In this document: positions 1-34,558 of the stretch, piece after piece
Numbering within the stretch: the stretch's first letter is position 1
Layout of the letters: each line of letters begins with the position of its first letter
Assembly: GCA_029210815.1 (NCBI GenBank)
Contig: JARGGB010000031.1
Coordinates: forward strand, 1 to 34,558
Direction: 5' to 3'
From: Candidatus Brevefilum sp.
Lineage (GTDB): Bacteria > Chloroflexota > Anaerolineae > Anaerolineales > Anaerolineaceae
Length of the DNA: 34,558 bases
Program-made: the position numbers and the translations under genes
The notes under the pieces: model-generated
Told to the model about the DNA's origin: nothing
Database searches by the model: none
What the model saw: the letters and a program-made list of their open reading frames with translations, nothing else

Positions 1-214
1 CTCGTTGCTTGGAGAAATTTTACATCATATTGTTCGACGGGCTTTTACCTTTTTGGTTCTGGCTTGTCCAGGTTAGGTTTATAAAGATAATATCGCCCTG
101 AAGGGCTCACTCCAATGTGACCCGGCTCTGAAATTTTGTTATAGTCAGCTTAATTTCAATAATGATAAAATATCTAAAATAAAAACAGTATTTTACAAGA
201 AAGCGATTAACCCC

Positions 215-1360
215 ATGGATAATCCCAAAAACCCCATGACCCGTGTTGCCCAAATGCTGCAGCCCTGGCAGGCATCCCTTGAAGATCCTGTTAAGGCACA
301 GGAAACCGTCCTTCAACGCTTTCTCAGCATCTACGCCCAAACAGAATACGGGGCGGCGCATGGTGCCGAAGATATTGGCTCTGCAGAGGATTACCGCGCA
401 AAATTCCCTGTTGCCTCCTATGATGACTATAAACCCCTCATCAACCGCGTCATGGCAGGTGAAAATGATCTCTTATTAAACGAGCCGGTTCTGGGCTGGG
501 CGATCACGCGAGGGACGACTAAGGGAGAGAACAAATTCATCCCCATGACCGCCACGGACATTGAGATGCGGGTCTCAGCCGGGCGAGCGGTGATGATGTA
601 TGCAATGCAGTCCAAATCCCCCCAGGTGTTTGCCGGGGTCAATCTGAACTTGAATTTCCCTTCGGTCGTCGGTAAAGTTGTGGTGGGGGATAAGGAAATT
701 GAGTACGGTTACAGCTCCGGGATATATACAAAATTTGTTTCGCATAAAACGCCGGTTCGCTCCGTCCCATCACAGGAAGACATTGATGCTCTGGGCGGCA
801 GTAAAGCCTGGGATGTATGGAAGCAGCGTTTTGGCCTGGCTTACGAACAGTGCAAGGACCTGAATGTAACCCTGGTTGGGGGTGTAGCGCCAACAGCCAT
901 CGAGTTTGGGCGGTATTTGTATAAAAAACACCGCTGTTATCCGAAAGATACCTGGCAGGTGATGGTGATGACTCTGGGCAGCACGCCCGGCATCAACACC
1001 TATCGAGCTGGAACTTTACGAGCCTTGTATGGGCGGGATGTTGCCATCAGGGAAATTTACGGCACAACGGAGGGGATGTTCGGGCAGCAAATGGATGAGA
1101 AGCGTGCCTGGGTCCCCAATTATGATATGTTCTTTTTCGAGATTGAAACGCCAAAGGGCATCAAAATGCTTCACGAGATGCGCCCGGGTGAAACAGGCAG
1201 CCTGATCGTGTCCACACCGATACTCCCCAGGTATAAAATTGGCGACCTGATCCGTGCGTACAGGCCGCCTTATTTTCGCTGCATCGGTCGTGAGCGCTGG
1301 CACACGCCATTAGTGCATACCTGGCGGATGCTCAAAAACCTGGATTTTGGGGGACTATAA
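215..1360 (+). CDS. GH3-family acyl-adenylating enzyme homologue, short form
   Basis: This 381-aa protein resembles the GH3 (auxin-responsive) branch of the ANL adenylate-forming superfamily, which activates carboxylic acids with ATP and, in plants, conjugates them to amino acids. Visible motifs are a phosphate-binding-like loop at residues 98-112 (TRGTTKGENKFIPMT, compare the Ser/Thr/Gly-rich loop of GH3 proteins), YGTTEGMFG at about 282-290 (ATP/adenine motif) and GDLIR near 346-350. Plant and many bacterial relatives run to roughly 500-600 aa. Here the chain stops shortly after the GDLIR region, so most of the small C-terminal domain is missing. The ATG at 215 has only a weak purine-rich ribosome site. 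The gene stands alone and converges on the next gene with a 6-bp gap. The substrate cannot be told from sequence. The 214 bases before it show only AT-rich DNA and a 5-bp inverted repeat near 92-103. Confidence 0.75.
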   Translation: MDNPKNPMTRVAQMLQPWQASLEDPVKAQETVLQRFLSIYAQTEYGAAHGAEDIGSAEDYRAKFPVASYDDYKPLINRVMAGENDLLLNEPVLGWAITRGTTKGENKFIPMTATDIEMRVSAGRAVMMYAMQSKSPQVFAGVNLNLNFPSVVGKVVVGDKEIEYGYSSGIYTKFVSHKTPVRSVPSQEDIDALGGSKAWDVWKQRFGLAYEQCKDLNVTLVGGVAPTAIEFGRYLYKKHRCYPKDTWQVMVMTLGSTPGINTYRAGTLRALYGRDVAIREIYGTTEGMFGQQMDEKRAWVPNYDMFFFEIETPKGIKMLHEMRPGETGSLIVSTPILPRYKIGDLIRAYRPPYFRCIGRERWHTPLVHTWRMLKNLDFGGL

Positions 1361-1366
1361 AGTCTT

Positions 1367-1849
1367 CTAGCGCCTTTGAATAAGTGCGCTGGCTAATGCC
1401 GACAGTCCCATAGCAATCAGGATGAAGGGCCATACCAGGGTCCAGCCAAAGATGCTGCCCAAGCCAATCCCAAGGAAGATGGCAGCCAAAAAGAAATTGC
1501 CGCCAGTGGACGAACGGTATGCCGGGACGAAGGTGCGGATGATCGCTTCAAAAAAGACGATCACGCCGGCACCAATCATGATCACCGCCCAGGTGCTGAT
1601 CCCAGTCAGGGTGATGCCTTCAATTTCCACCACCTGGAATTGGATCTGATCCAACCATCCTAAATTCTGGGCAAGAAAAACCAGTCCCGCCCAAATCAAT
1701 ATTAATGCCCACGCAATGGCGCTTAAGGGATCGCGGTTAGTTTTTTCTTCCCGTTTTTCGTCCTCTTTTTCGAATTTTTCTTCCGTCTTTTCATCGTAAT
1801 AAGGCTGGCGCTGTGGTTCTTTTTGAGGTTGATTTTCTGAATTAGTCAT
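1367..1849 (-). CDS. Four-helix membrane protein, DUF5668/LiaF-like transmembrane type
   Basis: This is a 160-aa protein. The first ~40 residues are highly charged (Glu/Lys/Arg-rich) and probably cytoplasmic. Four hydrophobic segments follow, at about residues 43-65, 84-107, 117-135 and 136-157. The pattern of short paired helices (Trp/Gly-rich, for example LILIWAGLVFLAQNLGWL) matches the LiaF-like transmembrane/DUF5668 families, which are found in cell-envelope stress proteins but are mostly of unknown function. The start codon at 1849 follows an AAGGAAG ribosome site with 6-nt spacing. The gene is monocistronic as far as can be seen. No enzyme motif is present. The family assignment comes from the hydrophobicity pattern and is moderate. 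Confidence 0.65.
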   Translation of the reverse strand: MTNSENQPQKEPQRQPYYDEKTEEKFEKEDEKREEKTNRDPLSAIAWALILIWAGLVFLAQNLGWLDQIQFQVVEIEGITLTGISTWAVIMIGAGVIVFFEAIIRTFVPAYRSSTGGNFFLAAIFLGIGLGSIFGWTLVWPFILIAMGLSALASALIQRR

Positions 1850-2013
1850 GGTTACTTCCTTTGAATGTAATGATTAATTTCTTCTATATATACGATAATA
1901 GCAGGCTTTTGTTGCATTTCAAGTAGATTATCTGTGGTTTTGAGAATTGTATAGAATTGATAAAAATTTCATTGGTGCACCATTAGAAGGTCAAAAGATG
2001 GGCAGTGAGTTTC

Positions 2014-2041
2014 TCTTTCAGGGTCAGGAGACCCTGAAAGA
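2014..2041. repeat. Perfect 12-bp stem, 4-nt loop hairpin
   Basis: Bases 2014-2025 (TCTTTCAGGGTC) are exactly complementary to 2030-2041, separated by the loop AGGA. No T-run follows on either strand, so it is not a classical intrinsic terminator. It lies between the end of the 105-aa gene (minus strand) and the start of the membrane-protein gene. It could act as an RNA-stabilising structure or be a remnant of a mobile repeat. Confidence 0.6.
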
Positions 2042-2152
2042 ACGGTTACCTTTTGGTCTGACTGGTGTCCTCTCCAGTGAGAGTGAGATGTTGAGCATTT
2101 GTTCGAAGGATAATTGATCAGACGAGGTTGATATTAGAGATGTGCTTGTCTT

Positions 2153-2181
2153 GGTGCGGTGAAAGATGCACCGCACCCTAC
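2153..2181 (-). repeat. REP-like hairpin with GTAG foot
   Basis: Read on the minus strand, the element begins GTAG (2181-2178) and continues with a 9-bp perfect stem (GGTGCGGTG/CACCGCACC) and a 7-nt loop. This tetranucleotide-plus-hairpin layout is shared by elements at 15119-15214, 24299-24327, 26616-26713 and 32118-32145. It sits 17 bp past the stop codon of the 105-aa gene, so it may also influence the end of that transcript. Confidence 0.5.
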
Positions 2182-2197
2182 ACAACAGAAAGGTGGT

Positions 2198-2515
2198 TTA
2201 CGCCTGCCACTCACCGATGTCCTGCCAGCAATAATCGAGATGCTCAGCCATGACGTTTTTCATTTTGTTTTTGACGTGAGATCGCGCTGCTTGCATCAAT
2301 TCCAACCCCCCAATCTCGTTGAGGCGCTGCCCGATCTTTCTCGCATGCACATTGTGACAGCGCGCGTTGAAAGGTCCGCCCGGTTGTGTGGATAGAAAAT
2401 CGTCCATTTTGCCTATCTTGACCAGTTCTGCCAGAAGCTTGTTGACTTCCTTTTTATGTTGCGGTGGGAGCTGCCGTATTACGGGATAACCGAATATTCT
2501 TTCCAAAATGCTCAT
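2198..2515 (-). CDS. Hypothetical protein, 105 aa
   Basis: I do not recognise this protein. It is soluble, basic and apparently mostly helical. A His/Cys/Arg-containing central stretch (residues ~47-65, including RCHNVHARKIG) is followed by a region of amphipathic helix ending in a Trp-containing tail (EHLDYCWQDIGEW). The ATG at 2515 is preceded by AAGGAAAAGGAT with the nearest purine core about 10 nt upstream, a credible ribosome site. The composition is protein-like, whereas the overlapping plus-strand reading frame is not. It has no signal peptide or membrane segment. No function is proposed. Confidence 0.55.
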   Translation of the reverse strand: MSILERIFGYPVIRQLPPQHKKEVNKLLAELVKIGKMDDFLSTQPGGPFNARCHNVHARKIGQRLNEIGGLELMQAARSHVKNKMKNVMAEHLDYCWQDIGEWQA

Positions 2516-2680
2516 AAGTGTTGATCCTTTTCCTTGTTTCTTTCTTTTATTATAGACGATACCCGATCACTTTACCTGGGAAAAGTCAATTTTATTCAAT
2601 TCAAAGATCCGTTCTAATACTTTTCTTATCGATTTTGATTATATTTATAAGAACAGATCAGTATAAATTGGAGGAAAACG

Positions 2681-4558
2681 ATGACAGACAAAGAAAACAA
2701 TATTGAAAGCCAGCCAATTCCATTCAAGGCTGAAACACAGCAATTATTAGATATTCTGATTCATTCGCTGTACACGGAACAGGAGATCTTCTTGCGAGAG
2801 TTGATTTCTAATGCGTCTGATGCCCTTTCACGCTTGGATTTCATCATGTTAACCAATCGCGACGTTCTTGACCCGGACGTCCCGCCGGAGATACGCATCC
2901 GAACGGATAAGGATCAAACCCTGTTGATCATTGAGGATACCGGCGACGGCATGACCCGCGATGAACTGCGTGATAACCTGGGTACCATTGCGCGTTCAGG
3001 AGCTAAGGCTTTTGTTGAGGCAGCCAAAGAATCTGAAGGTAATTTAGCCGATATCATCGGGCAGTTTGGCGTTGGTTTTTATTCTGCTTTCATGGTGGCG
3101 GATGAGATTAAGGTCATTTCCCGCTCCTACCAGCCTGGGGCTGAAGCTGCTGCCTGGATTGCCAGCGGCGAGGATACCTACAGGTTAGAAAATGCAGATC
3201 GAGACCGCAGGGGTACGGAGGTGCGCATCACACTCAAGGAGGATGCTATGGAATTCCTGGATGAGTCCCGTTTGCGGCAGGTGGTAAAGCGCCATTCTGA
3301 TTTCATCCAGTATCCAATCTATATAGGTGATGCGGAAGAGCCGGTCAACCGGCAGACTGCCCTGTGGCGGCAAAATCCTCGTGAGGTTGAGAAAGAAGCC
3401 TACCAGGAATTTTACAAGCAACTGACCCTCGACTTCACCGATCCCCTGGCGCACACCCACATGGTGGTTGATGCGCCCGCACAGATGTATGCCCTGTTGT
3501 TTGTACCAAAGGACCCCAGGAACCTGGTATTTTCTCCCCGAAAGGAGCCCGGTTTGAAACTCTTTGCCCGAAAAGTCCTGATCCAGGAGTTTTCCACAGA
3601 GCTCCTTCCCCAATATTTGAGCTTCATCGACGGCGTGGTTGATTCTGAAGACCTGCCTTTGAACGTCTCCCGCGAAAGTGTTCAGTCCAACCGGGTGATG
3701 ACCTTATTAGCCCGCCTGGTGACCGGCAAAGCCCTGGATATGCTCAAGGAATTGGGCACTGATTCACCGGAGGATTATGCTGCTTTTTGGGAAATTTATG
3801 GGCAGTATTTGAAGGAGGGTGTGGCTGTTGAGCAGGATCATCCGGAAAAGATTTTCCCGCTGCTGCGCTTCCACACCAGCAAGGACCTGACAGGTTGGAC
3901 TTCGTTGGATGAATATATCGAACGGGGCGGATCGGATCAAAAGGAAATCTATTATTTCCTGGGTGAGGATCCCAAGGCTGTTAAGTACAGCCCTCACATG
4001 GACGGCTTCCGAAAGGCGGATATTGAAGTATTGGTGCTGACGGACCCCGTTGACCCCTTTATGCTGATGCAGTTGAATGCCTACCAGGATCATCCATTGG
4101 TAAATATCGCTGCAGCTGATTTGCCCGATTCTGAGCAAGAGGAAGAGAAGAAGGAACAATCCGATAAACCCGAATTGGATCCGGAGGAGATTGCCGATAT
4201 GGTCCTCAGGTTCAAGAATGTGTTGGGGGATCGAGTTGAAAGTGTACGCACCACACATCGATTGTCGGATTCGCCTGCGCGCCTGATTGACCCGGAGGGG
4301 GCACCCGAGCAATCGGTACAGCGTGTTTACAGGATGATGGATAAGAATTTTGAGATCCCTAAAAAGGTGCTTGAATTGAATCCAAACCACAAGATCATTC
4401 TTGGGCTGACAAAACTGCCGGAGGGAGATCCGAGATTCAACCTGGTTGCAGAACAAATCTACGAGAATACCTTGTTGATCGAAGGCTTACACCCTGACCC
4501 GGTCAGCATGGTGGGGCGCATACAGGATTTGCTTGCCAAAACCCTTGGCGAGGATTGA
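2681..4558 (+). CDS. htpG: Molecular chaperone HtpG (Hsp90)
   Basis: This 625-aa protein is the bacterial Hsp90, an ATP-driven cytosolic dimeric chaperone; the length matches E. coli HtpG (about 624 aa). The N-terminal GHKL ATPase domain is intact: catalytic Glu40 in FLRELISNASDAL with Asn44, DTGDGM at 86-91 (nucleotide-binding Asp86) and GQFGVGFYSAF at 127-137 forming the lid glycine loop. A middle domain and a C-terminal dimerisation domain follow, with an acidic Glu/Lys-rich linker around residues 490-510. The ATG at 2681 follows a good GGAGG site. The upstream 165 bp carry no CIRCE inverted repeat, so HrcA control is not indicated. It is a single-gene unit. Confidence 0.97.
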   Translation: MTDKENNIESQPIPFKAETQQLLDILIHSLYTEQEIFLRELISNASDALSRLDFIMLTNRDVLDPDVPPEIRIRTDKDQTLLIIEDTGDGMTRDELRDNLGTIARSGAKAFVEAAKESEGNLADIIGQFGVGFYSAFMVADEIKVISRSYQPGAEAAAWIASGEDTYRLENADRDRRGTEVRITLKEDAMEFLDESRLRQVVKRHSDFIQYPIYIGDAEEPVNRQTALWRQNPREVEKEAYQEFYKQLTLDFTDPLAHTHMVVDAPAQMYALLFVPKDPRNLVFSPRKEPGLKLFARKVLIQEFSTELLPQYLSFIDGVVDSEDLPLNVSRESVQSNRVMTLLARLVTGKALDMLKELGTDSPEDYAAFWEIYGQYLKEGVAVEQDHPEKIFPLLRFHTSKDLTGWTSLDEYIERGGSDQKEIYYFLGEDPKAVKYSPHMDGFRKADIEVLVLTDPVDPFMLMQLNAYQDHPLVNIAAADLPDSEQEEEKKEQSDKPELDPEEIADMVLRFKNVLGDRVESVRTTHRLSDSPARLIDPEGAPEQSVQRVYRMMDKNFEIPKKVLELNPNHKIILGLTKLPEGDPRFNLVAEQIYENTLLIEGLHPDPVSMVGRIQDLLAKTLGED

Positions 4559-4565
4559 TTTTCGG

Positions 4566-5777
4566 TCAGTCCATCCATTCGACGATGGTGGTTTCACCCT
4601 GTCCAACGCCAACGCATAAAGATGCCATACCGTAAAAGGGGCGAGGTGCGGTCTCAGCGCGACGGCGCATCTCGTGCACCAATGTGGTCATGATCCTTGC
4701 ACCGGAACATCCCAGGGGATGACCAAGCGCGACCGCCCCACCGTTGACATTGGTGATCTCGTGCGACAGACCTAAAGCATCCATGACAGCCAGCGTTTGC
4801 ACAGCAAATGCTTCGTTAACTTCAACCAGTTGAATATCTTCAATCGAAAGCCCTGCACGCGCCAGGGCTTTTTCTGTTGCGGGGATTGGGCCCAAGCCCA
4901 TCACACGCGGCGGGACGCCAGCGGATGCCATGCTCACAATGCGCACAAGGGGTTTTAAGCCCAGTGCTTTCGCCTTGTCTTCGCTCATTACCAATAGAGC
5001 GGCAGCCCCATCATTCAAGCCGGAGCTGTTCCCGGCTGTGACCGACCCGTCACTTTTGAAGGCTGGGCGAAGTCGCTGGAGGGCTTCAAATGAAGTATCC
5101 CGCCGTGGGCGTTCGTCCGTGTCGAAGACCAGGGGGTCACCTTTCCGCTGTGGAATTGGTACGGGCAGGATCTCATCAGCGAATTTCCCTGAATCAATGG
5201 CAGCGATTGCTCGCTGGTGACTGGCTAAGGCAAAGCGGTCCTGGGCTTCACGGCTGGTGCCGGTCATCTCGGCAATATTTTCTGCTGTTACGCCCAGGGG
5301 TTCGGTGCTGTATTTTTCTGTCATGCGTGGGTTGACAAAACGCCAGCCCAGGGTGGTGTCGTAGGCGGTTAGATTTCCAACAGGGCTGGTCGGTTTGGGC
5401 ATGGCATAGGGCGCCCGGCTCATGCTTTCGACGCCCCCAGCGATGAAGACCTCACCGTCGCCTGCTCTGATGGAACGGGCGGCAGCGTTAATGGCGGTTA
5501 GTCCAGATGCGCACAGGCGGTTGAAGGTCACCGCCGGGATGGATACCGGCAAGCCTGCCAGCAGAACCGCCATTCGGGCGACATCGCGGTTATCCTCGCC
5601 AGCCTGGTTAGCGCATCCCAAATAGACCTCTTCAATCAGGTCGGGGTCAAGAGCATTCCGATCGACAATCGCGCTAAGGACCAATGCTGCCAGGTCATCC
5701 GGGCGAATGGAGGCAAGTGCACCGCCCAGGTTTCCTATAGGTGTGCGCAGGGCATCGACAATTACAGCTTCGGGCAT
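4566..5777 (-). CDS. Acetyl-CoA C-acyltransferase (thiolase, FadA/PaaJ-like)
   Basis: A 403-aa thiolase catalysing reversible thiolytic cleavage or condensation of 3-oxoacyl-CoA. All catalytic residues are visible: nucleophile Cys89 in NRLCASG, the VNEAF motif with Asn321, His353 in [10 protein letters not shown], and the second acid/base Cys388 in SLCVGVGQG (usually CIGGGQG; this variant is mild). Family features such as [11 protein letters not shown] at 114-124 are present. The length and the opening (DALRTPIG) fit the beta-ketoadipyl-CoA/acetyl-CoA acyltransferase group; the exact substrate is not determinable. The start at 5777 has an AGGAGAT site 7 nt upstream. The gene appears, by eye, more GC-rich than its neighbours. 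It converges on htpG and is the only thiolase in the window with a complete active site, so it may supply acetoacetyl-CoA. Confidence 0.93.
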
Positions 5778-5876
5778 GGGGTCATCTCCTGTGTTATTAT
5801 GAATGCTTAGATTTTACCATTGGCAGCGAATCAATAAGATTATTTCATTGATTTTTTGGGTGATGATCACAAATAG

Positions 5877-5882
5877 TATAAT
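5877..5882 (+). promoter_or_regulatory. Candidate -10 box for the kinase-zincin pair
   Basis: A perfect TATAAT lies at 5877-5882. No good -35 is found at standard spacing (TTTTGG at 5854-5859 is the nearest). If used, transcription would begin near 5889, which rules out the TTG at 5882 as the kinase start and supports the TTG at 5912. Confidence 0.4.
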
Positions 5883-5911
5883 TGTCGACAATCATTGTAA
5901 AGGATATTAAT

Positions 5912-6871
5912 TTGGCAGCTAAGAACAAGACAAAAACTGTGTCTCCCAGGTATTTCACCATTGGTAACATCACCCTGGATGATATCGTCCTTCGAGATGG
6001 CACGGTGCGTTTGGGTGCTTTTGGCGGTGGTGCAATCTATTCAGCTGCGGCGGCAAAAATTTGGTCGTCCGACCCCGGATCTGTTGGCGTGGTCTCAAGA
6101 ATTGGGCCGGATTACCCCCAGGAAAACATTCTCAAGCTTGAAGGGGCAGGGCTGGATATTGAAGGGATCAGGAGGGTGGACCTGCCTAACATCAGAGTCT
6201 GGCTCTTATATGAGGAAAATAAGAAACGCCAAATTGTGTTTCATATTGATTCAGGGCGCAGTCCAGAATTAGATCCGAAGTCGAGTGAGATCATAACAAA
6301 ATATTTAGGCGTCTCATTTGTCCATGTCGCACCCATGGCGGTTTCATCCCAACTTGATATTATGCATTACCTCCACGAAAAAGGGATCCCTTTCTCTCTT
6401 GATTTAGCGATTGTTGGCGAAGAAGTCAATCCAAAGGAAATCCTTGCAGATGATGGTTTAAAATATTGCCGAGTATTTTTACCCAGTCTGCAAGAGGTTC
6501 AGGCAATCTGGGGAGATCAATCAGTTGAACGCGCTTTGAAGGAAATCGCAAAATGCGGACCGAGGGCTATTGCCATAAAGATGGGTGACCAGGGCAGCTT
6601 TGTCTTCGATGCTTTCAGTCAGAAAGGCTTTCATGTGCCGGCAGCGAATGTTGATGTGGTGGATACAACAGGCGCTGGGGATGCGTTTTGCGGTGGGTTT
6701 ATGGTTGGGTATCATCTCACCGGCGATGCACTTGAGGCTGGTTTGTATGGCACAATATCGGCATCCTATGCCATCCAGGGTTACAGTGCCTGGGATATGC
6801 TGCAAGCGGATTATTCTGATGTTCATCAGCGATTGAGACAGCTCAGAAATAAGGTCAATCAAATTCTCTAA
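5912..6871 (+). CDS. PfkB-family carbohydrate kinase
   Basis: This ribokinase-fold enzyme phosphorylates a sugar or nucleoside-like alcohol with ATP. The PfkB signature DTTGAGDAFCGGF is at residues 251-263, with the catalytic base Asp257. The N-terminal Gly-rich substrate region GAFGGGAIYSAAAAK is at about 35-49, and IGPDYP at 64-69 is also typical. I chose the TTG at 5912 (319 aa): AAAGGA at 5899-5904 sits 7 nt upstream. The in-frame TTG at 5882 has no ribosome site and overlaps a TATAAT box. The protein is slightly long for the family and lacks features that would identify one sugar. It is followed after 21 bp by a putative metalloprotein gene, probably co-transcribed. Confidence 0.85.
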   Translation: MAAKNKTKTVSPRYFTIGNITLDDIVLRDGTVRLGAFGGGAIYSAAAAKIWSSDPGSVGVVSRIGPDYPQENILKLEGAGLDIEGIRRVDLPNIRVWLLYEENKKRQIVFHIDSGRSPELDPKSSEIITKYLGVSFVHVAPMAVSSQLDIMHYLHEKGIPFSLDLAIVGEEVNPKEILADDGLKYCRVFLPSLQEVQAIWGDQSVERALKEIAKCGPRAIAIKMGDQGSFVFDAFSQKGFHVPAANVDVVDTTGAGDAFCGGFMVGYHLTGDALEAGLYGTISASYAIQGYSAWDMLQADYSDVHQRLRQLRNKVNQIL

Positions 6872-6892
6872 AGAGAACCTAGTAAGAATAAT

Positions 6893-7660
6893 ATGGAAAC
6901 CGGAAAATTTGCTGGATCATTCAATTCACTGATTGAGTTACACAGCAAAGTCGCGCATCTCAATACTGCGATCAAACGGCTTTATCCGATCGCTGTTGTG
7001 GTAGACGATCAAATTTTTATTTATGATATTGATCAGGGCGCTTACCAAATTAGAAAAAGCGCGCCCCTACCCATGCCAATACCCGTTGGTGTCCGTGCTG
7101 CTTTCCAGCTCGAGAATTATGGTGGGCGAATTGCCTGCGTGGTCACACCAGAAGTCTTCGATTCACAAGATGGTTATGTGACTATATTGCATGAATTTGT
7201 CCACTGCTTTCAGTATGAAACTTGCGAACAAACATTGAAGATGCAGCTTGATGTTGCGCGCCATGCACAGGAGCAGGGGAATTTCATGTGGGAAATTGAA
7301 CATCCGTTTCCGTATACCGCCGATAACTTCATTGAACCTTATCAGGCTTTCCTGGATGCGTTGAAATCTGAGGATCACAAAACGGTGCTTTCGAGTCGGA
7401 AGACGCTCAAAGCATATTTAGGCCTTCACGACTTTGAATATATGGTTTGGCAGGAGTGGAAGGAGGGATTTGCTCGTTGGGTTGAGAACCTGGTTAAACG
7501 CCAGTTAGGGATGCCAGAAAATAAGGGCGGCATCAATCCTCCTTTCAGTCGTGTCTCTTTCTACGCCGGGGGAGAAGCCTATATCCACTACCTGTCAAAA
7601 CGCGAGAAATCTCTGGTGAATGACCTTCCTTCATTGTTTAATAAACTGCAATTGGTTTAA
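6893..7660 (+). CDS. Uncharacterised zincin-like protein with HExxH motif
   Basis: A 255-aa protein with no family I can name. Residues 100-104 read HEFVH inside a helix-like context (TILHEFVHCFQYE), the classic zinc-binding and catalytic motif of zincin metallopeptidases. A possible third metal ligand is Glu191 in QEWKEGFARWVEN, about 87 residues downstream, an arrangement like gluzincins. There is no signal peptide or membrane segment, so a cytoplasmic location is likely. The gene follows the PfkB kinase by 21 bp on the same strand and is probably translated from the same message; the ribosome site is weak (AGTAAGAA). Peptidase activity is an inference from one motif; a structural metal site is also possible. 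Confidence 0.6.
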   Translation: METGKFAGSFNSLIELHSKVAHLNTAIKRLYPIAVVVDDQIFIYDIDQGAYQIRKSAPLPMPIPVGVRAAFQLENYGGRIACVVTPEVFDSQDGYVTILHEFVHCFQYETCEQTLKMQLDVARHAQEQGNFMWEIEHPFPYTADNFIEPYQAFLDALKSEDHKTVLSSRKTLKAYLGLHDFEYMVWQEWKEGFARWVENLVKRQLGMPENKGGINPPFSRVSFYAGGEAYIHYLSKREKSLVNDLPSLFNKLQLV

Positions 7661-7803
7661 AAGGTGTCTCACGAAATTTAGCGGGTGACTCAATTAGTGT
7701 TTTAAAGGCATAGAATTAAATGATAGAAATCACGCCGAAATTGTGACACACGCAGCGCTTCAGAAAATTAGGGGTGTTATTTTGGAGTATACTTTAAACA
7801 CGT

Positions 7804-7847
7804 GTCCTGTAATGCTCACCAATTCATCGCACAGGACTCATCGCACA
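7804..7847 (+). promoter_or_regulatory. Inverted and direct repeats in the kor leader
   Basis: GTCCTGT at 7804-7810 is the exact inverse complement of ACAGGAC at 7831-7837. Overlapping the right arm are two direct copies of TCATCGCACA (7824-7833 and 7838-7847), spaced 14 bp start to start. They lie 28-70 bp before the first kor start codon. A regulator-binding site or leader RNA structure is possible. No known motif was recognised. Confidence 0.3.
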
Positions 7848-7874
7848 CAGTTAACATAACAAGGAGGATCGTTT

Positions 7875-8114
7875 ATGCCCGCGAAGGGATATATCGAAGT
7901 CAACGAGTTGTATTGCAAGGCTTGCGAATTATGCGTGACGGATTGTCCCCATAATGTTTTAGCCCTGGATATGGATCGGCTGACGCCCAAGGGGTACCAC
8001 CCGGCTTACATGGTAAATCCTGAAGCCTGTACTGGCTGTGGCATTTGTGCTGTTGTCTGCCCGGATGCCGCCATTACCGTTTACCGTTATGAGAGAAGCA
8101 AGGCGGAGGCTTAG
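7875..8114 (+). CDS. korD: 2-oxoacid:ferredoxin oxidoreductase, delta (ferredoxin) subunit
   Basis: A 79-aa 2x[4Fe-4S] ferredoxin-type subunit. Two motifs of the form CxxCxxCxxxCP are visible (CKACELCVTDCP and CTGCGICAVVCP), enough to bind two cubane clusters that pass electrons from the TPP-bearing core to soluble ferredoxin. Length and placement ahead of the alpha gene match the delta subunit of KorDABC/VorDABC enzymes. The start is certain: AAGGAGG stands 7 nt before the ATG. The stop codon is 1 bp from the next start codon, implying translational coupling. It is cytoplasmic. Confidence 0.93.
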   Translation: MPAKGYIEVNELYCKACELCVTDCPHNVLALDMDRLTPKGYHPAYMVNPEACTGCGICAVVCPDAAITVYRYERSKAEA

Positions 8115-8115
8115 G

Positions 8116-9231
8116 ATGGCAAAAGAATTAATCAAAGGGAACACGGCTGTTGCTGAAGCCGCATTACGCGCTGGTCTTGAGGCCTATTTCGGCTACCCAA
8201 TCACCCCCCAAACAGAATTGCTGGAGCATCTCTCAGCCCGAATGCCCGAAATTGGACGTCCCTTTGTCCAGGCTGAAAGCGAATTGGGCGCCATCAATAT
8301 GGTTTACGGGGCAGCCTGTACAGGGAAGCGGGTGATGACCTCATCATCCAGCCCTGGTGTAAGCTTAATGATGGAAGGCTTATCCTATATTGCAGGGACA
8401 GAAGTCCCCGCAGTACTGGTGGATGTGGTCCGGGGCGGACCTGGTCTTGGGAATATTGCCCCGGCTCAGGGAGATTATAACCAGATCGTCCACGGCGGCG
8501 GTCATGGTGATTATCACATGCTGGTACTGGCGCCTGCCAGTGTACAGGAAGCCGTTGATTTGACGGTATTGGCTTTTGATTTAGCCGAAAAGTACCGTCA
8601 TCTTGTGGCAGTTTTAATGGACGGAAGTATCGGTCAGATGATGGAACCGGCGGAGCTACCCCCAATGCAGCCTATGAAAACGGATATTCCAGACTGGGCA
8701 GTGCGGGGAACCGATGGCGGTGAAAAGCGTGTGCTCACCTCGATCAACCTTGACCCGCCAGCACAAGAGGTGATGAACCTTCGCTTGATGAAACGCTGGC
8801 AGGAAATTGAGAAGAACGAAGTTCGTTATAAGGGCTATTACCTTGACGATGCTGAGTACGTGGTGGTTGGTTTTGGTACGGCTGGAAGAATTTCTCTTTC
8901 AGCAGTTCGCGCCGCACGTGAAAAGGGTATAAAGGTTGGACTTTTACGCCCGATCACCCTGGCACCTTTCCCCAATGACATTCTTGATGAACTCTCGGAG
9001 AAGGCAAAAGCCTTTTTGGTTGTGGAAATGAACTCTGGACAAATGCTGGAAGATGTCCGCCTGGTCGTTCGAGGACGTAAACCGGTGGAGTTTTTTGGGC
9101 GAATGGGAGGGGTTGTGCCTTACCCGGATGAAGTCCTGACAGAAATCAAGCGGCTAGTGGATGGTCCTCTTACAACGGAAGGACACCCAAGAGATCGGTG
9201 GCTGGCGAGATTATCAGAGACGATAGGTTAA
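8116..9231 (+). CDS. korA: 2-oxoacid:ferredoxin oxidoreductase, alpha subunit (KorA/VorB type)
   Basis: A 371-aa alpha subunit carrying the pyrimidine-binding fold of the TPP site plus the C-terminal domain II. The opening [27 protein letters not shown] and the following [27 protein letters not shown] are diagnostic of 2-oxoglutarate/2-oxoisovalerate:ferredoxin oxidoreductases. The start at 8116 is chosen because GGAGG lies 6 nt upstream and the similarity begins there; longer in-frame starts would overlap the ferredoxin gene. The enzyme decarboxylates a 2-oxoacid to acyl-CoA while reducing ferredoxin, or runs in reverse. Whether the substrate is 2-oxoglutarate or branched 2-oxoacids cannot be decided here. 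Confidence 0.93.
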
Positions 9232-9241
9232 GGAGAGAATA

Positions 9242-10021
9242 ATGGTAATGGCAGATGTACCTGCAAAGATTGTTTATGAACGACCTGAGGCTTTGGATCC
9301 TCGTGTAACCCACTATTGCCCGGGCTGTACCCACGGCGTAGCGCATCGTCTGGTTGCAGAGGTTTTGGATGAAATGGGTGAAACGGGCAATACCATTGGG
9401 GTAGCATCGGTGGGTTGTTCTGTTTTTGCATACAATTATTTCAATATCGATTTTGTTGAAGCGGCTCATGGGCGTGCGCCTGCGATGGCAACCGGTATCA
9501 AGCGGGTTTATCCAGATCGTACGGTCTTCACCTACCAGGGTGATGGCGACCTGGCATCCATTGGCATGGGCGAAATCGTTGGTGCGGCTTCTCGCGGCGA
9601 GGGTATCACTGTTATCTTCATCAATAATGCAAACTACGGTATGACGGGCGGACAAATGGCACCAACCACGCTGCCCGGACAAAAGACGAGTTCATCACCG
9701 ACAGGTCGAGATACGAAGCGCCAGGGATACCCGATTCAAACTGCAGAGATGCTTTCTACATTAGAAGGGTCTTCTTATATCGTGCGACGCAGCTTGCACT
9801 CATCCCGTGAGATCAGGCGCGCAAAGCAAGCCATCCGAACGGCTTTTGAAGTGCAAAAGCACGGTTTGGGTTTCTCGCTGGTTGAGCTGCTGTCGACCTG
9901 CCCGACCAACTGGGGAATGTCTGCAGCGCAGTCTCGAGATTGGTTGGAGGAGCGCATGCTGCCGTACTACCCCCTTGGCGATTACAAAGTCTCACCCGCC
10001 GTTGCGGAACTAAAGAAATAG
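9242..10021 (+). CDS. korB: 2-oxoacid:ferredoxin oxidoreductase, beta (TPP) subunit
   Basis: A 259-aa TPP-binding subunit. The Mg-TPP motif runs from GDGD at 100-103 to [11 protein letters not shown] at 127-137. Four cysteines, Cys26 and Cys29 (CPGC), Cys59 (GCSVF) and Cys220 (STCPTNWG), occupy the positions that ligate the proximal [4Fe-4S] cluster in this enzyme family. AGGAG at 9231-9235 sits 6 nt before the ATG at 9242, which favours that start over the ATG two codons later. The gene follows korA by 10 bp and pairs with it to form the catalytic heterodimer. Confidence 0.94.
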
Positions 10022-10033
10022 GGAGGTCGAAAG

Positions 10034-10588
10034 ATGCAACAAGAAGTGATTATTGCTGGCTTTGGCGGACAGGGTGTTTTGTTTGCCGGGCAATTGTTAT
10101 CCTATACAGCTTTGGATGAAGGTAAGGAAGTCACCTGGATCCCCTCTTATGGGCCGGAGATGCGGGGCGGCACAGCAAACTGCACAGTGGTGATTTCAGA
10201 TGAGGAGATTGGTTCACCCTTTGTGAAAAATCCCACAGCGGTGATTGCGATGAATTTGCCTTCCCTTGAGAAATTTGAAGATATGGTTGAGGAAGGCGGC
10301 GTGCTGGTTGTCAATGCGTCCATGGTCAACCGTGGAGTGGAACGTGACGATATCAAAGTTGTCAGCATACCCGCCAATGAAATTGCCCAGGAAATTGGCA
10401 GCGAAAGAGCGGTCAATATGGTCATGTTGGGAGCGCTTTTGGGCAACCTGGATTTGCTTTCACTGGATGCCCTGGACAAAGCCCTGGACACTCATCTGCC
10501 TGAAAGGCATAAAAAATTCCTGCCGATGAATAAGGAAGCCCTGCGAAGAGGCGCTGAATATAAAGCCGAAGCTGTTGAACCTGCGTAA
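10034..10588 (+). CDS. korC: 2-oxoacid:ferredoxin oxidoreductase, gamma subunit
   Basis: A 184-aa gamma subunit (POR_N/gamma domain) that closes over the CoA and active-site region. Characteristic stretches are IIAGFGGQGVLFAGQLL near the N-terminus and SYGPEMRGGTANCTVVIS at about 38-55. GGGAGG lies before the ATG, and the gap from korB is 12 bp. It is the last gene of a tight four-gene operon (delta-alpha-beta-gamma) that ends at an intrinsic terminator 26 bp downstream. The order D-A-B-C is usual for Kor/Vor enzymes and differs from fused pyruvate:ferredoxin oxidoreductases. Confidence 0.94.
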   Translation: MQQEVIIAGFGGQGVLFAGQLLSYTALDEGKEVTWIPSYGPEMRGGTANCTVVISDEEIGSPFVKNPTAVIAMNLPSLEKFEDMVEEGGVLVVNASMVNRGVERDDIKVVSIPANEIAQEIGSERAVNMVMLGALLGNLDLLSLDALDKALDTHLPERHKKFLPMNKEALRRGAEYKAEAVEPA

Positions 10589-10613
10589 TTCAACATCGTT
10601 TCTCTAAGCATTC

Positions 10614-10648
10614 AAGCCCCAGGTCTTTCAAGCACCTGGGGCTTTTTT
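10614..10648 (+). terminator. Intrinsic terminator of the kor operon
   Basis: AAGCCCCAGGT (10614-10624) pairs with ACCTGGGGCTT (10634-10644) across a 9-nt loop, and six T residues run from 10643 to 10648. This is a textbook rho-independent terminator 26 bp after the korC stop. Confidence 0.92.
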
Positions 10649-10649
10649 G

Positions 10650-10678
10650 TGGGCATTGCTGGTAATAACCGTTATAAT
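10650..10678 (+). promoter_or_regulatory. Candidate sigma-70 promoter for the aminotransferase gene
   Basis: TGGGCA (10650-10655), a 17-bp spacer and a perfect TATAAT (10673-10678) lie just after the kor terminator and about 75 bp before the next start. A short near-perfect palindrome, AGGGAA-T-TTCCCT (10693-10705), follows the predicted start site and could be an operator. Confidence 0.5.
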
Positions 10679-10752
10679 TGGGTTGCTGTTGAAGGGAATT
10701 TCCCTGAAAATAATTGCCTTGATCTTAAAAGGCTTGAAAATTGTGAGGACTT

Positions 10753-11946
10753 ATGAAAATTCGCATGTCATCTCCTGATCTGAGCGAAGCCGACCGACAG
10801 GCGGTGGAGGCGGTCGTCAACACGCCCAATTTGAGTATGGGCCCCAAAATTGACGCTTTTGAAAAAGCTTTTTGTGAACTCACCGGTGCAAAGCATGCCA
10901 TTGGTGTAAATTCAGGCACAGCCGGGCTGCATTTATGCATTCGGGCAGCCGAAATTAACCCGGGTGATATTGTCATTACCACCCCCTTTTCATTTGTGGC
11001 TTCCAGCAATGTAATTTTATTTGAAAAAGCGATCCCGGTTTTTGTCGATGTTGATCCGGTTACTGGGAACATCGATACGGATCAATTAGCCCGGGCTGTT
11101 GAAGACCTGTCCCTCGGTGGAGAGCGTGCTGACCGATGGATGCCGAGGAAGCTGCCGAAGGTTAATCAGGGGAGGGTTAAGCAGCTCAAGGCGATCTTGC
11201 CGGTGGATGTTTTTGGGCAGCCAGCGGATTATGACCTGATCAATGCCCTCGCTGAACAATACGGGTTGAAGGTGATTGAGGATTCATGCGAAGCCCTGGG
11301 CGGTGAATATAAAGGGCGTTATACAGGAACCCTGGGCGATTACGGCGTGTTTGCTTTTTATCCAAACAAGCAGATTACCACTGGTGAGGGCGGCATGATC
11401 ATCACGGATGATGATGAAACTGCTGACTTCATGCGAGCGCTTCGCAACCAAGGACGCGCCCCGGGAGATACCTGGCTGCAGCATACCTTTTTGGGATATA
11501 ACTACCGCCTGGATGAAATGAGCGCAGCACTTGGGCTTTCGCAATTGAGACGTTTGGAGTCCTTGCTTGAAAAACGTGCCCGGGTGGCGGATTGGTATAC
11601 AGAACACCTGGAAAACATTGAAGAAGTCACCCCGCCGCAGCTGGTTGAGAACACAACTAAAGTCAGCTGGTTTGTGTATGTGATAAAGGTGGATGAGAAA
11701 ATTGACCGGGATCGCCTGGCAGTGATCCTTGAAGAAATGGGCGTGCCAGTCAGGCCTTATTTCGCACCCATTCATACACAGCCTTACATGGTTAAAATGT
11801 TTGGTTACCAGCAAGGTGATTTCCCTGTGACTGAGGATTTGGGGAATCGAAGCCTGGCTTTGCCATTTTCTGGCAGGATGTCCGAAGAAGAGGTCCTGAC
11901 CGTCTGCCAGCGTTTAGCTGAAGCGCTTATTTCTGTTAAAAAATAA
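10753..11946 (+). CDS. DegT/DnrJ/EryC1/StrS-family PLP aminotransferase
   Basis: A 397-aa fold-type I PLP enzyme of the sugar-nucleotide aminotransferase family, which aminates ketosugars in surface-polysaccharide, antibiotic-sugar or related biosynthesis. Visible are GVNSGTAGLHLCI at 51-63 (phosphate cup), Asp177 in IEDSCEALGG (pyridine nitrogen partner) and the Schiff-base Lys206 in YPNKQITTGEGG. A 20-25-residue insertion at about 119-145, rich in Arg/Lys, lengthens the chain relative to many members. GAGG lies 5 nt before the ATG. No nucleotide-sugar biosynthesis genes are adjacent, so the substrate is open. Confidence 0.88.
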   Translation: MKIRMSSPDLSEADRQAVEAVVNTPNLSMGPKIDAFEKAFCELTGAKHAIGVNSGTAGLHLCIRAAEINPGDIVITTPFSFVASSNVILFEKAIPVFVDVDPVTGNIDTDQLARAVEDLSLGGERADRWMPRKLPKVNQGRVKQLKAILPVDVFGQPADYDLINALAEQYGLKVIEDSCEALGGEYKGRYTGTLGDYGVFAFYPNKQITTGEGGMIITDDDETADFMRALRNQGRAPGDTWLQHTFLGYNYRLDEMSAALGLSQLRRLESLLEKRARVADWYTEHLENIEEVTPPQLVENTTKVSWFVYVIKVDEKIDRDRLAVILEEMGVPVRPYFAPIHTQPYMVKMFGYQQGDFPVTEDLGNRSLALPFSGRMSEEEVLTVCQRLAEALISVKK

Positions 11947-11964
11947 TTTTGATATCATCAACTT

Positions 11965-12849
11965 ATGGAAAAAATTTTTTACCCCCCACGCCGTAACGGA
12001 TCCCTCATTCTTGGCGCGTCCATCCTGATCCTTGCAGGTGCAGGGGCATATTTCTTTTATATGGCAGCCCAGGATGCTTCAGGGCTGGATTTTTTGTTCC
12101 ACATGCTGTTAGCCCTTGTATTCCTAGCCCCAATCCCCTTGTTAGCCTATCGCCTGTATGCTTTAATGAATGCTTTATATGGCTTGCGGCGCGATGGTTT
12201 AATGATTCGCTGGGGATTACGCCGTGAGGATATCCCTTTGAATGCCATTGAGTGGATACGTCCTGCCTCTGACCTTGGATTCAGACTGCCTTTGCCCTGG
12301 CTGCGTATACCCGGAGCAATTCTTGGCGTGCGCAAAGTGCAGGAATTGGGACAGGTTGAATTTGCTGCGTCGGATACTTCGCACATGATTTTGGTGGCAA
12401 CTTCTGAGAAAGTGTTTGCAATTTCCCCTGAACAAGCCAATCAATTTATGGCCTTTTTTCGCCGGGTCAATGAATTAGGCAGCCTGACGCCCATTGAGGC
12501 ACAGTCTGTTTATCCTAAGGTGTTGATTGGGCGTGTCTGGGAGGATCGCCTGGCGCGCAGCCTGATCATTTCAGGTTTTGCCATTGGGCTGATTCTTCTA
12601 ATCGTCAATGCCATTGCGATACCTGGACTGGACACTTTAACCTGGACGGGCGGTGAAGGGGATGCGCCGGCTGAGCGGCTGCTCTTGCTGTCAATTTTGG
12701 ATGGCATGATCTGGTTGTTTAATCTGTTTGCCGGAATTTTTCTCTATCGCCACGGCGGGGACCTGGCGCTGGGTGCCTACATCGTGTGGGGAACCGCAGG
12801 CGTTACCGGCATTTTACTGCTCATTGGCAGCCTGGCATTAATTTTTTAA
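11965..12849 (+). CDS. Membrane protein with a PH-like cytoplasmic region
   Basis: A 294-aa integral membrane protein. Hydrophobic segments lie at about residues 13-34, 43-66, 198-222, 240-263 and 270-292. The ~130-residue segment between the second and third contains RRDGLMIRWGLRREDIPLNAIEWIRP, a pattern seen in bacterial PH-like (bPH) domains of membrane proteins. No catalytic motif is seen. It starts 18 bp after the aminotransferase stop with no clear ribosome site, so it may be read through translational coupling on the same transcript. The function is unknown; the PH-like call is tentative. Confidence 0.55.
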   Translation: MEKIFYPPRRNGSLILGASILILAGAGAYFFYMAAQDASGLDFLFHMLLALVFLAPIPLLAYRLYALMNALYGLRRDGLMIRWGLRREDIPLNAIEWIRPASDLGFRLPLPWLRIPGAILGVRKVQELGQVEFAASDTSHMILVATSEKVFAISPEQANQFMAFFRRVNELGSLTPIEAQSVYPKVLIGRVWEDRLARSLIISGFAIGLILLIVNAIAIPGLDTLTWTGGEGDAPAERLLLLSILDGMIWLFNLFAGIFLYRHGGDLALGAYIVWGTAGVTGILLLIGSLALIF

Positions 12850-12907
12850 AGGTTCATTCAACTATTTCGACTTGATTGATTTGATTTAGACTTACCAGGA
12901 CTTCTAA

Positions 12908-13753
12908 GTGGCAAAACTTTTAACGGGTTTATTGGTGGCATTGGTCATTGCTTATTTAGCATTCCGCGCCAAAGCACTTAACAAAAGCGGGGGAGTAGCG
13001 GCTGCCCTTTTAGGTACGATCGTCTTTGGGCTGGGTGGACTTGATTGGGCGTTGATCCTGCTGATTTTCTTTATCTCTTCAAGTGCGCTATCAAAATTTT
13101 TTGAAAAGAAAAAGGGGATTTCCGGGGAGAATTTTTTAAAGGGATCTCGCCGTGATGCCTGGCAGGTGGCGGCAAATGGGGGGATGGCAGGTCTCTTGGC
13201 ATTGTCCTATTTTATTCTCTCAAGATTCTCACCTGGAAGTGAGGTGCTGCCCCCATTGTGGATTGGCTTTGGGGCGAGTTTAGCCGCTGCTAATGCTGAC
13301 ACCTGGGGGACAGAGCTGGGCTTGCTTAACCCCAGCAATCCGGTTTTACTGAGCACCTTCAAGCGGGTTCCAAAGGGCACCTCGGGGGGCGTCAGCATGG
13401 TGGGGACGCTGGCATCCCTGGGTGGGTCCGCCCTGGTTGGCGGTGCCGTGGGCTTGCTAGCCTCAGCTGGCTGGGGGCATGGGGGAGATATGCGTCCGTT
13501 TTTGCAATTTTTAGTTATTACCGGGAGCGGGTTGTTTGGTGCGTTTGTGGATTCCCTCCTGGGGGCAAGCCTGCAGGCGATTTACTACTGCCCGGTGTGC
13601 AAAAAGGAAACAGAACAGCATCCCCTGCATCGCTGCGGGAATCTTACCGAGCATTTACGAGGTTTGATGTGGCTAAATAACGATTGGGTGAATGCAGCCT
13701 GCACCATCAGCGCGGGAATAATGGGTTTGTTGCTGGCAATCCTCTTAAATTAA
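12908..13753 (+). CDS. DUF92 family integral membrane protein (VTE6-like)
   Basis: A 281-aa multi-pass membrane protein of the DUF92/TIGR00297 family. Diagnostic parts are LNKSGGVAAALLGTIVFG near residue 28, ANADTWGTELGLL at about 128-140, PKGTSGGVSMVGTLASLGG at about 156-174 and VDSLLGASLQA at about 218-228. A short Cys-containing segment (YYCPVCKKE, then HRCGNLTEHLRG) follows. The plant relative VTE6 is a CTP-dependent phytyl-phosphate kinase, so a role phosphorylating isoprenoid phosphates is plausible but inferred. Translation starts at GTG 12908, with CAGGA at 12896-12900, 7 nt upstream. It is the third gene of a same-strand run and converges with pepT. Confidence 0.82.
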   Translation: MAKLLTGLLVALVIAYLAFRAKALNKSGGVAAALLGTIVFGLGGLDWALILLIFFISSSALSKFFEKKKGISGENFLKGSRRDAWQVAANGGMAGLLALSYFILSRFSPGSEVLPPLWIGFGASLAAANADTWGTELGLLNPSNPVLLSTFKRVPKGTSGGVSMVGTLASLGGSALVGGAVGLLASAGWGHGGDMRPFLQFLVITGSGLFGAFVDSLLGASLQAIYYCPVCKKETEQHPLHRCGNLTEHLRGLMWLNNDWVNAACTISAGIMGLLLAILLN

Positions 13754-13779
13754 CAGCCATATAGTTTTTTGACAACGGC

Positions 13780-15009
13780 TTATCTTTTTGGGATCAGTGC
13801 TGCAATGGCAACCAGGGTTTCAACGGTTTTCTCCATGGCAAAGGTAGGAATAAACTCGTACTTCCCGTGGAAATAATGCCCGCCGGTGAAGATATTGGGC
13901 GTTGGCAGTCCCATGTATGAAAGGCGGCTGCCGTCGGTACCGCCGCGCACAGGGATGATGAGGGGTGTCACGCACACAGACTTGACTGCCTCGACCGCAA
14001 TTTCCATGATTTCGGGATGGGGTTCTACCATCTCCCGCATATTGTAATATTGGTCTTCCAGTGTAAGTTCAATAACCCGATCACCGTATTTTTCATTGAT
14101 GAAATTCGCTGCTTTTTGGATCAGACGTTTTTTCTCTTCAAATTTGTCACGGTCGTGATCCCGAATGATGTACGCCATGGCGGCTTCCTCAACCGTGCCG
14201 TTGATTTCGTAAAGGTGATAAAAGCCCTCATAATTTTCGGTGAATTCTGGTCGTTCAAACACCGGCAGCAATTCATTGAATTCCATCCCAATTAAAAGTG
14301 CGTTGCGCATTTTCATCTTGGCTTTGCCGGGATGTACATTACGACCGTGGATGGTCACTTCAACACCGGCTGCGTTGAAGTTCTCATACTGCACTTCACC
14401 AACTTCACCGCCGTCAATGGTGTAGGCAAAATCGGCACCAAATTTTTCAACATCGAAATGGTCCACACCGTGACCGACTTCTTCATCCGGGGTGAAACCG
14501 ATCTTGATCGTTCCGTGTTTGATTTCGGGATGCGCCAAAAGGTATTCTACAGCGGTCATGATCTCAGCGATCCCCGCCTTATTGTCTGCCCCCAGGAGCG
14601 TGGTGCCGTCTGTGGTGATCAGGGTCTTGCCGATGTATTTCTTGAGCGCAGGGAATTCATCCGGCGACATGGTGATATTTTTCTCAGTATTCAACACGAC
14701 CGTTCCACCGTCATAATCCTCAATGAATTGTGGATTGACGTTCTCACCGGAAAGGTCAGGGCTGGTGTCCATGTGCGCCAGGAAACCAATGATGGGCATA
14801 TCTTTTTGGTCTGTATTTGCAGGTAAAGTTGCGGTCACATAGCCAAATTCATCAATGGCGGCATCCATCAAGCCAAGTTCTTTGAGCTCTTGTTCAAGCA
14901 GTTTTGCCAGCTTGAGCTGTTTTTGGGTGCTTGGGAAGGTGTCTGATTTACGTGCGGATTGGGTGTCGATTTTGATGTATCGGATAAAGCGTGAAATGAC
15001 TGGGTTCAT
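13780..15009 (-). CDS. pepT: Peptidase T (tripeptide aminopeptidase)
   Basis: A 409-aa M20B metallopeptidase that removes N-terminal residues from tripeptides in the cytoplasm; length matches PepT. Di-zinc ligands and catalytic residues are visible: His79 and Asp81 (AHMDTSPD), Asp142 (LLGADNKAG), Glu176/Glu177 (TPDEEVGHG), Asp199 (YTIDGG) and a C-terminal His in GGHYFHG. The dimerisation/lid domain GRNVHPGKAKMKMRNAL is present. The start at 15009 has GAGGT 5 nt upstream. It is a single gene. The 26 bp to the DUF92 stop hold no recognisable terminator. Confidence 0.95.
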   Translation of the reverse strand: MNPVISRFIRYIKIDTQSARKSDTFPSTQKQLKLAKLLEQELKELGLMDAAIDEFGYVTATLPANTDQKDMPIIGFLAHMDTSPDLSGENVNPQFIEDYDGGTVVLNTEKNITMSPDEFPALKKYIGKTLITTDGTTLLGADNKAGIAEIMTAVEYLLAHPEIKHGTIKIGFTPDEEVGHGVDHFDVEKFGADFAYTIDGGEVGEVQYENFNAAGVEVTIHGRNVHPGKAKMKMRNALLIGMEFNELLPVFERPEFTENYEGFYHLYEINGTVEEAAMAYIIRDHDRDKFEEKKRLIQKAANFINEKYGDRVIELTLEDQYYNMREMVEPHPEIMEIAVEAVKSVCVTPLIIPVRGGTDGSRLSYMGLPTPNIFTGGHYFHGKYEFIPTFAMEKTVETLVAIAALIPKR

Positions 15010-15020
15010 GCGGACCTCAT

Positions 15021-15082
15021 TGGTAGTGAGTAATTGTCGGTATCGGTTATCAGGTATTCGGTATTAGGTACCAGTTGTTATC
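15021..15082. repeat. Degenerate 7-bp tandem repeat tract
   Basis: Repeated variants of GGTATTC/GGTAT-like units (for example TCGGTAT, CAGGTATTCGGTATTAGGTA) occur with about 7-bp periodicity immediately upstream of pepT. A similar but distinct GGTAGCT-based tract occurs at 24227-24292. Such heptameric tracts are probably slippage-generated. Phase is imperfect, so boundaries are approximate. Confidence 0.45.
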
Positions 15083-15118
15083 GAGATGAATTGTAACATA
15101 TACAGAATATTTATTCGA

Positions 15119-15214
15119 AGGGTGGGTTGGTCTTCAAATTGCTTGGTTAAAGTTGATGAGAATTGCATCATTATTGCTTATGGTTGTGAATTATTCTTCC
15201 CCAACCCACCCTAC
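15119..15214. repeat. 96-bp inverted-repeat element, MITE/REPIN-like
   Basis: The arms AGGGTGGGTTGG (15119-15130) and CCAACCCACCCT (15201-15212) are perfect 12-bp inverse complements, and the right end closes with CTAC, giving a GTAG foot on the minus strand. The 70-bp interior contains smaller inverted repeats (TGATG/CATCA). No coding potential is seen. It belongs with the other GTAG-foot hairpins in this window. Confidence 0.6.
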
Positions 15215-15221
15215 GCATCTT

Positions 15222-15230
15222 TGATATAAT
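15222..15230 (+). promoter_or_regulatory. Extended -10 promoter for the cyclotransferase gene
   Basis: TGATATAAT is an extended -10 (TGn followed by perfect TATAAT at 15225-15230) 54 bp before the next start codon, just beyond the inverted-repeat element. No -35 hexamer at standard spacing is seen, which an extended -10 can tolerate. Confidence 0.45.
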
Positions 15231-15283
15231 CGATTAAATCTTCAATTTAATATTTCCTGTCTCTGCTGAAATAGGTAGTAAAA

Positions 15284-16201
15284 ATGCGTATTCATCATGA
15301 AAATCGGAAAGGCATCTGGAAAAAGGGCTGGATTTTACTTCTGCTCTCTATTCTGATCGCTGGTGCAGTTTTGTTGATTGTCTTCCTCGACAAAAAAAAT
15401 TTCCCAAACGCCATTCCAGAATCCTTTACACCTACAGCAGTATTCACACCTACTTCAGCATTTACTCCGTCTCCGGCAGCGACATCCACTGAAGCATTCA
15501 CACCCGTAATGACCTATGAAGTCCTGAATGTCTTCCCACATGATCCGTTAGCTTTTACCCAGGGGCTGATTTATCTGGATGGCTACCTTTATGAAAGCAC
15601 AGGTATCAATAATCGATCATCTTTACGCAAGGTGGACCTTGAAACTGGAGAGGTTTTGCAGCAAGTTGATTTATCTTGGGAATATTTTGGCGAAGGCTTG
15701 ACCGATTGGGAAGATATGTTGGTGCAGTTGACCTGGCAAGAAAACGCCGGTTTTGTTTACGATCGAGAAGATTTCACCCTGGTGGACCAGTTCACTTACT
15801 CAACCGAAGGTTGGGGGTTGACGAATGATGGTCACCAGCTCATTATGAGCGATGGTACGTCATCGCTTTATTTCTTGAACCCTGGCACATGGGAAGTAAC
15901 AGGGCGTGTGACGGTGACATACCAGGGCAAAAACATTGCGCGCCTGAACGAACTTGAATATATCAAAGGTGAAATTTTCGCCAATATATATAGAACGGAT
16001 GACATTATCCGCATCGATCCCGGCAGCGGTGAGGTGTTGGGTTGGATCGACCTGGGCGGCATCCTGCCCCAGGACTTGCGCGGGGGTACCGATGTTCTGA
16101 ATGGGATTGCCTATGACCAGGATGGGGACCGGCTGTTTGTCACCGGGAAATTCTGGCCGCAGCTGTATGAAATTCAGCTGATCCCGGTGCCAGCTGAATA
16201 A
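15284..16201 (+). CDS. Glutaminyl-peptide cyclotransferase, membrane-anchored
   Basis: A 305-aa protein of the glutamine cyclotransferase beta-propeller family (plant/bacterial QC type), which converts N-terminal Gln to pyroglutamate. Recognisable features are VFPHDPLAFTQGLIY near residues 85-100, ESTGINNRSSLRKVDLETG, and NELEYIKGEIFANIYRTDDI near 222-241. A single N-terminal hydrophobic segment (~15-35) acts as signal anchor, followed by a Thr/Pro-rich linker with FTPT/FTPS repeats (residues ~45-75), so the enzyme faces the outside. The ATG at 15284 has only a weak AGGTA site. The gene ends just before a bidirectional terminator. Confidence 0.88.
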   Translation: MRIHHENRKGIWKKGWILLLLSILIAGAVLLIVFLDKKNFPNAIPESFTPTAVFTPTSAFTPSPAATSTEAFTPVMTYEVLNVFPHDPLAFTQGLIYLDGYLYESTGINNRSSLRKVDLETGEVLQQVDLSWEYFGEGLTDWEDMLVQLTWQENAGFVYDREDFTLVDQFTYSTEGWGLTNDGHQLIMSDGTSSLYFLNPGTWEVTGRVTVTYQGKNIARLNELEYIKGEIFANIYRTDDIIRIDPGSGEVLGWIDLGGILPQDLRGGTDVLNGIAYDQDGDRLFVTGKFWPQLYEIQLIPVPAE

Positions 16202-16225
16202 CCAGGATCGCTACCTATGAATCAA

Positions 16226-16255
16226 AAAAGGCGGTTGAAACTTCAACCGCCTTTT
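16226..16255. terminator. Bidirectional intrinsic terminator
   Basis: The A-rich stem AAAAGGCGGTTGA (16226-16238) pairs with TCAACCGCCTTTT (16243-16255) around AACT. It has A residues on the left and T residues on the right, so it serves the cyclotransferase gene on the plus strand and could serve hsp20 converging on the minus strand. Confidence 0.85.
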
Positions 16256-16275
16256 GCGCTATTTTGTGTTTGTGA

Positions 16276-16764
16276 TTATTTATTCTTTGATTTGCCTTCA
16301 ATGACGTCTTGCTTTTTTCCGCCTTTGATTTCAATGCGGCGCGGTTTGACTTCTTCTTTCTTTGGCAGGTGAATCATCAGGATGCCGTTTTCGGTTTCAG
16401 CCTGGATGTTTTCCACGTCAACTGAACCGGGCATCGAGATGGTGCGCTGGAAGGTCCCGAATCGGCGTTCGCGGATATGGTATCGACCTTCCTCACCCTC
16501 TTCATATTCATTTTTGATTTCACCCTTCAGAGAAAGGTTGTTGTCTGTATAGGTGATGTCCAAATTATCAGGATCCATCCCAGCCACATTGGCTTTGACG
16601 ACAAACTCGTCATCATTTTCGATGACATCAAGGGGGAGTCGCAAGTTCAATGGTTCACCAAAACCGAGTTCACCATCATCATAGAGAGAATTGATCATAC
16701 GCTCCATTGAACGGTTCCAAGAAAGCAAATCACGAATAGGATCACGTCGAATTAAATTGGCCAT
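16276..16764 (-). CDS. Small heat-shock protein Hsp20 (alpha-crystallin family)
   Basis: A 162-aa ATP-independent holdase chaperone. The alpha-crystallin domain spans about residues 42-145, with LDVIENDDEFVVKANVAGM at its start and NGILMIHLPKK near its end (the usual A-x-x-x-NGVL-x-I/V-x-x-P signature). A C-terminal I-x-I motif (RIEIK) and a basic Lys-rich tail follow. I chose the ATG at 16764 because GGAGG lies 5 nt upstream, inside the 4-codon-longer reading frame that begins at 16776; that upstream ATG has no site of its own. The 130 bp upstream contain AT-rich DNA but no CIRCE or clear ROSE-like thermometer that I can see. Confidence 0.93.
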   Translation of the reverse strand: MANLIRRDPIRDLLSWNRSMERMINSLYDDGELGFGEPLNLRLPLDVIENDDEFVVKANVAGMDPDNLDITYTDNNLSLKGEIKNEYEEGEEGRYHIRERRFGTFQRTISMPGSVDVENIQAETENGILMIHLPKKEEVKPRRIEIKGGKKQDVIEGKSKNK

Positions 16765-16894
16765 CTTTTCCTCCATTCATCATTAGTATTGAACGATTAC
16801 ACATTTAATTTAAGAAACGTGTATTAAAAATCCGTCAAAAATATGTTTAAAAAATATTAGAATGGGTGATCCTGGCTTCTGAGCTTGTTTTGGT

Positions 16895-17641
16895 TTAATT
16901 TTCCAGGATTTTTTCCACGACCCAAAAATGTGATAAACCAAAAACCTGCAAAGGCGTTTTTTCCAGCCTTTGTAAAAGGCTGCGGAGAAATTTTCCTATT
17001 TTGGGCTTGCGGGCGATGATGTTGTCGTATGCACCAAATACGGTCCTGCGTTCGATGAACTTAACCGGTAAGCCATCAAATAATTTTGTAAGATCTTGCC
17101 GTGTATAGACATTCACATGGGGGGCAAGTTTGTCTCGCAAGGATCTGGGCAAATAGTTGATCAAGGGCGTATTCCCAAAATGGTACTGACCCCGCCAGTA
17201 ATGGCCGTGTGTTTCAAAGGGGTAACCCCGGTTAGGGCAAAATAAAACCAGCCTGCCGCCCGGAGATAAGGTTCGGACAATCTCATCTATTGCAACCTGA
17301 TCATCCTGAACATGTTCCAGGACCTCATGGCTCAGGATCAGGTCGAACCTGTTTGAGGGGAATGGCAGTGCTTCTCCCACGCCGTTCACCACCCAGGGGG
17401 CTCTTGTTTTTGCCTCTTGAAGCCGTTCGAATTCAATATCGAGGCCGACAATATCATCGGTGAACTGCGCCAGGTGGTGCAAGTACATGCCGAGGCCGCA
17501 GCCGTCAACCAGCACTTTGCCATTCAGACGTTCACCTGCTGCATCGATGATCATTTGAAATCGGCGCTGCTGCCCGTCACGCCACACATAGGAGGGTTCT
17601 CCTCGTAGTGCTGCTTTTTCCATGTTATGCGGCGCACGCAT
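16895..17641 (-). CDS. Class I SAM-dependent methyltransferase (Methyltransf_11 type)
   Basis: A 248-aa methyltransferase of unknown acceptor. SAM-binding motif I reads VLVDGCGLGMYLHHLA (residues ~43-58), followed by the acidic end of beta-2 (VGLDIEFERL), motif II/III around FDLILSHEVLEHVQDD (~99-114) and LSPGGRLVLFCPNRG (~125-139). The C-terminal third is variable and His/Tyr-rich (HGHYWRGQYHFG). The gene lies 3 bp after the stop of the sensor kinase on the same strand, so the two are probably co-transcribed. The start could also be the Met six codons in; neither has a strong ribosome site. Quinone, lipid or small-molecule substrates are all possible. Confidence 0.82.
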   Translation of the reverse strand: MRAPHNMEKAALRGEPSYVWRDGQQRRFQMIIDAAGERLNGKVLVDGCGLGMYLHHLAQFTDDIVGLDIEFERLQEAKTRAPWVVNGVGEALPFPSNRFDLILSHEVLEHVQDDQVAIDEIVRTLSPGGRLVLFCPNRGYPFETHGHYWRGQYHFGNTPLINYLPRSLRDKLAPHVNVYTRQDLTKLFDGLPVKFIERRTVFGAYDNIIARKPKIGKFLRSLLQRLEKTPLQVFGLSHFWVVEKILEN

Positions 17642-17644
17642 GAT

Positions 17645-19354
17645 TCAGTCGAGCCCCTTCTTTTGATTTTCTGCTGTGTATGGCATCCATGCCATAATGG
17701 TGGTGCCCTCTCCAGGTTCCGTTGTAATCTCGAGATCGCCGCCCACATTGCGTGCACGGGTTTGCATATTTGAAATACCGTGACCCAGGGTGACGCGCAC
17801 CTGTCCCGGGTCAAATCCGCGTCCATCATCATGAACTTCCATTAATACGCGGTCTGTTGTCGTCCAAACCAGGACCTCCACTTTGCTTGCCTGGGCATGC
17901 TTGGCGATGTTGGCTAAGGCTTCCTGGCAGATGTGGAATAAGGCAATGGCATGGGCATCGGGTAAATTTTCTAAGCCGTCTGACGGCCCATTGAGCGTGG
18001 TTTCAACCAGTGAATTTGCCTGGAATTCGTTGACAAGGCGTTGTAAGCCCTCCATCAAATTCTCTTCATACAATTGTCGGGGGCGCATATCCATGATAAA
18101 CGCCCGTAAATCCCGAATTGTGCTGTTAAGGTCTTCAATGGATTGGTTAATGCGTTTCCTCGTTTGTTCCGGTTCTTCTCCTAAGAGCAGGCGGGCGTGT
18201 TCAAGGGTCAACCCAACTGCATAAATCGACTGGATAACCCCGTCATGCAGGTCCATACCGATCCGCTCACGTTCTTCAAGAACCGCAAGGCGTCGTCCCT
18301 GAATGTTCAACCGGACGTTTTCGAGCGTTGTGCCAACCCAAGAGGCAATGGAAGAGAGTAATTGCTGATCCATATCATCCAGTTCTTGTTCCTGGTGGGT
18401 GGCAATGCTGATAACCCCCAGAACTTCACTGCGGCTGGTGAGCGGGAAACAGGCAATTTGTTTGATCTTATTTTCAACCAGGCTTTGATTATTGAGATAT
18501 TGATCTTCTTCAAAAGGCAGGTTTACCAAAATCGGCTGTCCGTTTTGCGCTGTTTTACCAATCAGCGATTCACCCAGCGTAAACCGATCCATGGACCAGA
18601 TTCGCTTGATGCTCTCGCCCCGGTGAATAACATTCTGAAGGCTGTTTTGATCTTCCTCCTTCAGGTAGATCTCCCCCGTATTGAGATTGAAGTAATTCAT
18701 CACGCGATCCAGGGCTGTTATCAAAAGCTCATCCTGTTCGGTGATCGAAGCGAGTGCAGAAGCAAGGTTGTTAAGCAGGGCAAGGTCCTGGTTGCGGCGT
18801 GTCAGTGCGCGGTCCCTCTCCCGGAGTGCATTGTAAGAGCGTGCGTTTGAAATCGCAACCGCGGCATAGGATGCCAGTGTCTCGATCACCTGTTCATCGT
18901 CCGGGGTGAAGGCTTTTTCTGCTGCTTTATCCGTCAGATAGATTTGCCCTAATCGGCGCTCTCCTAATCGTATAGGCACGCCCAATAAGGCGGTCATCTG
19001 AGGTTCTTCAGTAAAAAGTCCAGCCTGCTTGTTGTCTTTTTGGATATACTCCACCCGGATAGGACCATCTGATTCTGCGATGACGTCCAGCATGCTCAAA
19101 CCACGTGGTTCGTTTGGGAGATTTTCAATCCTGTCGCCGGCCATCCCCACGGTGATGAAACGTTCTTTTCCACCGTTATCACCCCGCACGCCGATCGCAG
19201 CGAATTTTGCGCCGGCTTGTTCAATAGCAATCCGCGCAATCTTTTGTAACAGGGAATCAATGGATATATCCTGAACAAGTTCAAGACTGGCTTGATGCAA
19301 TGCGGCAAGTCTTTCCTCTAATTGTTCGCAAGATAATGTGTCAGCGGCATTCAT
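17645..19354 (-). CDS. GAF-GAF sensor histidine kinase, NarL-partner type
   Basis: A 569-aa soluble sensor kinase. Two GAF domains can be followed (about residues 20-170 and 195-345), then a HisKA_3 dimerisation/phosphoacceptor region with His370 in ERERIGMDLHDGVIQSIY, and a HATPase_c domain with the N-box QEALANIAKHAQ (~473-484), DDGRGFDP (~505-512) and GHGISNMQTRARNVGG (~521-536). There are no membrane segments, so it senses a cytosolic ligand or redox cue. HisKA_3 kinases normally phosphorylate LuxR/NarL-type regulators, but no response regulator is encoded nearby, so it is an orphan here. It overlaps no promoter motif that I can define and diverges from the mevalonate cluster. Confidence 0.92.
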   Translation of the reverse strand: MNAADTLSCEQLEERLAALHQASLELVQDISIDSLLQKIARIAIEQAGAKFAAIGVRGDNGGKERFITVGMAGDRIENLPNEPRGLSMLDVIAESDGPIRVEYIQKDNKQAGLFTEEPQMTALLGVPIRLGERRLGQIYLTDKAAEKAFTPDDEQVIETLASYAAVAISNARSYNALRERDRALTRRNQDLALLNNLASALASITEQDELLITALDRVMNYFNLNTGEIYLKEEDQNSLQNVIHRGESIKRIWSMDRFTLGESLIGKTAQNGQPILVNLPFEEDQYLNNQSLVENKIKQIACFPLTSRSEVLGVISIATHQEQELDDMDQQLLSSIASWVGTTLENVRLNIQGRRLAVLEERERIGMDLHDGVIQSIYAVGLTLEHARLLLGEEPEQTRKRINQSIEDLNSTIRDLRAFIMDMRPRQLYEENLMEGLQRLVNEFQANSLVETTLNGPSDGLENLPDAHAIALFHICQEALANIAKHAQASKVEVLVWTTTDRVLMEVHDDGRGFDPGQVRVTLGHGISNMQTRARNVGGDLEITTEPGEGTTIMAWMPYTAENQKKGLD

Positions 19355-19511
19355 AGCGCGCTAATTTTACCCCGAAATGATCTCCAATGTCGCAGCGCGC
19401 TGTGTTATCGGTGAAATTAAGCCTCAGGGGCTCAGTTAATGTTATAACCGGGAATTTGATAGCTTTTGGGAGGGTGAATCCGGTATATATTAACAGGTCT
19501 GTTTCTTTAGC

Positions 19512-19541
19512 TTGTTCGATTTCGGGATTTGAGATTAAAAT
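19512..19541 (+). promoter_or_regulatory. Candidate promoter of the mevalonate-entry cluster
   Basis: TTGTTC (19512-19517), an 18-bp spacer and TAAAAT (19536-19541) stand 22 bp before the HMG-CoA reductase start. The match to sigma-70 consensus is moderate. Confidence 0.4.
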
Positions 19542-19563
19542 AGACCAAAAGGATTGTGTTTTT

Positions 19564-20850
19564 ATGTCAACAACACCAAAAAATAAAGAAAAATTTTATC
19601 AGATGACCCGGGAAGAACGTTTGGATCGTTTGATTGATGAAACTGGTATTTCGGTATACGATGCGAAAATCCTGAGCGGAGAAGCGGGACTGTCTGCGCA
19701 GGATGCTAATCACATGATCGAGAATGTCGTTGGGATCTTCAGCCTGCCCCTGGGGATTGCGCGGCATTTTAAGGTTAACGGGCGAGATGTGTCCGTACCA
19801 ATGGCTGTGGAAGAACCTTCGATCGTTGCTGGTGCCTCTTTTATGGCTAAACTCACTGCCAGGACTGGTGGATTTTTTGCCCACACAACATCACCGGAAA
19901 TGATCGGCCAGCTGCAAATCATCAACCTGGATGACCCGGCATCCACACGTTTGAAACTTTTAGCCGAAAAAGATAAGCTCCTGGAAGAGGTTAGCCAGGT
20001 TGACCCCCTTTTGACCTCCCTGGGCGGAGGTCCGCGAGATTTTGAAGTTCGAATAATTCCAGATTCACCGCGAGGTCCGTTCCTGGTTGCGCATTTGATC
20101 TATGATGTGCGTGATGCAATGGGCGCTAATGCCGTCAACACCGCTGTTGAGCGGTTGGCTTCCAAAGTGGAAAGCATTACTGGGGGCAAGGTGCTTTTGA
20201 GAATTCTATCCAACCTGGCAGATCGTCGATTAGCACGAGCCTGGGTGACCATCCGGACGGATGACCTGGCTTTTGATGACTTCAGCGGCCTTGAAGTGCG
20301 GGATGGCATCCTGGATGCCTGGGCTTTTGCGGCTGCTGACCCCTACCGGGCGGCAACACATAATAAGGGGATTATGAACGGGATTGACCCAATTGTGATT
20401 GCGACGGGTAATGATTGGCGCGCTATTGAAGCTGGGGCGCATGCCTATGCTGCAAAAGATGGGCGCTATACCAGCCTTTCCACCTGGGGGACGAATTCGG
20501 AAGGTGACCTGGTGGGGACTTTGGAAATGCCCATGGCGGTTGGTACTGTGGGCGGTGCCACACGGGTGCATCCGGCTGCACAAGCCTGTTTGCGTTTGAT
20601 GGGTGTGAAATCAGCTCGGGAACTGGCTGAGGTAATGGTGTCGGTAGGTCTGGCACAAAATTTGGCAGCTTTGCGCGCGCTGGCGACGGAGGGCATTCAA
20701 AAGGGGCATATGAGTCTGCATGCCAGGCAGGTGGCTGTCGCTGCCGGGGCAAAGGACGACCAAATTGATAAATTAGCCGAGCAGCTTGTTGCGGATAAGA
20801 TCATTCGGATTGACCATGCGCAGTCTATTTTAGAAGATTGGAGTAAATAG
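19564..20850 (+). CDS. mvaA: Hydroxymethylglutaryl-CoA reductase, class II type
   Basis: A 428-aa enzyme that interconverts HMG-CoA and mevalonate, the same length as Pseudomonas mevalonii MvaA. The catalytic set is intact: Glu83 in VEEPSIVAG, Lys268 in [10 protein letters not shown], Asp284 in [13 protein letters not shown] and His382 in GHMSLHARQ. The CoA/substrate motif [17 protein letters not shown] is at about 321-337. The ATG at 19564 is chosen because AAAAGGA lies 10 nt upstream and similarity begins there; an in-frame extension to 19387 is non-conserved. It is the first gene of a three-gene cluster and its stop is followed directly by the HMG-CoA synthase start. Biosynthetic direction is inferred from that neighbour. 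Confidence 0.95.
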
Positions 20851-20851
20851 C

Positions 20852-21934
20852 ATGATGGAAGACCATAAGCATGTGAAGGACATTGTCAATAAACCATCTC
20901 GCCATGTCGGGATTATTGGATATGGCGCTTATATCCCACGCTACCGACTGCCGAGTACGGAGGTATCTCGAATTTGGACCGGGCAGGCAACGCCAGGTCC
21001 TGTCAAAGAGAAGGCTGTGGCAGGACTGGATGAGGATGTGATCACCATGTCGATTGAGGCAGCACGCAATGCTGTTGCCCGCGCTGGCATCGATCCGCAA
21101 TTACTGCGGGCTGTGTGGGTCGGCTCAGAATCACACCCATACGCGGTCAAGCCCTCTGGCACAATTGTTGCTGAGGCAATCGGTGCGCCAGAACATATCC
21201 AGGCTGGCGACTGGGAATTTGCCTGTAAAGCCGGCACTGAAGCTTTTGTTGCTGCCATGGCTTTGGTCGGCTCCGACATGGCAGATTACGCCCTGGCAAT
21301 AGGGATGGATACAGCCCAGGCTAAACCCGGTGATGCCCTGGAATACACTGCTGCTTCTGGCGGGGCAGCTTTTATCATTGGTCCAGCGGAGGAAGCCCTG
21401 GCGAAGGTCGATGCCCATTATTCCTTTGTGACGGATATGCCCGATTTCTGGCGGCGCGCGCATCAAAAATACCCGGAACATGGTCAGCGCTTTACGGGAG
21501 AGCCGGCTTACTTCAATCACATCTATTCGGCAGCCAGCCGCTTGATGGAAAGTGAAGGTCTGACGGCTGAAGATTTCAAATATGCTGTTTTTCATCAACC
21601 CAATGAAAAATTCCCCAGGCGTGTGGCAAAACAGCTCGGGTTTAAACCGGAGCAAATTGAGGATGGCCTTCTCTCACCCGTGATTGGCAATACCTATGCT
21701 GGTGCTTCAATGGTCGGTTTGACGGCGATACTGGATATTGCCGCACCAGGAGACCGAATTTTGATCACCTCCTACGGGTCTGGGGCTGGATCTGATGCCT
21801 TTATCATTACGGCACAGGAAGCGCTGCTCGAAAGGCGGGGGGCTGCCCTCAGCACCCAGGATTATATAGCCCGACGGACGGAGATCGATTACGCCACCTA
21901 CACTCGCTTCCGCAATAAGATTGCGATGAAATGA
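20852..21934 (+). CDS. Hydroxymethylglutaryl-CoA synthase, archaeal-type
   Basis: A 360-aa thiolase-superfamily enzyme that condenses acetyl-CoA with acetoacetyl-CoA to HMG-CoA. The catalytic triad appears as Glu93 ([12 protein letters not shown]), Cys125 ([11 protein letters not shown]) and His248 ([10 protein letters not shown]). Length and the opening [15 protein letters not shown] fit the archaeal type, rather than the longer eukaryotic or the Gram-positive MvaS form. In archaea this enzyme works as a channelled complex with a thiolase and a DUF35 protein. The start is 2 bp after the reductase stop, with GGAG about 9 nt upstream. The end overlaps the earliest possible thiolase start by 4 bp (ATGA), implying coupled translation. 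Confidence 0.93.
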
Positions 21935-21942
21935 GGGCGCGC

Positions 21943-23109
21943 ATGAAAGATGGACATTCCGAGGTGATTCTTGCAGGTGTTGGTCAAACCCCCGTGGGTG
22001 AGTTCTGGGACCTTTCATTAAGGACCCTGGCTGCCAGGGCGATTCTGGCTGCAATTAAGGACTCGGGGAATATTAAACCCCAGGTTATGTATATTGGGAA
22101 TATGCTGGCACCTTCTGCCTCACAGCAGGCGAATTTAGGCGCGCTTTTACCGGATAATGTGGGTTTAACCGGTTTAGAAGGTGTAACGGTTGAAGCAGCG
22201 GATGCCTCAGGCGGGGCAGCGCTGCGGGCAGCTTATCTGGCTGTTCGTTCAGGTGCAGTCGAATCCGCGCTGGCGGTGGGTGTTGAAAAATACACCGATG
22301 TGATCGGACCGGAATCCGAAGCCATGCTGTCACAGATGCTGGATGCAGATTTTGAAGCAGCGCAGGGATTAACGCCCCTCAGCCTGGCAGGATTGTTGTT
22401 TCACCGCTATCTTGTGGAATACCAGGCTGAACATGAAGCTTTTGCGGGATTTCCTGAAGTGGCGCATGCCAACGGTGCGACGAACCCCAATGCCATGTTC
22501 CAGCGTGCGATGCGAGATGGCGCTTACGAACGAGCGGCAACAGCAGCGGAAATCCTCAATTTGTTTGACGTTGCACCTTATGCGGACGGCGCTGCTGCTG
22601 TGCTGTTAACATGCGAAGACGCGCTGCCTGAAGCATGGGATAAGCCGCGTGTTCGCCTGATTGGCTCAAGTTCCGTGGTCGATACAATTTCGATTCATGA
22701 TCGGCATGCGCCCCTGGTATGGGATGCAGCTCGTCTCTCGATTGAGCGTGCGTGCAGAACAGCAGGGATCATGCCAAAGGATGTGGATTTCTTCGAGTAT
22801 CACGATGCCACCTCTTTACACGCAGTGTTATCTTTAGAAGCGGCAGGGTTCGCATCCCAGGGTCAGGGCTGGATGCTGGCAAAACCGGAAGTGATTGGCT
22901 TAAACGGACAGATCCCTGTTGCAACCTTTGGCGGCTTAAAGGCGCGTGGGCATCCCATCGGTGCCACCGGTGTTTACCAGGCTGTGGAAGCGACATTGCA
23001 ACTGCGCGGCGAGGCTGGTCCCAACCAGGTGCCGGGGGCAAAGTTGGGGTTGATCCAGAACCTGGGTGGTATGGCTGCCACGGCTGTGACACATGTTTTA
23101 GCAGTGTAA
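21943..23109 (+). CDS. Thiolase-fold protein of the mevalonate cluster, nucleophile Cys replaced by Asp
   Basis: A 388-aa SCP-x/archaeal-type thiolase homologue. The C-terminal catalytic motifs are present: His in FFEYHDATSL (the HDCF-like position) and GHPIGATG. The position of the nucleophilic Cys reads VEAADASGG, with Asp87 encoded by GAT at 22201-22203, where family members have VEAACASGG. Ordinary Claisen chemistry through an acyl-Cys intermediate should therefore not be possible. The gene follows HMG-CoA synthase directly, as in archaeal complexes. I prefer the ATG at 21943 because GAGGG sits 5 nt upstream; the ATG at 21931 overlaps the synthase stop and has no site. No DUF35 gene follows. 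It may be a structural partner, a non-thiolase acyl-CoA enzyme, or decayed. Confidence 0.85.
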   Translation: MKDGHSEVILAGVGQTPVGEFWDLSLRTLAARAILAAIKDSGNIKPQVMYIGNMLAPSASQQANLGALLPDNVGLTGLEGVTVEAADASGGAALRAAYLAVRSGAVESALAVGVEKYTDVIGPESEAMLSQMLDADFEAAQGLTPLSLAGLLFHRYLVEYQAEHEAFAGFPEVAHANGATNPNAMFQRAMRDGAYERAATAAEILNLFDVAPYADGAAAVLLTCEDALPEAWDKPRVRLIGSSSVVDTISIHDRHAPLVWDAARLSIERACRTAGIMPKDVDFFEYHDATSLHAVLSLEAAGFASQGQGWMLAKPEVIGLNGQIPVATFGGLKARGHPIGATGVYQAVEATLQLRGEAGPNQVPGAKLGLIQNLGGMAATAVTHVLAV

Positions 23110-23212
23110 GCTCAAGAAAGCCTGTTATTTTTCCGGATTTTAATTTTCTCTTCCAATCAATGTTAGAATCTACCTGGGAAAACTCGTATATTACATTCAA
23201 GGAGAGCATTGC

Positions 23213-24226
23213 ATGAAAGTACTCATCACAGGCGGCGCGGGATACATCGGCAGCACAATTTGCTGGGCGCTAAAAGATCATGGGCATACACCGATTATTT
23301 TAGATTCCCTGGTTACCGGGCGTGAGGAATTTGCCCGCGATCATATTTTTTACCAGGGTGATATTGGTGATCCGGAAATCGTTTCAAAGGTATTTGAGGA
23401 TCACCCGGATATTTTCGCCACCATTCACTGTGCTGCTTTAATTGTGGTGCCTGAATCGGTTGAAAAACCTTATGAGTACTACCGCGAAAATGTGGTCAAA
23501 TCCATGCATTTCTTTTATCAATTAGCCCAGCTGGGATACCCGAGGCTCGTGTTCAGCTCCTCTGCTGCCATCTATGATGTGGTGCCCGGGTTTATGGTCA
23601 CGGAAGAATCGCCGTTGAAACCAACCAGCCCTTATTCCCGAACAAAATATATGATGGAGATGGTACTGGAAGATTTTACGCAGGCGTATCCACTGCAGGG
23701 AATTGCACTGCGTTATTTCAACCCTATCGGCGCTGACCCGCAGCTGCGGTCAGGGATGCATATCGAAACCCCCAGCCACATTCTGGGTAAACTGGTTGAG
23801 GTTGCCCAGGGAGTTGCACCGGTGTTCAACATCACCGGTACGGATTGGCCGACTCGGGATGGCACGGGTATTCGAGATTACATTCATGTTTGGGATCTGG
23901 CATCTGCGCACATTAAGGCTGTCGAAAAATTTGACCAGGTGATTGCGGAAGACGGCAACACGGCGAGACAGTATGCTGTGATTAACCTTGGCACCGGTCA
24001 GGGCGTCACCGTTCGGGAATTGGTGGATGCTTTTGAGCGCGTGATTGGTCATCCGATTGAAAAGCAGGAGAAATCGCCCCGACCCGGGGACGTGGCAGGC
24101 GCTTATGCCAACGCCAACAAAGCCCTGGCACTTTTGGGTTGGAAAGCGGAGAAGTCCATTGATGAAGGGATCCGCGATGCCCTCCGGTGGGGAGAGATAC
24201 GCGACCAGGTGCTGGATTACAATTGA
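23213..24226 (+). CDS. galE: UDP-glucose 4-epimerase
   Basis: A 337-aa extended short-chain dehydrogenase that interconverts UDP-glucose and UDP-galactose with tightly bound NAD. The Rossmann motif TGGAGYIGS is at residues 6-14, the catalytic SSSAAIY at 115-121 carries the Ser, and Tyr141-x-x-x-Lys145 (YSRTK) completes the triad. ALRYFNPIGAD (~170-180) and RDYIHVWDLASAH (~220-232) are GalE-specific. AAGGAGAG lies before the ATG. The 103-bp gap from the thiolase gene suggests its own promoter rather than membership of the mevalonate operon. It is probably cytoplasmic and supplies galactosyl donors for envelope polysaccharides. Confidence 0.93.
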   Translation: MKVLITGGAGYIGSTICWALKDHGHTPIILDSLVTGREEFARDHIFYQGDIGDPEIVSKVFEDHPDIFATIHCAALIVVPESVEKPYEYYRENVVKSMHFFYQLAQLGYPRLVFSSSAAIYDVVPGFMVTEESPLKPTSPYSRTKYMMEMVLEDFTQAYPLQGIALRYFNPIGADPQLRSGMHIETPSHILGKLVEVAQGVAPVFNITGTDWPTRDGTGIRDYIHVWDLASAHIKAVEKFDQVIAEDGNTARQYAVINLGTGQGVTVRELVDAFERVIGHPIEKQEKSPRPGDVAGAYANANKALALLGWKAEKSIDEGIRDALRWGEIRDQVLDYN

Positions 24227-24292
24227 GAGCTGAAAGCTCAAAGCTGAAAGCGGGTAGTTGGTAGCTTGTGGTTGGTAGCTGGTAGCTGAAAG
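24227..24292. repeat. Degenerate 7-bp tandem repeat tract
   Basis: Directly after the galE stop, variants of GGTAGCT/GGTAGTT and AGCTGAA/AGCTCAA repeat with about 7-bp steps. The tract abuts the GTAG-foot hairpin at 24299. It is non-coding, in the spacer between convergent genes, and likely arose by slippage. Confidence 0.55.
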
Positions 24293-24298
24293 TATTTT

Positions 24299-24327
24299 GT
24301 AGGGCGGGATGCGGTTTTCATCCCGCC
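24299..24327 (+). repeat. REP-like hairpin with GTAG foot
   Basis: GTAG at 24299-24302 is followed by a 9-bp perfect stem GGCGGGATG (24303-24311)/CATCCCGCC (24319-24327) with a 7-nt loop. The T-rich sequence after it (GTTTTAATAA) could also let it act as a terminator for galE. Confidence 0.55.
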
Positions 24328-24347
24328 GTTTTAATAACTTTCCCGCT

Positions 24348-24377
24348 GAGATTGCTTCGCTTCGCTCACAATGACAA
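24348..24377. repeat. GAGATTGCTTCGC-type short repeat
   Basis: The 30-base segment starting GAGATTGCTTCGC and ending CACAATGACAA carries the internal duplication TTCGCTTCGC. Near-identical sequences recur in spacers of many bacterial genomes, to my knowledge. Only one copy is in this window, so its repeat status rests on recognition rather than internal evidence. Confidence 0.45.
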
Positions 24378-24422
24378 TATTTTATGTATGCTTTTGTATG
24401 AGGGCAACAATAATGAAGCGTA

Positions 24423-25061
24423 TCATTCCTTCACAAACCAGTGCCGGAGGAACTTATAAAACGCCTGGATACGCACCATCAGCAGCAAGCTCACAATAAC
24501 CAGCGCGATCAAAGGCGCAGCATAATCCCCCTGGAAGTTAAATAAATCACCTTTAATCGACAGCAGGTAATGGACCACCACCAGCACCCCGGCAACATAT
24601 ACCAGGCGATGAAGCCATACCCAGGTTTTCCCCATCTTGCGCTGCAAGGATTTAAATGAGGTTGCAGCCAGAACCAGCAATATCACCATTGCGATCGCCC
24701 CGAAAATGATGAAGGGTTTGGTTCTGATTTCATTCCAGATCAGCGGCAGGTTGAGCTGGTAATCCCAGACCGCAAAGGCAGCAAAGTGCAGAAAAGCATA
24801 CAGCGCGGCAAATAAGCCAAGGGGTTTTCGCAGGATACCAACTGCTGGGAGCTTGAAGATTTTGTTGATCGGCGTGCAGGAAAGGGATAGTATCAGGAAG
24901 ATCATCCCCAGGTTGCCCGTGCGCTGCATCACCGTTTGTACCGGGTTGAAGCCCAGGTTCCCTTGCAGAGCAGACCATCCCAGTAAGAGCAATGGAATAA
25001 CCCCGCCGATTAAGACGACCAGATTCAGCCAATTTTTATCCCTGTTCTTTTTGTTATCCAT
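24423..25061 (-). CDS. msrQ: MsrQ-like heme-binding membrane subunit
   Basis: A 212-aa membrane protein of the ferric-reductase-like/YedZ (MsrQ) family that passes electrons from the quinone pool or flavin to MsrP outside the membrane. About six hydrophobic helices are visible. The heme-liganding histidines of the family correspond to His92 (FLHFAAF), His151 (WLHRLVY) and His164 (VVHYLLS). It starts 26 bp after the msrP stop on the same strand and lacks a strong ribosome site, so it is probably coupled. Length agrees with E. coli MsrQ (about 211 aa). Confidence 0.92.
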   Translation of the reverse strand: MDNKKNRDKNWLNLVVLIGGVIPLLLLGWSALQGNLGFNPVQTVMQRTGNLGMIFLILSLSCTPINKIFKLPAVGILRKPLGLFAALYAFLHFAAFAVWDYQLNLPLIWNEIRTKPFIIFGAIAMVILLVLAATSFKSLQRKMGKTWVWLHRLVYVAGVLVVVHYLLSIKGDLFNFQGDYAAPLIALVIVSLLLMVRIQAFYKFLRHWFVKE

Positions 25062-25087
25062 AAATCTACTTTCTGTTCAACGCAAGC

Positions 25088-26044
25088 TTAAAAATTCTCT
25101 TCCAGGTCCATACCTTCATACAGCGGCATGACTTCCTCGGCATAGCCGTTCATGAATAAGGTTGGGATACGGCCAGCATCACCAATCCTGCGTTCCGTGG
25201 CTTGGGACCAGCGTGGGTGATCGACATCCGGGTTGACATTGGCATAAAACCCGTATTCATTTGGCGCGATGGTGTTCCAAAGCGTGGGCGGCTGGTCGCG
25301 GACCAGGGAAATGCGCACGATGGATTTGATGCTCTTGAATCCATATTTCCAGGGGACAACCAATCGAATTGGCGCGCCATTTTGCGGCGGGAGCGGTTCA
25401 CCGTATAAACCGGTTGCCAAAATTGTCAGGTCATGCATGGCTTCATCCAGCCGAAGTCCTTCTAAATAAGGGAAGGGGAACAGGTCTGAATTGGCATTGT
25501 CCATCTGTCCAGGAACGAGCGCGGATTCAAATAAGACATATTTTGCTTCACTGGTTGGCCTGACATCCTCAAGCAGTTTGTGCAAGGGGAACCCCATCCA
25601 GGGTATGACCATCGACCATCCCTCCACACAGCGCATGCGGTAGATGCGTTCTTCTTGCTCGTAAGCTTCTAAAATCTCTTCCATGGTGAAGATACGGGGG
25701 TTCTCAACCAGACCTGTGACTGCCACAGACCAGGGACTGGTCACAAAATCCTGGGCTTTTTCATCAACAGTTTCTTTGTCCGTGGTGAACTCATAAAAAT
25801 TGCAGTAGCCGGTGATTGCATCGTATGATGTCAGCAGGTTATTCATGTTGTCCGTGCGGAAATCTGTTGGCAAACCCGTAGGCAGTTCGTCAGGGGGTGT
25901 CAACCCGGGCGCACAGCTTGCCAGGAGTGCCCCCATCCCGATAAAGCCCATACTCTTTAGAAATTGGCGTCGGGATTGATAGATGTGCCTTGGGGTGATC
26001 TCTTCCGGTCTAATGGGTACAGAACGGATTTGTTTGCGATCCAT
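25088..26044 (-). CDS. msrP: MsrP-like protein-methionine-sulfoxide reductase, Tat-exported
   Basis: A 318-aa molybdopterin oxidoreductase of the sulfite-oxidase fold that repairs methionine sulfoxide in exported proteins. A twin-arginine signal, SRRQFLK at residues 24-30, precedes a short hydrophobic stretch ending LLASC (Cys44), which also looks like a lipobox. The Moco-ligating cysteine is Cys139 in MRCVEGWSM. Family motifs NGAPIRLVVPWKYGFKSIKS and GYCNFYEF are present. The start at 26044 has GAGG 7 nt upstream. It sits between a rhodanese lipoprotein gene and msrQ in one operon. Membrane anchoring through Cys44 is an inference. Confidence 0.93.
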   Translation of the reverse strand: MDRKQIRSVPIRPEEITPRHIYQSRRQFLKSMGFIGMGALLASCAPGLTPPDELPTGLPTDFRTDNMNNLLTSYDAITGYCNFYEFTTDKETVDEKAQDFVTSPWSVAVTGLVENPRIFTMEEILEAYEQEERIYRMRCVEGWSMVIPWMGFPLHKLLEDVRPTSEAKYVLFESALVPGQMDNANSDLFPFPYLEGLRLDEAMHDLTILATGLYGEPLPPQNGAPIRLVVPWKYGFKSIKSIVRISLVRDQPPTLWNTIAPNEYGFYANVNPDVDHPRWSQATERRIGDAGRIPTLFMNGYAEEVMPLYEGMDLEENF

Positions 26045-26094
26045 CAGAAACCTCTTTCAATTCGGACGAATGCTTAACTCCAGTTTACAATAAA

Positions 26095-26508
26095 TCAGGG
26101 TGCTGTTTCAAAGGGATAGCCTGCATCGCGCCAGGCGATAAAGCCGCCATCCAGATTTTTGAGATTGGTGTAACCAAGGGCAGCCAGGTCCTCTGAGGCT
26201 GTACGGGACATATTGTCACTGCGGCAGTAAAGGACGATTTCAGCGTCTTTGTCAGCGGGGAGCTGGTCGAGGTAGGCTGTAATCTCGTTGTAAGGAATGG
26301 AAAGATCGGTGTCGGGAATATCTCCTTCATAGGGAATATGGGTATTGATCAGCAGGAAGGAGTCCCGTCGTTCTTTCATCATGCCTGCCAATGTTTCGGC
26401 GCTGATATCCTCATAAGGGTCGCCAGATTCTTCAACAGGAGGCTTCGAAGCGCAGCTGGTCAGAACGATTACAAATAATAAAAAAGCTGCTAAGTTTAAT
26501 TTTTTCAT
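26095..26508 (-). CDS. Rhodanese-domain lipoprotein
   Basis: A 137-aa exported protein. Residues 1-19 form a lipoprotein signal (MKKLNL, a hydrophobic core, then LTSC with Cys19). The rest is a single rhodanese-like domain whose active-site loop starts at Cys95 in LYCRSDNMSR, followed by AALGYTNLKNLDGGFIAWRDAGYP, typical of single-domain rhodaneses. It could transfer sulfane sulfur or handle thiol redox on the outer face of the membrane. It is the first gene of the msrPQ operon (50-bp gap to msrP). AAGGA lies 5-6 nt before the ATG, and a credible promoter lies just upstream. Confidence 0.88.
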   Translation of the reverse strand: MKKLNLAAFLLFVIVLTSCASKPPVEESGDPYEDISAETLAGMMKERRDSFLLINTHIPYEGDIPDTDLSIPYNEITAYLDQLPADKDAEIVLYCRSDNMSRTASEDLAALGYTNLKNLDGGFIAWRDAGYPFETAP

Positions 26509-26535
26509 CTTTTTCCTTTCACTTTTGTTTCCATA

Positions 26536-26563
26536 ATTATACTAATTATATCTAAATAGGCAA
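26536..26563 (-). promoter_or_regulatory. Candidate promoter of the rhodanese-msrP-msrQ operon
   Basis: On the minus strand, TTGCCT (26563-26558), a 16-bp spacer and a perfect TATAAT (26541-26536) lie 28 bp upstream of the rhodanese start codon. A second TATAAT-like box is a few bases further upstream. Confidence 0.45.
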
Positions 26564-26615
26564 AATAATGATATGAGGATGTTGAAAATTGTAATTAATA
26601 ATGATCAATTTTCCC

Positions 26616-26713
26616 GTAGGGGCAACCCTGCGTAAACCCCCAGCGATTTTCTGGGGCAGTGGTTGCCCAGCCCGAAGGGTGCACGCGAGGCAGACACAGG
26701 GGTCTGCCCCTAC
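26616..26713. repeat. 98-bp composite inverted GTAG-hairpin element (REPIN-like)
   Basis: The ends GTAGGGGCA (26616-26624) and TGCCCCTAC (26705-26713) are perfect inverse complements. The left half forms GGGCAACC/GGTTGCCC with a nested CCCCAG/CTGGGG stem. The right half forms GGCAGAC/GTCTGCC. Read inward, both ends are GTAG followed by a hairpin, that is, two REP-like units in opposite orientation. It is non-coding. Confidence 0.6.
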
Positions 26714-26916
26714 ATATTTTCCGAATTTTGTTATTAATATTATAATTTTGAAATCAGGAAATATTTCACACAATAAATTTTGATTATCTTTGGTTTTTCA
26801 ACACTCTCTATAAGACGTTTTTGACTTATCTTGGGAAACCACTCTGGAAATTGTGATGAATAAAAAATTATAAACTTAGAACAATTTGCTTACTTATTCA
26901 AGACCACACGAAAAAC

Positions 26917-26946
26917 TTGACAAGACTGGTCATATTAATGTATTCT
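26917..26946 (+). promoter_or_regulatory. Sigma-70 promoter of the 443-aa gene
   Basis: A perfect TTGACA (26917-26922), an 18-bp spacer and TATTCT (26941-26946) stand 31 bp before the start codon. This is the best-matched -35 in the window. Confidence 0.7.
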
Positions 26947-26977
26947 GAATAGAACAACGAAAAATGGAGGCAATTAA

Positions 26978-28309
26978 ATGAGTAAACAATATTCTTTTAC
27001 TGATATTGAGCATGTGATTGAAGCTGCAAAGCGGCTGAATGTTGAATTAAATATTGATGAAGCCAAGGAATGGTTGGCATCCATTGAGGGTGAAAAAGGC
27101 GCGTGGAATCAGATCAAGTTTGACGAGCGAACAGGGGTTTTTGGGCAGAATCTTACCATGTTGGATTTTGACCCGAAGCGGCTGGATTATTTTCGCCATA
27201 TCGGTAAATTGGTTGAATTCACCGATACCCCCGGAAAGGTTGAGACGGCACTGGCATTGTCGGGCTCTTCAGCACAATCGAAGTTTCAGAAATACCCCGG
27301 TGACGCTGATTATTTTGAACGGGTCAATATTATTGCGAGCACCAAGCAAGAGGCTTGCCTGATCCTTGCTGAAATTATGCGTGAAAAGGCACTTGCTACG
27401 GTGAAAGGACCCGACTACCAGTTAATTGAGGTCAAAATGGGATCCTTCCCGATGGATTTTGTAAAAGGAAACCGAACATTTCCTCCAGGAAGCCCAATTT
27501 CCTGGTCTCCAGAAGAAATTGAAGATGGCGAGAAGGTCGGGTTCTCACCTGATGGAAAAGAACTCGTTGTGAAGTGGGAAGAAGCTGCCCAGGATCCTGG
27601 TTGGTGTAAGCTGGATTGGGTGGTGGCAGACCCAATTGAAGGCACCCTGGCAAATGCGAGCAACATGCTGGATGTCACCTGGGAAGCGCCGGATGGGTCG
27701 ATCACGCCTTTGGATGGTTACCTCGATCCTTATTTCCAGGAGGTGTACCTGCAAGCAGAGTCTGTGCCGATCTTTTCAAAACTCTCACAGCATGTGAGCG
27801 CAGATGCCCTGGATGAGTACGTAAAAGCACTTGAAGGCGAAGTTAAAAAATACGTTACAAAAAACATCAACTATGGGAAAGCTGCAAAACGAATGTATAA
27901 CATCTTTCGTTTGACAGGGCGTTACCAGGAGGCGGTCTACTTGCGGGAACTTTTCGATGAACCGGCATCCATGCTTTATCAGGTCTGGTCGCTTATCAGG
28001 ACGGTGGATGATGCCATTCATTCTAAGTCTGAGTTTAAGAAAGAGCAGTTGATTGACCAGGCAGAAAATTTGATGTTTGAGGTCATCCGTGTGATGGAGG
28101 ACGCGCGAGAAGCAGAGATCGTTTCCAAGATTTTGAAATTCAGGGATGCCATCAAAGACCAGGATGCATATTCAAATTTAAGCCTTCAAGCAGAAGCTGC
28201 TCGTGATGAAGTGATTAATGTCGTCAATAATTTCTTTTACGAAAAACTTACCGGAATCCCGGAGATTAAATCCTATATTGATGGTTTCCAGGTTGAAAAA
28301 CACACTTAA
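26978..28309 (+). CDS. Unrecognised 443-aa protein with nucleotidyltransferase-like motifs
   Basis: I cannot assign a family with confidence. Residues 92-115 read LALSGSSAQSKFQKYPGDADYFER in shape: a Gly-Ser pair (96-98) followed by Asp109-x-Asp111, the arrangement of the polymerase-beta-like nucleotidyltransferase fold (GS...DxD). A possible third carboxylate is Asp213 in CKLDWVVADP, a strand-like context. IEVKMGSFP (150-158) lies between. The C-terminal ~180 residues look wholly helical (from about 265), with conserved-looking YGKAAKRMYNIFRLTGRY. There is no signal or membrane segment, so it should be cytosolic. GGAGG precedes the ATG and there is a strong promoter. It is a single gene, upstream of rpsT. 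Nucleic-acid or protein nucleotidylation is only a hypothesis. Confidence 0.65.
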   Translation: MSKQYSFTDIEHVIEAAKRLNVELNIDEAKEWLASIEGEKGAWNQIKFDERTGVFGQNLTMLDFDPKRLDYFRHIGKLVEFTDTPGKVETALALSGSSAQSKFQKYPGDADYFERVNIIASTKQEACLILAEIMREKALATVKGPDYQLIEVKMGSFPMDFVKGNRTFPPGSPISWSPEEIEDGEKVGFSPDGKELVVKWEEAAQDPGWCKLDWVVADPIEGTLANASNMLDVTWEAPDGSITPLDGYLDPYFQEVYLQAESVPIFSKLSQHVSADALDEYVKALEGEVKKYVTKNINYGKAAKRMYNIFRLTGRYQEAVYLRELFDEPASMLYQVWSLIRTVDDAIHSKSEFKKEQLIDQAENLMFEVIRVMEDAREAEIVSKILKFRDAIKDQDAYSNLSLQAEAARDEVINVVNNFFYEKLTGIPEIKSYIDGFQVEKHT

Positions 28310-28395
28310 AGAATATTGAAAAACAAATAAGATTCTTTGGTTCAAAATCAGGTACAATTGTTATTCTAAACACATAGAAATTATGGTAAATCTAC

Positions 28396-28424
28396 TGGAC
28401 AAAATAAAACCTGTCAGGTAGAAT
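28396..28424 (+). promoter_or_regulatory. Candidate promoter of rpsT
   Basis: TGGACA (28396-28401), a 17-bp spacer and TAGAAT (28419-28424) precede the start codon by 51 bp. A second weaker candidate (TTGGTT, then TATTCT) lies about 65 bp further upstream. Confidence 0.55.
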
Positions 28425-28475
28425 GATTTTTCGTGTTTATAGTAAGATTATCCAGTACTTGATGGAGGAAAGACC

Positions 28476-28739
28476 TTGGCAAATATTAAATCGCAAATCA
28501 AGCGCAACCGGCAAAACCTTAAACGACGCACCCGAAATCGTGTTGTTCGCGGCAATTTTAGATCTGCACTCCGTAACGCGAGAGTAGCAATTGAAAGCGG
28601 CGAAGTTGAACAAGCACGCACAGCAGCAGAGGCTGCAACCAAAGCATTAGATAAGGCTGCCGCAAAGGGCGTTATCCATAAGAATAAGGCCGCGCGACAA
28701 AAAAGCCGTCTGATGCAGCGTTTGAACAGCATGGAGTAA
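28476..28739 (+). CDS. rpsT: 30S ribosomal protein S20
   Basis: An 87-aa, strongly basic, helical protein that binds 16S rRNA in the 30S subunit body. The N-terminus ANIKSQIKRNRQNLKRRTRN and the C-terminal GVIHKNKAARQKSRLMQRLN are typical of S20. Translation begins at TTG 28476, with GGAGG about 7 nt upstream. The E. coli rpsT gene also starts at UUG, a feature tied there to autogenous control, so the weak start may be functional. It has its own promoter and a terminator downstream. Confidence 0.96.
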   Translation: MANIKSQIKRNRQNLKRRTRNRVVRGNFRSALRNARVAIESGEVEQARTAAEAATKALDKAAAKGVIHKNKAARQKSRLMQRLNSME

Positions 28740-28779
28740 TGATTTACCGATTTTTTCGGTATTAATACGCTAACTCAAC

Positions 28780-28815
28780 AGCGGGAGCGAACTCTGCTCC
28801 CGCTTTGCGTTTTTC
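28780..28815 (+). terminator. Intrinsic terminator of rpsT
   Basis: AGCGGGAGC (28780-28788) pairs with GCTCCCGCT (28796-28804) across a 7-nt loop, followed by TTGCGTTTTT. A smaller hairpin ACCGA/TCGGT (28746-28760) lies directly after the stop codon. Confidence 0.85.
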
Positions 28816-28848
28816 AATCTCAATGAAATAATTGAGAAATCGATCGCT

Positions 28849-28877
28849 TTATCATCGGTTAAATCAGATGTTATAAT
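28849..28877 (+). promoter_or_regulatory. Candidate promoter of argS
   Basis: TTATCA (28849-28854), a 17-bp spacer and a perfect TATAAT (28872-28877) stand 36 bp before the argS start codon. Confidence 0.55.
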
Positions 28878-28913
28878 TGCTTCTGGTAAAATGGCTGAGA
28901 AAATAGAGAATCA

Positions 28914-30668
28914 ATGTTTGAAAAAGAAAAAAATAAACTTGAAATTCGAATTAAAGATTATTTGAAAAAGGAAGGTATTAACGAATCCCAGCTTGAGTTT
29001 CGTCAAATTCCATTCAGCGGTGAATGGGGTTTGGCTATTCCTTTGTTCCCGATTGCTGCCAGTGAAGCCCGTTCAGGGAAAAAAGTGATTGTCCCCCAAC
29101 GTGCACAACAGCTGGCACAGGGTATCAAAGATGATTTGGGTGAACTTGAAGAATTTTCTCACATTGACGCGGTTAATGGGTATCTTAACCTGTATTTTTC
29201 GACATCAAAATATGCGCAGCGTGTGGTGGATACCGTGCTGGAAGAGGGGGAGCATTACGGCAAGGGTGAAAACCTTGGTAAAAGGGTGATGGTGGAATAT
29301 TCACAACCCAACACTCACAAATCATTTCATGTTGGTCACCTGCGAAATGTAATCCTGGGAGGCAGCGTCTGCCGGCTGTTAGAATTTGCAGGATATGATG
29401 TCATTCGCGCCAATTACCTGGGTGATATTGGTCTGCACGTGGTCAAATGGATGTGGAATTATCTCGAGAATCACCGTGGTGAAGAACCTGGTGAAAACAA
29501 AACCCACTGGATGAATGATATTTATGCTGAGGCTGACCGCCTGTACCAGGATCCGGAAAACGAAGCTGAAGTGCGTGAATTATACGCACGCTGGAATGCA
29601 AAAGAACCAGAGGTGGTCGCTTTATGGAAGAAGACACGTCAGTGGTCACTGGAAGGCTTTGAGCAGATTTATGATCAACTCGGAGAAAGCTTTGACCGCA
29701 TTTATTTTGAGAGTGAGGTTGAAGAACCCGGGGTTAAGCTGGTTGAGGAAATGGTCAAGGATGGATTAGCGCAAGATTTGCGTCCTGATGAACCCGTGAT
29801 CATCAACCTTGATGATTATGCCGGCACGGAGGATGAATACCGTGTGCTGGTTCTGCTTCGGTCGGATGGCTCTTCCCTTTATGCGACCAAAGATTTACCC
29901 CTGGCGATTAAGAAATTTGAAGAATATGACTTTGATCGCTCGATTTATGTGATTGATGTGCGCCAGTCTTTGTATTTGAAACAAATCTTCAAAACACTGG
30001 AGATTCTCGGCTACGATTGGGCAGATAAGCTGTATCACCTGGCTTATGAGCTGGTGAACCTGCCGGGAAATGTCACCATGGCATCCCGTGAGGGTACCGT
30101 GGTCTTGTTTGATGACTTGATGGCAGAAGCAACCCGCCGAGCCAGGGAAATTGTTGAACAGAAAAACCCTGAAGTGTCTGAAACAGCCAAGAATGATATT
30201 GCCGAAGCAGTTGCGCTGGGCGCGTTAAAATACACCATGCTCTCAAGGGATAATACCAAGATCGTCACCTTTGATTGGGATGCGGCGTTGGATTTCAACG
30301 GTCAGGCTGCCCCCTATATTCAATATGCCCATGTTCGTGCTGAAAGCATTTTGCGGAAGGCTGGCGGAAGGTTGCCCGGGGAAGCGAGTTTCCCTTCTGA
30401 GCTTGTCAAAGCTGAGGTAGACTTAATTGAGCTGCTCACACGGCTGCCGCAGGAAGTTCTGAAAGCTGCGGAAGAGTTGCGTCCGTTAGGCGTTGCTAAC
30501 CTTGCTTTTGACCTGGCAAAGGGATTTAATGACTTTTACAACACCTGCCAGGTACTCAATGTTGAACCGGAAGTTAGAGCTTATCGCTTGCGATTAGTGG
30601 CAGCGGCACAACAGGTTATTGCAACCAGCCTGGACTTATTGGGGATCAAAGCCCCAAGTGTAATGTGA
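28914..30668 (+). CDS. argS: Arginyl-tRNA synthetase
   Basis: A 584-aa class I synthetase that charges tRNA-Arg. The HIGH motif appears as HVGH at 139-142 within QPNTHKSFHVGHLRN. The KMSKS-equivalent reads MASREG at 389-394 and lacks both lysines. ArgRS enzymes without the KMSK lysine are known to rely on a Lys just upstream of HIGH, here Lys136. The N-terminal Add-1-like domain for the tRNA D-loop (~1-100) and the C-terminal all-helical anticodon-binding domain (~465-584) are in place. There is a promoter with perfect -10 upstream. The initiating ATG has a weak GAGA site. Confidence 0.96.
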   Translation: MFEKEKNKLEIRIKDYLKKEGINESQLEFRQIPFSGEWGLAIPLFPIAASEARSGKKVIVPQRAQQLAQGIKDDLGELEEFSHIDAVNGYLNLYFSTSKYAQRVVDTVLEEGEHYGKGENLGKRVMVEYSQPNTHKSFHVGHLRNVILGGSVCRLLEFAGYDVIRANYLGDIGLHVVKWMWNYLENHRGEEPGENKTHWMNDIYAEADRLYQDPENEAEVRELYARWNAKEPEVVALWKKTRQWSLEGFEQIYDQLGESFDRIYFESEVEEPGVKLVEEMVKDGLAQDLRPDEPVIINLDDYAGTEDEYRVLVLLRSDGSSLYATKDLPLAIKKFEEYDFDRSIYVIDVRQSLYLKQIFKTLEILGYDWADKLYHLAYELVNLPGNVTMASREGTVVLFDDLMAEATRRAREIVEQKNPEVSETAKNDIAEAVALGALKYTMLSRDNTKIVTFDWDAALDFNGQAAPYIQYAHVRAESILRKAGGRLPGEASFPSELVKAEVDLIELLTRLPQEVLKAAEELRPLGVANLAFDLAKGFNDFYNTCQVLNVEPEVRAYRLRLVAAAQQVIATSLDLLGIKAPSVM

Positions 30669-30722
30669 TTATTTTAATCATTTGTTGACCAAACTATCTA
30701 AAAAAAGGAGAAAATTTTCAAA

Positions 30723-32042
30723 ATGGCAAAAATTCGAACCATCATTATGGGCGCTGCAGGGCGAGATTTTCACAACTTCAATACTTTTTACCGCGATAAT
30801 GAAGATTATGAGGTTGTCGCCTTTACTGCGACACAAATCCCCAATATTGAAGGGCGTAAGTATCCTGCAGAACTTGCGGGTGGACTATATCCTAAAGGCA
30901 TCCCGATTTATCCCGAATCCGAATTAGAAAACCTGATCCGTGATGAGGAAATCGACCAGGTCGTCTTTGCTTACAGCGATGTTCCCCATGAATATGTGAT
31001 GCATAAAGCCTCATTAGTTAATGCGGCTGGTGCGGATTTTCGTCTTTTAGGTACTGAAAAAACTCAGATTAAATCGTCCAAACCCATGATTGGCGTTTGT
31101 GCTGTTCGAACAGGATCTGGAAAGAGTCAGACCACACGACGCGTTTCATTAATCTTGCGGGATATGGGTTACAAAGTTGCTGCAATCCGCCATCCAATGC
31201 CTTATGGTGACCTTGTCAAACAAAAAGTGCAGCGATTTGCTGATTACAGTGACCTTGATAAACACGAATGCACCATTGAAGAACGCGAGGAATACGAACC
31301 TCACATCGATAATGATGTGATCGTTTACGCAGGTGTGGATTATGAAGCGATCCTGCGTCAGGCAGAGCAAGAAGTGGATATCGTTTTGTGGGATGGCGGT
31401 AACAACGACTTCTCATTTTATAAGACGGATCTCTTAATTGTTGTTGCGGACCCCCATCGTCCAGGGCATGAATTACGCTATTATCCTGGTGAGACCAACG
31501 TCCGACTGGCAGATGTGTTTGTGATCAACAAAGTTGATACTGCCAATCCTGAGGATGTGATTACTGTTCGTGATAATTTGCATTCATTGAACCCGGATGC
31601 AATTGTTATTGAAGGTGCTTCACCGCTATTTGTGGATGATCCCGAAGCTATACGAGGAAAGCGTGTACTGGTGGTTGAGGACGGTCCAACCCTGACGCAT
31701 GGTGAAATGGCTTATGGCGCAGGCTATGTGGCAGCACGGCGGTTTGGTGCAGGTGAAATTGTTGATCCGCGACCTTTTGCCGTTGGATCAATTAAGGCGA
31801 CCTACGAGAAATATCCAAACACAGGCACAATCCTGCCTGCTATGGGTTACGGAGATGCCATGATGCGCGACCTCGAAGAGACCATCAATAATGCCGATGT
31901 TGACCTAGTTATCAGCGGCACGCCGATTGACCTGACGCGTGTCATCAAGGTCAATAAACCGATGCAGCGGGTGCGTTATGAACTACAGGAAATTGGTGAA
32001 CCAACCCTCAAGTCGATTTTAGAGAAGAAGTTTGGGAAGTAA
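30723..32042 (+). CDS. Cyclic 2,3-diphosphoglycerate synthetase-like GTPase
   Basis: A 439-aa P-loop protein. An N-terminal Rossmann-like domain (TIIMGAAGRDFHNFNTFYRD, ~7-25) is followed by a P-loop-like sequence AVRTGSGKSQ at 127-136, WDGGNNDFSFYKTDLLIVVADP at ~223-244 and NKVD at 269-272. This layout matches the family of archaeal cyclic 2,3-diphosphoglycerate synthetase (CpgS), which closes 2,3-bisphosphoglycerate with ATP in thermophilic methanogens. Bacterial homologues are common but uncharacterised, as far as I know. AAGGAG lies about 12 nt before the ATG. The gene is 54 bp downstream of argS, possibly on the same message. The actual substrate in this organism is uncertain. Confidence 0.8.
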   Translation: MAKIRTIIMGAAGRDFHNFNTFYRDNEDYEVVAFTATQIPNIEGRKYPAELAGGLYPKGIPIYPESELENLIRDEEIDQVVFAYSDVPHEYVMHKASLVNAAGADFRLLGTEKTQIKSSKPMIGVCAVRTGSGKSQTTRRVSLILRDMGYKVAAIRHPMPYGDLVKQKVQRFADYSDLDKHECTIEEREEYEPHIDNDVIVYAGVDYEAILRQAEQEVDIVLWDGGNNDFSFYKTDLLIVVADPHRPGHELRYYPGETNVRLADVFVINKVDTANPEDVITVRDNLHSLNPDAIVIEGASPLFVDDPEAIRGKRVLVVEDGPTLTHGEMAYGAGYVAARRFGAGEIVDPRPFAVGSIKATYEKYPNTGTILPAMGYGDAMMRDLEETINNADVDLVISGTPIDLTRVIKVNKPMQRVRYELQEIGEPTLKSILEKKFGK

Positions 32043-32066
32043 ATTTGAAATGAAGCATTAAGGTTG

Positions 32067-32082
32067 AACCTGAATTCAGGTT
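32067..32082. repeat. 16-bp perfect palindrome
   Basis: AACCTGAATTCAGGTT is fully self-complementary and lies 25 bp after the stop of the preceding gene. It may be a protein-binding site or part of a 3-prime structure. There is no adjacent T-run. Confidence 0.4.
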
Positions 32083-32117
32083 TACCTATGCTGCCAACAT
32101 TATAATAATGACGTATC

Positions 32118-32145
32118 GTAGGGGCTCGGTATGCCGAGCCCCTAC
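32118..32145. repeat. Palindromic GTAG-foot hairpin
   Basis: GTAGGGGCTCGG (32118-32129) is exactly complementary to CCGAGCCCCTAC (32134-32145) around the loop TATG. GTAG is at the foot on both strands. Six T residues begin at 32151, so the structure could also terminate the upstream transcript. It shares its GTAGGGGC outer arm with the element at 26616. Confidence 0.6.
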
Positions 32146-32217
32146 ATCCATTTTTTAATAAATACGGTAATATTAACAACCAAATTGAAAACAGATCAAG
32201 AGAAGAAAATAATCACA

Positions 32218-33477
32218 ATGTATTTAGACGAAGCAGAAATTTACGTAGAATCCGGTCGCGGTGGGGATGGCATTGTCCATTTTCATCGTGAAAAATATAA
32301 ACCGCGCGGCGGACCCGATGGGGGAGACGGCGGCAGAGGTGGGGATGTCATTTTGGAAGTCAGCCCCCACATCAACACACTTTTTGATTTTCGACACAAA
32401 TCCCGTTTTATTGCAGACAGCGGTAAAAATGGGGGACCCAACAACATGAGCGGCAAGTCAGCCAAAGATCTTGTGGTCATGGTTCCCCCTGGAACACTGA
32501 TTTACGATGCGGATTCGGGTGACCTATTGGGAGATCTTGTGGAAGAAGGTCAGCAGCTCATCGTCGCAAAGGGTGGACGAGGCGGACGTGGAAACCAGCA
32601 TTATGCAACCAGCCGGAACCAGACACCGCGAATGGCTGAAAAAGGAGTCCCGGAGGTAAGTCGGACTTTACGCCTGGAATTAAAGATGATTGCAGATATT
32701 GGGATTGTTGGCGTTCCCAATGCCGGGAAATCAAGCCTTTTATCCGTTGTATCAAATGCCAAACCAAAGATCGGTAATTATCCCTTCACGACGCTCTCTC
32801 CCAATCTCGGCGTGGCAAAGCTGGATGTGGATACCATTTTGGTGCTGGCAGATATCCCGGGTTTGATTGAAGGTGCCCATCAAGGCGTGGGCTTGGGCTT
32901 TTCTTTCTTACGACATATTCAACGCACGAAGGTATTAATTCATGTTCTGGATGGTTTATCTGAAGATCCGCTTTCAGATTTTTCACAAATTAACAGTGAA
33001 ATGGCTTTATTTGATGAGAAAATTAAAATTAAACCGCAAATTGTTGCTTTCAATAAAATGGATCTCCCCTCTGTACAAGCACGTTACCCTGAGATCAAGC
33101 AGGCGATTAAAAGTTTGGGATTTGAAATCTTCCCAATATCCACAGTGACCCATGAAAATGTTGATCAGCTGATGTGGCGAACTTCGGAGCTTGTGCGGGA
33201 AGCACCTGAGCCTGAACCTGTGGAAGTCATGCCTGTCTATCGTGCCTCAGAGGATCCAAAAGCTTTCACGGTTGAGGAAGTTGAAGACGGCTGGCAGGTG
33301 CACGGCGAGGCGATTGAACGCGCAGCTGCGATGACTTATTGGGAACATCGAGAATCTGTGAGACGGTTTCAGCGCTTGATGGAGAACATTGGCGTGGAAG
33401 AAGCACTACGAGAGGCAGGCGTTGAAGAAGGTGATACGGTTTATGTAGGGGAATACACCCTGGAATGGCAGGATTGA
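32218..33477 (+). CDS. obg: GTPase Obg (CgtA)
   Basis: A 419-aa essential GTPase acting in 50S ribosome maturation and stress signalling. It has all three domains: the Gly-rich Obg fold (1-158, with GGPDGGDGGRGGD), the G domain (~159-330: P-loop GVPNAGKSS 165-173, DIPG 212-215, NKMD 279-282) and a C-terminal OCT domain (~335-415). I start it at ATG 32218 because MYLDEAEIYVESGRGG is the family's usual N-terminus; a 29-codon extension upstream has no similarity and crosses AT-rich DNA. The ribosome site is weak (AGAGAAG). It is followed after 3 bp by nadD, a common pairing. Confidence 0.96.
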   Translation: MYLDEAEIYVESGRGGDGIVHFHREKYKPRGGPDGGDGGRGGDVILEVSPHINTLFDFRHKSRFIADSGKNGGPNNMSGKSAKDLVVMVPPGTLIYDADSGDLLGDLVEEGQQLIVAKGGRGGRGNQHYATSRNQTPRMAEKGVPEVSRTLRLELKMIADIGIVGVPNAGKSSLLSVVSNAKPKIGNYPFTTLSPNLGVAKLDVDTILVLADIPGLIEGAHQGVGLGFSFLRHIQRTKVLIHVLDGLSEDPLSDFSQINSEMALFDEKIKIKPQIVAFNKMDLPSVQARYPEIKQAIKSLGFEIFPISTVTHENVDQLMWRTSELVREAPEPEPVEVMPVYRASEDPKAFTVEEVEDGWQVHGEAIERAAAMTYWEHRESVRRFQRLMENIGVEEALREAGVEEGDTVYVGEYTLEWQD

Positions 33478-33480
33478 TCT

Positions 33481-34089
33481 ATGGAAAAGAATCGCATAGG
33501 GATTTTTGGCGGCACCTTTGACCCACCTCATGTGGGTCATCTGATTTTGGCGGCAGAAGCCAGGGATCAGCTTAAGCTTGAATGCATAATTTGGGTTCTG
33601 ACCCCTGACCCACCGCACAAACAGGGGAAAGAGATTTCGAGCCTGGAGCATCGTTTGAATATGGTTGAGCTTGCAATTGGGGAAGATGATGGCTTCAGTT
33701 TATCTCGAGTGGATATTGATCGACCTGGCCCACATTATGCCGTTGATATGGCGCACATATTAAGGGAGGCATATGCCGACAAGGAGCTCATTTACTTAAT
33801 GGGCGGCGATTCGCTGGATGACCTTCCAAAATGGTATAAGACAAAAGAATTCCTGTCCGTTTTGGACGGAATCGGGGTGATGCGACGTCCCGGGGATGAT
33901 ATTGACCTTTCGGAATTATATGTAGCCTTACCGGAACTCAAAGACAAGTTGAATTTTGTTACCGCGCCATTATTGGAGATCTCTGCAGAGCAGATCCGCC
34001 GCCGTGCCCGGCAGAATCGTGCCTACCGATATTACGTTTTGCCAAAAATTTATGAGTACATTCGGGAACATCGAATCTACCAGGATTAA
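33481..34089 (+). CDS. nadD: Nicotinate-nucleotide adenylyltransferase
   Basis: A 202-aa enzyme that converts nicotinate mononucleotide and ATP to deamido-NAD in NAD synthesis. The nucleotidyltransferase motif GGTFDPPHVGH is at residues 10-20, MGGDSLDDLPKWYK at about 107-120, and the C-terminal EISAEQIRRRA at about 168-178 replaces the more usual ISSTxIR. It starts 3 bp after the obg stop, so it is co-transcribed. In many bacteria the ribosome-silencing factor gene rsfS follows nadD; here an insertion sequence begins instead within 160 bp. Confidence 0.95.
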   Translation: MEKNRIGIFGGTFDPPHVGHLILAAEARDQLKLECIIWVLTPDPPHKQGKEISSLEHRLNMVELAIGEDDGFSLSRVDIDRPGPHYAVDMAHILREAYADKELIYLMGGDSLDDLPKWYKTKEFLSVLDGIGVMRRPGDDIDLSELYVALPELKDKLNFVTAPLLEISAEQIRRRARQNRAYRYYVLPKIYEYIREHRIYQD

Positions 34090-34165
34090 TTCGTTGTACT
34101 TTTAGTTGTTTTGTAAGGATTTTAGGGGGATTTTTTAAATAATTTAGAAAACTTGCCTTAAAAAA

Positions 34166-34204
34166 ATTCACTGACCGAGTGAGGGGGGCACCCGGCCAGT
34201 GAAT
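34166..34204 (-). repeat. 16-bp stem hairpin downstream of nadD
   Basis: ATTCACTGACCGAGTG (34166-34181) pairs with CACCCGGCCAGTGAAT (34189-34204) around AGGGGGG. The two mismatches on this strand become G-U pairs if transcribed from the minus strand. It may close the obg-nadD transcript or belong to the neighbouring mobile element. No T-run follows directly. Confidence 0.5.
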
Positions 34205-34248
34205 GATTATATTAAACCATAGATTGTAAAAATTGTCAAGAGGAATTT

Positions 34249-34558
34249 GTACGGTGTCCAGGAGATACTATACACTCTGGTTATCAAGAATATATCAGGT
34301 TAATATTGTACTTAAGCAAAAGACAAATAACACCTGAGGAGATAAGACAAAGTGAATCCTGGACACCATATCAATTATAAGCAACTTCGTAAAATAAACC
34401 CAGTAGCAGCTCGACAAGCAGTGCTAGATTATCTAGAAAGCATTGGCGGCAACATCTCAAGAACAGCACGGGTATTTGGTATCAACCGCTGTGTTGTCTA
34501 TGATATTCTAGATAAGCAGGCTTCTGGTGATCTATCAGATCGCTCACGGATACCAAAA
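34249..34558 (+). mobile_element. Left end of an IS481-like insertion sequence, cut by the window edge
   Basis: A plausible left terminal inverted repeat starts TGTACGGTGTCCAGGAG at about 34249, beginning 5-prime TG as in many DDE elements. A candidate transposase promoter (TTATCA 34281-34286, 17 bp, TATTGT 34304-34309) and the transposase gene follow. The right end lies outside the window, so the terminal repeat cannot be confirmed and the target duplication cannot be read. The element lies downstream of obg-nadD. Confidence 0.6.
34352..34558 (+). CDS. Transposase N-terminus (IS481-like, helix-turn-helix), partial
   Basis: The window ends in frame after 69 codons. A helix-turn-helix is visible: ARQAVLDYLESIGGNISRTARVFGINRCVVYDIL (in outline, residues ~19-53; helix-turn-helix core SRTARVFGINR), then GDLSDRSRIPK, which in IS481-type transposases leads into the DDE integrase core lying beyond the edge. 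The start is GTG at 34352 with GAGGAG about 10 nt upstream; an in-frame stop at 34343-34345 excludes longer starts. Codons 2-6 contain TCCTGGACACC (34357-34367), an inverse copy of the IS end sequence. Confidence 0.75.
   Translation, partial: MNPGHHINYKQLRKINPVAARQAVLDYLESIGGNISRTARVFGINRCVVYDILDKQASGDLSDRSRIPK

Follow-up and report, generated by a model that had tools for sequence, protein, structure and literature searches.

The window, by which we mean the whole stretch of DNA analysed here (34,558 nucleotides of contig JARGGB010000031.1 from Candidatus Brevefilum sp.), carries on its forward strand a cluster that runs from an HMG-CoA reductase through an HMG-CoA synthase to a thiolase-like gene whose catalytic Cys codon is replaced. 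The features used below are as follows.

19387..20850, forward strand: HMG-CoA reductase that opens the cluster (TIGR00532 model; start codon uncertain)
20852..21934, forward strand: HMG-CoA synthase, archaeal-type, with Glu93, Cys125 and His248 intact
21931..23109, forward strand: archaeal/SCP2-type thiolase without the Cys (pseudo-thiolase), 392 amino acids (open reading frame, profile matches and predicted structure)
22201..22203, forward strand: GAT, Asp91, at the position of the thiolase nucleophile (Cys)
22801..22803, forward strand: CAC, His291 of the HDA motif
22951..22953, forward strand: CAT, His341 of the GHP motif (GHPIGATG), Asn or Phe in some copies of the same genus and probably a reversion
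23059..23076, forward strand: NLGGMA, a degenerate catalytic loop (residues 377-382), where 62/67 Cys-type copies have NIGGSG
4566..5777, reverse strand: classical thiolase (above the TIGR01930 cut-off), unlinked to the operon and a candidate source of acetoacetyl-CoA

The stop codon of the HMG-CoA synthase overlaps the start of the thiolase in an ATGA at 21931-21934. The thiolase frame is open, as a preliminary description had stated, but spans 392 codons (21931-23106 plus stop) rather than 388, a length that fits a start at Met5. The synthase scored 502 bits against TIGR00748 (cut-off 353) and was likewise above the cut-off for PRK04262. The reductase was above the cut-off for TIGR00532, a 'degradative' model, despite the biosynthetic look of the operon. 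At 24423-26044 on the reverse strand lies an adjacent gene pair that we take to resemble MsrP/MsrQ (YedY/YedZ-type).

Codon 91 falls within VEAADASGG, and alignment with PDB 6esq, PDB 7yvy and a paralog in the same genome that retains the Cys and both His (C-H-H; contig G000:C9, 6462-7613) places Asp91 at the nucleophile, bearing out the central claim of the preliminary description. An operonic copy was seen in 13 of 16 genomes of the genus (the window's included), and all 13 have Asp, encoded by a mix of GAT and GAC (12 of the 13 copies); sequencing error is thereby ruled out. Recruitment of another Cys as nucleophile was also ruled out. The only cysteines of the window protein are residues 228 and 275, neither near the nucleophile elbow, and 207 of 210 Cys-less copies in the alignment have no Cys in residues 86-97, the other three having one at position 87.

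Membership in the archaeal/SCP2-type thiolase family was clear from Pfam Thiolase_C_1 (PF22691), which the protein matched at 136 bits against a gathering score of 28. More specific models were less accommodating. The NCBIfam equivalog for archaeal acetyl-CoA acetyltransferase (NF053570, cut-off 600 bits) scored 282.7 bits for the window protein and 386.8 for the C-H-H paralog, both below the cut-off, and PRK06064 (cut-off 420 bits) accepted the paralog at 451 and rejected the window protein at 343. The best NCBIfam model, 'thiolase domain-containing protein', was also under its cut-off. Where a catalytically competent thiolase has the Cys, the HDA His, the GHP His and the NIGGSG loop, the protein has Asp91, His291, His341 and NLGGMA, respectively.

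An AlphaFold model of the single chain was of high confidence (mean pLDDT 94, pTM 0.94). Its top PDB chain by VIA-align was 6et9_C (Z 60.6, rmsd 1.4 over 379 residues), the thiolase subunit of an archaeal HMG-CoA synthase complex, which outranked 7yvy (Z 57.9), the nearer sequence; a fold match of this kind is no proof of function. Foldseek placed 7yvy first by E-value, while its TM-scores favoured 6et9/6esq. Another archaeal thiolase-like structure, PDB 4yzo (Sulfolobus tokodaii ST0096), has Ser in the nucleophile column of the alignment and may be a further Cys-less thiolase.

To place the window gene among its relatives we used two sets of loci, in which counts are of sequences and not of independent events; archaea lay outside the survey. 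In the window's GTDB family 147 genomes were searched and 118 loci with a near-full-length HMG-CoA synthase match were examined (100 from the synthase match list, 17 from the thiolase list, plus the window, partial synthase matches being left out). A thiolase was in reach in 116, the contig ending first in the other 2. The wider set comprised 60 of 400 genomes chosen by hand among those with near-full-length synthase matches, one of which (L284) had no thiolase in reach; it includes 20 class- and order-level loci (L278-L297 without L284, plus L317), 20 phylum-level loci and 19 loci of a neighbouring family of the order (f2).

Linkage of the thiolase to the pathway was tight within the family. 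The HMG-CoA reductase was upstream in 116/116 loci and the synthase match ended at most 60 bases away in 110/116. A DUF35 gene followed within 1.5 kb in 66/116 family loci and in 20/20 phylum-level loci. None of the 13 operons of the window's genus contained DUF35, and the window's genome had one DUF35 match, on another contig (G000:C47). Linkage was looser in f2, with the synthase within 60 bases in 3/19 loci and DUF35 following in 7/19.

The catalytic Cys was absent from all 116 synthase-linked thiolases of the family, replaced by Glu in 47, Gly in 42, Asp in 22, Ser in 2, Gln in 2 and Asn in 1. It was also absent from 19/19 operonic thiolases in f2 and from 20/20 phylum-level loci, 19 of which lacked both His as well. 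Of the class- and order-level loci, 15/20 were C-H-H and 5/20 lacked the Cys. Isolates with Cys-less copies include Leptolinea tardivitalis (L204) and Longilinea arvoryzae (L211); the scan of named genomes used a pattern with [GED] at the Cys position and is biased to Cys-less copies, making its counts unusable as frequencies. Loss of the Cys is thus clade-wide, which answers the proposed check of conservation in a clade, but Asp itself is conserved only within the genus, and its being a feature of the whole clade was ruled out by the variation among Gly, Glu and Asp. Nor is the need for more than one base change between Cys and Asp an obstacle, since Gly, the commonest residue at this position (116/210 Cys-less copies), has codons (GGN) one base from those of both Cys (TGY) and Asp/Glu (GAN).

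The histidines fared little better. Both motifs noted in the preliminary description, HDA and GHPIGATG, are present in the window but are not stable among its relatives. Among the 115 family operonic copies that cover these positions, 19 retain His291 and 9 retain His341; the full C-H-H triad occurred in 0/116, and Asp together with both His in 7/116. Even within the genus, position 341 was His, Asn or Phe (codons CAT, CAC, AAC, AAT and TTC). These counts, together with parsimony at position 341, which gives Asn in the ancestor of the Cys-less clade, led us to reject the two histidines of the window as evidence of activity and leave the suggestion that the intact motifs reflect retained chemistry unsupported.

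With the three catalytic columns masked, 71/71 sampled Cys-less operonic copies formed one clade (SH-aLRT 97) that includes the sampled phylum-level loci and to which neither the Cys-type paralogs nor the intact operonic copies belong. Repeated independent losses of the Cys had been our first suspicion; the thiolase tree, giving one clade, set it aside. Parsimony reconstructed the clade's ancestor with Asp91, His291 and Asn341, and gave either His or Asn at 341 for the ancestor of the window's genus. Because the clade ancestor has Asn at 341, the GHP His of the window is probably a reversion rather than a remnant, as far as a quick tree with open forks can tell. The HMG-CoA synthase trees were poorly resolved, the root of the first having been deliberately set on the phylum-level rows, and needed 3 label changes, from which it follows that the history may differ from a single clean loss. 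All trees were quick ones save one synthase tree, that in which the synthase of an order-level genome, G373 (L286, G373:C89:50500-59000), was placed with weak support (84/70). In this genome the thiolase of the synthase operon is C-H-H and groups with the non-operonic paralogs, suggesting that an active-type thiolase displaced a dead copy in the operon; the genome showed no further thiolase match, whether archaeal-type or classical.

Loss of the active site was not accompanied by loss of constraint. When 210 copies without the Cys were compared with 17 intact copies from operons and 50 non-operonic copies of the Cys type, 19 positions conserved in the Cys types were lost in the Cys-less clade (91, 341, 377, 378, 381 and 382 among them) and 76 positions were conserved across all three groups. 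Several of the replacements are themselves conserved (Ala153, 83%; Ala215, 86%; Leu378, 89%), which argues against free drift. Only five positions were found to follow operon membership. dN/dS could be read in one pair, the window and its closest relative, L033, dS being saturated or nearly so in the other four pairs tried; the values were 0.043 (pseudo-thiolase), 0.037 (synthase) and 0.127 (reductase). The pseudo-thiolase gene is under strong purifying selection, in agreement with the earlier impression that it is not in random decay. The Glu, Cys and His of the synthase were intact in 178/178 loci.

If the operonic protein lacks thiolase activity, acetoacetyl-CoA would have to come from elsewhere. 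The preliminary description proposed the classical thiolase at 4566-5777, which may indeed be the source, but the C-H-H archaeal-type thiolase on contig C9, which lies beyond the sequence on which that description was based, may be as well. A match with at least 56% identity to this paralog was present in 126/147 family genomes (hand count, three of them partial), and 30/30 non-operonic paralog loci fetched were C-H-H, none beside a synthase. In 19/20 phylum-level genomes the Cys-less operonic copy was the only archaeal-type match, setting aside cross-matches to the synthase and to classical thiolases, and classical thiolases were present in 19/20. Classical thiolases were surveyed in 62 hand-picked genomes, the family members mostly chosen for lacking a close C-H-H paralog. 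Among those at least 90% complete, one was found in 37/39 with a Cys-less operonic copy versus 9/15 with an intact one (Fisher p 0.004, with genomes picked by hand, kinship uncorrected and G464 counted as positive on a match in two pieces). Two genomes with a Cys-less operonic copy were exceptions: G523 (L333, 92% complete) had no other thiolase match, archaeal-type or classical, and G105 (L154, 90% complete) had neither a classical thiolase nor a close C-H-H paralog. These reflect either assembly gaps or some other source of acetoacetyl-CoA. Conversely, G035 (L049, G035:C20:1000-20000; 99% complete) had no match for the synthase, DUF35 or the pseudo-thiolase and kept the C-H-H paralog, so that the paralog may act outside the mevalonate pathway.

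How a thiolase without its active site might be retained is suggested by the archaeal complex. In Methanothermococcus, according to PMC12329534 and PMC6996347, DUF35 holds thiolase and HMG-CoA synthase together and the two enzymes share a CoA site at their interface; the rationale given in PMC12329534 is that acetoacetyl-CoA passes between two active sites with a common CoA site. We think it likely that the window gene encodes an ancient pseudo-thiolase that serves as scaffold and shared CoA-site subunit in a complex of the 6ESQ type with HMG-CoA synthase and DUF35, acetoacetyl-CoA being made elsewhere. A structural scaffold for the synthase was among the roles first proposed, and it is the one that appears to fit best. 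The nucleophilic Cys of an ancestral archaeal-type acetoacetyl-CoA thiolase, once the working partner of HMG-CoA synthase, would have disappeared in the ancestor of the Cys-less clade across the sampled Chloroflexota, in the simplest case by a single event. The GHP His and the NIGGSG loop would have been lost subsequently, along with the HDA His in many lineages. The subunit would have been retained for docking DUF35 and the synthase and for forming part of the interface CoA site, as in 6ESQ, and acetoacetyl-CoA from a separate thiolase would enter the complex from solution. In favour of this reading are the missing catalytic residues of the family's operonic copies as opposed to the C-H-H paralogs, the single clade, the positions that follow catalysis, the low dN/dS, the intact residues of the synthase, the operon linkage, the VIA-align ranking, the genome G035, the frequency of classical thiolases and the PhlA precedent described below. 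Several observations stand against it, namely the lack of DUF35 in the operons of the genus, the loose linkage in f2, the genomes G523 and G105, the order of Foldseek E-values and the label changes in the synthase trees; the constancy of Asp in the genus and the conserved replacements at 153, 215 and 378 could also tell against it.

The strongest competitor, which we nonetheless regard as unlikely, is that the Cys-less thiolase was repurposed for another acyl-CoA reaction, a retro-aldol or lyase reaction as in Ltp2/Sal or a decarboxylation, in which different pocket residues would do the work. There are known aldolases of the thiolase fold that lack the Cys and have a DUF35 partner, and in CtSal the Cys position is occupied by Gly (PMC12329534). 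The model also resembles 9myr and 6ok1 in fold, and the conserved replacements at 153, 215 and 378 (83-89%) could point to a new activity. Against this, the catalytic Tyr in the YDCY motif of Sal finds no general equivalent in the family, where residue 291 is one of S, D, W, H, C, T, A, Q, Y and F and Tyr occurs in 1/115. Position 91 varies, Sal and Ltp2 rank lower in VIA-align (Z 47.5 and 46.6) than the thiolase of the HMG-CoA synthase complex, and the partner synthase keeps its catalytic residues. The preliminary idea of a different acyl-CoA reaction, if run through the Asp, is weakened, as relatives carry Gly, Glu or Asp at this position.

Thiolases are dimers, and pairs of a ketosynthase with a chain-length factor are known. 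By analogy, the Cys-less protein could pair with the C-H-H paralog and form the inactive half of the dimer, tethering an active thiolase to the synthase. The frequency of the paralog in the family favours such a pairing, but the phylum-level genomes in which the Cys-less copy is the only archaeal-type match do not, nor does the position of the paralog away from the synthase in the 30 fetched loci and its persistence without a synthase in G035. We judge this somewhat less probable again than a repurposed enzyme.

More doubtful still is that an acidic residue, Asp or Glu, stands in functionally for the Cys in the genus, as a nucleophile or base supporting residual thiolase or CoA-ester hydrolase activity. 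The invariance of Asp in the 13 genus copies despite synonymous saturation could indicate a role for Asp there, and a few family copies combine it with both His. The sister rows of the window in the thiolase tree, read at the three catalytic positions, are D-S-N, E-A-F and E-S-F, some genus members have Asn or Phe in place of His341, and the loop is NLGGMA. Given that Gly, Glu and Asp all occur at this position, a new catalytic role for Asp as such is unlikely. Least probable of all is a slowly decaying relic or a sequence artefact, to which the degenerate active site and the stop flagged inside the match in a few operonic copies (G017, G032, G036, G111 and G121) might lend some colour, but which is at odds with the low dN/dS, the open frames in the other listed relatives and the same residue in 13 genomes of the genus.

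Extending the preferred reading of a scaffold and CoA-site subunit beyond the window, we lean, with less assurance, towards the view that the HMG-CoA synthase complex of the mevalonate pathway has, in much of the Chloroflexota, a thiolase pseudoenzyme as an obligate subunit without catalysis of its own, the fused CoA-site architecture being uncoupled from the channelling of acetoacetyl-CoA, and that the slot of this subunit was refilled at least once by an active-type thiolase (G373). If this is correct, a dead thiolase kept within the gene set would mean that this subunit plays another important part, and channelling and scaffolding would be separable by experiment. Cys-less genes of this kind are likely annotated as thiolases, and models of the pathway would be misled. 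Judged by titles and abstracts, with most subscription papers and preprints outside coverage, no paper appears to report a thiolase pseudoenzyme beside HMG-CoA synthase.

Among the nearest known systems is the thiolase of Methanothermococcus thermolithotrophicus (PDB 6ESQ, 6ET9), which the window protein resembles in fold, in linkage to an archaeal-type HMG-CoA synthase and in the adjacent DUF35 of many family and all phylum-level loci; the window clade, known here from genes and a single-chain model, differs in having lost the catalytic Cys, the GHP His and the catalytic loop. The paralog on contig C9 is of the same family (48% identity) but keeps the Cys and both His and does not lie beside a synthase. 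The Ltp2/Sal steroid aldolases share a Cys-less thiolase fold and a DUF35 partner, whereas their catalytic Tyr motif (YDxY/YDHF) is not generally present here, the window having His291, and the linked gene here is HMG-CoA synthase. PhlACB (PDB 5M3K) offers a parallel for a three-part architecture with one subunit devoid of catalytic residues. There, according to PMC6392133, the HMG-CoA synthase-like PhlA has lost its Cys (Gly115) and its Glu and is apparently required for nothing but assembly, while the thiolase-like PhlC is active; in the window clade the arrangement would be the reverse, with an intact synthase beside a thiolase that has lost its catalytic residues.
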